A DNA stretch of 44,808 bases from a virus. Both the position numbers and the translations under genes were made by a program. The stretch lies in IMG/VR virus record IMGVR_UViG_3300036861_000386, positions 1 through 44,808 of that record. One strand, written 5' to 3'. How positions within the stretch are numbered: the stretch's first letter is position 1; every line of letters begins with the position of its first letter. Positions 1-44,808 of the stretch are shown here, in pieces. A model generated the notes under the pieces. That model was not told where the DNA came from, did not search any database, and worked only from the letters and a program-made list of their open reading frames with translations.

Positions 1-1
1 C

Positions 2-226
2 GTGGTCGAGCACACCGTGCCACCCCCGGACATCGTCGACACCGACGAAGCCACCCACCTCGAGCAGCAGGCCCGGCTGCGGCACGCCAACCGGCTCATC
101 GACCGCACCCTCACCGCGCAGTCGCTGCTGTACCCGGAGGACCGCAACACCGAACTGGTCAACCTGTGCCTGGAGTTGCGGTCGACGCTGTGGCCGTCCG
201 AGCCGACGATCCCAGGGCGGTCGTGA
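2..226 (+). CDS. small hypothetical early protein
   Basis: Seventy-four residues, starting at a GTG one base from the window edge, so the true start may lie upstream. The product is acidic at the N-terminus, then Arg/Leu rich and probably helical, with no recognisable domain. Its TGA stop overlaps the ATG of the next gene (TGATG), the coupling style used throughout this operon. Function unknown. Confidence 0.55.
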   Translation: MVEHTVPPPDIVDTDEATHLEQQARLRHANRLIDRTLTAQSLLYPEDRNTELVNLCLELRSTLWPSEPTIPGRS

Positions 227-831
227 TGGGCGGACAGTATCCGCGCTTCGACCCGGACGCCGAGTTGCTCGTCGACGCGCACAACGGGCCGGAGCAATGG
301 ACCGGCCGCGACTGGAACGACTACGTCGACGCTGCCGTTCGCGATTCGACCATGGTGACGGCTCGGCTGCTCGCGTGTCCGGAACCCGTGACCGCCGTCG
401 CGTTCGTCCTGCCGGGTGGCGAGTCCACGGCGGCCGCGCTGCGCCGCGCCGAACAGGAACGCGACGCGGCGCTGGCCGAGGTGTCCGGCGTCCGTGCATC
501 ACTCGCCGAGCTCGCAGACGAAGTTGAAGACCTCAAGGCCACGCTCGCCATGCGCACCGGGCAACTGATGGCGTCCCGCCGACACGTCCAGCACGCCGAC
601 GCCGAACGCGACCTAGCCCCGCGCCGAGTTGGCGTCATGACCGGCCCGGATCACTACCTCGAGGCCGAGCGGCTGCTTCGACAGGCCGCGCTCGACCAGG
701 AGATGGAGGCCGCAGATCGCGACCGATTCATCGCGGCCGCGCAGGCGCACGCCACCCTCGCGCTCGCGGCTGCGACGGCGGTTGTCGCCGATGACGAGGC
801 CGAATGGAAGACGGTGATCTCCGATGCCTGA
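226..831 (+). CDS. coiled-coil early protein
   Basis: About 201 residues from the ATG that overlaps the previous stop. An in-frame GTG at 166 would extend it into the upstream gene and is less likely. Residues 1-60 look globular (a WTGRDWNDYVDA stretch). Residues 65-120 form an Ala/Glu/Arg heptad-like coiled coil, and the C-terminal third is a second Ala/Glu-rich helical stretch (LRQAALDQEMEAADRD). No catalytic motif is visible. Small coiled-coil proteins of this kind are common in actinophage early operons, without known roles. Confidence 0.75.
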   Translation: MGGQYPRFDPDAELLVDAHNGPEQWTGRDWNDYVDAAVRDSTMVTARLLACPEPVTAVAFVLPGGESTAAALRRAEQERDAALAEVSGVRASLAELADEVEDLKATLAMRTGQLMASRRHVQHADAERDLAPRRVGVMTGPDHYLEAERLLRQAALDQEMEAADRDRFIAAAQAHATLALAAATAVVADDEAEWKTVISDA

Positions 832-852
832 GCCGTACCGCGCGAGGCGGCG

Positions 853-1368
853 ATGACCAGCCGCGCGCCGCATCCGTTCGTCGCCGACCCGAACCTGCCA
901 GCCGACCACCGCGGCCGCCGGGTGTGCGCCGCCTGCCACCTGATCGGCCGGCCCGACGACCCACGCCATGCCATGCCGGACGTGCCAGAACAGGCCGAAT
1001 ACCGCCGCCGCGCTGGCGAGAAGGGGAACGACATGGAGGCCATCGAGACGATCCCGCTGTTCGACGAACCGCCGCGGCCGGTGCTCAAAGCCGCCAAGAC
1101 GCTCGCGCAGGCTGAACGCGACGCACGTCCCTCGTGGACGAAGTACACCGGCAAGCGCGTGGCATGCGATGAGTGCGTGGTGTATCTGCACGAGAACCGC
1201 GTCACCGTTCCGCTGCCCCGTAGCGCCACCCGCGTGCGCACCGTCCGCGCCACCGGCGAGCAGTTGCGGTTGTGCAAGGAGCACGCCGAGCCGCGTCAGC
1301 GTGCCGACCAGGAAGCCGCCGAGGAGAAGAAGGCCAGCCCGCAGCCGATGAACCGGGTCGGAGGCTAG
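853..1368 (+). CDS. Cys-pair zinc-binding-like protein
   Basis: A 171-residue protein starting 21 bp after the previous stop. It has two separate Cys pairs: CAAC near residue 25, followed by His residues, and CDEC near residue 104, followed by a later Cys-x-x-His (LCKEH) near residue 144. These suggest one or two structural zinc sites. The C-terminus is a charged Glu/Lys tail. The middle (residues 55-65, GEKGNDMEAIETIP) contains an ATG preceded by GAGAAGGGGAACGAC, so a shorter product starting at about 1033 is possible. Specific function unknown. Confidence 0.7.
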   Translation: MTSRAPHPFVADPNLPADHRGRRVCAACHLIGRPDDPRHAMPDVPEQAEYRRRAGEKGNDMEAIETIPLFDEPPRPVLKAAKTLAQAERDARPSWTKYTGKRVACDECVVYLHENRVTVPLPRSATRVRTVRATGEQLRLCKEHAEPRQRADQEAAEEKKASPQPMNRVGG

Positions 1369-1374
1369 GCGCGT

Positions 1375-2082
1375 ATGCCCATCAGGTTCCAAGTCGACCC
1401 CGACTTCTACGACCACCCCAAGACCATCGACTTGAGCGACGCAGCCACAGCGCTGTGGACTCGGGCCGGCTCGTACTCGACGGCGAAGTTGCTCGACGGC
1501 TTCGTCCCAGACGGCGCGCTCGTCCGACTGTCCAAGGTGCCAGACGAGGCGTCAGGAGAGCTGGTGCGTCGCAGGTTGTGGCGACGAGTCCGCGGCGGCT
1601 TCCAATTCCACCAGTGGGGGGAAAGGAACCTGACACGAGAGCGCATCGAGGACGACAGAAGACATGAACGGGAAAAGAAGCGGCGACAACGCGAGGAAGG
1701 ACGAGGAAACACGGACCAGCAGGTCAATCCACAATCTGTCCCCACGGGACACAGGTGGGGACAGGACCGGGACTCCCGGGGGAGTCCCAACGGCTCTGTG
1801 TCTGTGTCTGAGTCTGTGTCTTTAAGGGGGGGTAGTTCTAGGAGCTCAACTCACGCACGCGCGCGCGAACGGCCGCCCCCCCAATGCCCCGAACACCTCG
1901 ACAACCCCAACCCACCGGACTGCGGCCGATGCGCCGATGCTCGCCGGGCCCGGGACCGCTGGGACGCCGCCGCCGCCGCTCGTGAACGCGCAACCCCCCG
2001 CTGCCGCGAGCACCGTGGCCAGCCCGCGCACAACTGCGCGCTGTGCCGATCCGAACAACTCGCCGACCAGGAGACCCCGTGA
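1375..2082 (+). CDS. replisome-organiser-like N-terminal domain with tandem Cys/His tail
   Basis: The 235-residue product has two parts. Residues 1-90 (IRFQVDPDFYDHPKTI, then LWRRVRGGFQFHQWGERN) match the pattern of the winged-helix N-domain seen in phage replisome organisers and DnaD/DnaT-like initiators, in which a hydrophobic FHxW motif follows the wing. A basic and Ser/Thr-rich linker follows. The C-terminus carries two copies of Cys-x-Glu-His...Cys-x2-Cys (CPEHLDNPNPPDCGRC and CREHRGQPAHNCALC), probably two small zinc modules. The linker DNA has four copies of a TCTGTG-like hexamer and then seven consecutive G. The role in replication initiation is inferred; no helicase loader or primase is in the window. 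Confidence 0.65.
   Translation: MPIRFQVDPDFYDHPKTIDLSDAATALWTRAGSYSTAKLLDGFVPDGALVRLSKVPDEASGELVRRRLWRRVRGGFQFHQWGERNLTRERIEDDRRHEREKKRRQREEGRGNTDQQVNPQSVPTGHRWGQDRDSRGSPNGSVSVSESVSLRGGSSRSSTHARARERPPPQCPEHLDNPNPPDCGRCADARRARDRWDAAAAARERATPRCREHRGQPAHNCALCRSEQLADQETP
1795..1832 (+). repeat. TCTGTG hexamer repeats and G7 run inside the coding region
   Basis: Four near-identical hexamers (TCTGTG, one variant TCTGAG) occupy 1795-1818 and encode Ser-Val/Glu alternation. They are followed at 1826-1832 by GGGGGGG within TTA-AGG-GGG-GGT. A slip of one base backwards on the G run meets TAG at 1833, which would give a short product lacking the Cys/His tail. Confidence 0.8.
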
Positions 2083-2342
2083 TCGTCCTACTCGGCCGCC
2101 GGCACGTCGGTGCGGTCTTCCGCCACCTGCGCCTGGCCCACGGCATCGGCGTGACCGAACTCGGCCGCCGGGTCTACGCCGACCGCGGAACCATCTACGA
2201 CCGGGAGAGCGGCCGCTACGGCTTCCACACCGAAGCGCTCATCGCGACCGCCGCCGTGTTCGGCTTTGACGTGGCGTTGATGCCGAAGCGGCATCCCGGC
2301 GCACGCCCCACCGGCACCGGCTGGCCCGAGGTGACCCGATGA
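2079..2342 (+). CDS. small XRE-like helix-turn-helix protein
   Basis: Eighty-seven residues from the GTG that overlaps the previous TGA (GTGA). A longer in-frame ATG at 2043 lies inside the upstream gene. The body (VFRHLRLAHGIGVTELGRR, then a DRGTIYDRESGR stretch) fits an XRE-type helix-turn-helix: helix 2 and recognition helix around residues 22-45, then an amphipathic tail. It is embedded in the early operon, so it is probably a minor regulator or DNA-binding accessory and not the immunity repressor. Confidence 0.7.
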   Translation: MIVLLGRRHVGAVFRHLRLAHGIGVTELGRRVYADRGTIYDRESGRYGFHTEALIATAAVFGFDVALMPKRHPGARPTGTGWPEVTR

Positions 2343-2542
2343 GCGCCGTCCCCGCGTGGTTCGGCATCTACTGCGACCACCTGATCGAGACCTGTCCACA
2401 CCGCATGCGCGCTCGGCCACAACTCGAACGGCAAGGCCACTGGCGGCAGTGCATAGACACCGTCGACCCGGACGGCACCGACCTGTGCGGCTGGTGCGTC
2501 CGCGTCTGGAAATCCCGCAACCGGCGCGAGGTGACCGCGTGA
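2339..2542 (+). CDS. small Cys-rich zinc-type protein
   Basis: Sixty-seven residues, with an ATGA overlap to the gene before and a GTGA overlap to the gene after. Cys residues at about 12, 19, 38, 49 and 52 include a CGWC pair, with His residues near 14 and 21. A single zinc site is plausible. It is rich in Arg and Trp. No family is recognised. Confidence 0.7.
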   Translation: MSAVPAWFGIYCDHLIETCPHRMRARPQLERQGHWRQCIDTVDPDGTDLCGWCVRVWKSRNRREVTA

Positions 2543-2793
2543 AGTCGACCTACGACCCGATCGCACTCGCACGGCCGGCCACGCCCCACGTCACGCGCCG
2601 GCAACTCGAGATCCTGCGGCTCATCGCCGACGGTCACAACGACCACCAGATCGGCGAACGGCTGCACATCAGCCACCACACCGTCCGGCTGCACAACTCG
2701 GCGATGTACGCCGCACTCGAAGCGACCGGCCGCGCCCACGCCGTAGCGATCGCCTACCGCACCGGCCTACTCGACACGGAAGTGCCGCAGTGA
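2539..2793 (+). CDS. LuxR/GerE-type helix-turn-helix protein
   Basis: Eighty-four residues from the GTG overlapping the previous stop. Residues 15-80 form a stand-alone LuxR C-terminal domain: VTRRQLEILRLIADGHND, then QIGERLHISHHTVRLHNSAM, then a final helix with the AVAIAYRTGLL ending typical of GerE domains. There is no sensory domain, as in many actinophage and actinobacterial orphan LuxR domains. It likely binds DNA as a dimer; its target is unknown. The last codon overlaps the next gene (GTGA). Confidence 0.85.
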   Translation: MKSTYDPIALARPATPHVTRRQLEILRLIADGHNDHQIGERLHISHHTVRLHNSAMYAALEATGRAHAVAIAYRTGLLDTEVPQ

Positions 2794-3266
2794 TCGGCCG
2801 GACCTACCTCGAACGCAGCCGCCCCGTCGTGGTGCTCATCCGCTGGGGACCCGGCGGCGGCCCCCGCAACGTGCTCATCCGCCGCGAAGACGGCACCCAA
2901 GTGGTCCGACCGTTCCGTGGACTACGCCGAATCCAGGAGAACCCGATGACCTGCACCCCGCAATGCATCCACCCCGCACCGTCACAGGCGCACTGCGGGT
3001 CGGAATCGTGCCATCGCACGTTCGGCGGGGTGTCCGGCTTCGACGCGCACCGGCGCGGCGGCCGGTGCATCGATCCCGCCACGATCACCAAGGACGGCGG
3101 CATGCACCTCGACGCGAACGGAATCTGGCGATGGAACAGACGCAGTTCGTACCCACATGCCGATTCCGCCCGGAGCTGCGAGCCGCAGACGGCCGAACTC
3201 TCGGTGATGTCCTCGACGGGCGGTGCCCGGGATCGCGTACCGCAAGACCACCGGCCCGGTCGGTAA
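2790..3266 (+). CDS. FDXHR-type zinc protein fused behind a small actinophage domain
   Basis: The frame is open for 158 residues. Residues 1-50 form a compact beta-rich unit (PVVVLIRWGPGGGPRNVLIR, then VVRPFRGLRR). From Met53 (position 2946, preceded by AGGAGAACCCG) begins an FDXHR-type zinc-binding domain: Cys pairs, then FGGVSGFDAHRRGGRC, then a DANGIWRW ending. No stop separates the two, so the product is either one fusion or two overlapping starts. The last 40 residues (after about 3140) look like out-of-frame sequence and cover the 55-bp permuted repeat at 3199-3253, suggesting that the natural end of the gene was disturbed. Confidence 0.65.
   Translation: MIGRTYLERSRPVVVLIRWGPGGGPRNVLIRREDGTQVVRPFRGLRRIQENPMTCTPQCIHPAPSQAHCGSESCHRTFGGVSGFDAHRRGGRCIDPATITKDGGMHLDANGIWRWNRRSSYPHADSARSCEPQTAELSVMSSTGGARDRVPQDHRPGR
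3199..3253 (+). repeat. permuted inverted repeat, copy 1 (block order A-B)
   Basis: Block A (3199-3227, TCTCGGTGATG...GGTGCC) runs directly into block B (3225-3253, GCCCGGGATCG...ACCACCG), sharing GCC. Both 29-bp blocks recur exactly, but in B-A order, on the opposite strand at 44445-44502. Confidence 0.9.
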
Positions 3267-3333
3267 GGACCTCGCCGATACGCAGCAGCGGCTGAACGCG
3301 GTAGTCGCCGCCACACCGAAGGAGGCCCGATGA
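3223..3333 (+). CDS. possible small or truncated ORF coupled to the XRE gene
   Basis: A 36-residue frame from a GTG at 3223 (PGIAYRKTTGPVGKDLADTQ...) ends with a TGA that overlaps the ATG of the XRE gene at 3330, as expected for this operon. It opens only after a TGA at 3205 and begins inside the permuted repeat, so it may be the 3' remnant of a longer gene. A competing frame, 3131-3295 (MEQTQFVPTCRFRPEL...), has a reasonable N-terminus but then degenerates. Neither can be called with confidence. Confidence 0.3.
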   Translation: MPGIAYRKTTGPVGKDLADTQQRLNAVVAATPKEAR

Positions 3334-3731
3334 CTGCGCATCCGGTCCGTGACGAGTTAGCCCGGGTCGGCCTTGCCGTCGCCGCCGCGCGGAAGGCTGC
3401 GGGACTCACCCAACAGCAACTCGCGTCCGCGTCCCACATGAGCCGAACCAGCATCGCCAACATCGAGACCGGGCGGCAAGGCGTGCCATCGGCCGCACTC
3501 GTGGAAATCGCCGCAGCACTGGGTACAAGCACGTCGCTGCTGCTCGGCGAGAACTCGATCGCCGACTCGCGGATACCGACCGCGCTGGCGGTCGCCGTGA
3601 CCAGCCAACAGCGCGAGATCACCCGCCTGCTGCATCAGATGAGCGAGACCTTATGCGACCTGGCGACCGCGTCGGAGCGCCTGGAGAAGGTCATCGCCGC
3701 CTGGGAAACCCGACCGGAGGGAATCCGATGA
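3330..3731 (+). CDS. XRE-family transcriptional regulator
   Basis: A 133-residue protein. Residues 8-68 are a clear XRE/Cro-C1 helix-turn-helix: VGLAVAAARKAAGLTQQQLA, then SHMSRTSIANIETGRQGVPS, then a helix ending IAAALGTSTSLLL. Residues 80-133 form an amphipathic helix or coiled coil likely used for dimerisation. RBS GGAGG lies 6-7 bp before the ATG. It sits inside the rightward early operon with no divergent partner, so it is more likely an operon regulator than the lysogeny repressor. Confidence 0.88.
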   Translation: MTAHPVRDELARVGLAVAAARKAAGLTQQQLASASHMSRTSIANIETGRQGVPSAALVEIAAALGTSTSLLLGENSIADSRIPTALAVAVTSQQREITRLLHQMSETLCDLATASERLEKVIAAWETRPEGIR

Positions 3732-3913
3732 AGCCATGGTGGCCACACTGCGACGACCCGGTCCGCTGCTACATGCACCTCTCCGCCTGGCCCACCCGCT
3801 GGTGCGGCTGCCGCTGCATCCGGTGCCGGATCGCCCACGCCATCCGTTGGGATCTCAACTGCAGGAACCTGTGGCAACGACCGACCTCGCCACCTAAGAA
3901 GAACCGCCGATGA
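3728..3913 (+). CDS. small Cys-rich protein
   Basis: Sixty-one residues from the ATG that overlaps the XRE gene stop (ATGA). The sequence has PHCDDPVRCYMHLSAWPTRW followed by CGCRCIRCRIAH, five to six Cys with neighbouring His, pointing to one or two zinc sites. The short, basic tail ends PPKKNRR. A similar Cys/Trp arrangement is common among actinophage early proteins; the function is unknown. Confidence 0.75.
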   Translation: MKPWWPHCDDPVRCYMHLSAWPTRWCGCRCIRCRIAHAIRWDLNCRNLWQRPTSPPKKNRR

Positions 3914-4092
3914 CCGGTGAAGGGCGTCGGGACCTGCGCCGATACCGGCAAGGCGCAGGGAAAATCCCGAAAACCCACCGCGCCGCCGACTACGGCAACG
4001 GCCGCAAAGGCGGCTGCGCCATCACCGCGCTCGCACTGGCGGCAATGCCCGCGGCCGGCGTGTGGGCGCTCATTGAACGGCTGGTGAGCTGA
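3910..4092 (+). CDS. small protein with one possible membrane helix
   Basis: Sixty residues, ATGA-coupled to the previous gene. The basic N-terminus (DLRRYRQGAGKIPKTHR) is followed by a hydrophobic stretch at about 36-56 (CAITALALAAMPAAGVWALI) that could span the membrane once. No known family. Its stop overlaps the next ATG (TGATG). Confidence 0.7.
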   Translation: MTGEGRRDLRRYRQGAGKIPKTHRAADYGNGRKGGCAITALALAAMPAAGVWALIERLVS

Positions 4093-4307
4093 TGACGACG
4101 TACGAGGAATGGCGCGTCACCGCGCGCATAGACGGAGGGCCGTACGAGTTCACATGGTCCCCGATGCGGAATCCGCACCTTGGCGATCCGGAGTCGGCTG
4201 CTCGCCGCTTCATCACGGTGATGGGAGGGCACGTCGCGTGGGAAGAGGGTCCGCATCTGCATCGCCGCACCGTGACCCTGACCGAATGGGAGCCGATGGA
4301 CGTATGA
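4092..4307 (+). CDS. hypothetical early protein
   Basis: Seventy-one residues, coupled on both sides (TGATG before, ATGA after). Beta-rich, with several Trp and His residues (EEWRVTARIDGGPYEFTW, then GGHVAWEEGPHLHRRTVTLTEW). No recognised domain. Codon use matches its neighbours, so it is likely a real gene. Confidence 0.75.
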   Translation: MTTYEEWRVTARIDGGPYEFTWSPMRNPHLGDPESAARRFITVMGGHVAWEEGPHLHRRTVTLTEWEPMDV

Positions 4308-4585
4308 CCGACATCCCGATCCATGAAGGGCTCGTCGTCCACCCCGGCGACACCCTCGTCATCCGACTCGACCGGGGCGTATCCGTCCACGAACTCGACC
4401 AGTTCAACGCCGCTTTGCAGGAGAAAGCCAGAGAGGGTGGCTACCGGGTGGTCGTTATCGCCGCCGACCAGCTCGCCGTGGCCCGCCCGGATAAGGGACG
4501 TATCGCCGCACTGGAGCAGCGGATCGCGGACCTCGAATACGCAGCCGAGAGCGAGCGGGAACTCCGGATGGGCGACGACCTGTGA
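4304..4585 (+). CDS. hypothetical protein with C-terminal coiled coil
   Basis: Ninety-three residues from the ATG overlapping the preceding stop. The N-terminal half is alpha/beta (VVHPGDTLVIRLDRGVS, then GYRVVVIAADQLAV). Residues 66-90 form a heptad-like coiled coil (RIAALEQRIADLEYAAESER). This GDTLVIR...VVVIxADQLAV layout recurs in small phage proteins of unknown role. An upstream extension to 4109 would overlap the previous gene out of frame and is rejected. Confidence 0.78.
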   Translation: MTDIPIHEGLVVHPGDTLVIRLDRGVSVHELDQFNAALQEKAREGGYRVVVIAADQLAVARPDKGRIAALEQRIADLEYAAESERELRMGDDL

Positions 4586-4800
4586 TGAGCGATCTGACGT
4601 TCTGGCTGATCGTCGACGCCGTGATCTGGGGCTACAACCTGGTGCTCGGCGCACGCGCCTTCGCCGACTGGCTGCGCTGGCGCAAGATCGACGCCTGGTT
4701 CCGGGACCATCCGACCGGGATCGCCGTCAACCTGACACCGCCGACCGTGGCCGAACTCAACGCAGCCGTGTGGATGCGCGATCTCTCGGAGCGCTCATGA
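4585..4800 (+). CDS. small membrane-anchored protein
   Basis: Seventy-one residues from the ATG in TGATG; a GTG one codon earlier is also possible. Residues 5-27 (FWLIVDAVIWGYNLVLGA) form an N-terminal membrane helix, followed by a basic Trp-rich segment and a cytoplasmic tail. Coupled to the next gene by ATGA. Function unknown. Confidence 0.72.
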   Translation: MSDLTFWLIVDAVIWGYNLVLGARAFADWLRWRKIDAWFRDHPTGIAVNLTPPTVAELNAAVWMRDLSERS

Positions 4801-5693
4801 ACCAGCCAACGTGCGACATCTGCGGTGATCCGACCGACGGCTATTGCTGTCGGCGATGCTGCGACGAGACCGCCCGATACCTGCGCCACGTCGTCGACTT
4901 GGCGGCCGAGGTCGAGACCAACGTGGCCCGGCTGGCCCGCTACGCGTCCCGTGGCGGCCGTAGAGCCGCCGACCCATACCCGGACCACACCCCGGACCTT
5001 CCAACCCCGCAGACGCGCCCTGAGACGTTCGCGTGGGCCGCATCCCGCGAGCAACCCGAACGCAACGCGCTACGCCCCGAACCGCTGCCCGTCGACCTGA
5101 ACGCGTCCGCACGCGCCGCCGTCGCGTTCAACCACGTCACCACGTGGGCGCGCACCGTTGAAGACGACCGTGGCATCCTCGTGCCCGATGTGCGGCCCGG
5201 CGGACACCCGGCCGCCGTCGCCGCCCGGTATCTGCTCGAGCAGCTCAGTTGGATGCGCCAGCAGCGGTTTGCTGCCGAAGCGTTCGACCAACTCAAGGCC
5301 GCCGGCTCGGTCATTCAGCGGATCGTGGACCGGCCACCCGACGAAGAGATTGTCGGGCGCTGCGAATGCCAGGCGTACCTGTACGCGTACAAGGGCGCCA
5401 CCACCGTCACCTGCCCCAACGCCGAATGCCGGCTACGGTGGGACGTGGAGACGTCGCGGCGGAAGCTGTGGGATGCGCTGCCCGGCTACCTGATGACCGC
5501 GTCCGAGGCCGCCCTGCTGCTCATGCTCCACGGCATCGGCAGATACGACCGGCGACGGTGGGCGAAGACCATCGTGATGTGGGGACAACGCGGCCTGATC
5601 ACCGCTCACGGCGAGATCGACGGCGCCCCGGTCTACCTGTTCGGCGACATCCGCGAACGTGCGACACGCAGCCAAGACGTGCCCGCAGTGTGA
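4797..5693 (+). CDS. zinc-finger protein with C-terminal winged-helix-like region
   Basis: A 298-residue protein from the ATGA-coupled start. Residues 6-25 contain CDICGDPTDGYCCRRCC, a treble Cys cluster. Residues 195-220 contain CECQAYLYAYKGATTVTC and a further CPNAEC, a zinc ribbon. After it the sequence TASEAALLLMLHGIGRYDRR...WGQRGLITAHGEIDGAPVYLFGD reads as a helix-turn-helix with a wing. This layout of zinc ribbon then HTH is common in actinophage early regions and probably reflects nucleic-acid binding. It is the last member of the coupled block; a hairpin follows at 5745. Confidence 0.78.
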   Translation: MNQPTCDICGDPTDGYCCRRCCDETARYLRHVVDLAAEVETNVARLARYASRGGRRAADPYPDHTPDLPTPQTRPETFAWAASREQPERNALRPEPLPVDLNASARAAVAFNHVTTWARTVEDDRGILVPDVRPGGHPAAVAARYLLEQLSWMRQQRFAAEAFDQLKAAGSVIQRIVDRPPDEEIVGRCECQAYLYAYKGATTVTCPNAECRLRWDVETSRRKLWDALPGYLMTASEAALLLMLHGIGRYDRRRWAKTIVMWGQRGLITAHGEIDGAPVYLFGDIRERATRSQDVPAV

Positions 5694-5744
5694 TCGTTTG
5701 TTACGCTCGCTGTGGTCACGTGGTGGACGATCCGCCATGCCCTC

Positions 5745-5768
5745 AGCCCTGGCATACCAGCCGGGGCT
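5745..5768 (+). terminator. hairpin, likely terminator of the first early block
   Basis: AGCCCTGGC pairs with GCCGGGGCT (nine pairs, one of them G-T) around a six-base loop, followed by TTCGTCG. It lies in the 98-bp gap between the zinc-finger gene and the small membrane gene. Codon third positions in the gap are much less GC-rich than in the neighbouring genes, so I treat it as non-coding although a GTG at 5690 opens it in frame. Confidence 0.5.
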
Positions 5769-5791
5769 TTCGTCGTATCCGGGGAGGTTCG

Positions 5792-5926
5792 ATGCTCCTC
5801 GTCCTGCTTGCGCTCATCGCCTTCGCCTGCGCCGCCATCCTCGCCGGCATCCAACGCGCCTGGGCCGTCGCACTCATCGCCATCGGCCTAGCGCTGGTCA
5901 CCCTGCCCGGCCTACACCTGGGCTGA
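5792..5926 (+). CDS. small two-helix membrane protein
   Basis: Forty-four residues, almost entirely hydrophobic (MLLVLLALIAFACAAILAGI, then AWAVALIAIGLALVTLPGL), giving two membrane helices with a short basic turn (QRAW). The start is set by GGGGAGG five bases upstream of the ATG. An alternative GTG start at 5690 would add a Cys-bearing N-terminus. Function unknown; too short for the usual actinophage holins. Confidence 0.6.
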   Translation: MLLVLLALIAFACAAILAGIQRAWAVALIAIGLALVTLPGLHLG

Positions 5927-5929
5927 GCC

Positions 5930-6097
5930 ATGCATCGGGAGCAGCGGCGTGAGACGGAACGATGGGAACTGCAGAAGACCGTCTCAAAGCTGATGGATGA
6001 CGCGCCTGAGTGGCGAGACTGGTTTGACTGGCAACTCAGCCTGCTCGACCTGGAGTACGACCCGCACCACTGGATCACCATGGAGTGGATCAGGTAG
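5930..6097 (+). CDS. small acidic Trp-rich protein
   Basis: Fifty-five residues from the ATG four bases after the previous stop to a TAG three bases before the HNH gene. Helical and rich in Trp, Asp and Glu (KLMDDAPEWRDWFDWQLSLL, then a DPHHWITMEW ending). No family recognised. Tight packing between two genes supports it as real. Confidence 0.65.
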   Translation: MHREQRRETERWELQKTVSKLMDDAPEWRDWFDWQLSLLDLEYDPHHWITMEWIR

Positions 6098-6100
6098 CCC

Positions 6101-6463
6101 ATGCCGATGCGGCCCTGCCTTGGCGTGGGTGGTCGGACCTGCGGCAGGCTCACCACCCGCACCGACTCCCGCTGCGACACCTGTGCCAGCGAATGTCACC
6201 GGCTTAGGGACGCAGCCCGCGGCAACCGACACCAGCGCGGCTACGACGCCGAGCACGTGGCCAGGCGTGAAGCTCTGCTGCCCTTCGCCTACGACAAGCC
6301 GTGCCCACGCTGCGGTGAGCTGATGCTGCATGGCCAAGCGCTGGACCTGGACCACAGCACACCACTGCGCACCGACCGCACATCCCGTGGTGATCGCATA
6401 TGCCATTCGCATTGCAACCGTGCTGGACTCGGTGACTCCGCGCCATCAACCCTGCTCGCGTGA
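6101..6463 (+). CDS. HNH endonuclease next to the terminase genes
   Basis: A 120-residue protein with zinc Cys pairs (CDTCASECHRLR near 25-36, CPRCGELM near 68-75) framing an HNH core: LDLDHSTPLRTD, then GDRICHSHCNRA near 85-106. The N-terminal CLGVGGRTCGRLT pattern and the GYDAEHVARREALLPFAY segment are typical of the small HNH proteins encoded directly before P27-type terminases. In HK97-like phages such HNH proteins assist cos cleavage by the terminase; that role is inferred from position. It is the last gene before the presumed cos region. Confidence 0.88.
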   Translation: MPMRPCLGVGGRTCGRLTTRTDSRCDTCASECHRLRDAARGNRHQRGYDAEHVARREALLPFAYDKPCPRCGELMLHGQALDLDHSTPLRTDRTSRGDRICHSHCNRAGLGDSAPSTLLA

Positions 6464-6648
6464 CTCTGCGTGACATCCAGTCGGATGGTCGAGTGTCACG
6501 GTGAGTAGGGGGGAGGGGTCGCCACGTCGATCTTGGCAGGTCACAGGACCCCGAGACCAACCGCACGCACACCTGCATGAAACTCACCATTACCCCTAGT
6601 AGTGTCCGTTTTCTGCACCATCCATTGTGATTACCGGGAGTGACAGAC
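6464..6648 (+). other. non-coding gap before terminase, candidate cos region
   Basis: These 185 bp between the HNH gene and the small terminase hold no convincing gene. They contain an interrupted inverted repeat at 6469-6500 (CGTGACA...TGTCACG, with an inner CATCC-AGTC-GGATG) and a purine-rich run at 6508-6518 (GGGGGGAGGGG), then an AT-richer stretch before the terminase RBS. Position and structure fit a cohesive-end packaging site. The exact cut is not visible. Confidence 0.45.
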
Positions 6649-7116
6649 ATGCCTGGTGGTCGCCCTCCCGCACCCATCGAACATCACCGTCGGGTTGGCC
6701 GAGCTAACGGCACCAAGAAGGCGGATGGTCGCGCCCTGCCCGCAATTGCCGAGATCGTGCAACTGCCGCAAGCCGAGGGCATGCCCGACTTCCCTGCAGA
6801 CCTCGACCAGGCCGGCAAAGACCTGTGGCGCCGGATCTGGCAGGACGGCATCACCTGGATTTCCCCGAAGACCGACGCTCAGGCCGCCGAGGAGGCGTGC
6901 CGCGCCGCAGACGACGTCGCCGCCGCCCGCCGCCGGTACCGCGCCACCACGGATCCGAAGGACGCGACCGCGCTGGTGTCACTCGGCAAACGCCTCGACG
7001 AGGCACTGTCGATGCTCGGCTTCAACCCGACCGCCCGGTCGCGGCTCGGTGTGGCGGAGGTGAGGCGTGTCTCCGCCCTCGACGAACTCATCGAACGCCG
7101 CGCCGGTCGCGGTTGA
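6649..7116 (+). CDS. terS: terminase small subunit (P27 family)
   Basis: About 155 residues. The ATG at 6649 is preferred because GGGAG lies eight bases upstream; a GTG at 6640 adds three residues. The basic N-terminus (GGRPPAPIEHHRRVGRANGT) is followed by the P27 signature region: DLDQAGKDLWRRIWQ near 43-58, helical AAEEACRAADDVAAARRR, and LDEALSMLGFNPTARSRLGV near 120-140, then the usual VRRVSALDEL ending. This subunit recognises the packaging site and recruits the large subunit. The next gene starts inside its last 50 bp. Confidence 0.92.
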   Translation: MPGGRPPAPIEHHRRVGRANGTKKADGRALPAIAEIVQLPQAEGMPDFPADLDQAGKDLWRRIWQDGITWISPKTDAQAAEEACRAADDVAAARRRYRATTDPKDATALVSLGKRLDEALSMLGFNPTARSRLGVAEVRRVSALDELIERRAGRG

Positions 7117-8617
7117 GTCGTGGCCGCCGCGGTGGCTTACCCCGGTCCCGGCCGCGGACGTCGAGCGTGGCGACGGCACCGACTACTGCGGCTTCATCGA
7201 AGCGTGTTGCCGGGTCACGAAGGATTCGTTCGCCGCTCCGGCCGGCTCGCTGATCAAGATGCGGCCGTGGACGAAGAGTCTCTTCGGGCACCTGCTGGCC
7301 CGCACATCCCTCAAGCGTTACCGACACCGGCAGGCTCTCATCGGGATGGCGCGCAAGAACGTCAAGTCGACCAGCGGTGCTGGTCTCGGCCTGGCCGGTT
7401 TGGTGCTCGGTCCGTTCGGCGGTGAGGTGTACTCCTGCGCTGGCGACCGCGAGCAGGCCCGGATCGTGTTCGGCACCGCCCGGCGCATGGTTGAGATGGA
7501 TCCGCAGCTGTCCGAGCGGCTGAAGCTGTACCGGGATGCGATCGAGTTCACCAGGACCGGGTCGGTCTACAAGGTGCTCTCGGCCGAGGCATACACCAAG
7601 GAGGGCCTGAACCCGACGCTGGTCGTGTTCGACGAGGTCCACGTGCAGCCCGACCGGGAGTTGTGGGACGTCATGGCGCTTGCGTCCGGCGCCCGGGTCG
7701 ACCCGCTGATGGTGGGCATCACGACGGCTGGCGTGCGGTACGACGCGTCCGGCGCCGATTCGCTCTGCTACAGCCTGTACGAGTACGGCAAGCGGGTCGC
7801 ATCCGGCGAGGTTGACGATCCGGCGTTCTTCATGGCGTGGTGGGAGCCGCGAGACCCGACCGCAGATCACCGCGACCCGAACACGTGGCGCGAGGCCAAC
7901 CCCGGGTACGGCGACTTCATCGACCCGGAAGACTTCGCATCGTCGGTGCTGCGGACGCCGGAGAACGAATTTCGGACCAAGCGCTGCAACCAGTGGGTGA
8001 CGTCGACGGAGACATTCCTGCCGGCCGGCGTGTGGCAGGACTGCACGGACTCGACGCGGGTCATCCCCGATCGGGCGCCGGTGATCCTCGGCTTCGACGG
8101 CTCGAGATCCGGCGACGCGACCGCGATCAGCGTGGTGTCGCTCGAGGACGTCCCGCACGTCGACGTGGTCGGGTTGTGGGAGAAGCCACGCGACGCCCAC
8201 GACTGGGAAGTCCCGCGGACCGAGGTCAAGGACACAGTCCGGGACGCGTGCAAACGCTGGGACGTCAAAGGCATCGCCTGGGACGAGTACCTATGGCTGG
8301 ACGCCGCCGACGAGCTCGAGGCCGAGGGGCTGCCGATCGTCCGGTTCCCGCAGGTCCCGCAGCGCATGTCACCGGCGACGCAGCGGTTCTATGAGCTGGC
8401 CGTCGACCGGGCGCTGACCCACTCCGGTGATGCGGGCCTGGCCCGGCACATCGGCAACGCCGTGCTGAAGGTCGACTCCCGCGGCTGGCGGATCTACAAG
8501 GAGCACAAGTCGAGCCCGCGCAAGATCGACCTCGCCGTGGCGACGGTCATGGCCGTCTGGCTGGCCGCGAATCTCGAGGTCGAAGAGACGCAGCCGTTCT
8601 TCGCGTCCTGGCGATAG
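7067..8617 (+). CDS. terL: terminase large subunit (ATPase-nuclease)
   Basis: A 516-residue protein that packages DNA into proheads using ATP and cuts it with its own nuclease. The GTG start has a GGAGG seven to eight bases upstream within the small-subunit gene. Residues about 93-102 (GMARKNVKST) are the variant Walker A; LVVFDEVHV near 185 is Walker B with the catalytic Glu. The nuclease domain follows, with LGFDGSRSGDAT near 343 giving the first Asp, WDEY near 405, and KIDLAVATVMAVW near 487 giving the last Asp. Length is normal for HK97-type large subunits. Confidence 0.96.
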   Translation: MSPPSTNSSNAAPVAVESWPPRWLTPVPAADVERGDGTDYCGFIEACCRVTKDSFAAPAGSLIKMRPWTKSLFGHLLARTSLKRYRHRQALIGMARKNVKSTSGAGLGLAGLVLGPFGGEVYSCAGDREQARIVFGTARRMVEMDPQLSERLKLYRDAIEFTRTGSVYKVLSAEAYTKEGLNPTLVVFDEVHVQPDRELWDVMALASGARVDPLMVGITTAGVRYDASGADSLCYSLYEYGKRVASGEVDDPAFFMAWWEPRDPTADHRDPNTWREANPGYGDFIDPEDFASSVLRTPENEFRTKRCNQWVTSTETFLPAGVWQDCTDSTRVIPDRAPVILGFDGSRSGDATAISVVSLEDVPHVDVVGLWEKPRDAHDWEVPRTEVKDTVRDACKRWDVKGIAWDEYLWLDAADELEAEGLPIVRFPQVPQRMSPATQRFYELAVDRALTHSGDAGLARHIGNAVLKVDSRGWRIYKEHKSSPRKIDLAVATVMAVWLAANLEVEETQPFFASWR

Positions 8618-8630
8618 GAGGGAAATACGC

Positions 8631-8900
8631 ATGGCCGTCCTATCGACCAGTCCGGACGCCCGGGAGCAGTGGCGTGACGCCGGCCGCCTGTTCGCCGCCG
8701 GCCTGGGCTGGGTGCTGTACGCGACCGGCTGGCTGCTCGCGAAGACGCTGCGCACCGTCGCCACCGTCATCGCCGCGACCCTGTACGCGATCGGCTGGCT
8801 GGCATCCGCTGCGGCCTGGCCGGGCCTGTGCTGGTGCGGTCGTGCCGTGAGGCTGGGCTGGCAGGAAGGCCGTAAACCACTCGGTGCCGGCAAGACGTGA
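8631..8900 (+). CDS. small membrane protein between terminase and portal
   Basis: Eighty-nine residues; AGGAGGG precedes the ATG by eight bases. Two hydrophobic stretches, about 21-40 (FAAGLGWVLYATGWLLA) and 42-66 (VATVIAATLYAIGWLASAAA), suggest two membrane helices with a basic C-terminus. The repeated Y-A-x-GW-L motif hints at internal duplication. No known head role. Membrane genes at this position are unusual but its RBS and codon use are sound. Confidence 0.72.
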   Translation: MAVLSTSPDAREQWRDAGRLFAAGLGWVLYATGWLLAKTLRTVATVIAATLYAIGWLASAAAWPGLCWCGRAVRLGWQEGRKPLGAGKT

Positions 8901-8914
8901 AGGCGGGCTGAATC

Positions 8915-10333
8915 TTGGGCCTGCTCGAGCGCATCGCCGGCAGCAAGGACGAGAAGCGGTACAGCGCCGACCAGTGGATCTCCGAGTACCTGATCCCGTC
9001 GCAGTTCAACTACAACGGCACCACGTATCCGCTCGGCCTGAACCAGACGATGACCGGGCAGAAGATCAAGCAGATCGCCGCGACGCTGCCCGGCTATGCC
9101 GCGGCGCTGCGGATGTGCCCGCCGGCATTCGCGGCGCAGATGGTGCGGGCGCTGGTGCTATCTCAGGCCCGGTTCACGTGGCGGAACCTGCCGTCGTCGG
9201 CGACCCCGCGACGGCTGTTCGGCAACCGCGAGCTGTCGCTGCTGGAACGGCCGTGGCCGAACGGCACCACCGGCGACCTGCTGGCGACGATGGAGTGGCA
9301 TTCCGGGCTGACCGGCAACGCGGTCGTGGCACGCCGCCCGGACCGGCTGCGGGTGTTGCGCCCGGACTGGTGCGGGTTCGTGTTCGGCTCGGACCAGGAC
9401 CCGGACGAGATCGCGGCGACCGCGTTCGACGGTGAGCTGCTGGGCTTGGTGTACCAGAACGGCGGGATCAACGGCGGCCGCGGCCAGATGAACACGCTGC
9501 TGCCGGGCGAGTTCGCGCACTGGTCGCCGATCCCCGACCCGGAGTGCCCCGGCATGGGCCAGTCGTGGGTGACCGCGGCGCTGGCCGACATTCAGGGCGA
9601 CCGGGCCGCGACCGAGCACAAGCTGAAGTTCTTCACCAACGGCGCCACCCCGAACATGGTGGTCAAGGGCATCACGGCGGCGTCGAAGGAGCAGTTCGAG
9701 GAAATCGTCGGGATGCTCGAGTCGAAGCACGCCGGCGTCGCGAACGCCTACCGGACGCTGTACCTGACCGCGGGCGCCGACGCCCACGTCGTCGGCTCCG
9801 ACCTGAAGCAGCTGGACTTCAAGGCGACCCAGGGCGCGGGTGAGACCCGCATCGCGATGCTCGGCCGGGTCCCCGCGCCGCTGCTCGGCATCTCCGAAGG
9901 CCTCGCCGGATCGTCGCTGAACGCCGGGAACTTCGGCATGGCCCGGCGCATCTTCGCCGACTCGTGGATCTACCCGTCGCTGCAGGACGTGTCCGCATCA
10001 CTGGAGTCGATCCTGACCCGGCCGCGGAACCCGCGCACCGGCGACGAAGACGCCGAGTTGTGGTTCGACACGGCGGACATGCCGATCCTGCGCGAGGACG
10101 CCAAGGACGCCGCCGAGATCCTCCAGGTCAACGCCCAGACGATCGGCGGACTCGTCAAGGACGGCTTCACCTACGAATCGGCGGTCGCCTACGTCGTGTC
10201 CGGCGATCCCAAGGTCCTCAAGCAGATCCCCGGCTGGCTGTCCGTCCAGCTCCAGCCCGGCGGCCCCGGCGCTACCCCGCCGGCTGTTCCGGCGACACCG
10301 CCGAAGAAGGCGCTACCAGCGGGAGGTCAATAA
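8915..10333 (+). CDS. HK97-family portal protein
   Basis: A 472-residue portal, the dodecameric ring through which DNA enters and leaves the head. It starts at a TTG (LGLLERIAGSK); AAGGCGGG lies about ten bases upstream and no ATG or GTG is near. Recognisable features include the N-terminal ERIAGSKDEKR, the W-x-NLPSS region, an HSGLTGNAVVARR segment near 130, HWSPIPDPECPGMGQSWVTA near 200 and GAGETRIAMLGRVPAPLLGI near 308, the usual wing and stem pattern of HK97 portals. The C-terminus is Pro/Ala rich. The stop is directly followed by the protease ATG. Confidence 0.93.
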   Translation: MGLLERIAGSKDEKRYSADQWISEYLIPSQFNYNGTTYPLGLNQTMTGQKIKQIAATLPGYAAALRMCPPAFAAQMVRALVLSQARFTWRNLPSSATPRRLFGNRELSLLERPWPNGTTGDLLATMEWHSGLTGNAVVARRPDRLRVLRPDWCGFVFGSDQDPDEIAATAFDGELLGLVYQNGGINGGRGQMNTLLPGEFAHWSPIPDPECPGMGQSWVTAALADIQGDRAATEHKLKFFTNGATPNMVVKGITAASKEQFEEIVGMLESKHAGVANAYRTLYLTAGADAHVVGSDLKQLDFKATQGAGETRIAMLGRVPAPLLGISEGLAGSSLNAGNFGMARRIFADSWIYPSLQDVSASLESILTRPRNPRTGDEDAELWFDTADMPILREDAKDAAEILQVNAQTIGGLVKDGFTYESAVAYVVSGDPKVLKQIPGWLSVQLQPGGPGATPPAVPATPPKKALPAGGQ

Positions 10334-11335
10334 ATGACGACGCTCGTGGATGACCGCGCAGCAATGTCCGCGGCATCGATCAACGACCTCCCCGACTCCG
10401 CCTTCGCCTATATCGAACCCGGCGGCAAGAAGGACGCCACTGGCAAGACCACGCCGCGGTCGCTGCGGCACTTCCCGATCCACGACGCCGCCCACGTGCG
10501 GAACGCGCTCGCCCGCGCGCCGCAGTCCCCGTTCGGCGCCAAGGCCATGCCGGCGATTCGCCGAGCGGCCAAGAAGTTCGGAATCACCGTGAGCGAGAAT
10601 TCCCGCCCGGATCTCGGCCTGTGCCTGCGCGCCTTCAACTTCGAGGCGCGCGCGTCCGGCAGCGACGGCCGCACCCTGGAAGGCCACGCCGCGGTGTTCA
10701 ATACCCCGGCCCGGATCCGGGACCTGCACGGCGACTTCGACGAGATCATCATGCCGGGCGCGTTCACCCGCTCCCTAGAGTCCCGTACTCCGGTGATGCA
10801 GTTCGAGCACGGCCGTGATCCCCGGGTCGGCGCGGTGCCGATCGCCGCGATCGAGGACATCCGCGAGGACGACACCGGCCTGTACGTGCGGGCGAAGCTG
10901 TACGACAACCCGGTGATCGAACCGGTCCGGCAGGCCATCGTCGGCAAGTCCATCAAGGGCATGTCGTTCAGGTTCGCGGTCCCCGACGGCGGCGACAAGT
11001 GGTCGACCCGATCCGGCGACGTCGACCTGCGGGAAATCTACGACACGGACACCGCCGAGATCGGCCCGGTCGTGTTCCCCGCCTACGACGCGACCAGCGT
11101 GTCCGTCCGGTCGATGCTCGCCCAACTCGACCCGGACGAACACCGCGCCCTGATCCGCGAGCTCGCAGCCGAACTACGGCTCGCCGCGGACATCCCAGAC
11201 CTCTCCGCCGACGGCGCGCGGAGCGCCGCGGCGGAGGAAGCCGGCACGCAGCCAGGGAACGGCGAGCGGCCACCCGTATCCATCCGTTCCCGCGTCGACC
11301 ACGATGCGCTGCGCCTGAGAGGCGTAATCCTGTGA
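10334..11335 (+). CDS. prohead maturation protease (S78/U35) with N-terminal extra domain
   Basis: A 333-residue protein. Residues 15-85 (LPDSAFAYIEPGGKKD..., RHFPIHDAAHVRNALARA, then AIRRAAKKFGI) form an extra helical domain seen in other actinophage proteins. Residues 95-265 are the HK97 prohead protease: His118 in EGHAAVFNTPA and Ser211 in SIKGMSFRF fit the catalytic His and Ser. FDEIIMPGAFTRSLE and RVGAVPIAAIEDI are family landmarks. It trims scaffold and capsid N-termini during maturation. The TGA overlaps the capsid GTG. Confidence 0.92.
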   Translation: MTTLVDDRAAMSAASINDLPDSAFAYIEPGGKKDATGKTTPRSLRHFPIHDAAHVRNALARAPQSPFGAKAMPAIRRAAKKFGITVSENSRPDLGLCLRAFNFEARASGSDGRTLEGHAAVFNTPARIRDLHGDFDEIIMPGAFTRSLESRTPVMQFEHGRDPRVGAVPIAAIEDIREDDTGLYVRAKLYDNPVIEPVRQAIVGKSIKGMSFRFAVPDGGDKWSTRSGDVDLREIYDTDTAEIGPVVFPAYDATSVSVRSMLAQLDPDEHRALIRELAAELRLAADIPDLSADGARSAAAEEAGTQPGNGERPPVSIRSRVDHDALRLRGVIL

Positions 11336-12831
11336 CTGACATCCTCGAGGAGCTGCGGGACAAGGATCCCGCCGCCCTCACTGACAGCACCCCCGACGAG
11401 CTGCGCGGCAAGACCCCCGACGAACTCAGCGCGTACGTCGAGGTCCTCGACGCGCACCTGCGCTCGATCCACCAGACCGACGAGGGCGAGCTTCGCGAGA
11501 AGACCCCGGAAGAGCAGAAGGCCTTCGACTACGGCCTGAAGCTGCGCGACATCGCCATCAAGAAGATCGACGAGCACCGCGCGGTGCAGGAGATCTTCCG
11601 GCGCAAGCCGGCGTCCGTCCAGCGCGCCCTGGCGAACATCAAGTACGGCAACGACGACGCGTACGGCGACGTCCGCCGGATGACCAACGCCGAGGCCCGG
11701 GACCGGGCACTGCGCGCCCTGGACGACCGCAACTCCTCGGCGCACCTGCGCTCCGACGAGAAGGACCAGGTCGAGCGGCAGATCCGCACATCCACGGACA
11801 TCGCCCGCCGGATCCTGGTGACCGAGAACGAGCACTACCGCGAGGCGTGGATGAAGCTCGTCACGCAGCCCAACGCGGCCAGCTTCCTGTCCGACGACGA
11901 GCGGCAGGCGGTCCGCGCCTACAACGAATACCGGGCGGCGTCCGAAGGCACGTCGGCGGCGGGTGGATACGGCATCCCGGTGTTCATCGACCCCAGCATC
12001 ATCATGACGGCGCAGGGCAGCGGGAACCCGTTCCTGCAGATCGCCCGGTCGGTCGACGTCAACACCAACGTGTGGAAGGGCGTCTCGTCTGCAGGCGTCA
12101 CCTGGTCGTTCGATGCGGAGGCGGCGGCGGTCAGCGACGACTCGCCGACCCTGGCGCAGCCGATCGTCAGCGTGTTCACGGCCCGCGGCTTCATCCCGTT
12201 CAGCATCGAGGTGGGCCAGGACTATCCCGGCTTCGCATCCGAGATGTCGGGCCTGCTGGCGTCCGGCTACGACGAGTTGCTGGTGGACAAGTTCACCCGC
12301 GGCAGCGGGACCGGCGAGCCGCGCGGCATCCTCACCCAGCTGTCGGCGAACACCAACGTGCGGATCAAGGTGGCGACCAACCCGGGCATCACCGTCAACG
12401 ACCCGTACAACGTGTGGCAGGCCGTCCCGCAGCGCAACCGCCGCAACGCGTCGTGGCTGATGAACGTCGCCGTGAACAACGCGATCCGGCAACTCGGCGC
12501 GGCCAACGTGTACCACGCCTACACCGTCAACCTGCCGCAGGGTGCGGTCGAGGAACTGTTCCAGCGGCCGGTCTACGAGTCGCCGTACATGCCGACCACC
12601 ACCACGGTCACCACCGCGACCGAGGGCTACGCCATCGCCGGCGACTTCTCCAACTACGTCATCGCCCGCCGCGGCGGCATGTCGGTCGAGCTGATCCCGC
12701 AGATTTTTCAGCAGGCCACCGCCGGCTCCGCGTACGGCATGCCGACCGGCCAAAGAGGCTGGTTCGCGTACAGCCGGATCGGTGCCTCGAGCGCCAACGA
12801 CCTGGCCTTCCGTCTGCTCGTCTCGAGTTAG
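11332..12831 (+). CDS. HK97-fold major capsid protein
   Basis: A 499-residue protein from the GTGA-coupled start. Residues 1-190 are charged and helical, matching the delta (scaffold) domain removed by the protease. The mature capsid fold starts around residue 205 (SAAGGYGIPVFIDPSIIM). Landmarks are FTARGFIPFSIEVGQDYPGF, the FTRGSGTGEPRGILT loop, WLMNVAVNNAIRQLG and the C-terminal GQRGWFAYSRIG. The delta domain is longer than the roughly 100 residues of HK97 itself. Downstream glycosyltransferases may modify this shell. Confidence 0.95.
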   Translation: MTDILEELRDKDPAALTDSTPDELRGKTPDELSAYVEVLDAHLRSIHQTDEGELREKTPEEQKAFDYGLKLRDIAIKKIDEHRAVQEIFRRKPASVQRALANIKYGNDDAYGDVRRMTNAEARDRALRALDDRNSSAHLRSDEKDQVERQIRTSTDIARRILVTENEHYREAWMKLVTQPNAASFLSDDERQAVRAYNEYRAASEGTSAAGGYGIPVFIDPSIIMTAQGSGNPFLQIARSVDVNTNVWKGVSSAGVTWSFDAEAAAVSDDSPTLAQPIVSVFTARGFIPFSIEVGQDYPGFASEMSGLLASGYDELLVDKFTRGSGTGEPRGILTQLSANTNVRIKVATNPGITVNDPYNVWQAVPQRNRRNASWLMNVAVNNAIRQLGAANVYHAYTVNLPQGAVEELFQRPVYESPYMPTTTTVTTATEGYAIAGDFSNYVIARRGGMSVELIPQIFQQATAGSAYGMPTGQRGWFAYSRIGASSANDLAFRLLVSS

Positions 12832-12839
12832 GAGTGATC

Positions 12840-13109
12840 GTGCCCGTTACCGAATCCCCGAAGGCTCCCGAACCCAGGAAGGCCGACGAGCCGAAGCCGG
12901 CCAAGGCCGGCACGCTGGCCCGGGCCGCCGAGTCCGGTGATCCCGCCGTGCAGCAGCTGGTAGCCGAGCGGCAGACGGCGCAGATGAACCGTGAGGCGTT
13001 GCAGGCCACCGACGAGGCCGCGGTGAAGGCGCTGAACGAGGACATCAAGGCGGCCGACGACCGGATCGCCGAGCTGAACAAGCAACTCGCTGATCTCGGC
13101 TACGAGTAG
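12840..13109 (+). CDS. small Ala/Lys/Glu coiled-coil protein after the capsid
   Basis: Eighty-nine residues. The GTG at 12840 is chosen because GGAG lies five bases upstream; a GTG at 12834 is also in frame. The Pro/Lys/Glu-rich N-terminus (SPKAPEPRKADEPKPAKAG) leads into a long helix with heptads (AAVKALNEDIKAADDRIAEL). Similar short helical proteins directly after HK97 capsids are common in actinophages and are probably minor head components; the role is inferred. Confidence 0.72.
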   Translation: MPVTESPKAPEPRKADEPKPAKAGTLARAAESGDPAVQQLVAERQTAQMNREALQATDEAAVKALNEDIKAADDRIAELNKQLADLGYE

Positions 13110-13139
13110 AACGAACGCCCTCGTCGATCAGCGAGGGAA

Positions 13140-13171
13140 GGGAACCCCGGATCCAGGTGTCCGGGGTTCCC
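13140..13171 (+). terminator. 12-bp perfect hairpin after the capsid genes
   Basis: GGGAACCCCGGA (13140-13151) pairs perfectly with TCCGGGGTTCCC (13160-13171) around an eight-base loop. No U tract follows, so it may act as an attenuator or RNA-stability element that lets capsid mRNA accumulate over downstream genes. Confidence 0.65.
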
Positions 13172-13190
13172 GCCTACCTGGAGGTAAACG

Positions 13191-13430
13191 ATGGACGTGG
13201 TGTACGCGGTGGATACCGCGCAGATCCCGACGGCGGAATGCGGTGTCGTCCTGGTGCGCAAGGGTGAGCACTGGGCAGCGGATGACCCGGTGGTGAAAGC
13301 TGCCCCGACCCTGTTCTCGACCGACCCCCGGTATGGGATGCGGTACAGCGCCGAGCCGGCCGGCTACGACGATCCGCCGGTAGAGCAGGCGACCGCCGCG
13401 CCCGGCGAGAAGCGGAACGTGCGCCGGTGA
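13191..13430 (+). CDS. hypothetical head-region protein
   Basis: Seventy-nine residues with a strong RBS (TGGAGG, seven bases before the ATG). The N-terminal part is beta-like (YAVDTAQIPTAECGVVLVRK, then GEHWAADDPVV). The C-terminus is Pro/Glu rich. It resembles the small head-region proteins found between capsid and connector genes in actinophages (compare the product at 23625), but no exact family is recognised. Its stop overlaps the glycosyltransferase start. Confidence 0.72.
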   Translation: MDVVYAVDTAQIPTAECGVVLVRKGEHWAADDPVVKAAPTLFSTDPRYGMRYSAEPAGYDDPPVEQATAAPGEKRNVRR

Positions 13431-14875
13431 TGCGCCGGGCGTACCGCGGTGGCGCTGATGCCGCCGACGTGCCACCGCCGACGCGTGGTAGCACCGACCC
13501 CGAGGAAACCGGCCCGGTCGACGCCGTTGTCCTGGCCTACGTGTGCGGCGACGAGGTCGCCTACTCCTGGCATCGCTCGATGGTGCAGTTGATCGGCTAC
13601 GACGCCCAGGCGCATCACCGGCTCGGCGACGGCCGCGGCGGATTCCTGGCCCTGCGCTACGGCACCGGTGGCCTGATCGAAGCACGGAACCAGGCCGTCT
13701 ACGACTTCCTGACCGACTATCCGGACGCCGACTGGCTCTTCTGGATCGACACCGACATGGGCTTCCCCGAGGATGCGCTCGAGCGGCTGCTCGAGGCTGC
13801 GGATCCAGTGGAGCGGCCGATCGTCGGCGCGCTGTGCTTCTCGCAGCAGGAGCTCGAGTCCGATGGCATGGGTGGCCGACGCGTCCAGCCGACGCCGGTG
13901 ATCTATGACTGGATCACCGTGGAGGGCCAGTCCGGCTATGCGGTGCGCTGGGACTACCCACGCGACACGGTGACGCAGTGCCATGCCACCGGCTCGGCGT
14001 GCATCCTGATCCACCGCGGCGCGTTGGAGAAGATCCGGGACGAGTTCGGAACCTGGTACGACCGGGTGCCGAACCCGAGCACGAAGCAACTGTTCTCCGA
14101 GGACCTGTCGTTCTGCGTCCGAGCCGGCGCCCTGGACATCCCGGTGTTCATCGACACGCGGGTGAAGACCACCCACCTGAAGCCGATCTGGGTATCCGAG
14201 GACTTCTACGTCCGGGAGCGGGCGGCCCTGGCGCTGCTGGAACGGCGACCCGACATTTCCGGGCTGAAGCGGGTGGCCATGACCCGGGAGCAGGCGTGGA
14301 CGTTCGATCTGCTGCCGGAGGCGCTGGCCGAGCTCGACATCCCGGCCAAGTCGGTGCTGCACGTCGGCGCGCACCGCGGCGAAGAGGTCCCGGTGTACCG
14401 CAAGTGCGGCTTCGAACAGATCACCCTGGTCGAGCCGGATCCGGACAACGCCACGTTCCTGCGCACCGATTTCCCCGATTGCGCGGTGGTGGAATGCGCG
14501 GTCGGTGAGCAGCCCGGTTCGGCGACGCTGCACCGCGCCATCGACAGCGTGTTCAGCGGGTTGAAGGCGGACGCCGGCATGCCCACGGTCGGCGAGGTCG
14601 AGGTGGCGGTCCGGCCGTTGCGGGACGTTCAGGCCGAGCATGTCGCCAACGTGCTGGTCGTCGACACGCAGGGCACCGAGTTGGAAGCGTTGGCCAGCGC
14701 GGACCTGGGCGGGGTCGACCTGCTGGTCGTGGAGACGCAGGAGTTGTCTCGGGAGATGTACGCCGCGTTCTGGCCGGACGCGGTGGAGGCGCTGGGCAAG
14801 GTGGGGTTCATCCCGGCCATCCGCTGGGAGCATGAGGCCCACTTCGCCGACACGCTGTTCGTCCGGAAGCCGTAG
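13430..14875 (+). CDS. glycosyltransferase fused to FkbM-like methyltransferase
   Basis: A 481-residue two-domain enzyme; ATG overlaps the previous TGA (TGATG), and a GTG one codon earlier is equally possible. Residues about 30-280 are a GT-A glycosyltransferase: WLFWIDTDMGFPEDALERLL near 100-120 provides the DxD-type metal/nucleotide motif, and LFSEDLSFCVRA near 222 fits the acceptor-side acidic motif. Residues about 307-480 are an FkbM-type SAM methyltransferase: SVLHVGAHRGEEV (SAM loop), ITLVEPDPDN, and VLVVDTQGTELEAL, LLVVETQ. The likely job is adding a sugar to a virion protein, then O-methylating it. The N-terminus holds a GADAADVPPPTR peptide also found in the holin at 32629. Confidence 0.88.
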   Translation: MRRAYRGGADAADVPPPTRGSTDPEETGPVDAVVLAYVCGDEVAYSWHRSMVQLIGYDAQAHHRLGDGRGGFLALRYGTGGLIEARNQAVYDFLTDYPDADWLFWIDTDMGFPEDALERLLEAADPVERPIVGALCFSQQELESDGMGGRRVQPTPVIYDWITVEGQSGYAVRWDYPRDTVTQCHATGSACILIHRGALEKIRDEFGTWYDRVPNPSTKQLFSEDLSFCVRAGALDIPVFIDTRVKTTHLKPIWVSEDFYVRERAALALLERRPDISGLKRVAMTREQAWTFDLLPEALAELDIPAKSVLHVGAHRGEEVPVYRKCGFEQITLVEPDPDNATFLRTDFPDCAVVECAVGEQPGSATLHRAIDSVFSGLKADAGMPTVGEVEVAVRPLRDVQAEHVANVLVVDTQGTELEALASADLGGVDLLVVETQELSREMYAAFWPDAVEALGKVGFIPAIRWEHEAHFADTLFVRKP

Positions 14876-15061
14876 ATGGATTCCACCTTCGTGAGCACGT
14901 GCGCGGACTGCGTCGTCGCGCAACTGCCGCAGACTGAGGTGTTGGAGTACCAGTTGATGGTCTTCCATGCCGCTGGTCACCCGTTCAAACGGCTGGCCAT
15001 TTTGGCCGAAGCTGCCATGGCGACCTGGAACGCCGGCTACAGAGCGGGCATCGCGGCGTGA
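14876..15061 (+). CDS. small hypothetical protein between the two glycosyltransferases
   Basis: Sixty-one residues, the ATG directly following the previous TAG. It contains STCADCVVAQ (a Cys pair) near residue 8 and a helical C-terminus (FKRLAILAEAAMATWNAGYR). Short and without a known domain. Its place suggests an accessory of the sugar module, which is inference only. Confidence 0.65.
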   Translation: MDSTFVSTCADCVVAQLPQTEVLEYQLMVFHAAGHPFKRLAILAEAAMATWNAGYRAGIAA

Positions 15062-15067
15062 CACCTC

Positions 15068-15805
15068 ATGGCTGACCTGCTGGTCATCGTCCCGTCGCGG
15101 GGCCGCCCGGATTCACTCGAGCGGGTCGCCGCCGCCTGGAACGCCACCGGGGCGTTCCAGGAGTCGGCCGGCCTGATCTTCGCCGTGGACGCCGACGATC
15201 CGCGGCTGCCCGGATACCGGGCCGCCCTGGATCGGCTCGCCGGCCGCGACCGGCCCGTCAACCTGATGGGATGCGGGCCGTGGCAGCCGATGGTGCCGAA
15301 GCTCAATGCCGCGGCCGTGCTGCTCGCCGAGCAGGGACACTTCGCCCTCGCATTCATGGGCGACGACCACCTCCCGCGTACGACCGGCTGGGCCGGCCTG
15401 TACCTGGAGGCGCTACGCAAGTTGGGGACCGGGGTCGTGTACGGCAACGACCTGCTGCAGGGCGAGCGGCTGTGCACCGAGTGGGCCATGACGTCGGACA
15501 TCGTGCGGACGTTGGGCCGGATGGTGCCGGCGCCGGTGGAGCACATGTACTGCGACAACTCGGTGATGGACCTCGCTAGCCGGGTCGGCTGTCTGCGTTA
15601 CCTGCCGCACGTGGTCGTCGAGCACTGCCATCCGCTGGCCGGCAAGGCGGACTGGGATGTCGGGTATGCGCGGGTCAACCGGGCCGAGCAGTTCCACCGC
15701 GACGAGGCCGCCTATCACCGATGGGCCGATCACGACCGCGGCCTGGACGTGGCAGTGGTCAAGGCACTGAGGGGGTCCGATGGCGCTGTACGCGACCCCG
15801 AGTGA
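15068..15805 (+). CDS. GT-A fold glycosyltransferase
   Basis: A 245-residue stand-alone GT2-like enzyme. The N-terminus (LLVIVPSRGRPDSLERVAAA) is the classic nucleotide-sugar binding start. LIFAVDADDPRLPGY follows, and LAFMGDDHLPRTTGW near 95-110 supplies the acidic metal motif. VEHMYCDNSVMDLASRVG near 160 and VVEHCHPLAGKADWD near 180 match the C-terminal part of phage glycosyltransferases. With the fused enzyme upstream it forms a capsid-side sugar module. The adaptor gene starts within its last 26 bp. Confidence 0.87.
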   Translation: MADLLVIVPSRGRPDSLERVAAAWNATGAFQESAGLIFAVDADDPRLPGYRAALDRLAGRDRPVNLMGCGPWQPMVPKLNAAAVLLAEQGHFALAFMGDDHLPRTTGWAGLYLEALRKLGTGVVYGNDLLQGERLCTEWAMTSDIVRTLGRMVPAPVEHMYCDNSVMDLASRVGCLRYLPHVVVEHCHPLAGKADWDVGYARVNRAEQFHRDEAAYHRWADHDRGLDVAVVKALRGSDGAVRDPE

Positions 15806-16316
15806 ACTGGCCTCCTACCTGCAGCAAGACGTCGACACCTCGACCGCGACGCTGGTGCTGACGATCGCGTCGGGTGCGTTCAGCAACGCGGCCGACACAT
15901 GGTTCGTGGCGACAACCGCCACCTATTCGACGAAGGGCGGCCCGGGCCTCTGCCTGGAGTTGCCGTTTCGGCCGGTGACCGCGGTGTCGGCGGTGCGGCT
16001 GAACGGCGTGACCATCACCGGCTGGACGCTGGTGAAGAACGCCCTGTACCGGCAGGCCGGGTTCGGCACCTGGGCCGCGTTCCCGCCGGATCTCGTCGAG
16101 GTCGACCTGACGCACGGCTACACCACGGTCCCCGACGACGTGAAGGGCGCGGTGCTGGAGACGGCCGCGCAGGCCTACGAGACGCCGGTCGGCGCCGTCA
16201 TCAGCGAAACCATCGACGACTATGCCATCCGCTACGCCACGACCGGCGGCGGGATTCAGTTGACGAAATCGGCGGCCGAGATCGCCGCGGGCTACCGCGG
16301 CACCGTCGCCGCCTGA
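15780..16316 (+). CDS. head-tail connector adaptor (gp6-like)
   Basis: A 178-residue protein with a typical gp6/connector layout: LYATPSELASYLQQDVD at the N-terminus, helix, then LELPFRPVTAVSAVRLNGV and VTITGWTLVKNALYR (beta strands), PPDLVEVDLTHGYTTVPDDV near 112 and a helical AVLETAAQAYETP, ending with TKSAAEIAAGYRG. It forms the ring beneath the portal. The ATG overlaps the glycosyltransferase end; GAGGGGG lies upstream. Its usual neighbour, the head closure protein, is over 6 kb away at 22525. Confidence 0.9.
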   Translation: MALYATPSELASYLQQDVDTSTATLVLTIASGAFSNAADTWFVATTATYSTKGGPGLCLELPFRPVTAVSAVRLNGVTITGWTLVKNALYRQAGFGTWAAFPPDLVEVDLTHGYTTVPDDVKGAVLETAAQAYETPVGAVISETIDDYAIRYATTGGGIQLTKSAAEIAAGYRGTVAA

Positions 16317-16324
16317 TCCGAACT

Positions 16325-16357
16325 GCAAGCCCCGGCCCCGACTAGGTCGGGGCTTGC
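16325..16357 (+). terminator. hairpin terminator after the adaptor gene
   Basis: GCAAGCCCCG (16325-16334) pairs with CGGGGCTTGC (16348-16357), a ten-pair stem whose loop contains further GC pairs. There is no U tract. It sits at the left edge of the surface-protein cassette. Confidence 0.7.
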
Positions 16358-16377
16358 GCATGTCCGAAGGAGAGCCG

Positions 16378-18639
16378 GTGTCGCTGTCCGTCGACAACAT
16401 CCTCCAGTCCAACACCGGCAGCTTCTCTGGGGCCACCGGGAACGCGACCCTGCCGACCCCGACGACGGCGGGGTCGATGGTGGTGCTGTGCGCGACCATC
16501 CTCGGCGCGGACGGCGTGTTCGCCTGGGACCTGGACGTGCCGACCGGCTTCTATCAGGCGTCCGGCGGCGACCCGGCGGGGGCGACGGCCAACAAGCCGT
16601 ACATCTTCGTCAAGCGCAACACGTCCGGTGAGGACACGTGGACGCTGACCACGCGCAAGGACGAAGCGTCGGGTAACGCCCGGGACGTGGTGTGGGCGGT
16701 GTTCGAGGTGACGGGGACCGGCCTGGACCGGTACGGCGCCGACCTGCTGGGCAGCGGCTTCCCCATCAACCCCGGGCTGTACACGGCGCAGTACGGCCTG
16801 GTCAACACCGGCAACCTGGTGTCCGGCACGGAGTCGGCGGTGGCATCCCGGACGACCGGCCCAACCGACCCGACGCCGTGCTTCGACAACCTGGCGTTCG
16901 CAGTGTGGGCGGCGACCTCGGCGGACACCACGATTCCGGTGCTGTCGGGGTACACGAATGGTTTCGCCGAGGTCGCGCAGGTGTCCCGGGTGGGTTCGAC
17001 CCGGGCGTTCACGATGGCCGTGGCGGTGGCCCCGTCGCTGCTGGTGGGGTCACTGGAGTCGACGGCGTCGATCTCCCCGTCGTCGGCGGCGTACGCGGGC
17101 ATGGTGGTGCTGTTCGCCGACGGCGCGCGGTCCGCCCCGGACATCGCCGCGATGACCGGGTTCGAGTTCGGCACCGCCACGGGCATCACCGCCGGTTCGA
17201 CGACGTATCTCGGCACGGCGCCGTTCGACACGGTGGTCGGCTCCCCGGCGGTCGTGACGACCAACCCCCGGTCGGGGGCGTACTGCGCGGAGCTGTCCAG
17301 CGTCGCGGCGGCGGAGTATCTGACCTGGGGATGTGTCGGCCCGGACGTGATGGGCACCATTCAGCCGACCCAGTTCTTCCCGCTCGTGGGCTATCTGAAC
17401 GTGTACCTCCCGACGCCCCTGCCGGGCGCCGACGTGGAGCTGGCCTCGTGCGAGGCGGGGTCGCTGGCGAACGGCATGACCGTCTGGTACCGGTCGGCCA
17501 GCCAGAAGATCGGGGTGAAGGTCGGCACCGGCACCGAGGTGCTGTCCGATGCGACGGTGGCCGCGGACACGTGGATCAGCATCGATTTCCGCTGGGACCC
17601 CCGCTTCACGAACCACCTGGTCGACTGGCGGATCGACTACAACTCGTCCACCTCGGACGCGACACCGCCGGTGCCGCAGACCCAGGCGGTCGGCGCCGGC
17701 ACCAGTCTCGCGGATCCGACGCTGTTCCGGCTGGGCTGGTCGACGGCGAAGACGGCGACGGTGCGCATCGACGACCCGGTCGTGTCGAAGCTGTGGGGCA
17801 GCTACCCGATCGGGGACACCCGGATCGTCGCGGTCGGACCGGACCAGGCGGACACCCCGACGATCGTGGGCACGTCCACGAACTTCAAGACGTTCACCGG
17901 CGGTCCCGCCGGCACCCTGTCCACGTGGTCCGCGGCGACGACCCGGTCCGCGCTGAACGAGATCCCCCCGTCCGTCGGGTCCGGCGTCGGCACCGGCCTG
18001 TTGCAGGTCACCGCCGCGGCCGGCGACTACTGCGAGATTCCGATGGCCACGTTCACCGCCGCCCCGAACAATGTGCTGCGCGCGGTGCGCTGGTACGCGG
18101 CGGCCTGCGCGGCGTCGACCGCCGTGGCGACGCTGAGCGTCAAGTCCGTCGACTCCGGCGGCACCATGGTCTCCGAGGTGGGCCAGTTCGCCGCCGCGCA
18201 CGGTCTCGACGCGACCACCCTGCGCTGGCTGAGCAGGATGCACCGCGGCACTGACTCCTTCTATCAGATCACCCAGGCGCGGATGGACGGGCTGAAGCTG
18301 CGGGTCGGGTACAGCGGCGACGCCACCCCCGACATCGGCGTGCACGCCGTGCTGGCCGAGGTGGCGTACTCCCCGGCGGACGTGATCGGGGTGCTGGAGG
18401 CGGAGGACGGCGCATTCAAGGTCTACGCCCGGCAGGACCCGAACAGCGGCGCGATCGCGTCCTACCTGGTGACCACCCCGGCGGGAACCCGGGGGGCGAC
18501 CGCGAACTGGACGATCGGCGGGTCCACCACCAGCCAGTACGTCGGCCCGAACACCACCTACGAGAAGGTCATCGGGTCGGACGACATTGCCAACGTGACC
18601 GGCGTCGGGTTGTCCCCCGACCCGCAGCCCGAGGTGTGA
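16378..18639 (+). CDS. large virion-surface or head-fibre-like protein
   Basis: A 753-residue protein from the GTG at 16378, preceded by AAGGAG; an ATG at 16360 is also in frame but lacks an RBS. Residues 1-250 form a beta-rich domain (NTGSFSGATGNATLPTPTTA, then GSMVVLCATI, ...PYIFVKRNTSGEDTWTLTT). Residues about 260-480 look like a lectin or concanavalin-type sandwich (MTGFEFGTATGITAG, YLTWGCVGP, ...WISIDFRWDPRF). A third region, about 500-690, repeats that style. Ser/Thr/Gly/Ala rich, with no signal peptide or enzymatic motif. Position between connector genes suggests a capsid decoration or head fibre; a tail adhesin is the alternative. Confidence 0.75.
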   Translation: MSLSVDNILQSNTGSFSGATGNATLPTPTTAGSMVVLCATILGADGVFAWDLDVPTGFYQASGGDPAGATANKPYIFVKRNTSGEDTWTLTTRKDEASGNARDVVWAVFEVTGTGLDRYGADLLGSGFPINPGLYTAQYGLVNTGNLVSGTESAVASRTTGPTDPTPCFDNLAFAVWAATSADTTIPVLSGYTNGFAEVAQVSRVGSTRAFTMAVAVAPSLLVGSLESTASISPSSAAYAGMVVLFADGARSAPDIAAMTGFEFGTATGITAGSTTYLGTAPFDTVVGSPAVVTTNPRSGAYCAELSSVAAAEYLTWGCVGPDVMGTIQPTQFFPLVGYLNVYLPTPLPGADVELASCEAGSLANGMTVWYRSASQKIGVKVGTGTEVLSDATVAADTWISIDFRWDPRFTNHLVDWRIDYNSSTSDATPPVPQTQAVGAGTSLADPTLFRLGWSTAKTATVRIDDPVVSKLWGSYPIGDTRIVAVGPDQADTPTIVGTSTNFKTFTGGPAGTLSTWSAATTRSALNEIPPSVGSGVGTGLLQVTAAAGDYCEIPMATFTAAPNNVLRAVRWYAAACAASTAVATLSVKSVDSGGTMVSEVGQFAAAHGLDATTLRWLSRMHRGTDSFYQITQARMDGLKLRVGYSGDATPDIGVHAVLAEVAYSPADVIGVLEAEDGAFKVYARQDPNSGAIASYLVTTPAGTRGATANWTIGGSTTSQYVGPNTTYEKVIGSDDIANVTGVGLSPDPQPEV

Positions 18640-18642
18640 CCG

Positions 18643-19407
18643 GTGGCGCTGCCGACGGTGGTGGGGGTCGGCACCGCGATCGCGGGCATCGGCGCGGTCA
18701 CTCCCGCCTACCCGGTCGGGTACACCGCGGTGGCCGACGACTGCGCGTTCACGTTCGTGGAGTGCGAGAGCACCGACGTGGTGACCCCGCCCACCAACTG
18801 GGCGGTGGCGGCCGGCGCGAACGTGGCGACTGGCACCCCCACCAAGCTGACCTGCCTGTGGCGGCGGCTGACGGTCGGGGAGGCGGCACCGACGATCGCC
18901 GACGCCGGGAACCACATGAACGCCCAGATGATCGTCATCCGGGACGTGTCGACGGCCGGGAACCCGTGGGACATCGCCGTCGGCAACACCGAGCTGGTCG
19001 CCGATACGACCGTGTCCATCCCGGGTGGCACCACCACCGGGGCGGACCGGCTGATCATGGCCGCGTTTGCCACCGGGCAGGACGTCGCCTCCACCGCCGG
19101 GGCGACCGGCTGGGCCGACGCCACCCTGGCCAACGTCACCGAACGGATGGACAACTGGGCCACCGCAGGGCTCGGCGGCGGGTTCGCCATGGCAACCGGG
19201 GAGAAGGCGACCGCGGGGACGGTGGGACCGATGACGGCCACCCTGAGCCTGACCGCGAACTTCAAGGCGTTGCTCTACATCGCGTTGCGCTCGCAGCCGC
19301 CGGGCCAGGCCGTACCCGAGATCCTGATCCGCTCCCCCCGCCCGTCGGAGCAGTTCCATCTGTATGGCCCGTATTCGCAGCACATCAATCCGTCGCAGTT
19401 CTTCTAG
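18643..19407 (+). CDS. beta-rich virion-surface protein
   Basis: A 254-residue protein starting at a GTG three bases after the previous stop, with GAGG upstream. It follows a pattern seen in phage fibre or adhesin domains: VGTAIAGIGAVTPAYPVGYT, then DVVTPPTNWAVAAG, LTCLWRRLTVGEAAPTI and VIRDVSTAGNPWDIA. The topology resembles the first domain of the upstream gene and the N-terminal domain of the 19917 gene, so the three likely share a module. The C-terminal peptide ends QHINPSQFF. Function inferred as surface structure. Confidence 0.72.
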   Translation: MALPTVVGVGTAIAGIGAVTPAYPVGYTAVADDCAFTFVECESTDVVTPPTNWAVAAGANVATGTPTKLTCLWRRLTVGEAAPTIADAGNHMNAQMIVIRDVSTAGNPWDIAVGNTELVADTTVSIPGGTTTGADRLIMAAFATGQDVASTAGATGWADATLANVTERMDNWATAGLGGGFAMATGEKATAGTVGPMTATLSLTANFKALLYIALRSQPPGQAVPEILIRSPRPSEQFHLYGPYSQHINPSQFF

Positions 19408-19420
19408 GGGAGGCTGACCT

Positions 19421-19864
19421 GTGGCACGCATCGCCAACGCCTACCGCACCACCGGCGTCGGGTCGGCCACCCTGCCGACAACATCGATCTACTCGCTGGG
19501 TACCGGCGACGTGTGGCTGGTGGAGGTCGGCATCACCAACACCGCTGCCGTCTTGTTCCAGATCTCCCTGGCCCGCCTGACCTCGGCCGGTACGCAGGGC
19601 GCCGCGGCGGGCGCGTGGACCTATGAGGAGGGCGCGACAAGCCTGACGGCGAAAGTCTCCGCCGTGCAGGCCCACACCGTCCTCCCTGGCCTCGGTGCCG
19701 AGGTCAGGCGGGCCACCATCGGTGCGACGCAGGGCTCCGGTGTGATCTTCACCTTCGGCGGGCGTGGCCTGCTACTGCCGTCGGGGACGGCCAACGGTCT
19801 CGGGCTGATAGCGATCAACGGGGCCGCCCAACTGGCAGACGTGTACTGGAGTGTTGATCAATAG
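19421..19864 (+). CDS. small beta-rich virion-surface protein
   Basis: A 147-residue protein from a GTG preceded by AGGGGAGG. It is beta-rich (YRTTGVGSATLPTTSIYSL, WLVEVGITNTAAVLFQISLA, GVIFTFGGRGLLLPSGTANG), a pattern common in small fibre-associated or decoration proteins that end in a strand such as DVYWSVDQ. It sits in the surface cassette with the same orientation and tight spacing. Confidence 0.7.
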   Translation: MARIANAYRTTGVGSATLPTTSIYSLGTGDVWLVEVGITNTAAVLFQISLARLTSAGTQGAAAGAWTYEEGATSLTAKVSAVQAHTVLPGLGAEVRRATIGATQGSGVIFTFGGRGLLLPSGTANGLGLIAINGAAQLADVYWSVDQ

Positions 19865-19916
19865 ACGTCCATCAATGACGCACGGGGTGGTTGCGCCGAA
19901 CATCGGGAGGTAGGCC

Positions 19917-21566
19917 GTGCCCTTCCCCCGACGCGCACCTACCCGGCAGCGGCCACTACGGGCGCGGCTCGGCACCCGGCTCCTACGCCCCGCCGCCGCG
20001 GCCGCGGGCGGCATCACCGAACACGGCTCCGCGCCCGCCCCGGTCCTCGCCACCGGCATCTCTACCACCGCCACCACGGCAAGCTTCACCCCGGTCGCGA
20101 ACTCGCTGCTCATCGCGATCGCCTGCGGAGGCGGTGGGACCGCCGTGCAGACCGTCCCGGTCACCGACTCCCTCGGCTCTACCTGGACATTGCTCAAACG
20201 GGCTAACACCAACAACTTCGCTGGCGTTACCGAGATCTGGGTGATGGACGCGGGCGCCAGCCCAGCCGCCCGGACGGTCACTGCCACCCTTACGGGCTCC
20301 GACGGTGCGGGAATTTCGCTCTGCGTCAAGGTCCTCACCGGGGCGCAACCGGCCGCGACCTGCCTCGGCGGATTCACGGTCGTCAACAGCACCACCGCCT
20401 ACACCATCTCCATCACCACCACCACCGCCGGATCACTGGCCTGCGCTGGCCTGGTCGACTCGACCGGCTCTGGTGCGCTGACCGCGAACGGCATCACCAC
20501 CGCCTGGCAGTCAGAGAACGACGGCACGGACGGCCACAAGTTGGCCGCATTCCGGGCGACCAGCCTGACCGGCACCCCCGGCGCGACGGTCATCGGATTC
20601 ACCAACGGCGCGGCCAACAACCAGGCCATCGTCGCGGTGGAGATCCTGCCCGCGACCGGCGGGACGCCGATATCGCTCGCCGATGCTGGCGCGGGAACCG
20701 ACAGCATCGCGGCCACTGCAATCGTCCCGGTTGCCGATTCGGGTGCGGGCTCCGAGGCGATCGCTGCCTCCGCCACCGCACCGCTCGCAGATGCCGGCTC
20801 AGGCTCCGACGCCGCCGGGATCGCCGCCACGGTCGCCGTGGCGGACTCGGGCTCGGGGTCGGATGCGGCCCTGGTCGGATTCGGTATCGCCCTCACCGAG
20901 TCCGGCGCCGGCTCCGATGCGCTCGCGGTCACCGCCGCCGTGCCGCTGGCGGATTCCGGCACCGCCGTCGAGGCGCTCGCCGAGACCGTCGTTACGCCGC
21001 TCGCGGACGCCGGCAGCGCGGCGGATACCGTGGCCGCCGCGGCCACCGTGCCGGTCTCCGACACCGGCAGCGCGTCCGAAACATTGGCCGCCGGCGTACC
21101 GATCGCGGTCACCGAAACAGGCTCGGCGTCCGAAGCGCTGACCCTGACCATCGCGGTCGCACTGGCCGACACCGGCAGCGCCGCCGAAAGCCGCAGCATC
21201 ACCGCGGCCATTTCCCTGACTGAGACCGGCGGCGGAGCCGATCAACTCGGCGCGCTCGTCTCGCTGGCGCTGGCCGAAGCCGCCACGGCAGCCGACGCGC
21301 TAAGCATCATCCGCGTCATCAATCTGACCGACGCGGGCGCCGCGGCGGACAGTGTCACGGCATCGCAGCAGACGTCCTCGAACATCGCACTGGCCGACAG
21401 CGGAACGGCGTTCGACCGGATCTGCGCAATCCTGCACCGTCCCACATCCGGCACGACGACACGGCCATCTACGGGTACGACAACCCGTCCCGGATCCGGC
21501 ACCACGACGCGGCCAACCAGCGGCACCACGACCCGCCCCTACTCGGGGATCACCTACCGGGGCTAG
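19917..21566 (+). CDS. repeat-rich surface adhesin-like protein
   Basis: A 549-residue protein from a GTG with GGGAGG upstream. An Arg-rich N-terminus is followed by a beta-sandwich-like domain (residues 40-250: VLATGISTTATTASFTPVA, NSLLIAIACGGGG). Then come fourteen tandem repeats of 18 residues (one of 22), consensus [LV]-[AT]-[DE]-[AST]-G-[ST]-x-[AS]-[DE]-x-[LIV]-x-[AV]-x-[AIV]-x-[AV]-x, and finally five 8-residue units of the type SGTTTRPx. The 18-residue period with alternating hydrophobics suggests a rod or beta-solenoid. It probably projects a binding tip from the virion. Repeats like these are seen in other actinobacterial phage and prophage proteins. Confidence 0.75.
   Translation: MPFPRRAPTRQRPLRARLGTRLLRPAAAAAGGITEHGSAPAPVLATGISTTATTASFTPVANSLLIAIACGGGGTAVQTVPVTDSLGSTWTLLKRANTNNFAGVTEIWVMDAGASPAARTVTATLTGSDGAGISLCVKVLTGAQPAATCLGGFTVVNSTTAYTISITTTTAGSLACAGLVDSTGSGALTANGITTAWQSENDGTDGHKLAAFRATSLTGTPGATVIGFTNGAANNQAIVAVEILPATGGTPISLADAGAGTDSIAATAIVPVADSGAGSEAIAASATAPLADAGSGSDAAGIAATVAVADSGSGSDAALVGFGIALTESGAGSDALAVTAAVPLADSGTAVEALAETVVTPLADAGSAADTVAAAATVPVSDTGSASETLAAGVPIAVTETGSASEALTLTIAVALADTGSAAESRSITAAISLTETGGGADQLGALVSLALAEAATAADALSIIRVINLTDAGAAADSVTASQQTSSNIALADSGTAFDRICAILHRPTSGTTTRPSTGTTTRPGSGTTTRPTSGTTTRPYSGITYRG
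20676..21443 (+). repeat. fourteen tandem 54-bp coding repeats (18 residues each)
   Basis: Twelve exact-length 54-bp units run from 20676 to 21323, a thirteenth of 66 bp carries four extra residues (21324-21389), and a fourteenth spans 21390-21443. The protein period is constant but the DNA differs at many codons, so the array is old or under selection against homologous recombination. Confidence 0.9.
21441..21560 (+). repeat. five tandem 24-bp units encoding SGTTTRP-type repeats
   Basis: Five 8-residue units (PTSGTTTR, PSTGTTTR, PGSGTTTR, PTSGTTTR, PYSGITYR) close the adhesin-like protein. They are Thr-rich and basic, and could be flexible or glycosylated. Confidence 0.88.
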
Positions 21567-21574
21567 GAGAGTTG

Positions 21575-22192
21575 ATGAGCAACGAAGCCGCTCGCGCGTC
21601 CGACGACATCGGGGTCGGTGTTATCACCCACCTGGCCGAGTCCCCGCGGGCGCACACCGTCTGGGTCGTCGACCGCTGGGACCAGGACGCCACCGCGTGG
21701 GTGCAGCGCCGCAGCGGTTTGGCCGCACCCACCGACGCGGCGTTCCGGAAGCTGAAGGTCCAGCCGTACCGGACCAGCGAGGTCGTCGGAAATCTCATCA
21801 CGAACGTCGGCTGGACCCGACTGATGAACCTGCTCACCAACCAGGGCGCGACGCAGGCGTACGACGCCACCCATACCCGCATCGGAGCCGGCAATTCGAA
21901 CACCGCTGAGACATACGCCGACACCGACCTGAACGCGGTGGCCGGCTCGGCGAACCGCTGGTTCCAGTTGGTCTCCGGTGCAGGCTCGCTCGGCACCCGC
22001 ACGCTGGCGTGGTCGGCGACGTTCGGCACCGCCGACGGGAACTTCGCCTGGAACGAGTTCGGCATCGACTTGGGCACCGCCTCAGGCAACACGGTGACAG
22101 CACCATTGCTCAACCACAAGGCCGGCATCGCGCAGGGCACCAAGGCCAGCGGCCAGACGTGGACGGCGACCGCGACGATCACGTTCAGCTGA
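21575..22192 (+). CDS. fibre-associated virion protein
   Basis: A 205-residue protein; AGGAGAG precedes the ATG at 21575, and a TTG one codon earlier is possible. The N-terminal part (ESPRAHTVWVVDRWDQDATA, then QRRSGLAAPTDAAFRKLKV) leads to a domain seen in phage fibre-region proteins: NLITNVGWTRLMNLLTNQGA, THTRIGAGNSNTAETY, SANRWFQLVSGAGS, ATFGTADGNFAWNEFGIDLG. Such proteins usually accompany minor tail or fibre genes. It is the last gene of the surface cassette, before a strong hairpin. Confidence 0.75.
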   Translation: MSNEAARASDDIGVGVITHLAESPRAHTVWVVDRWDQDATAWVQRRSGLAAPTDAAFRKLKVQPYRTSEVVGNLITNVGWTRLMNLLTNQGATQAYDATHTRIGAGNSNTAETYADTDLNAVAGSANRWFQLVSGAGSLGTRTLAWSATFGTADGNFAWNEFGIDLGTASGNTVTAPLLNHKAGIAQGTKASGQTWTATATITFS

Positions 22193-22209
22193 TGTCGATC
22201 GAGACCGCC

Positions 22210-22239
22210 CTCGGCGGCGGCGGCCGGGCCGCCGCCGAG
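22210..22239. terminator. 12-bp perfect hairpin, likely bidirectional terminator
   Basis: CTCGGCGGCGGC (22210-22221) pairs perfectly with GCCGCCGCCGAG (22228-22239) around GGCCGG. It separates the rightward cassette from the convergent leftward gene at 22253. Confidence 0.75.
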
Positions 22240-22252
22240 CCGCCGCCGAGCC

Positions 22253-22417
22253 TCAGTAGGAGTGGGGGCCGACGATGCCGAGCAGGCCGAGCAGGATGAA
22301 GATCGCGGCGAAGAGGACGACGACGAGGAACAGCTGACCGGGGACGGTCTTCCACCACGAGGTGGGTTTGGGCGGCGAGTCGGAGAAGGGCATGCGGCGG
22401 CGGCTGGGTTCAGTCAT
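22253..22417 (-). CDS. reverse-strand single-helix membrane protein (moron)
   Basis: Fifty-four residues on the minus strand inside the late region. The basic Pro-rich N-terminus (TEPSRRRMPFSDSPPKPTSW) is followed by one long membrane helix (LFLVVVLFAAIFILLGLLGI) and a short tail. The ATG at 22417 is preferred over an upstream in-frame TTG or CTG. Its isolation, opposite strand and flanking hairpin fit a moron expressed from its own promoter, possibly in the lysogen. RBS is weak. Similar small membrane proteins occur on actinobacterial chromosomes; the function is unknown. Confidence 0.6.
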   Translation of the reverse strand: MTEPSRRRMPFSDSPPKPTSWWKTVPGQLFLVVVLFAAIFILLGLLGIVGPHSY

Positions 22418-22524
22418 GTCTGCCACTGTAAGCGATACACGCAACACTACACGTGATCATGACTGCGGTACCCGAATGATCGGCGAGTAGGTCTGACCGA
22501 TCGGCCAGCCGGGAGGGCTGTCGC

Positions 22525-22857
22525 ATGATCTTGTACGACCCGATCACCGTGCAGCGCGCACCGCTCGTCTCGACCTCGTACGGCAACTCGACGAGGAACT
22601 GGGCAGCCGCCACCTCGACGGGCTACCTCGTGCACTGGTCGGCGCAGTCAGTGACCGAAGTCGTCGGCGACGAGGCGAAGACGATCACCCGGGGGAAGAT
22701 CTTCGGCGGCCCGGACCTGGACCTCGAGGCCACGGACCGGGTCGTGTTCGACGGCGACACGTACGAAGTGGACGGCGAGATCATGCGCTCGTTCCGGCGC
22801 GGGCAGCCGCACCACGTGCGGGCGTTCCTGCGCCGCATGGCCACGACGGTGAGCTAA
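22525..22857 (+). CDS. head closure / stopper protein
   Basis: A 110-residue protein with GGGAGGG upstream of the ATG. The small beta-barrel pattern of head-closure (gp16/gpFII-like) proteins is visible: ILYDPITVQRAP at the start, YLVHWSAQSVTEVV, then the landmark ATDRVVFDGDTYEVDGEI near 70-90 and a closing VRAFLRRM strand. It caps the connector once DNA is inside. Normally next to the adaptor (15780), it is separated here by the surface cassette. Confidence 0.82.
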   Translation: MILYDPITVQRAPLVSTSYGNSTRNWAAATSTGYLVHWSAQSVTEVVGDEAKTITRGKIFGGPDLDLEATDRVVFDGDTYEVDGEIMRSFRRGQPHHVRAFLRRMATTVS

Positions 22858-22868
22858 CGGAGGGGCCC

Positions 22869-23084
22869 ATGACGATGACGCCGGAGAACTTCATCACCTG
22901 GCTGAACGATCACTACGACGTGTTCGAACCGGGCGGCGGACCGGCCAGCGACGGCGGGCCCGATTTCGTCTGCAAGCGCTGTCGCAAGCGGGTCAGCTGG
23001 GTCACCAAGCATGCCGCCGCGCGGCACGGCGACGACATCGAGGTCATGCCTGCGGTGAATCTGGCGATGCTCGACGCCTACTGA
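22869..23084 (+). CDS. small zinc-ribbon-like protein
   Basis: Seventy-one residues; GGAGGGG lies directly upstream. An acidic N-terminus (TWLNDHYDVFEPGGG) is followed by FVCKRCRKRVSWVTKHAAAR near 38-57, a Cys pair with downstream His residues typical of one zinc site. Small zinc proteins at this place are not part of the standard connector set. It may help assembly or be an inserted accessory. Confidence 0.72.
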   Translation: MTMTPENFITWLNDHYDVFEPGGGPASDGGPDFVCKRCRKRVSWVTKHAAARHGDDIEVMPAVNLAMLDAY

Positions 23085-23099
23085 GGCGGGACCGCCGCT

Positions 23100-23120
23100 G
23101 CGCGTTCGACTAGGACGCGC
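23100..23120 (+). other. small hairpin in gap before tail-terminator gene
   Basis: GCGCGT (23100-23105) pairs with ACGCGC (23115-23120). It lies in the 130-bp gap 23085-23214, where an in-frame TTG at 23134 could extend the next gene but codon use looks non-coding. Weak terminator or RNA-processing element. Confidence 0.3.
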
Positions 23121-23214
23121 GTAGCAAACGAGGTTGTCAACCAACGGGCCACGCCGACGGCTCTACGTCGGTTACGCGGCGGTCCCTAACGCATCGTACG
23201 CCGGGGGGATGTCC

Positions 23215-23607
23215 ATGCCATATGCGCTGCTGCCGGACATGGACCAGGAATTAGTCGACTTCCTGACCTCGCACGCCAGCCTTTCGCCGCTGCACGGCGG
23301 CCGGGTGAGCACTGAGCTCCAGTCGGACCTGGTGTGTCTACAGGTGACCAATCTCGGCGGGTCGCAGCCGTGGCCGTGGGAGGCGACCGCCGAGTTCCAG
23401 ATCAGCGCGTGGGGCGGCACCCAGCAGCAGGCCAACACCCTGATCCGCACCGTCGTCGCCGCGATCTACGACATGACCGGCACGGCGGTGGACGCCGGCC
23501 GCGTGGTCGGCGTCGGCGTCACGCTCGCCCCGCTGTGGTCGCCCGACGACCAGACCGCACGACCCCGGTATCTCACGCATGTCGCGTTGACGGCCTATCC
23601 CGCATGA
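23215..23607 (+). CDS. tail terminator / tail completion protein
   Basis: A 130-residue protein. The ATG at 23215 is chosen because GGGGGG lies about six bases upstream; an ATG at 23209 or TTG at 23134 are in-frame alternatives. The order LLPDMDQELVDFLTSHASLS, VSTELQSDLVCLQVTNLGG, PWPWEATAEFQISAWGG, QQANTLIRTVVAAIYDM and a final ARPRYLTHVALTAYP strand is that of the siphovirus tail-terminator (gpU/DUF3168-like) fold. It caps the tail tube and joins it to the head. Confidence 0.8.
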   Translation: MPYALLPDMDQELVDFLTSHASLSPLHGGRVSTELQSDLVCLQVTNLGGSQPWPWEATAEFQISAWGGTQQQANTLIRTVVAAIYDMTGTAVDAGRVVGVGVTLAPLWSPDDQTARPRYLTHVALTAYPA

Positions 23608-23624
23608 CCCAGTCCGGAGGAACT

Positions 23625-23858
23625 GTGACCACGAGATTCGTAGCGAAAGAGAACATCCCGGCTGGCGGCGTGCTCGCGTACACCCGGGGCCAGTACGTCG
23701 AGGCCGACGCGGTCAAGGCCAACGGCTGGGAAGACCTCGTCGTCGCCGATGGCACGAAGGAAGCCCGGCGGATCCACGCCGAGATCCTCGGCGAGCCGTT
23801 CGAGGACGACACCGCCACCAGCCGCACTGCCGCGGCTAAGACCGAGCAGAAGGGCTGA
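23625..23858 (+). CDS. small head-tail region protein
   Basis: Seventy-seven residues. CGGAGGAACT before the GTG at 23625 decides this start over the ATGA-coupled ATG at 23604. The first 45 residues are beta-rich (TTRFVAKENIPAGGVLAYTR, EDLVVADGTKEA). The tail is Ala/Thr/Glu rich. It resembles the short protein at 13191 in layout. No function is assigned. Confidence 0.7.
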   Translation: MTTRFVAKENIPAGGVLAYTRGQYVEADAVKANGWEDLVVADGTKEARRIHAEILGEPFEDDTATSRTAAAKTEQKG

Positions 23859-23864
23859 TAGTCG

Positions 23865-24461
23865 ATGGCCATCAATACCGTAGACAGCACCCAGATCGAG
23901 TCGGGCCCCGGCAAGATCTACTACGCGCCTTTGCTGACGACCATCCCGACGATCACCGCCGCCGCCAGCAAAGTGGTCGCGACGCCGGTGTGGACGAGCT
24001 GGGTCAACCCCGGCGCCACCGACAGCGGCATCACCTACACCGAGTCGACCTCGACCAGCGACATCACCGTGGCCGAGTCGCTGTATCCGGTGCGCACGGT
24101 CACCACCGGCAAGACGGGCCGGGTCGCGTTCAACATGTCCCACATCAGCGACCTGAACTGGAAGCTCGCCATGAACGGCGGCACGAACACGGTCACCGGC
24201 ACCGGCGCCACGAAGCTGTCCGCCTACGTGCCGCCGCTGGTCGGCTCCGAGGTGCGGGTGATGCTCGCGTTCCAGGCCCTGCTCGACGACGAGATCATCG
24301 TGTGGCCGCAGGTGTTCAACGTCGGCAGCGTCGAGTACGCCCGCGCCGGCTATGACACCAAGGCGGGCCTGCCGGTCGAGTTCAACGTCGAGCTTCCCGA
24401 CCCGGCCGTGATGACCACCCCCTACAAGCGGTGGACCACTGGGCCGTTGTCGCAGGGCTGA
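23865..24461 (+). CDS. major tail (tube) protein
   Basis: A 198-residue protein directly upstream of a strong terminator and the chaperone genes, as expected for the tail tube subunit. Sequence pattern: QIESGPGKIYYAPLLTTIPT at the start, VWTSWVNPGATDSGITYTES, TVAESLYPVRTVTTGKTGRV, FNMSHISDLNWKLAMNGG and a C-terminal GLPVEFNVELPDPAVM. These are typical of actinophage tube proteins with the gpV-like beta fold. Hexamers stack to build the tail. Confidence 0.9.
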   Translation: MAINTVDSTQIESGPGKIYYAPLLTTIPTITAAASKVVATPVWTSWVNPGATDSGITYTESTSTSDITVAESLYPVRTVTTGKTGRVAFNMSHISDLNWKLAMNGGTNTVTGTGATKLSAYVPPLVGSEVRVMLAFQALLDDEIIVWPQVFNVGSVEYARAGYDTKAGLPVEFNVELPDPAVMTTPYKRWTTGPLSQG

Positions 24462-24473
24462 TAGCCACGAACG

Positions 24474-24507
24474 GCGGGACCGGGCCTCTGGCGGCGCCCG
24501 GTCCCGC
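24474..24507 (+). terminator. strong hairpin terminator after the tail tube gene
   Basis: GCGGGACCGGGC (24474-24485) pairs perfectly with GCCCGGTCCCGC (24496-24507), followed by TTTCG. It probably lowers transcription past the highly expressed tube gene. Confidence 0.85.
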
Positions 24508-24540
24508 TTTCGCCGCCAGCGCCGCCGCAGGAGATGCACC

Positions 24541-25023
24541 ATGGCTAACCTCGGTACGTTCGGCGCCGCCGTCCGCGAGTTCGACCCGGACGACGAGCGC
24601 GACACCTTCGACTTCTTCGGCGAGACGTTCATCGTCGAGGGCGTCATCCCGGCGATGCTCCACATCCAGCTCGGCGCGGCGCTCGCCGGGAAAATCGCCG
24701 AGATGGACGGCAACGCCGCGATGTACGAGGCGATGCGCTGCGCACTGACCAAACCGGAGCGGCAGGTCGACGGCAAGACGGAGCCGATGGACGAGTCGCA
24801 GTTCGACCGGTTCTTCCGTCTCGCCGTGCAGAAACGTTGCGACCTGCATGATCTGTTGACGCTGGTGTTCAAGCTGTTCGGTGCGCAGTCCGGCCGCCCT
24901 ACCGAGCAGCGGCCCACCTCGCAGCCTGGGTCGCTGCCAACTTCGACGAATTCGAAGTCGTCTGCCTCGGACATCCTGGCCTCGCAGGGCTACACCTCGG
25001 TCGACGCGGTCTTGGCTGGCTGA
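24541..25023 (+). CDS. tail assembly chaperone, upstream frame (gpG-like)
   Basis: A 160-residue frame with AGGAG upstream of the ATG. It begins like actinophage gpG proteins (FGAAVREFDPDDERDTFDFF, GETFIVEGVIPAMLHIQLGA) and ends with a Ser/Thr-rich tail (SGRPTEQRPTSQPGSLPTS) that often marks the region beyond a frameshift site. The chaperone binds the tape measure during tail assembly. It lies between the tube and tape-measure genes. The longer frameshifted product continues in the -1 frame (24852-25202). Confidence 0.88.
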   Translation: MANLGTFGAAVREFDPDDERDTFDFFGETFIVEGVIPAMLHIQLGAALAGKIAEMDGNAAMYEAMRCALTKPERQVDGKTEPMDESQFDRFFRLAVQKRCDLHDLLTLVFKLFGAQSGRPTEQRPTSQPGSLPTSTNSKSSASDILASQGYTSVDAVLAG

Positions 25024-25202
25024 ACGACTGCTCGCCCCGGCTGCTGTTCAACATCGCCTACGTGCACCTGCGCAGTAGATGCCACAACGTCAAGGAATTC
25101 GACGCCTGGCTTGAGGGGCCGGTGTTCCGTGCTGACGCGCGCGCCGACGAACGGCGCCAACTTCGCCATGCCGCGCTGATGCGCGGCGAGATCCCAGCAT
25201 GA
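24852..25202 (+). CDS. tail assembly chaperone, -1 frame extension (gpGT-like)
   Basis: This frame opens after a TGA at 24849 and runs to the TGA at 25200 with no ATG, GTG or TTG until 25062, so it is most likely read by a -1 frameshift from the upstream gene. Its last 60 residues (PRLLFNIAYVHLRSRCHNVK, then EFDAWLEGPVFRADARADER) look like gpT partners of known chaperones. I cannot find a canonical slippery heptamer between 24852 and 25020, so the slip point is open. Confidence 0.7.
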   Translation, partial: SVDAGVQAVRCAVRPPYRAAAHLAAWVAANFDEFEVVCLGHPGLAGLHLGRRGLGWLNDCSPRLLFNIAYVHLRSRCHNVKEFDAWLEGPVFRADARADERRQLRHAALMRGEIPA

Positions 25203-25215
25203 GAAGGGAGCGGTC

Positions 25216-25548
25216 ATGCGCGTCGACGACAGGCCCAGCGATCCACGCGACCTACGGGACTTGGCGAACTCGTCCGAGGTGCAGGACGAGTTGAAGAAGC
25301 TGGCGCTCGCCATCCGCGACGACGCCCGGCAACTCGCGCCGCGGCGGACCGGCAATCTGCGCCGGCACATCGACATCGAAAAGGTTACCGACCTGGACAC
25401 CGGCGTGGACGGCTACGTGGTCGGCTGGGAAGACGACGCATTCTATGGCCCCTTCGTGGAGAAGGGCGGCGAGCACCGCCGGCCGCGGCCACACCTGGTA
25501 CCTGCAGCCATCAAGAACGGTGTGACCGGGCCGGGCGGTGACGAGTGA
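25216..25548 (+). CDS. HK97 gp10-like tail-completion / neck protein
   Basis: A 110-residue protein, AGAAGGGAG upstream of the ATG. Family landmarks: KLALAIRDDARQLAPRRTGN, LRRHIDIEKV, GYVVGWEDDAFYGPFVEKGG and RRPRPHLVPAAIKN. In HK97-type phages this protein lies with the connector genes, before the tube gene. Here it follows the chaperones, an unusual order. Its stop overlaps the tape measure GTG. Confidence 0.83.
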   Translation: MRVDDRPSDPRDLRDLANSSEVQDELKKLALAIRDDARQLAPRRTGNLRRHIDIEKVTDLDTGVDGYVVGWEDDAFYGPFVEKGGEHRRPRPHLVPAAIKNGVTGPGGDE

Positions 25549-28343
25549 GCGGCATCCTGCGCCGGGCCTACGTCAAGGTCGCGCCGGACACCACCGACTT
25601 CGACCGGGAGCTCAAGGAACGGCTCCGGCTGATCAAGGCCGACACCGAGGGTGACAAGCTCGGCAAGGATTTCGGCACCGCTTTCACGAGGCGGTTCGAC
25701 GCCCAACTGAAGAGCCTGCACATCCCGCCGATCGACCTGAAGGCCAACCCGCGTGACGCGTTGGCGGCGATCGACAAGACGCAACGCGAACTCGAGGGCC
25801 TGCGCGACCACGCCGGCACGGTCGAGTTGCGCATGCGCACGGAGCGGGCGCTCGGTGACCTCGCCAGATTCCGCAAGAAGATCGGCGACGAGGGTGACGA
25901 CTCGGGCGGCTTCTTCGCCGTCCGGTTCCTGCAGCGGCTCGGCCCGGCGATCGCGGAGGGTCCCGGACTCGCGGTCGCCGGCGCCGGCATCGGCCTGGCC
26001 CTCGCACCGACCGCGGCCGCCGCGCTGGCCGCTGCGGTCGTCGGCGGCGCCGGCATCGGTGGTGTGGTCGGCGGCCTGGTGCTGGCGTCGAAGGACACCC
26101 GGGTGCAGGCCGCCGCTAAGGCGCTCGGCGACACCGTGATGGCCGATCTCAATGACCGGGCCGCCCAGTTCGTCGGCCCCGCGCTGGCCGGCATCGCCAA
26201 GTTGCGGGCCGGCTGGCTTACCCTCGGCCCGGACCTCGACCGCATCTTCGCGTCGTCGCGGTTCGTGGATCCGCTGGTGACCGGCGCGGTCACCGGCGCC
26301 CGCAAGCTGATCGGTGGGGTCGCGGACGCCGTCGACAAGGCCGACCCGGTCATCGCGTCCCTCTCCGCCGGCCTCGACCGGATCGGCGCAGCCGCCGGGG
26401 AAGCGTTCTCACTGCTGTCGAACGACGCGGACGAGGGCGCTTCGGCCGTCAACGACCTGTCGCTGGCCGTGTCCAACTTCATCACCGTCACCACCGGCAT
26501 CATCCACGGGACCGCTGTCCTCAAGGGCTACACCGACCAGCTCGACGTCGCGATCGACAAGGCCAGGGGCTGGATCGAGAACAACAGCGCCGTGGCGGAT
26601 GCGCTCGCGGACGTCGGGATCCAACTGGATATCACCGCGGACGGGTTCAAGAAGGGCTCCGCCGAGGCGGAGGCATACCAGCGGCTGACCACCGGCGTCG
26701 GCACCGCCGCGGACGTGACCACCCTACGGCTGGCCGGAATGTCCGACGCCAAGCTGCGCGACGTGGACGCCTCGGGCAAGGCCGTCGACGCGGCGAACGC
26801 GGTCACCGACTCGTCGAACCGGGTCGGCGGCGCCATGCAGCTTGAGGCGGACGCCACCGAGACGGCCGCGCTGAAAACCCAACTGCTGGCCGCGCAGCAG
26901 GCGCAACTGAAGGTCGTTCAGGACGCGGTGTCCGCATCACAGTTGACGCTACAGGGCACGCTAGACGGGCTTGGCGGGAAGACCTCGTTCGCGAGCCAGG
27001 CCGCGACCGCGCTGAAGCAGGCGATGGACAACCTGTACGGGGCGACCATCAACCAGACTGACGCCAACGAGACCTACCAGGCGTCGTGGGATTCCCTGTC
27101 GGCGTCGGTGAAGTCCAACAAGGGCAGCCTGGACATCCACACCGTGGCGGGCCGCGCCAACCGGGACGCCCTCGAGAGTCTGCTGACCTCGACCAACGAG
27201 CTGTACACGGCGGACATCGCTGCCGGGGACGCGACGGCGACGGCGACGAAGAAGCATGAGGCCCGGATCGCCGCGGTGAAGGAGGAGGCGCGCCGGCTTG
27301 GCCTGAACAAGACCGAGACGCAGAAACTGATCGACACGTACGGGAAGATCCCCGGCAAGAAGACCACGGACCTGATTCTCGACGGGGTCCGGGAAGTCGT
27401 CTCCGCGTTGAAGTCGCTCTACGTCTTCCAGCGGGCCCTGGCCGAGGGCCGCTCGCTCGAGTCGATGGAACAGAAGCTGCGCACCGGTTCGGACTCGGGG
27501 CCGGCCAAGCGGTTCGGCGGGTTCTCCGCTGGCGGCTTCACCGGCGAGGGCGGCAAGCACGAGCCCGCTGGCATCGTGCACCGTAAAGAGTTCGTGCTCC
27601 GAAGCGAAGCGACGGCCAACATCGAGCGGCAGGCGCCCGGCTTCCTGAGCGCGATGAACACGATGGCCCGGCTGCCGGGCTACGCGGGCGGTGGCCTGGT
27701 CGCACCCGTGGACACGTCGCGGCGGTGGCCGTACGAGGTCGAGGTCGGCAACACCCGGATCCCGTCCAAGAGCGAGGCGGCCAGCAAGGTCACCCCGGCG
27801 ATTGGTGCGGGCGGCCAGTCCCTCGACTTCATGGTCCGGGTGGTCCGGGCCGCGTTCCCCGGCATGCGCCTGATCTCCGGCTACCGGCCGGGCGCGCGCA
27901 CCCTGTCCGGCGCGGTGTCCTACCACGCGCTCAAGCGGGCCACGGACTGGCCACCGTCGAGGCCGTTGGCCGAGTGGATCAACGCGAACTACAAGGCGCG
28001 GACCAAAGAGCTCATCACCCCATGGAACGACCTGAACATCCACAATGGCGCCCGGCACGCCTACTCCGGGGCGGTGTTCCGGCAGCACAACTTCGCCGGC
28101 GGCAACGCGCACGACCACTGGGCCATGGCAGGCGGCGGCGTCATCGGTGAGCCGGTGTTCGGCATCGGCGCATCCGGCCGCACCTATTCCTTCGGCGAGC
28201 GCGGCCCCGAAACGGTCATCCCCGGCGCCGGCGGTGACACCTTAATCTTCAACTTCAGCGGTCCGGTCGCGGCGCGGCAGCAGGCGGAGGACATGTTCGT
28301 CGACGCCTATTACTCGGCCAAGCGGAAGCGGAGGATCCCGTGA
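25545..28343 (+). CDS. tape measure protein with peptidase-like C-terminal domain
   Basis: A 932-residue protein from the GTGA-coupled start. It sets tail length and spans the tail lumen. Residues 1-125 are charged and helical (FDRELKERLRLIKADTEGDK). About 130-185 is a Gly/Ala-rich hydrophobic segment (AGAGIGLALAPTAAAALAAA) that may enter the host membrane. A long helical body follows. From about 740 to 865 there is an M15-type metallopeptidase-like region: LISGYRPGAR, SYHALKRATD near 791-800, KELITPWNDLNI, and NAHDHWAM near 853-860, giving plausible His/Asp/His zinc ligands. It probably cuts peptidoglycan during DNA entry. The C-terminal ERGPETVIPG motif is common in tape measures. Confidence 0.92.
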   Translation: MSGILRRAYVKVAPDTTDFDRELKERLRLIKADTEGDKLGKDFGTAFTRRFDAQLKSLHIPPIDLKANPRDALAAIDKTQRELEGLRDHAGTVELRMRTERALGDLARFRKKIGDEGDDSGGFFAVRFLQRLGPAIAEGPGLAVAGAGIGLALAPTAAAALAAAVVGGAGIGGVVGGLVLASKDTRVQAAAKALGDTVMADLNDRAAQFVGPALAGIAKLRAGWLTLGPDLDRIFASSRFVDPLVTGAVTGARKLIGGVADAVDKADPVIASLSAGLDRIGAAAGEAFSLLSNDADEGASAVNDLSLAVSNFITVTTGIIHGTAVLKGYTDQLDVAIDKARGWIENNSAVADALADVGIQLDITADGFKKGSAEAEAYQRLTTGVGTAADVTTLRLAGMSDAKLRDVDASGKAVDAANAVTDSSNRVGGAMQLEADATETAALKTQLLAAQQAQLKVVQDAVSASQLTLQGTLDGLGGKTSFASQAATALKQAMDNLYGATINQTDANETYQASWDSLSASVKSNKGSLDIHTVAGRANRDALESLLTSTNELYTADIAAGDATATATKKHEARIAAVKEEARRLGLNKTETQKLIDTYGKIPGKKTTDLILDGVREVVSALKSLYVFQRALAEGRSLESMEQKLRTGSDSGPAKRFGGFSAGGFTGEGGKHEPAGIVHRKEFVLRSEATANIERQAPGFLSAMNTMARLPGYAGGGLVAPVDTSRRWPYEVEVGNTRIPSKSEAASKVTPAIGAGGQSLDFMVRVVRAAFPGMRLISGYRPGARTLSGAVSYHALKRATDWPPSRPLAEWINANYKARTKELITPWNDLNIHNGARHAYSGAVFRQHNFAGGNAHDHWAMAGGGVIGEPVFGIGASGRTYSFGERGPETVIPGAGGDTLIFNFSGPVAARQQAEDMFVDAYYSAKRKRRIP

Positions 28344-29971
28344 CCGTGCGCGGCTACCAACTCGCGATCGACTGGTCCCGGTCCGGCGTCTACACGGGGA
28401 CGCTCGAGGACGTCACCGTCCCCGGGGCGACCTACGTGCAGTCCGAGACGGACATCGTGGCCACCTGGGGCCGCGGCGACGCCCGCGCCACCGAGGACGC
28501 GGCCAACGGCCGGCTCACCTTCGCCCTCGTCAACGTCGACCGCCAGTTCTCACCGGAGAACACGAGTTCGCCGATCGCCGGGAAGGTGCTGCCGGGCACG
28601 CCCGTGCGGCTGAACGTCACGAACCCGGTCGACGCGAGCATCACCACCGTGTTCCAGGGGCCGATCGACACCCTCGACGTCGACCCGAACGCGGCCGGCA
28701 AGGACTTCACCGCGGAGTGCTCCGACGGGTGGGGCCTGCCCGGCGACACCCAACTGTCCACGCCGGTCTACCAGGGGCAGCGCACCGGCGACCTGGTACA
28801 GATCATCCTGACCGCGATCGGGTGGCCGCTGGACAAGCGGTCCATCGACTGGGGTGCCACGGTCGTCCCGTACTGGTGGGCCGAGGGTGTCGACGCGGCC
28901 ACCGCGATCAATGACCTCGTGCACTCCGAAGGCCCGCCTGCGATCGCCTACGTGGCGAACGGGATCTTCTACTTCCGGGACCGGCACCACCGGTTGACTG
29001 CTGCGCGGTCGACGACGAGCCAGGGCACCTACACGCACACCATCCCCGCGGGCGCCGCGCCTGGCGATCACAAGATCATCCGGAACAGCTTCGGCTACAA
29101 GCATGGCCTCGACAAGATCGTGAACTCGGCCACCCTGGAGGTGACCCCGCGGATCCCGCAGAACGTGCAGGTGGTGTGGAAGACCGACGATGTGATAAGT
29201 CTCGGCGCCAACGAAACCCGGGTGATCGTGGTCCGCACCGACGACCCGTTCATCCTCGCCCAGGTCCCGAGCGCGCTGATCGTCTACCTGCAGGACGGCA
29301 CCTTCACCCGCGACTACCACGTGGCCGCCGGCACCGTGACGATCACCCTGTCCCGGGACTCCGGCCAGAGCTTGTTCATCACCCTGACCGCAGGCGGCGG
29401 CGGCACGCTGCTCGACGAGGGTTTGAAACTGCGGGCCACCCCACTCACCGCGGGGGCGACGTACAAGTTCAGCAGCGAGGACCCGTCGTCGGTCAACACG
29501 TTCGGCCGTAACACGTGGCCCGGCACCGCACCGTGGGCGTATCTGTACGACGCCGACGCCATCGTCGACAAGATCGTCGGCGTGTATGGGCAGCCCCGGC
29601 CGTCGGTGACGTTCGACATCGAGGGCGTACTCGGCTCGGCCACATTGACGGAGATCCTCGGGCAACAAATCAGCGACCGGATCACCGTCCGCAACGACGA
29701 GCTCGGCCTGAACGCCGACTTCATGGTGGAGCAGCTCACCCACACCATCCAACAGCTCGGGCTGCGGCACACCCTGACGATCGGCGTACAGGTGGTCGAG
29801 CCGTTGCAGGCGGCGCAGCCGTTCATCTTCGACACCGCGACGCCGCTGGTCAACGGGTTCAACAACGGCCAGTTCAACATGGACGGCCTCAACAACTCAG
29901 CGACCATGTTCCGCTTCGACACCGCCTCGCCGACCACGCAGGGATTCGGGTCCGGTGTCTTCGCTAGCTAA
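28340..29971 (+). CDS. minor tail protein, baseplate / distal tail region
   Basis: A 543-residue protein, GTGA-coupled to the tape measure. The N-terminal 120 residues read like distal-tail proteins of actinophages (YQLAIDWSRSGVYTGTLEDV, GRGDARATEDAANGRLTFAL, NVDRQFSPENTSSPIAGKVL). The middle has FTAECSDGWGLPGDTQLST and DAATAINDLVHSEGPPAIAY, a fold found in gp27/hub-like proteins, and the end is Asn/Gly/Phe-rich (LVNGFNNGQFNMDGLNN). It probably forms the tail tip hub. Downstream genes overlap or nearly touch. Confidence 0.85.
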   Translation: MTVRGYQLAIDWSRSGVYTGTLEDVTVPGATYVQSETDIVATWGRGDARATEDAANGRLTFALVNVDRQFSPENTSSPIAGKVLPGTPVRLNVTNPVDASITTVFQGPIDTLDVDPNAAGKDFTAECSDGWGLPGDTQLSTPVYQGQRTGDLVQIILTAIGWPLDKRSIDWGATVVPYWWAEGVDAATAINDLVHSEGPPAIAYVANGIFYFRDRHHRLTAARSTTSQGTYTHTIPAGAAPGDHKIIRNSFGYKHGLDKIVNSATLEVTPRIPQNVQVVWKTDDVISLGANETRVIVVRTDDPFILAQVPSALIVYLQDGTFTRDYHVAAGTVTITLSRDSGQSLFITLTAGGGGTLLDEGLKLRATPLTAGATYKFSSEDPSSVNTFGRNTWPGTAPWAYLYDADAIVDKIVGVYGQPRPSVTFDIEGVLGSATLTEILGQQISDRITVRNDELGLNADFMVEQLTHTIQQLGLRHTLTIGVQVVEPLQAAQPFIFDTATPLVNGFNNGQFNMDGLNNSATMFRFDTASPTTQGFGSGVFAS

Positions 29972-30422
29972 TCCACTGCCGCGCGGCAATTACGTCTTCG
30001 CGAACCGGGGCCGTTGGTTGGTCATGTGCGCGTCGCCGTTCTGCCTGGGCGCCATGCAGGTCTGGCCGGGGCAGTCGTTCACAGCGTGCGGGGATTGTGG
30101 CTGGCCGATCGAACAGCTGATCTGGCCGGCCGACCCCGACGGCATCGAGGCGATCCTGCTGATGCGGCCGCTCGAGAAGACCCGCAACTGGCATCCCGGC
30201 GAAACCCTGCAGGACCTGATCGCCGAGAACGTCATGCACGGCATCCTGCCGAAGGGCATTGAGCCGGGCGATCCGGACGCTGTGGCGGTGCAGTTGTTGA
30301 CCACGGTCGACGACCGGCTCGTGTCCGGCCTAGTCGGCCTCTCGATCCGTTCCGACATTCGCCGCCACCAGATCGAGGAGATCACCTATGGCGTGGACGA
30401 CGCCGCTCACCGCAGCTGCTAA
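29955..30422 (+). CDS. Cys-rich tail-region protein
   Basis: A 155-residue protein whose GTG lies 17 bp inside the previous gene; an ATG at 30024 is an alternative. Residues 25-50 contain two Cys pairs (CASPFCLG and CGDCGWPIEQLI), a zinc-ribbon layout. The remainder is helical (NWHPGETLQDLIAENVMHGI). This kind of zinc-ribbon protein after the tail hub is seen in other actinophages, where its role is unknown. The next gene starts in its last 35 bp. Confidence 0.72.
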   Translation: MSSLANPLPRGNYVFANRGRWLVMCASPFCLGAMQVWPGQSFTACGDCGWPIEQLIWPADPDGIEAILLMRPLEKTRNWHPGETLQDLIAENVMHGILPKGIEPGDPDAVAVQLLTTVDDRLVSGLVGLSIRSDIRRHQIEEITYGVDDAAHRSC

Positions 30423-30933
30423 CACCGCGTTGACGGCGGCGCAATGGAACGCCAGCGTCCGGGACAATCTGCTCACCACCGCGCCGGCCCTGGCAACGGC
30501 GGCCGGGCAGATGTGGGTGTCGACCGCGGCCAACGCCGGCGCGATGCGGACCCCGACCTTCGCGTCTGTCACCGCCGCGCAAACCACCACATCAATCGGC
30601 GCATATGGCGATCTCACCACGGTGGGGCCGGCGGTCACCGTCACGACCGGTGTGGCCGCCATCTACGGATTCACCGCGACCATCTCCAACGGCACCGGCC
30701 TCGGCGGCGGCCAGATGGCGATCGCCATCACCGGTGCGACCACGCTCGCGGCCGACGATTCGCGGTGTATCTACGTCCGGCACACCACCGGCGCCATCGC
30801 CACCCGGTACGGGCAGGTGCAGTTCCAGCCGGGGCTCACCGCCGGCAGCAACACCCTCACGGCCAAGTACACGACCCCGACCGGCGGCACCGCCACATTC
30901 TCGGACCGCCACCTATTCGCGATACCGCTTTAG
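30388..30933 (+). CDS. minor tail or fibre protein
   Basis: A 181-residue protein; GAGGAG lies upstream of the ATG within the previous gene. The N-terminal AQWNASVRDNLLTTAPALAT with AAGQMWVSTAANAGAMR is a motif block found in actinophage receptor-side tail proteins. The C-terminal two thirds is a small beta domain (FTATISNGTGLGGGQMAIAI, YGQVQFQPGLTAGSNTLTA) of the type that forms trimeric fibre tips. Likely a short tail fibre or tip. No chaperone or other fibre gene follows. Confidence 0.8.
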   Translation: MAWTTPLTAAANTALTAAQWNASVRDNLLTTAPALATAAGQMWVSTAANAGAMRTPTFASVTAAQTTTSIGAYGDLTTVGPAVTVTTGVAAIYGFTATISNGTGLGGGQMAIAITGATTLAADDSRCIYVRHTTGAIATRYGQVQFQPGLTAGSNTLTAKYTTPTGGTATFSDRHLFAIPL

Positions 30934-30969
30934 GAGGAGGCCCACACCATCGCCACCATCACGCAGTAC

Positions 30970-31209
30970 ATGAATCAACTCCGCCAACGGGAGGAGCTGC
31001 TGGCGCAGAAGATCGGCGCGAGTATGCCCAGCCTTGCCGTCGAGTACCGGATCGTGCTGTCCTGCTCGAACGCCGCGCTTGCCGTGCTGATGAAGTTGCT
31101 TGTGGACAAGGGCCTGGTCACCGACGCGGAGCTGCTGGCCGCCTACAACGCGGCCACGGCGGACCTGGTGAACCAGGAGCTGTACGACCCGCAGTCGCCG
31201 TCACCGTGA
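30970..31209 (+). CDS. small helical protein; possible ATC start at 30949
   Basis: Seventy-nine residues from the ATG at 30970. However, the strong RBS GGAGGAGG (30933-30940) is placed for a start at 30949, where the in-frame codon is ATC, followed by codons that would read ATITQYMNQLRQ. Either initiation uses ATC, or an ATG was mutated or misread. The protein is helical (LRQREELLAQKIGASMPSLA, LAVLMKLLVDKGLVTDAELL) and sits between tail and lysis genes; similar short helical proteins occur before lysins in actinophages. Confidence 0.75.
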   Translation: MNQLRQREELLAQKIGASMPSLAVEYRIVLSCSNAALAVLMKLLVDKGLVTDAELLAAYNAATADLVNQELYDPQSPSP

Positions 31210-31224
31210 AGGGGTAAGCCGCCT

Positions 31225-32124
31225 ATGACACAGTCCCCCGAATATCCGGACCTGCGGTGGATGCCGCCCGCGTCGTGGACGAACGCGAACCGGACGAGCG
31301 TGCAGCTGATCGTCATCCACACCACCGAGGGCAGCGAAGGCCCGACGTCGGCGGAGGACGGCGCCGCGTACGACCAGCGCCGCACCGACGGCACTAGCAC
31401 GCACTTCTTCCACGACTCCGACTCGACGGTGCAGTGCGTGCGCACGGAGGACATCGCGCATGCCGCCCGGCATCAGGGGAACCTGCGCGGCATCCAGCAC
31501 GAGCTGTGCGGCAGCGCCTACCAGGGCAGTGCCGGCTGGGCCGATCCGGTCAGTCAGGGCACGCTGCGGCAGGCCGCCCGGCAGTGCGCGCGGGACGCAC
31601 GCAAGTGGGGCATCCCGGTCCGGAAGCTGACCGTCGGCCAGGTCGCGGACGGGGTGAAGGGTTTTTGCGGGCATGTTGAGATCACGTACGCCTTCCCGCA
31701 GGACAACGGCACACATACTGATCCCGGGCCGACTTTCCCGTGGCCGTCGTTCCTGGACCTGGTCCAGTACTTCTACGAGGAGGAAGACATGCCCACCGTC
31801 GATGAGATTGTGACCGGTCTGCTGTCCGCCAAGCTCGGCTCGTCCGGCCCGACCGTGGGCGTGGCCCTGCAGAACGGCATCAGCGACGCGGCCCGGGACA
31901 AGATCCTGTCCGCGAATCTCGGCAGTTCCGGCCCGAACGTAGCCGTCGCCCTGCAAACCGGCGCGTACCAGAACTCGGTAGCACTGCTGGCCAAGGCGTC
32001 GGACCTGCTCGCCGCGGCCACCGACCTGCTCGCCGGGCAGGCGGCGGAGAGCGCCGCCATCGCGCAGTTGGCGGCCGCCATCGCGGAGCTGCGCGATATC
32101 CTCGCGCCGCCCGTCAACGGTTAA
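31225..32124 (+). CDS. endolysin, N-acetylmuramoyl-L-alanine amidase (Amidase_2)
   Basis: A 299-residue lysin that cleaves the bond between muramic acid and the peptide stem. The amidase domain covers about residues 10-180: LIVIHTTEGSEG with His32 as first zinc ligand, HFFHDSDSTVQCVRTEDIAH, and FCGHVEI followed by GTHTDPGP with His164 and Asp166 as further zinc/catalytic candidates. The C-terminal region has two imperfect repeats (KLGSSGPTVGVALQNG and NLGSSGPNVAVALQTG) and ends in an Ala/Leu-rich helix, perhaps for oligomerisation or wall binding. No signal peptide, so release needs a holin. RBS AAGGGG is about ten bases upstream. Confidence 0.93.
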   Translation: MTQSPEYPDLRWMPPASWTNANRTSVQLIVIHTTEGSEGPTSAEDGAAYDQRRTDGTSTHFFHDSDSTVQCVRTEDIAHAARHQGNLRGIQHELCGSAYQGSAGWADPVSQGTLRQAARQCARDARKWGIPVRKLTVGQVADGVKGFCGHVEITYAFPQDNGTHTDPGPTFPWPSFLDLVQYFYEEEDMPTVDEIVTGLLSAKLGSSGPTVGVALQNGISDAARDKILSANLGSSGPNVAVALQTGAYQNSVALLAKASDLLAAATDLLAGQAAESAAIAQLAAAIAELRDILAPPVNG

Positions 32125-32145
32125 CGTGCCACTAGCGCGGGGGGA

Positions 32146-32448
32146 ATGATGCTGGAGGCCATCCCGCCTCAGGTCCTCACCGGCATCGGCTGGGGTGGCC
32201 TCATCCTCCTAGCGGTGTGGCTCATCTTCACCGACCGGCTCATCCCCCGCGCCAGCCACCTGCGGGAGATGTCCCAGAAAGACGACCACATCGCCTACCT
32301 GCGCAAGACTGTGGACGTGCGCGACGAACAGGTCCGCATCCGAGACGAGCAGATACAGAAGCTGCTGACCAACTCGGACCTGACGGTGCAGCTGCTGCAG
32401 TCACTGCAGTCGGTAGTCAGGGAGGCCCGCCGTGGTGATGTGGCGTAG
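32146..32448 (+). CDS. single-helix membrane protein with coiled coil (holin-like)
   Basis: A 100-residue protein; GGGGGG lies just before two adjacent ATGs (32146, 32149). Residues 8-27 (VLTGIGWGGLILLAVWLIF) form one membrane helix, followed by a charged coiled coil (YLRKTVDVRDEQVRIRDEQI). This layout is common next to actinophage lysins, where it is called holin or lysis accessory. Function not proved. Confidence 0.72.
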   Translation: MMLEAIPPQVLTGIGWGGLILLAVWLIFTDRLIPRASHLREMSQKDDHIAYLRKTVDVRDEQVRIRDEQIQKLLTNSDLTVQLLQSLQSVVREARRGDVA

Positions 32449-32632
32449 GAAGCAGCAGCATCCGGACCCGGAGGTGGAGGAGGCCCGGCGGCGGCTGATG
32501 CAGGCGCAGCGGGACCTCGCGGCGACGAAGCGAGACAACGGCAAGGTCGACGAGGTGACCCACCGGATGCAGCAAATGCGCCGCGCGAACCGGTTCGCCG
32601 ATTTGATGCGGCACGCGTTGGGGGGCTCATGA
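32432..32632 (+). CDS. small charged helical protein of the lysis region
   Basis: Sixty-six residues, starting 17 bp inside the previous gene with GGGAGG upstream. Basic and helical (PEVEEARRRLMQAQRDLAAT), ending in an ANRFADLMRHAL segment. Proteins of this type accompany holin genes in many actinophage lysis cassettes. It is coupled to the next gene by ATGA. Confidence 0.72.
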   Translation: MVMWRRKQQHPDPEVEEARRRLMQAQRDLAATKRDNGKVDEVTHRMQQMRRANRFADLMRHALGGS

Positions 32633-33030
32633 TCCGGCACGTCGGGAACGTGCTGCTGCTGCTGTCCGCGCTGCTCGCCACCGGGTTCGTGGTGCTGTAC
32701 CTGTTCGTGGCCCGGTGGTGGGCGAGCGAGGCGGGCCGGCACCTGATGGCGTTCAACACGGTCATCGCCGTCGTTCTATGGCTGTCGGTGATCCGGGTCT
32801 TCGTGCCGGGCAGCGCCAACGTGGCGTGGTTCGCGTGGTTGCGGACTGGGGTGTTCGCATTCGTGCCGGTGGTGCTGGGGTGGCGGCTGTGGATGCTGGT
32901 CAGGGTGCAGGTTCTGGACCGGCGCCATGAGAGACGCGGCGACACCAAGCCGTCGAAGCGTGGAGGCTACAGCGGAAGCGCAGACGCATCTGACGTGCCA
33001 CCACCGACCAGACGGGACGGCTCGAGATGA
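32629..33030 (+). CDS. putative holin, three membrane helices
   Basis: A 133-residue protein with hydrophobic segments at about 8-27 (LLLLSALLATGFVVLYLFVA), 42-58 and 72-95 (WLRTGVFAFVPVVLGWRLWM). The RWWASEAGRHLMAFN motif between helix 1 and 2 and the VPVVLGWRLW ending are hallmarks of a holin family found in actinophages. The C-terminal tail carries SADASDVPPPTR, a peptide almost identical to the N-terminus of the glycosyltransferase at 13430. It would permeabilise the membrane for the amidase. Confidence 0.82.
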   Translation: MIRHVGNVLLLLSALLATGFVVLYLFVARWWASEAGRHLMAFNTVIAVVLWLSVIRVFVPGSANVAWFAWLRTGVFAFVPVVLGWRLWMLVRVQVLDRRHERRGDTKPSKRGGYSGSADASDVPPPTRRDGSR

Positions 33031-33308
33031 TGGGCCGCGACTGTTGGTGCCACGTTCACCGCGACGACGTGCCGCTCGAGGTGCATCACGTGTGGCCTCT
33101 GGGCGCCGGGGGCCCGGACGTGAAAGCGAACCGGGTCACGATCTGCTCAAATGCCCATTCGAGCACTCACGACCTTTTGCTGAAGATGCTCAAGGCCGGG
33201 ACGGTGGCGCTGCCGTGGCATGTGCGCTGGCGGTACGGGCGGAAGGTGCGCCGGCTCGCGGTGGCCGGCTTCGCCGCGATCCAAGCGAAGATGGTCATCG
33301 CGCCGTGA
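33027..33308 (+). CDS. small HNH-type nuclease
   Basis: Ninety-three residues starting at the ATG that overlaps the holin stop. WCHVHRDDVPLEVHHVWPLG near 7-27 and NRVTICSNAHSSTHDLL near 36-52 give the HNH pattern: His-His, Asn, and a Cys/His zinc site. It is shorter than a homing HNH and lacks a separate DNA-binding domain. Similar small HNH genes occur inside actinophage lysis cassettes, with no known lysis role. Confidence 0.82.
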   Translation: MMGRDCWCHVHRDDVPLEVHHVWPLGAGGPDVKANRVTICSNAHSSTHDLLLKMLKAGTVALPWHVRWRYGRKVRRLAVAGFAAIQAKMVIAP

Positions 33309-33380
33309 AAACTTGAACAGATCGACCCGGCATTCAACTTTAGGCCGGCTTCCTTGCATTCCAAGATCGGAGTGATCGTC

Positions 33381-33593
33381 ATGCTCGCTCGCGTACGGAA
33401 AGCAGTCATCGCCGGGCTCGGCGCCGGCATCGGCGCCGGCTTCGGTGTGCTCTTCGAGGCCGGTGCTCCGAACCGGGACCAGGTCAGCAAGGCGATCGGC
33501 GCGTTCGTCGTAGCCGCGGCGGTGGTCGGTTGGGCGACCTGGCGCGTACCTAACAAGCCGGCCTACAAGGTCGGCGGTGTCGTCAAGCCGTGA
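33381..33593 (+). CDS. small membrane protein, glycine-rich
   Basis: Seventy residues; CGGAG lies eight to nine bases before the ATG at 33381, favouring it over a TTG at 33354. The VIAGLGAGIGAGFGVLFEAG stretch and the IGAFVVAAAVVGWATWRV stretch form two membrane helices. Coupled to the next membrane gene by GTGA. A second holin or antiholin role is possible. Confidence 0.72.
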   Translation: MLARVRKAVIAGLGAGIGAGFGVLFEAGAPNRDQVSKAIGAFVVAAAVVGWATWRVPNKPAYKVGGVVKP

Positions 33594-33835
33594 TCAAGCG
33601 CGTCTGGCCGTTCGCGTTCCTCGGCCTGATCGCGGTCTTCATCGGCGCGGAAGTCTGGGCGTCCGTTGACAGCAGCCCGGACACTGTGCCCCTAACCGAC
33701 TACTTGGTGCGTTACGTGCCGGAAGAGGTCCTGTACGCGCTGGTCGGCGCGCTTTTGCTCTGGTTGCCATACCACCTGTGGCGGCGGTTCAGGCGTCGTG
33801 AACAGGCCAAACATCACAACGACATGAGAGAATGA
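33590..33835 (+). CDS. small membrane protein, two helices (holin-like)
   Basis: Eighty-one residues, coupled to the previous gene. Helices at about 6-24 (WPFAFLGLIAVFIGAEVWA) and 47-65 (EVLYALVGALLLWLPYHLW) flank a short extracellular loop with a DTVPLTDYLVRYVP motif. The C-terminus is strongly basic (RRFRRREQAKHH). The pair at 33381 and 33590 may work together in lysis. A hairpin follows. Confidence 0.75.
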   Translation: MIKRVWPFAFLGLIAVFIGAEVWASVDSSPDTVPLTDYLVRYVPEEVLYALVGALLLWLPYHLWRRFRRREQAKHHNDMRE

Positions 33836-33840
33836 AAGGC

Positions 33841-33871
33841 GACCCCGGCGGCGCGAGAACGCCCCGGGGTC
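33841..33871 (+). terminator. hairpin at the end of the lysis block
   Basis: GACCCCGG (33841-33848) pairs with CCGGGGTC (33864-33871) around a 15-base loop, directly after the last lysis gene. The next gene has its own near-perfect RBS (AGGAGGTG), consistent with a separate unit. Confidence 0.65.
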
Positions 33872-33901
33872 TGACGGACGACCTATCTAGGAGGTGCCCG
33901 T

Positions 33902-34804
33902 ATGGGCGATCGTACATGCGCAATCGCTGGTTGCCAGCGGATACACGAGGCACGCGGTTTCTGCCCGATGCACTACCGCCGGTGGCGGCTATATGGAGAT
34001 CCCCACTTCACGAAGCGGCCCGGATATATGGAAGGTGCCGACCGGCGGTTCTGGCTGAACGTCGACGCTGATGGTGACTGCTGGATCTGGCTGGGCCGAC
34101 TCAAGCAAGGCTACGGAACGTTCAGAGACGGCCGCATGCATCAAGCGCATCGCTGGTGCTATGAGCGGCTCGTCGGTGTTTTGCCAGCGGATTTAACGAT
34201 TGATCACCTGTGCCGGAATCGTGCCTGCTGCAACCCCGATCATCTAGAGCCGGTCACGCAGCGGGAGAACACGCTCAGGGGCAGAGCCATGAGCGTGATC
34301 AATGCGGCCAAGACCCATTGCGTGAACGGCCACCGATTCGACACGGATAACACGGTCTGGATCAAACGTGGTACTCGCGAGTGCCAAACATGCAGGCGCG
34401 AGCAGTCTCGCCGCCACCGGCGAGCCAAGGCGACGGTGCGGGCGATGGTGGTGACGGCGGCCGCGACGGTGAGGTGCCGACCGAGCCGACCCCGGCCAAG
34501 CGGGATATCGCGTAGGATCGTTCTCGGTTGGCGAACGTGCCTGGGGTGTTGCATAGAGCGGCCCTCACCTTTCGGGGTGGGGGCCGCTCTCGTCGTTCTG
34601 GTTCGCGCGCCGAATGACAACGTGGTGTACCACCGAGACGACCCGGCCCGGGTCGTAGCTGGCGCGTACGAGTTCCCGCCACTGGTCATCCGACAGGTCC
34701 GGCTCGGACGTGCCCTCGATATAGCGCGAGACGGACTGCTGGCTTACTCCGAACATGTCGCCCAAGGCCTGCTGCACCGGTACCTTGCCGGTGCGCCCGC
34801 GTAG
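33902..34804 (+). CDS. HNH homing-type endonuclease, run-on C-terminus
   Basis: The clear nuclease covers residues 1-180: Cys/His start (CAIAGCQRIHEARGFCPMHY), WLNVDADGDCWIWLGRLKQG, QAHRWCYERLVGVLP, IDHLCRNRACCNPDHLEPVT (HNH core with zinc Cys), HCVNGHRFDTDNTVW and ECQTCRREQ. AGGAGGTG sets the start. It resembles the minus-strand HNH at 39428. The frame has no stop until 34804: the last ~100 residues pass through a terminator hairpin at 34555 and lie antisense to the regulator gene, so they are probably not a natural domain. In the -1 frame a stop occurs at 34513-34515, just before the hairpin. Confidence 0.8.
   Translation: MGDRTCAIAGCQRIHEARGFCPMHYRRWRLYGDPHFTKRPGYMEGADRRFWLNVDADGDCWIWLGRLKQGYGTFRDGRMHQAHRWCYERLVGVLPADLTIDHLCRNRACCNPDHLEPVTQRENTLRGRAMSVINAAKTHCVNGHRFDTDNTVWIKRGTRECQTCRREQSRRHRRAKATVRAMVVTAAATVRCRPSRPRPSGISRRIVLGWRTCLGCCIERPSPFGVGAALVVLVRAPNDNVVYHRDDPARVVAGAYEFPPLVIRQVRLGRALDIARDGLLAYSEHVAQGLLHRYLAGAPA
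34555..34590. terminator. hairpin between convergent HNH and regulator genes
   Basis: AGAGCGGCCC (34555-34564) pairs perfectly with GGGCCGCTCT (34581-34590), with an inner CACC/GGTG extension. It overlaps the minus-strand gene stop at 34565 and is likely used in both directions. Confidence 0.75.
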
Positions 34805-35026
34805 GCCAACCACCGGCATCGCTTCCACGTCAGCGCAGAGGGTGGTGAAGACATCATGCGGTGGGCCGAGATACCGAAGCTCTCGGATAGCGCCCGGATG
34901 CGGGCTCGTACCGGGGGCGCCAATGTTGATCGCAGCGGGCGGGACCACATCGAGCGGGGACTCCACGAAGAGCCATGTGCCGTCGGCGGAGCCGTATAGA
35001 TTACGGACCCGTTCCTTACTCATCAT
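34565..35026 (-). CDS. XRE-like regulator with C-terminal HTH
   Basis: A 153-residue minus-strand protein. The N-terminal 85 residues are of unknown fold (GTWLFVESPLDVVPPAAINI, GPPHDVFTTLCADVEAMPVV). Residues about 85-130 hold a helix-turn-helix: KVPVQQALGDMFGVSQQSVS, RYIEGTSEPDLSDDQW, ending in a helix. DNA-binding at the C-terminus is the reverse of most phage repressors. Start is one of two adjacent ATGs (35026 or 35023), preceded by AT-rich TATACT only three bases away, suggesting a near-leaderless message. Lies 12 bp after an AlpA-like gene on the same strand. Confidence 0.72.
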   Translation of the reverse strand: MMSKERVRNLYGSADGTWLFVESPLDVVPPAAINIGAPGTSPHPGAIRELRYLGPPHDVFTTLCADVEAMPVVGLRGRTGKVPVQQALGDMFGVSQQSVSRYIEGTSEPDLSDDQWRELVRASYDPGRVVSVVHHVVIRRANQNDESGPHPER

Positions 35027-35038
35027 CTGAGTATATAT

Positions 35039-35239
35039 CTACGGCTCGGCGATCTCCGGCCGGTGCCGTTTGATCCACTCTTCGACGTCGGTAGAGCGCC
35101 ACACCCGGCCGATGCTGAGCACGCGCCACGGGTCCGGGAAGTCCTTGCGGCCGATGATGATGTAGGCGCGCTGGCAGGACACGCCGAGGCGTTTCCGGAT
35201 CTCGTCCGGCCCCATCGGCTCCGCCTCTGCCATACCCAT
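35039..35239 (-). CDS. AlpA/excisionase-like small HTH protein
   Basis: Sixty-six residues from the ATG at 35239 (35233 is also possible). EIRKRLGVSCQRAYIIIGRK is the helix-turn-helix, followed by the wing RVLSIGRVWRSTDVEEWIKR, the layout of AlpA and MerR-like excisionases. It is the first gene of a two-gene minus-strand unit with the XRE-like regulator. It may act as a regulator, or as a directionality factor for the integrase at 37940. Confidence 0.78.
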   Translation of the reverse strand: MGMAEAEPMGPDEIRKRLGVSCQRAYIIIGRKDFPDPWRVLSIGRVWRSTDVEEWIKRHRPEIAEP

Positions 35240-35396
35240 CAAGATAGATAGTGCGTGATCTTGGCGTGGCGGAAACCCTACGACAGGTCTAGAACGTCGG
35301 GTTGTCACGGCGTAACGTCGCGTGGTGGAGGCGGCGGGTGACTGGCCGCGAGCTTGACCCCGTCGCCTCCCCAACCGACTCGCGGCGGGAGGCCCG
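35240..35396. promoter_or_regulatory. divergent intergenic region
   Basis: These 157 bp separate the AlpA-like gene (minus) from the 35397 gene (plus). They hold AGATAGATAG next to the minus-strand ATG and two AACGTCG repeats (near 35291 and 35314). No clear TTGACA/TATAAT pair is visible in either direction. Divergent promoters are expected from the arrangement only. Confidence 0.4.
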
Positions 35397-35804
35397 ATGC
35401 ACCTGTTCCCCTGGACCCGGCGACGAGCCCGACGGCAGGCGATCGCCGAGGCCCAGGCCCGGCAGCGCGCCGACTACGACCGGGCGGTCCGGCGCATCAC
35501 CAGGCAGAATGATGTTGGAATGAGTATTTGGAGCAGCATCGGCATCGGCCGAGACGAGATCCGAGCCATCAACGCGGATGCGCTGCACGCAGACGAAGGC
35601 GCCGGGACCGGCGACGAAGACCTCACCATCGATGTCGCGACCACCTGGCACGACAAGATCCGGTTCATCATCTCCAACGACGACGACAGCGTCTACGTCC
35701 GCACCATGCTCAGCATCGAGAACGCTGAGCAGCTGCGCGATTACCTCGGCAAGGCCCTTGAGACCGCCCGACGGGAACGCGAAAGCGCAGCACGCGAGCC
35801 GTGA
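35397..35804 (+). CDS. hypothetical protein in lysogeny region
   Basis: A 135-residue protein; GGGAGG precedes the ATG. Residues 1-40 are strongly basic and helical (WTRRRARRQAIAEAQARQRA). The rest is acidic with alternating strands (GTGDEDLTIDVATTWHDKIR, FIISNDDDSVYVRTML) and a final helix. No recognised family. Coupled to the next gene by GTGA. Confidence 0.68.
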   Translation: MHLFPWTRRRARRQAIAEAQARQRADYDRAVRRITRQNDVGMSIWSSIGIGRDEIRAINADALHADEGAGTGDEDLTIDVATTWHDKIRFIISNDDDSVYVRTMLSIENAEQLRDYLGKALETARRERESAAREP

Positions 35805-36019
35805 ACGCGCACCTGCCGCTGCGCCCGTCGTGGGACTGCGCCGCCTGCGGGGAGCCGTGGCCGTGTGAGCCGGCGCGGGAGCGGATGGCCGCGGAGGCGG
35901 ACACGTCGCTGCGGATCGCGGCCTGGTCGTGGCTTGAGGAGGCCATGCGGGACATGCCGGACGCGCCGGCCGGCGAGCTGTGGCAGAGGTTCGTCGGGTG
36001 GACGCGCAAGGCGACCTAG
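35801..36019 (+). CDS. PWPC-type small zinc protein
   Basis: Seventy-two residues, GTGA-coupled. The N-terminus HLPLRPSWDCAACGEPWPCE is a motif seen in small proteins across actinobacterial genomes and phages: a CxxC plus a PWPC, probably one zinc. The remainder is helical and Trp-rich (AAWSWLEEAMRDMP, LWQRFVGWTRKA). Function unknown. Its end overlaps the convergent excisionase-like gene by four bases. Confidence 0.75.
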   Translation: MNAHLPLRPSWDCAACGEPWPCEPARERMAAEADTSLRIAAWSWLEEAMRDMPDAPAGELWQRFVGWTRKAT

Positions 36020-36195
36020 GACTTCCGCAGTCTCTCGACGGCAGCCCGGCGGAACACCCAGGTCGTGCCCACCTGTGCACCCTTCAGCCGGCCCTTGGCG
36101 ACCATCTGCTGAACGGCCTGATGGCTGACGCCCAGGATCTCGGCGGCTTGTGCCTTGGACACCAGGTCGGGGATCTTCGGGTCTCTGTCGGTCAT
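36016..36195 (-). CDS. excisionase-like HTH_17/MerR-type protein
   Basis: Fifty-nine residues from the ATG at 36195; an upstream in-frame start at 36231 would run through the promoter palindrome and is rejected. LVSKAQAAEILGVSHQAVQQ, MVAKGRLKGAQVGTTWVFRR, then AAVERLRKS is a textbook HTH_17 domain of excisionases and AlpA-like regulators. It faces the gene at 36353 across two matching palindromes and probably binds them. A directionality role with the nearby integrase is possible. Confidence 0.85.
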   Translation of the reverse strand: MTDRDPKIPDLVSKAQAAEILGVSHQAVQQMVAKGRLKGAQVGTTWVFRRAAVERLRKS

Positions 36196-36201
36196 GCTTC
36201 C

Positions 36202-36232
36202 ACCGTAGCCGCCTACCTTGCAGATGCGCAAG
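36202..36232 (-). promoter_or_regulatory. minus-strand promoter with palindromic operator
   Basis: On the minus strand TTGCGC (36226-36231) and TACGGT (36202-36207) are 18 bp apart. The start codon at 36195 lies seven bases downstream of the -10 box, so the transcript could be leaderless. The -35 box is inside the palindrome CTTGC-N6-GCAAG at 36217-36232. Confidence 0.55.
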
Positions 36233-36285
36233 CATGATGTTATGCGTCATCTGAGAGAGAAGGCACATTCACCTGGCCTAACGGG

Positions 36286-36315
36286 TTGCATATCTGCAAG
36301 CACCCGTGCTAAGCT
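36286..36315 (+). promoter_or_regulatory. plus-strand promoter with matching operator
   Basis: TTGCAT (36286-36291) and TAAGCT (36310-36315) are 18 bp apart; TATAGG at 36315 is an alternative -10. The palindrome TTGC-N6-GCAAG (36286-36300) covers the -35 box and matches the site 68 bp upstream. It drives the gene at 36353. Confidence 0.55.
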
Positions 36316-36352
36316 ATAGGTACAAGAACAAAGAGGGAACAGGGAGAACGAA

Positions 36353-36514
36353 ATGACCGGCAAGTACAACGTCACCCGGCACGACGGAATCGACAACAGC
36401 ACAGAGACAGTGATCCACAAGACCACCGCAGAGGCAGCCCGCAAGATCGCCGACCAGATGAAAGCCGAAGAGCAGCGAGGATCGAGCACCTGGTACACAG
36501 TCGACAAGGCCTGA
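36353..36514 (+). CDS. small conserved-looking protein under the divergent promoter
   Basis: Fifty-three residues; GGGAG lies seven to eight bases before the ATG. Sequence: KYNVTRHDGIDNSTETVIHK, then TTAEAARKIADQMKAEEQRG and a final SSTWYTVDKA. It looks like a compact beta-alpha-beta fold. It has its own promoter and a strong terminator, so it is a single-gene unit. Function unknown; the placement opposite an excisionase-like gene hints at a lysogeny or early-control role. Confidence 0.75.
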   Translation: MTGKYNVTRHDGIDNSTETVIHKTTAEAARKIADQMKAEEQRGSSTWYTVDKA

Positions 36515-36521
36515 AAGATCA

Positions 36522-36543
36522 GGACCCCGGGAAACCGGGGTCC
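36522..36543 (+). terminator. strong intrinsic terminator
   Basis: GGACCCCGG (36522-36530) and CCGGGGTCC (36535-36543) form a perfect nine-pair stem with a GAAA tetraloop, followed by CTTTCTT. It ends the single-gene transcript from 36353. Confidence 0.9.
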
Positions 36544-36579
36544 CTTTCTTGGTCAACTTATGAGAGCGCTCTCTCGGCT

Positions 36580-36732
36580 CTAGATCCCGGCGTGCTGCTT
36601 CCAGCGCTGGTCGGCCTCGATCATCGGCGCTCGGGCGTCCTCGTGCCTGACATAGAACGCCGCGCCGCAGCGACAGAAGACGATTACGCCGCTCTGCGTG
36701 ATCTCCCTGCCGACCACCTCATGCTTGACCAT
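36580..36732 (-). CDS. small zinc-type protein (minus strand)
   Basis: Fifty residues: KHEVVGREITQSGVIVFCRC, then GAAFYVRHEDARAPM and a tail ending WKQHAGI. The CRC pair and His residues suggest one metal site, and the start is a compact beta sheet. The ATG lies directly after the stop of the upstream minus-strand gene, so both are likely cotranscribed. Confidence 0.7.
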   Translation of the reverse strand: MVKHEVVGREITQSGVIVFCRCGAAFYVRHEDARAPMIEADQRWKQHAGI

Positions 36733-37371
36733 CTAACTCCCGATCTTCTCCACGTCGGTGATCTTCACCTTGAGCGACTTCACGCGCTTGGTCGTCTGCG
36801 CAAGCTCCGAGTTTTCCGACTCGTAGTGGCTGGCGTCCACGATCGTCAGGTTGTTGACCGCCGGCCCGTCCTTGACGGGCCACACTTCGTAGGTCACCAG
36901 GTAGGTGTCGCCGTCAGCGACCAGGTATTCCGGCCATGCCGCTTCGACCGTGTACGTGACGTTGCAACCGTACGAGCCGAAGCATTTCTGCCGCGTGATC
37001 TTCACCGTCAGGTCGATGTCGGCCTTGGTGAGTTCGGCCGCCTGCACCGGCTCGGGGGTGGCCACTCCCAACTCGCCGGTGGGCGTGGGGACCGCGGTGG
37101 TCGCCTCGGGTGTCGGGTCGCGGGTGGTGTCCGAGCTGATCGCACCGGTGGTCTTGGGCGTGCCGCCGACGAGGGCGCCGACGGTGGAGATGCCGCAGAC
37201 GGCGAGCACGACCGCACCAGTGACGGCGAGCGCCACATTGCGAGCGGTGCGCTTCTTCTTCGGCGCGGGCTGCTCGGGCGGCTGGGGTGGCGGCGGTGAG
37301 GCCGGCATCGGCGGCCAGTGGAACGAGGGCTGGTCGGACGGGTTGGGCGTCCGGGGGTCGTCGTAGGTCAT
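36733..37371 (-). CDS. membrane-anchored surface protein (moron)
   Basis: A 212-residue protein on the minus strand. Residues 1-42 are cytoplasmic, Pro-rich (MPASPPPPQPPEQPAPKKKR). Residues 44-69 form one membrane helix (VALAVTGAVVLAVCGISTVG). A Thr/Pro-rich linker follows, then a folded external domain from about 112 (DIDLTVKITRQKC, CFGSYGCNVTYTVEA, TYLVTYEVWPVKDG) with a likely disulfide between two Cys. This is the build of actinobacterial cell-surface proteins and is unlike virion genes. RBS is AGGAAGG. It is a good candidate for a lysogen-expressed surface or superinfection-exclusion protein; that is inference. Confidence 0.75.
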   Translation of the reverse strand: MTYDDPRTPNPSDQPSFHWPPMPASPPPPQPPEQPAPKKKRTARNVALAVTGAVVLAVCGISTVGALVGGTPKTTGAISSDTTRDPTPEATTAVPTPTGELGVATPEPVQAAELTKADIDLTVKITRQKCFGSYGCNVTYTVEAAWPEYLVADGDTYLVTYEVWPVKDGPAVNNLTIVDASHYESENSELAQTTKRVKSLKVKITDVEKIGS

Positions 37372-37628
37372 GGTGGTGCCTTCCTGTGTGGATGGGTGGG
37401 GGTCGGACGCTCGCCCGCAGTGTGAGCGAGCAGTGGTGATCTAGCAACTGTGTGTCGTTGATCTGGCCTAGTCGGGTGATGTCGATCTGGCGATCAGGTG
37501 AATGAACTGGACCCGGCGGCCTTCAACCAAGGCTCTTAACAGTGGGTTCACAGGACGGTTACAGGCGGGTTAACTCGACGGTCTCGCGGCCACTTCTGAT
37601 CACCATCCAAGAAGGGACCCAACCCGAC
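37372..37628. other. 257-bp non-coding region with three GATCTRGC repeats
   Basis: No gene is seen here between the divergent 36733 (minus) and 37629 (plus) genes. It holds three direct repeats (GATCTAGC at 37438, GATCTGGC at 37460 and 37484) spaced 22 and 24 bp apart, and GGTTCACAGG / GGTTACAGG near 37543-37563. These could be regulator sites or arm-type sites for the nearby integrase. A frame open from 37542 extends the next gene but lacks an RBS. Confidence 0.4.
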
Positions 37629-37937
37629 ATGACCAGGGCCATCGTCTTCGTGCCGCCCGTCGCACACATGTTCATGTACGCCGACCGGTGCTACGAGCAC
37701 GCCGCTGCGAGGCACTACGACGTTGAAAGCTTCGTCATGGGCAACTGGCGCCAGGCAGCCGAGATCCTCAAGGCCGGTTACGCCGAGGTGCTGCTCTACG
37801 CCCGGGATGAGCATCTCGACCCGCACCGCAAGCCCCGCATCGAACGGGCGGCGCCGGACCTGCCGACGCTGCAGCCGGACGTGCAGGAGGTGTCCAGGTC
37901 GATGCTGCGCCGCCGCCGCCCCAACCAGCTCTACTGA
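37629..37937 (+). CDS. serine-recombinase-domain-like small protein
   Basis: A 102-residue protein; GAAGGGA lies upstream of the ATG at 37629. IVFVPPVAHMFMYADRCYEH, AAARHYDVESFVMGNWRQAA and EILKAGYAEVLLYARDEHLD follow the order of strands and helices in the N-terminal domain of serine recombinases, but no catalytic Ser is present near the N-terminus (no YxRxS) and there is no DNA-binding region. Stand-alone, likely non-catalytic versions occur in actinobacterial genomes. It ends two bases before the convergent tyrosine integrase. Confidence 0.62.
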   Translation: MTRAIVFVPPVAHMFMYADRCYEHAAARHYDVESFVMGNWRQAAEILKAGYAEVLLYARDEHLDPHRKPRIERAAPDLPTLQPDVQEVSRSMLRRRRPNQLY

Positions 37938-37939
37938 CA

Positions 37940-38737
37940 TCACGCCACCGCCGGCAGACCAGCCACCGCAGTGCGCTTACGCGTCGTCCTGGTCGCCACG
38001 TACCGCTGCGTCGTGGCGACCGACGCGTGACCGAGCAGCTCCTGCACCACCCGCATGTCCTCGCCGGACGCCTCGTACGCGGCGGTCCCGAACCAGCGGC
38101 GCAGCTTGTGCATGCTCAACTCCGGTTGCCCCAGCACCTTCTGTAACTGCCGGTTGCCCCGATGCGAGATCTGCTGCCGGGTCAGGCCGCCGGCGATCAG
38201 CCCGGGCGGCAGGTCCCGGACGGCCGCCCATACCCGCTGGTGGGTGGGCACGATCCGGGCCTTGCCGCCCTTGCCCTGCACCCATAACTCGTCGGCGGTG
38301 ATGTCACCGCGGTCGAGCTGGGCGATCTCGATGCAGCGCAACCCGGCATGCGAGGCCAGCAGAAACCACACCAAATAAGGCTGAGCGGCGTCGGCGAGCA
38401 CCGCCTGGACCTGGCCGGTGGGGACCCGCTGGGTGGCCCGGTCCGGCATGCTCAACCGGGGCAGCCGCCGCGCCGGATTGAAGTCCAGGCGCGGCTCGTC
38501 CGGGTCGCAGCACCAGGCGAAGAATCCGCAGACGACGGTGCGGTACCAGTTGCGGGTCGCCCGGCCGTGCCCGTCGGTGTTGATCCACTCCCGGAGTTCG
38601 TCTTCGCAGGCGGATGTCAGGCCCTGCGGTAGTTCCCGGTCCATGCGGGTGAGCAGCTCGAGGTAGCCCTCGACGGTGGAGTCGGCGCGGCCGAGGTCGC
38701 GTAGGTGCCGCCGGTACGCGGCGAGGTGGCCGGTCAT
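37940..38737 (-). CDS. int: tyrosine recombinase (phage integrase)
   Basis: A 265-residue site-specific recombinase for integration and excision. The ATG at 38737 overlaps the upstream stop (ATGA). N-terminal core-binding domain: LAAYRRHLRDLGRADSTVEG, YRTVVCGFFAWCC. Catalytic domain: Arg134 in SHAGLRCIEIAQL, Lys about 156-159 (GKGGKARIVP), His210-x-x-Arg213 in MHKLRRWFGTAAY, His237 in LLGHASVATTQRY and Tyr246. All six catalytic positions are present. It lacks a long arm-binding N-domain, so it is a short, XerC/D-like form. attP is not identified. Confidence 0.94.
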   Translation of the reverse strand: MTGHLAAYRRHLRDLGRADSTVEGYLELLTRMDRELPQGLTSACEDELREWINTDGHGRATRNWYRTVVCGFFAWCCDPDEPRLDFNPARRLPRLSMPDRATQRVPTGQVQAVLADAAQPYLVWFLLASHAGLRCIEIAQLDRGDITADELWVQGKGGKARIVPTHQRVWAAVRDLPPGLIAGGLTRQQISHRGNRQLQKVLGQPELSMHKLRRWFGTAAYEASGEDMRVVQELLGHASVATTQRYVATRTTRKRTAVAGLPAVA

Positions 38738-39129
38738 CACGGCCGCCACTCGGCGGCTGGAGTCTCGGCGCGCAGAGCATCCATGCTGTGCCCGTACGCC
38801 CTGACACCGATCGCCTCAGCTAGCGGCCCGGACATCGACGCCATGCCCGCTACCGGAATCCCCGGAAAGTCGCGCTTGGCGACCTCCACGCAGCCGGGGC
38901 AAGCAGTGAAGGTCAGCCCGGGTCGGCTAACACCGCCACCAACCGACCAGCCGGGGGCGTCCTCGCCGAATCGGTCGATGCCGCACAGTGTCGGCCCAGG
39001 CGTGCCGCGACGTGTGCCACGTATCGCGTGGGAAAGCAGATCGGTGGGTTCGAAGTCGAATAACCCGCCGTTGGCGAATTGGAGCGTGGCGAGGTAGACG
39101 ACCTCGGGTTCCGTGCTGGCGGCGCTCAT
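38737..39129 (-). CDS. Cys-pair early protein (minus strand)
   Basis: A 130-residue protein from the ATG at 39129 that overlaps the upstream gene stop. VVYLATLQFANGGLFDFEPT, then TLCGIDRFGEDAPGWSVGGG, FTACPGCVEVAKRDFPG and a helical end. The TLCGI and CPGC Cys residues probably bind a metal. Proteins of this layout occur in actinophage and integrative-element gene sets; the function is unknown. Cotranscribed with the integrase. Confidence 0.72.
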   Translation of the reverse strand: MSAASTEPEVVYLATLQFANGGLFDFEPTDLLSHAIRGTRRGTPGPTLCGIDRFGEDAPGWSVGGGVSRPGLTFTACPGCVEVAKRDFPGIPVAGMASMSGPLAEAIGVRAYGHSMDALRAETPAAEWRP

Positions 39130-39356
39130 CGGTCGGCCCGCCGGCGCTGCTCGGCCAGGTCCAGGCCGGCGAGCACATTGCGGATCTGCCGGCGCGCGGC
39201 GGCGTCGTCGAGGTAGCCGTCGTCGGCGATGACCCGGATCCGCTCGACCGCCCATGAGCGTTTCCGGTCGGCGGGGCGGATCATGATGTGTGCCGCTATC
39301 AGCTCGACCTCTTTGAGGGAGCGTTTCGCGTCGGCTGCGGTGGATATGGTTTTCAT
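39126..39356 (-). CDS. small helical protein (minus strand)
   Basis: Seventy-six residues with a strong RBS (AGGAGG) before the ATG. Charged and helical (TAADAKRSLKEVELIAAHIM, RPADRKRSWAVERIRVI, AARRQIRNVLAGLDLAEQ). ATGA overlap to the next gene. No family recognised. First gene of the three-gene integrase unit. Confidence 0.72.
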   Translation of the reverse strand: MKTISTAADAKRSLKEVELIAAHIMIRPADRKRSWAVERIRVIADDGYLDDAAARRQIRNVLAGLDLAEQRRRADR

Positions 39357-39384
39357 GGGGTTGCCTCCTAGTCAGGCGATCCAA

Positions 39385-39420
39385 GGCGCGGGGTTCGGTG
39401 GTTGAGACCAGCCCCGCGCC
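39385..39420 (-). terminator. hairpin downstream of minus-strand HNH gene
   Basis: GGCGCGGGG (39385-39393) pairs with CCCCGCGCC (39412-39420), with an inner TGGT/ACCA pair. It lies just past the HNH stop at 39428 and would end its transcript before the integrase unit. Confidence 0.6.
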
Positions 39421-39427
39421 GCTTCTG

Positions 39428-39961
39428 CTAAGCGGTCTTGGTCAGGCTCTTGTAGAGGCGGCGGCATGCACGGCACTGCCGCCCGCCGTTGCTCGGCCGC
39501 CGGTAGGTGTTCTCCGGCGTGAACTCGTGGCCGCGAATGCAATGGGACGCGGCGGCATGTTGAGCTGCGATGCCCCTGCCTTGGAGGATGTTCTGTCGGT
39601 GGGTCGTCGGAGCAAGGTGCTCAGGATTGCAGCACCGCCGATGCTGGCACTCTTTGCCGCCCGTGCAGTCGGAGTCCTCGTTGTGACAGGTGTGGTCGAT
39701 CACCAACTTGTCGCCGATGGGTCCGACGAGCAGCTCGTAGGCGACGCGGTGGGCTTGTTGGGTTCTTCTCCCCTTGCGCAACCGCTTCGACACATCTTCG
39801 GTGTCGATATGTCCATAGCCGAAGCGGTCGAGTTGGCCAGTGAAGAGCCAACAACCTGACGATGGCTGCACCTCGACCTTGCCGAGCAGGCGTTGCCGCA
39901 GGGCAGCTTGATCGGTCACTTGGAAGATTCCATTCTCTCGAGGCCTCCGGTTGGCGTTCAC
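39428..39961 (-). CDS. HNH homing-type endonuclease (minus strand)
   Basis: A 177-residue nuclease starting at a GTG (39961). GCWLFTGQLDRFGYGHIDTE, QAHRVAYELLVGPIGD, VIDHTCHN, CQHRRCCNPEHLAPTTHRQN, HCIRGHEFTPENTYR and CRACRRLYKS are in the same order as in the HNH gene at 33902, so the two are paralogues of one mobile family. An extra Cys-bearing insert (HNEDSDCTGGKECQ) interrupts the core. It probably entered between the integrase unit and the 40213 gene. Confidence 0.85.
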   Translation of the reverse strand: MNANRRPRENGIFQVTDQAALRQRLLGKVEVQPSSGCWLFTGQLDRFGYGHIDTEDVSKRLRKGRRTQQAHRVAYELLVGPIGDKLVIDHTCHNEDSDCTGGKECQHRRCCNPEHLAPTTHRQNILQGRGIAAQHAAASHCIRGHEFTPENTYRRPSNGGRQCRACRRLYKSLTKTA

Positions 39962-40012
39962 GCGCCGCCGGGGGCCGTCTTTTGTTTTGTCAGGTTCCGG
40001 TCGTGGTCTCAG

Positions 40013-40213
40013 CTACCGCCGTCCGATCAAGATCTCCACACCGAGGATCAACGCGATGAGCATGGGCCGCTCATGGCAGTAGCCGTGCGGGTCGGCGTCG
40101 TAGTCCCATTCGTCGACCTTCTCCCGCGCGATCTGCACGGCGTCCTCCAGTGTCATCCGGTCGTAGTAGCTACGTGCCCGAGGGTCGATGTCGAAGGGCT
40201 CCTGATCGGTCAT
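40013..40213 (-). CDS. small acidic protein (minus strand)
   Basis: Sixty-six residues; GAGGGAG precedes the ATG by six to seven bases. Acidic with a central helix (YYDRMTLEDAVQIAREKVDE), a DYDADPHGYCHERP segment and a short hydrophobic end (MLIALILGVEILIG). Possibly membrane-associated. No known family. Directly downstream of the repressor on the same strand. Confidence 0.7.
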   Translation of the reverse strand: MTDQEPFDIDPRARSYYDRMTLEDAVQIAREKVDEWDYDADPHGYCHERPMLIALILGVEILIGRR

Positions 40214-40242
40214 GCTGCGTCTCCCTCAGATGGTCGCGGGTA

Positions 40243-40677
40243 TCAGGATGCTACGGCCATCGGCCGCTTGACCGGCCTGGTGTCGCGCGGCCGCCGGCTG
40301 CTCAGCGGTGTGGCCGATGGCGGCCCGTTGGGGTCACGCCGCGGTGGGCTGAACCGGCGAGGTGCGATGTGCCGGACGGGCTTCGGGTCGTCCTTACGGC
40401 TGCGCGCTAAAGCTCGGTTGAGGTCACGGCTGACCGAAGGGTTGGCCGGCATCAGCTGAAGGACCGATACGTCGAGGGCGGCGGCGATGCGCTCCATGTC
40501 GTCGAGATCGAGCGGTGTGGTCCCGTTCAGCCGTGTCGAGATCCATGTCTGTGAAACGCCCAGGCGGCGTGCCAGCTGACGTCCGCTGACACCTGCCCGC
40601 ACCATCGTGACCTTGATTTCCATGCCGACGCGCTGGCTAAGCGACCCCCGCGTAGCCGGCATCGTCTCGGTACTCAT
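40243..40677 (-). CDS. likely immunity repressor (XRE family)
   Basis: A 144-residue protein from the ATG at 40677, which lies six bases past a promoter -10 box (leaderless). Residues 17-75: SQRVGMEIKVTMVRAGVSGR, QLARRLGVSQTWISTRLNGT, TPLDLDDMERIAAALDVSVL, a clear XRE helix-turn-helix of the actinophage repressor type. The C-terminal 65 residues are basic and Pro-rich, with no LexA-type protease. It faces a Cro-like gene across divergent promoters, the layout of a lysis-lysogeny switch. The repressor identity is inferred from this. Confidence 0.85.
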   Translation of the reverse strand: MSTETMPATRGSLSQRVGMEIKVTMVRAGVSGRQLARRLGVSQTWISTRLNGTTPLDLDDMERIAAALDVSVLQLMPANPSVSRDLNRALARSRKDDPKPVRHIAPRRFSPPRRDPNGPPSATPLSSRRPRDTRPVKRPMAVAS

Positions 40678-40683
40678 GCCGAC

Positions 40684-40713
40684 ACTATGACCCGCATAGC
40701 GAATCAGTGTCAA
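40684..40713 (-). promoter_or_regulatory. repressor promoter with inverted repeat
   Basis: On the minus strand TTGACA (40708-40713) and CATAGT (40684-40689) are 18 bp apart, and the repressor ATG starts at 40677, about seven bases past the -10. An inverted repeat GACACT (40681-40686) / AGTGTC (40706-40711) brackets the promoter and is a candidate operator. Confidence 0.7.
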
Positions 40714-40761
40714 CCCCTGCGTGAGGACATCAGCCACAGGCCGTCAATCTTTGGCTGAGCC

Positions 40762-40790
40762 TTGACATGAACTGATGAGCGGTTCATTCT
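40762..40790 (+). promoter_or_regulatory. early rightward promoter with operator-like palindrome
   Basis: TTGACA at 40762-40767 and a weak CATTCT at 40785-40790, 17 bp apart. The GTG of the Cro-like gene (40797) starts seven bases past the -10, with no RBS, so a leaderless message is likely. The spacer holds TGAAC-N9-GTTCA (40768-40786), a candidate operator for repressor or Cro-like protein. Confidence 0.68.
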
Positions 40791-40796
40791 CTTCTC

Positions 40797-41042
40797 GTGC
40801 CACTCAACGAAAGCGTATCAGCGAACGTCCGCGAGGAGCTCAAGTCGCAAGACGTCTCCTTCCGCGAGCTGGCCCGACGCCTCGGTGTTGGGCAGCCGTA
40901 CGTCACGCGCCGACTCGGCGAGGTGGTCAGCGAAGAGAAGGTGGAACTCAAGCTCAGCGAGTTGGAGAAGATCGCCGACGCGCTCGGAGTTCCCGTGCAG
41001 AAGTTCCTCTCCGACGAGCCGGTCGAGACGGGTGCGGCATGA
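40797..41042 (+). CDS. Cro-like XRE regulator
   Basis: Eighty-one residues from a GTG with no Shine-Dalgarno, likely leaderless. FRELARRLGVGQPYVTRRLG, then KVELKLSELEKIADALGV, is a minimal XRE helix-turn-helix that closely parallels the repressor across the gap (both QLARRLGVSQ / ELARRLGVGQ). It opens the rightward early operon and is the natural Cro counterpart. The next gene starts inside its stop (ATGA). Confidence 0.85.
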   Translation: MPLNESVSANVREELKSQDVSFRELARRLGVGQPYVTRRLGEVVSEEKVELKLSELEKIADALGVPVQKFLSDEPVETGAA

Positions 41043-41707
41043 CCGACATCGCCACGACCTCGAACGCGCGCATCCGCGCTGAGCGGATCCGTCTCGGCAT
41101 GCACTCGTACATCGCGACGCGGCGGGACATCGCCGACGCCTACCGCGACCGCGACTGGCAGGCGCTCGGCTACGACTCGTGGGAGACGTACGTCGACGGC
41201 GAGTTCAGCGAGTCGCGGGTGCGCCTGTCCGCCCCGGAGCGGCGTGAGGCGGTCGCCGAGCTGCGGCTCGCCGGGATGAGCCAGCGCGCTATCGGCACGA
41301 CCCTCGGCGTCAGCAAGGCGACAGTCGCGAACGACCTCGCCGAGGTGGTCAATTCTGACCACCTGCCGGAGGCGGTCACCGGCGCGGACGGCAAGACGTA
41401 CGCCGCCACCCGTCCCACCACAGAGACTCCCGGCAGCGCCGATCCGGTCTCCACGGTAGCCGCCGCGCTCGACAAGTACGTGCCGGACCCCGGCGCCGAA
41501 GAGCGCGCCTGGCGCAAGACCTTCTACGACCAGATCCGGGGGCCGCACAAGTTCCTGCTCTGGGCCGACGCGGGCACCGCCGCGCAGCACGCCGACAACC
41601 AGGACATTGAGACCCTGCGGCTGCTCGCCGAGGGCTACGCCGATCTTCACCGCCGCGTGCTCGCCGAGCGCAACGGCAACGTCCGATCGCTCCGGAGGGT
41701 TCAGTGA
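41039..41707 (+). CDS. HTH (ParB-like) DNA-binding protein
   Basis: A 222-residue protein, ATGA-coupled. Residues 8-60 are helical (RIRLGMHSYIATRRDIADAY, DRDWQALGYDSWETYVDGEF). Residues 62-105 contain ERREAVAELRLAGMSQRAIG, then TTLGVSKATVANDLAEVV, a helix-turn-helix, followed by the VTGADGKTYAATRP motif found in ParB-related proteins of actinobacterial plasmids and phages. The C-terminal half is helical. Replication or partition control is the best guess; no ParB CTPase domain is present. Confidence 0.78.
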   Translation: MTDIATTSNARIRAERIRLGMHSYIATRRDIADAYRDRDWQALGYDSWETYVDGEFSESRVRLSAPERREAVAELRLAGMSQRAIGTTLGVSKATVANDLAEVVNSDHLPEAVTGADGKTYAATRPTTETPGSADPVSTVAAALDKYVPDPGAEERAWRKTFYDQIRGPHKFLLWADAGTAAQHADNQDIETLRLLAEGYADLHRRVLAERNGNVRSLRRVQ

Positions 41708-42237
41708 GCATCATCGACCGGGCGGCATGGTCGCCCGAGGAGCGCGAGGAGTTCGACGAGCTGCTCGCCGAGGTCGTCGCCGCTACCCGTGACACGACCG
41801 ACCGGCTGAACCTGGCCGACAAGCTGCTGAACGACGCGATCCAGGCGCATCGGCCGTGGGCCAGCGAGGTCGAGGCGTCCTGCCGTCGTGAGGGCCTGGG
41901 CCGCGAGATCAAGCGGTACCAGGACCGCCAGCGCGTCGCTGTGGCGTACGACGGCCGGATCCTCTCGGTGCCTGCGGTGCAGGCGCGCAAGGTCGTCGCG
42001 GATGACGGCGTGGTCACATACCAGCGCGAGCTGATCGAGTTGTGGACCTGGGACCAACTGTTCGAGAAGCGCGGCGAGGCGATCAAGGCGCAGGCCACCT
42101 ACAGCGAGAAGGTCGCGCACTACGACCGGTTGCTCGCCCTGCGGGTGCTCGCGCCGGACTCGAAGTCACCATCGGAGGCGGCGCAGCAGCTCGGCATCGA
42201 GCTTGACGCGTGGCTGGCCGGAACGGCGGCGGCATGA
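41704..42237 (+). CDS. hypothetical early protein, helical
   Basis: A 177-residue protein coupled to the previous gene by GTGA. Helical and charged (AWSPEEREEFDELLAEVVAA, NLADKLLNDAIQAHRPWASE), then strand-rich around 85-115 (VAVAYDGRILSVPAVQARKV, WTWDQLFEKRGEAIKAQ). It resembles partner proteins often encoded next to ParB-like HTH genes in actinophages. Function unknown. Confidence 0.73.
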   Translation: MSIIDRAAWSPEEREEFDELLAEVVAATRDTTDRLNLADKLLNDAIQAHRPWASEVEASCRREGLGREIKRYQDRQRVAVAYDGRILSVPAVQARKVVADDGVVTYQRELIELWTWDQLFEKRGEAIKAQATYSEKVAHYDRLLALRVLAPDSKSPSEAAQQLGIELDAWLAGTAAA

Positions 42238-42614
42238 CCAGCCCCGGCGGACCCGGACCGAAGCCGACCGGACCCACCCATCCGCAGCCGACCGGCCCCG
42301 GCCGCGGCAACGGCCATCCCGAGTCGTACTGCCACCGCTGCGACGGACCGAACATCGCGTGGGTTGCGCCGTCGCCGCTATGGAACGCCGTCATGCGTGG
42401 CGGGTCGATCAACGGCGACGAGGAACACGACGGCATCGTCTGCCCGACCTGCTTCGCACAGCTCGCCGAGGAACGCGTGGGCGCCGGACCGTGGCGTCTG
42501 ACGCCCAGACGGGTCAAGGCCGACCTGGTGACCACAACCCCGTCCGGGCGCGTGTGGGATGAGCGCGCGTGGCTGTGGGTCACCCCGGGCGTGGTTGCGG
42601 ACGGTGCGCCATGA
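42234..42614 (+). CDS. actinophage zinc protein with W-x-APS-x-LWN motif
   Basis: A 126-residue protein from the ATGA-coupled ATG. A Pro/Gly-rich start is followed by SYCHRCDGPNIAWVAPSPLW, NAVMRGGSINGDEEHD, then GIVCPTCFAQLAEE, four Cys that form a zinc ribbon around the widely conserved W-x-APS-x-LWN segment. Proteins of this group are common in actinophage early regions. The C-terminal part holds two short strands (WRLTPRRVKADLVT). Function unknown. Confidence 0.8.
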   Translation: MTSPGGPGPKPTGPTHPQPTGPGRGNGHPESYCHRCDGPNIAWVAPSPLWNAVMRGGSINGDEEHDGIVCPTCFAQLAEERVGAGPWRLTPRRVKADLVTTTPSGRVWDERAWLWVTPGVVADGAP

Positions 42615-42748
42615 GCCATCCGCATACGTCACCGATGGCGACCGGGCGCGTCGCGCGACTGTTCGACGTCCCACTGTGGGTCCTCGCCGAACGCCGGCCT
42701 GAGCGTGTCAGCCGGATGCACGCCGCATACCGAGCGAGGCACCGATGA
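42611..42748 (+). CDS. very small basic early protein
   Basis: Forty-five residues, ATGA-coupled on both sides. Basic (TGRVARLFDVPLWVLAERRP, MHAAYRARHR), with a pattern reminiscent of a single helix-turn-helix half. The couplings on both ends support it as a gene. No family is known. Confidence 0.65.
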   Translation: MSHPHTSPMATGRVARLFDVPLWVLAERRPERVSRMHAAYRARHR

Positions 42749-43074
42749 ACCACCCCGCCGCGCTGCCCCGCCTCGGCGAGATCATCCGCCACAGCGAATA
42801 CCACGCCCTGCGACTGATTCACCTCCTCGGCCGCGACTACGACCCCGCCTCCGCCTCGGACATCGAGGCGTACCCGGGTGAGCCGCTGGTCGACGTGGAG
42901 CTGGCGAAGCTCCGCTCGGACGCCCGGGAGATGCTGCGCGGCCTCGCCGACCTCGCCGGGCTACGCCACCCGCCGGTCGGCAGCGCCGTGCCCGCGGGCT
43001 TCGAAGACCGCCCGGGTCCGGACGCCCGGGTGCAGACGCTGACGCCCAGGTCGGTGGGAGGCGACCATGACTGA
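42745..43074 (+). CDS. hypothetical helical early protein
   Basis: A 109-residue protein, ATGA-coupled. Two main helices (LGEIIRHSEYHALRLIHLLG and LAKLRSDAREMLRGLADLAG) and a Pro/Gly-rich tail. No Cys and no catalytic motif. The HNH-AP2 gene starts within its last eight bases. Confidence 0.72.
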   Translation: MNHPAALPRLGEIIRHSEYHALRLIHLLGRDYDPASASDIEAYPGEPLVDVELAKLRSDAREMLRGLADLAGLRHPPVGSAVPAGFEDRPGPDARVQTLTPRSVGGDHD

Positions 43075-43666
43075 GCTGAGACTGCCCAGCGGGCACATCG
43101 CCCTGGTGGACGACGACGACTTCCCAGCCGTCCTCGCCGCTGGCCCGTGGCGGCTCGACCGGAACGGTCGACGCCTATACGCAGTTCGCGACCTATCGCA
43201 AACCCGACACCAGAGGCTGCACCGATTCATCACGGGCGACCCGCCCCACGACATCGACCACGTCAACGGCGACGGTCTCGACAACCGGCGCGCCAACCTG
43301 CGGCCGTGCAATGACGCGCAGAACCAGGCCAACAGCATCCCCGTCCTTGCCAGGTCGGGCTACCGGGGCGTAGCGCGAACGCCGTCCGGTCGCTGGAGGG
43401 CAAGCATCAAACTGGCCAACCGCAACATTCACCTCGGCTTGTTCGCCACGGCCGAGGACGCCGCCCGAGCGTATGACGCCGCGGCGATCGAAGCGTGGGG
43501 CGAGTACGCCCGCCCCAACTTCCCCCAAGCCGCCCGGGTCCGGAACCCCGGGTCGAGGGGCCTGCCGCCGGGCCCTGCCGCCGGCCCGCCCCCGGCGCGC
43601 GAAAGCGACGGGACGGACCCCACGCCGTCCCCCGCAGGCGCAAACGTGACGGCATCACCGACGTAA
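43067..43666 (+). CDS. HNH-AP2 homing endonuclease
   Basis: A 199-residue protein. Residues 1-60 form the N-terminal beta part (HIALVDDDDFPAVLAAGPWR). The HNH core is RLHRFITGDPPHDIDHVNGD, then GLDNRRANLRPCNDAQNQAN. From about 100 the AP2 DNA-binding domain follows: GYRGVARTPSGRWRASIKLA, then NIHLGLFATAEDAARAYDAA. The last 35 residues are a Pro/Gly-rich tail. This is the fifth HNH-type gene in the window, probably a mobile element that inserted in the early operon. Confidence 0.9.
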   Translation: MTELRLPSGHIALVDDDDFPAVLAAGPWRLDRNGRRLYAVRDLSQTRHQRLHRFITGDPPHDIDHVNGDGLDNRRANLRPCNDAQNQANSIPVLARSGYRGVARTPSGRWRASIKLANRNIHLGLFATAEDAARAYDAAAIEAWGEYARPNFPQAARVRNPGSRGLPPGPAAGPPPARESDGTDPTPSPAGANVTASPT

Positions 43667-43668
43667 AA

Positions 43669-43700
43669 GCGGCCCGCCCCGGTGTCTCGGGGCGAGCCGC
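43669..43700 (+). terminator. hairpin after the HNH-AP2 gene
   Basis: GCGGC and CGCCCC on the left pair with GGGGCG and GCCGC on the right (11 pairs, one mismatch) around an eight-base loop. It lies two bases after the HNH-AP2 stop. Confidence 0.65.
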
Positions 43701-43747
43701 GGACAACCCCACCCAGCACGCCGAAAGGACAGAAAGGGGTCGACCTG

Positions 43748-44098
43748 ATGGAGACGATAGCCGTGGTCGAGCGGGAAGAGAAACAGGCGCGGGACCTGAG
43801 ACGCGGCGACTGGATTTGCCAGTGGTACGTCTCCAAGGTCCTGTATGCCGAGCCGTACATCGAGCGCGGCCGCGAGCGAGTGCTGGTCGTGTACAGGGAT
43901 CCGTACTACCTGCAGCCGGAGGTAGACCGGTACGACGGCAACCTGCGGGTGACCATGGCCGCGCCGCAGGAGATCCCCGAGGACCCGGACGCGTCCGGCC
44001 GCGAGCTTGATGAACCCGTGGCGTTCGAGCCGCCGGAGACCATCACCGGCGTGGCTCCCGGCGCGCCAGCCGGACGCGTACGCCAACGACCCGACTGA
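43748..44098 (+). CDS. hypothetical early protein
   Basis: A 116-residue protein. AAAGGGG lies about nine bases before the ATG at 43748. An N-terminal helix (VVEREEKQARDLRRGDWICQ) leads into strands (WYVSKVLYAEPYIERGRERV, LVVYRDPYYLQPEVDRYDGN) like a small SH3-type barrel, then an acidic tail. Proteins starting ARDLRRGDWI and ending in a V...YR segment occur in other actinophages as unknowns. Confidence 0.72.
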   Translation: METIAVVEREEKQARDLRRGDWICQWYVSKVLYAEPYIERGRERVLVVYRDPYYLQPEVDRYDGNLRVTMAAPQEIPEDPDASGRELDEPVAFEPPETITGVAPGAPAGRVRQRPD

Positions 44099-44172
44099 CT
44101 TCGGCGCTCGGCGATACCTCCCTGGTCGCCGATCCCGAACCGCCGGGCCTGAAGCCCCCCGCACGCCCGGCC

Positions 44173-44210
44173 GGCCCGGGACGCCGGACTCGCACCCGAC
44201 GTCCCGGGCC
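44173..44210 (+). terminator. hairpin in the gap before the 44257 gene
   Basis: GGCCCGGGACG (44173-44183) pairs perfectly with CGTCCCGGGCC (44200-44210), 16-base loop. The gap 44099-44256 shows no gene otherwise. No U tract follows. Confidence 0.65.
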
Positions 44211-44256
44211 ACCTAGAACCACCCGAAACCGCGACACCCCGGAAGGCCACATAGAC

Positions 44257-44610
44257 ATGAGCACCACGTACGCCGATGACTTCGACACCGGCGAGATCGA
44301 GATCCCACGCCACGGCGAGCACACCGCCAACCTGGCCCCGTTCACGATCCTGCCGCCCGCGTTCCGCCGACCCGACGCGACCGGGGAGTTCCCAGCCGTC
44401 ACGTGGCACGACACGGGTGTCGGCATCTTCAGCCCGATCTCGCCGGCACCGCCCGTCGAGGACATCACCGAGACGGTGGTCTTGCGGTACGCGATCCCGG
44501 GCCCCCGGCATTCGGCGCCCGGCCGGCCGGCCAAGCTGCGGCGGGGTCGCGGCCGTCACCGCCGGCCGTCGCTGCTGGCGCGCGCTTGGCTTTGGCTGGT
44601 TATGCCGTGA
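44257..44610 (+). CDS. hypothetical early protein carrying repeat copy 2
   Basis: A 117-residue protein; GGAAGG lies upstream of the ATG. The first 60 residues are acidic and low in secondary structure cues (DDFDTGEIEIPRHGEHTANL). Residues about 64-83 (PAPPVEDITETVVLRYAIPG) are encoded by the permuted repeat at 44445-44502. The C-terminus is strongly basic with a Trp-rich end (RRGRGRHRRPSLLARAWLWL). Coupled to the next gene by GTGA. Function unknown. Confidence 0.65.
   Translation: MSTTYADDFDTGEIEIPRHGEHTANLAPFTILPPAFRRPDATGEFPAVTWHDTGVGIFSPISPAPPVEDITETVVLRYAIPGPRHSAPGRPAKLRRGRGRHRRPSLLARAWLWLVMP
44445..44502 (-). repeat. permuted inverted repeat, copy 2 (block order B-A on minus strand)
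   Basis: Read on the minus strand, block B (44502-44474) is followed directly by block A (44473-44445). Each 29-bp block is identical to its counterpart at 3225-3253 and 3199-3227, but the order is swapped. Here the repeat lies inside an intact reading frame on the plus strand. Confidence 0.9.
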
Positions 44611-44808
44611 CCGCCACCGACAACGAGGCGTCCGTCGTCGAGGCGCTCGCCGCCGCCGCCGGACCCGACCTGAACCTGCGACCCGGGTCGCGGATGCTGA
44701 CGCTCGCCGACATCGAGAAGCTCGCCGACGACGGGGACCGGCAGGCCATCATCGCCGCGTGCGGCATCGTGCCGGTCAGCATCAGCCTGTGGCCAACCAA
44801 ACGGGTCG
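44607..44808 (+). CDS. early protein, cut by window end
   Basis: A frame from the GTGA-coupled GTG at 44607 to the window edge (67 residues seen). Helical Ala-rich start (ATDNEASVVEALAAAAGPDL), then LRPGSRMLTLADIEKLADDG and CGIVPVSISLWPTKRV. It is the last visible gene of the rightward early operon. It does not continue in frame into the gene at position 2, so the two window ends do not simply join. Confidence 0.6.
   Translation, partial: MTATDNEASVVEALAAAAGPDLNLRPGSRMLTLADIEKLADDGDRQAIIAACGIVPVSISLWPTKRV

Follow-up and report, generated by a model that had tools for sequence, protein, structure and literature searches.

A 55-nucleotide stretch in a small early gene of an uncultivated phage is most likely a one-off templated insertion copied from the phage's own genome

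The short sequence that breaks a small early gene of the virus record analysed here is most likely a one-off templated insertion, and neither an element nor a new system. The 55 nt in question (positions 3199–3253, plus strand) consist of two overlapping blocks that recur without a single mismatch, in swapped order and on the opposite strand, inside an intact gene near 44.4 kb. Our preferred reading, which we consider fairly likely, is that templated insertion at a break produced the 3.2-kb copy recently, with its sequence captured from both sides of one point in the donor. The insert is without function of its own, and its effect is to shift the frame of the small gene in which it lies.

The window, i.e., the whole stretch of DNA that was analysed, is an entire IMG/VR record of 44,808 bases with 68% G+C, derived from an uncultivated virus. 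The phage is of the temperate, tailed type, and its genes include those for the large terminase, portal, capsid protein, tape measure, and a tyrosine integrase. The nearest named terminases, at 38–47% identity, belong to Pontimonas phage phiPsal1 and to Streptomyces phages such as phiC31 and TG1. Two related contigs were used for comparison, one of 49 kb (L004/L011) and one of 35 kb (L005/L012). In both of them, the counterpart of the last gene of the window (~44.8 kb) is followed by ~2–3 kb absent from the window and then by the counterpart of its first gene, and by this synteny the record is probably an incomplete genome of a circularly permuted or excised phage. Because the contig ends 1–3 and 44806–44808 lie near each other in the relatives, the donor and the recipient probably lie ~6–7 kb apart in inverted orientation, and not 41 kb. 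The initial annotation had located the two copies at opposite ends of the window, a placement that in part only reflects the point at which the contig is cut.

Block A at the recipient site (3199–3227, plus strand) is identical in 29 of 29 positions to 44445–44473 on the minus strand, and block B (3225–3253, plus strand) is identical in 29 of 29 to 44474–44502 on the minus strand, just as the initial annotation had described them. The trinucleotide GCC at 3225–3227 is common to both blocks, so that at 3.2 kb the order is A-B with an overlap, while in the 58-nt donor (44445–44502, minus strand, within the gene at 44257–44610) the order is B-A and the blocks abut at the bond 44473^44474. Closing B-A through GCC gives a 55-mer, and rotating this 55-mer reproduces the A-B stretch exactly, without loss or duplication of a base, as had been proposed from the sequence alone. 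The placement of the insert is unambiguous and blunt, and no target-site duplication accompanies it.

Chance is excluded as the origin of the 29-nt blocks, since 20 first-order Markov shuffles had longest inverted matches of 15–22 nt, and only ~1e-7 inverted matches of at least 29 nt would be expected; the next-longest exact inverted match in the window itself is 19 nt. The record holds a single A-B copy together with its donor, and no other adjacent swapped pair was found in 835 kb made up of the window and the fetched loci, most of them short. Among 2.9 million viral contigs, neither exact block A nor the A-B junction had any match, and the right flank of the recipient found none in the viral contigs.

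The direction of copying can be read from the relatives. The donor gene (44257–44610, plus strand) is intact and encodes a protein of 117 aa with no family match. The two relatives have homologues of this gene at 89% and 79% protein identity, each containing the B-A stretch, and neither contig shows the A-B order. This conservation identifies the 44.4-kb copy as the donor and the 3.2-kb copy as the recipient, and B-A is the ancestral order. Each relative differs from the donor of the window at 4 of the 58 positions, and at these differing sites the 3.2-kb copy has the bases of the window's own donor, which indicates that it was copied within this lineage after the divergence. On this comparison, the 3.2-kb copy is self-derived, recent and unchanged since it was copied. 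The alignment to related phages suggested in the initial annotation thus bore out its choice of the copy in the intact frame as the donor, and its idea of a slice of a lost tandem repeat found no support, as neither the donor nor its relatives retain any trace of one. A shared conserved coding motif was rejected, because the strand of the copy relative to its gene is opposite at the two loci.

Close to the donor gene lies an HNH/AP2 endonuclease gene (43067–43666) flanked by an imperfect direct repeat (43008–43031 and 43530–43553, within the region 43005–43590). At this position, both relatives lack an HNH gene and have the repeat only once, i.e., an empty site, and the 49-kb relative possesses a related HNH gene (72% nucleotide identity) elsewhere, directly before its homologue of the donor gene. 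By this arrangement, the gene looks like a homing-endonuclease insertion with duplication of its flank.

The recipient gene (2946–3333, plus strand) encodes an N-terminal FDXHR zinc-binding domain (PF24071, E 2.6e-12), and the 55-nt insert shifts its frame so that translation meets a stop at 3266. When the 55 nt are removed, the frame of the zinc domain and the tail form a single frame of 110 codons, which, together with the absence of the A-B copy from both relatives, agrees with the earlier view of the 3.2-kb locus as the recipient. Two broken genes had been suspected here; what is observed agrees with a single gene into which a 55-nt frameshift was introduced. The stretch of 24 codons 3' of the insert has a strong codon bias in one frame only (mean log-odds of +0.52 in the joined frame versus −0.6 to −0.8 in the others), and the stop codon of this tail overlaps the ATG of the next gene at 3330. 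The homologue of the zinc-domain gene in the 49-kb relative shares 49% over 84 residues, and in the joined protein the match to this contig improves slightly, from E 3e-17 to 1.5e-19, and extends to residues 1–108. The restored frame gives modest backing to an exact empty site, as one in three insert lengths would restore it by chance.

No true empty site was present among the relatives found; the recipient module is variable and without a close relative, and the 35-kb contig lacks it. The joined protein read from 2946 had no relatives in the viral and genome contigs, and its 78 weak matches in the phage records were confined to the zinc domain. Joining from the frame at 3131 is incorrect; it gave 0 matches in the phage records and no relatives in the viral or genome contigs. 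Nucleotide searches with both flanks gave no match in named phages. DNA homology to the 49-kb relative is lost from about 3169 onwards and does not return before 3904, and a deletion at the insertion site may have occurred alongside the insert. A regulator module at 3254–3903 (an XRE-type gene at 3330–3731 together with 3728–3913) is absent from both relatives, in which homology is back at 3904–3907, so the left edge of an exchanged module may be where the 55-nt insert lies. For the neighbours of the regulator, only distant relatives were found, none of which matches the early region of the window by DNA.

The junctions suggest how the insert could have been formed. Both outer junctions (3198/3199 and 3253/3254) have 0 nt of microhomology and map to the two sides of one donor bond, from each of which 29 nt were taken, and the inner junction has a 3-nt microhomology, the GCC that the initial annotation had pointed out. 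From this pattern we infer a break, the enzymes acting on it and an order of steps. In the simplest account, the FDXHR gene would have been broken between the present positions 3198 and 3254 during replication or break repair, and each side of the break would then have gained 29 nt from one of the two sides of 44473^44474 in a gene of the same phage, in inverted orientation, either through a polymerase priming at the donor point or through joining to broken ends, had a second break arisen there. These tails would finally have been joined through their terminal microhomology GCC, and the outcome viewed from the donor would be a circularly permuted, inverted copy. The same sequence also results if the template is switched serially, with copying that begins at A, slips back by way of GCC and ends at its starting point.

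On the minus strand of the donor, the hairpin CACCG-TCT-CGGTG runs from 44478 down to 44466, and the B/A boundary coincides with the 5' edge of its loop. SbcCD cuts hairpins 5' of the loop (PMC6265447), and the donor point is where a hairpin nuclease of this type would cut. The hairpin is conserved in both relatives; it is weak (5 bp, −4.2 kcal/mol, with 14 of 200 shuffles equally good), and loop-edge positions of this kind amount to 0.2–0.8% of the window. The link between the hairpin and the donor point, noticed post hoc, is suggestive. It is highly improbable that the phage or its host makes tiny circles or two-ended captures centred on loop-nicked hairpins and inserts them as exact circular permutations; if true, hairpin-centred captures would be a break-repair signature new for phages and could drive the evolution of small genes.

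The competing reading that deserves most care is a technical chimera, in which a displaced strand switched template intramolecularly during whole-genome amplification or library preparation and the product became fixed in a stretch of the contig with thin coverage. We regard it as unlikely, though far from negligible. The source is an uncultivated virus record, the insert breaks a frame and has no mutation relative to its donor, and by synteny with both relatives the loci are inverted and ~6–7 kb apart, as is typical of chimeras from multiple displacement amplification (MDA), 85% of which are inverted, mostly with segments <10 kb apart (PMC1855051). Against it, a single junction accompanied by an intervening deletion is the usual form of these chimeras, and complementary bases are present at the junction in 93.5% of the inverted ones with segments <10 kb apart (PMC1855051), whereas here three junctions fall within 55 nt with no sequence apparently lost, and the complementarity of at least 2 bases seen in most, not all, chimeras is absent at both outer junctions. 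The long genes of the contig are also intact. An artefact of the de Bruijn graph alone was dismissed on logical grounds, because the k-mers over the flank/A, A/B and B/flank joints occur nowhere else and chimeric reads would be required.

A literal circle is very unlikely. In this scenario, joining through GCC turned the 58-nt donor into a circle of 55 nt, probably single-stranded, and this circle was opened opposite the joint before its insertion, which would account for the insert being an exact rotation with the opening exactly opposite the GCC joint. No enzyme known to us produces circles this small and inserts them, which counts against it, and the two-ended repair described above predicts the identical sequence; moreover, the signs of a mobile element or circular intermediate, i.e., copies elsewhere in the record or in the viral contigs searched and a target-site duplication, are both lacking. 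Scarcely probable at all is a maintained antisense or regulatory element, in which early-region transcripts would be complementary, over two stretches of 29 nt, to the mRNA of the 44.4-kb gene. The plus strand is the sense strand at both loci and the copies are on opposite strands, so the 3.2-kb RNA would indeed pair with the RNA of the donor gene, but such complementarity arises from any inverted self-copy, the A-B order is not conserved in the relatives, the insert disrupts a gene frame, and its fold is unremarkable (z −0.10 as DNA).

If the templated insertion is real, it offers a clean natural example of a complex event of this kind in a phage, in which the donor, direction and recency are all readable. 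Its signature of adjacent, swapped and inverted blocks sharing a few bases is searchable and could reveal how frequent repair scars are in phage mosaicism; if it is an artefact, it serves as a useful caution against chimeras in virus contigs from metagenomes.

Among known systems, the insert is closest to templated insertions at double-strand breaks and to microhomology-mediated template switching (PMC11724301, PMC8421209, PMC2621351), with which it shares a short, non-tandem, inverted copy of a distant locus that stays intact, its composition from two pieces of one locus, and microhomology at one joint at least, here the inner one only (GCC). In yeast, complex break insertions are likewise built from two pieces of one locus (PMC11724301). 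Such insertions are known mainly in eukaryotes, whereas ours is in a phage contig, its pieces abut at one donor point, and its outer joints are without microhomology. The chimeras produced by phi29 polymerase in MDA (PMC1855051) resemble it in that segments a few kb from each other are joined in inverted orientation, and differ from it in their usual single junction, deletion and complementary bases, in place of three junctions that are blunt on the outside. The quasipalindrome-associated template-switch mutations of Escherichia coli (PMC7202029) provide a bacterial example of a template switch linked to a hairpin, but they arise within nearby imperfect inverted repeats, whereas here a distant locus was copied to a new site.
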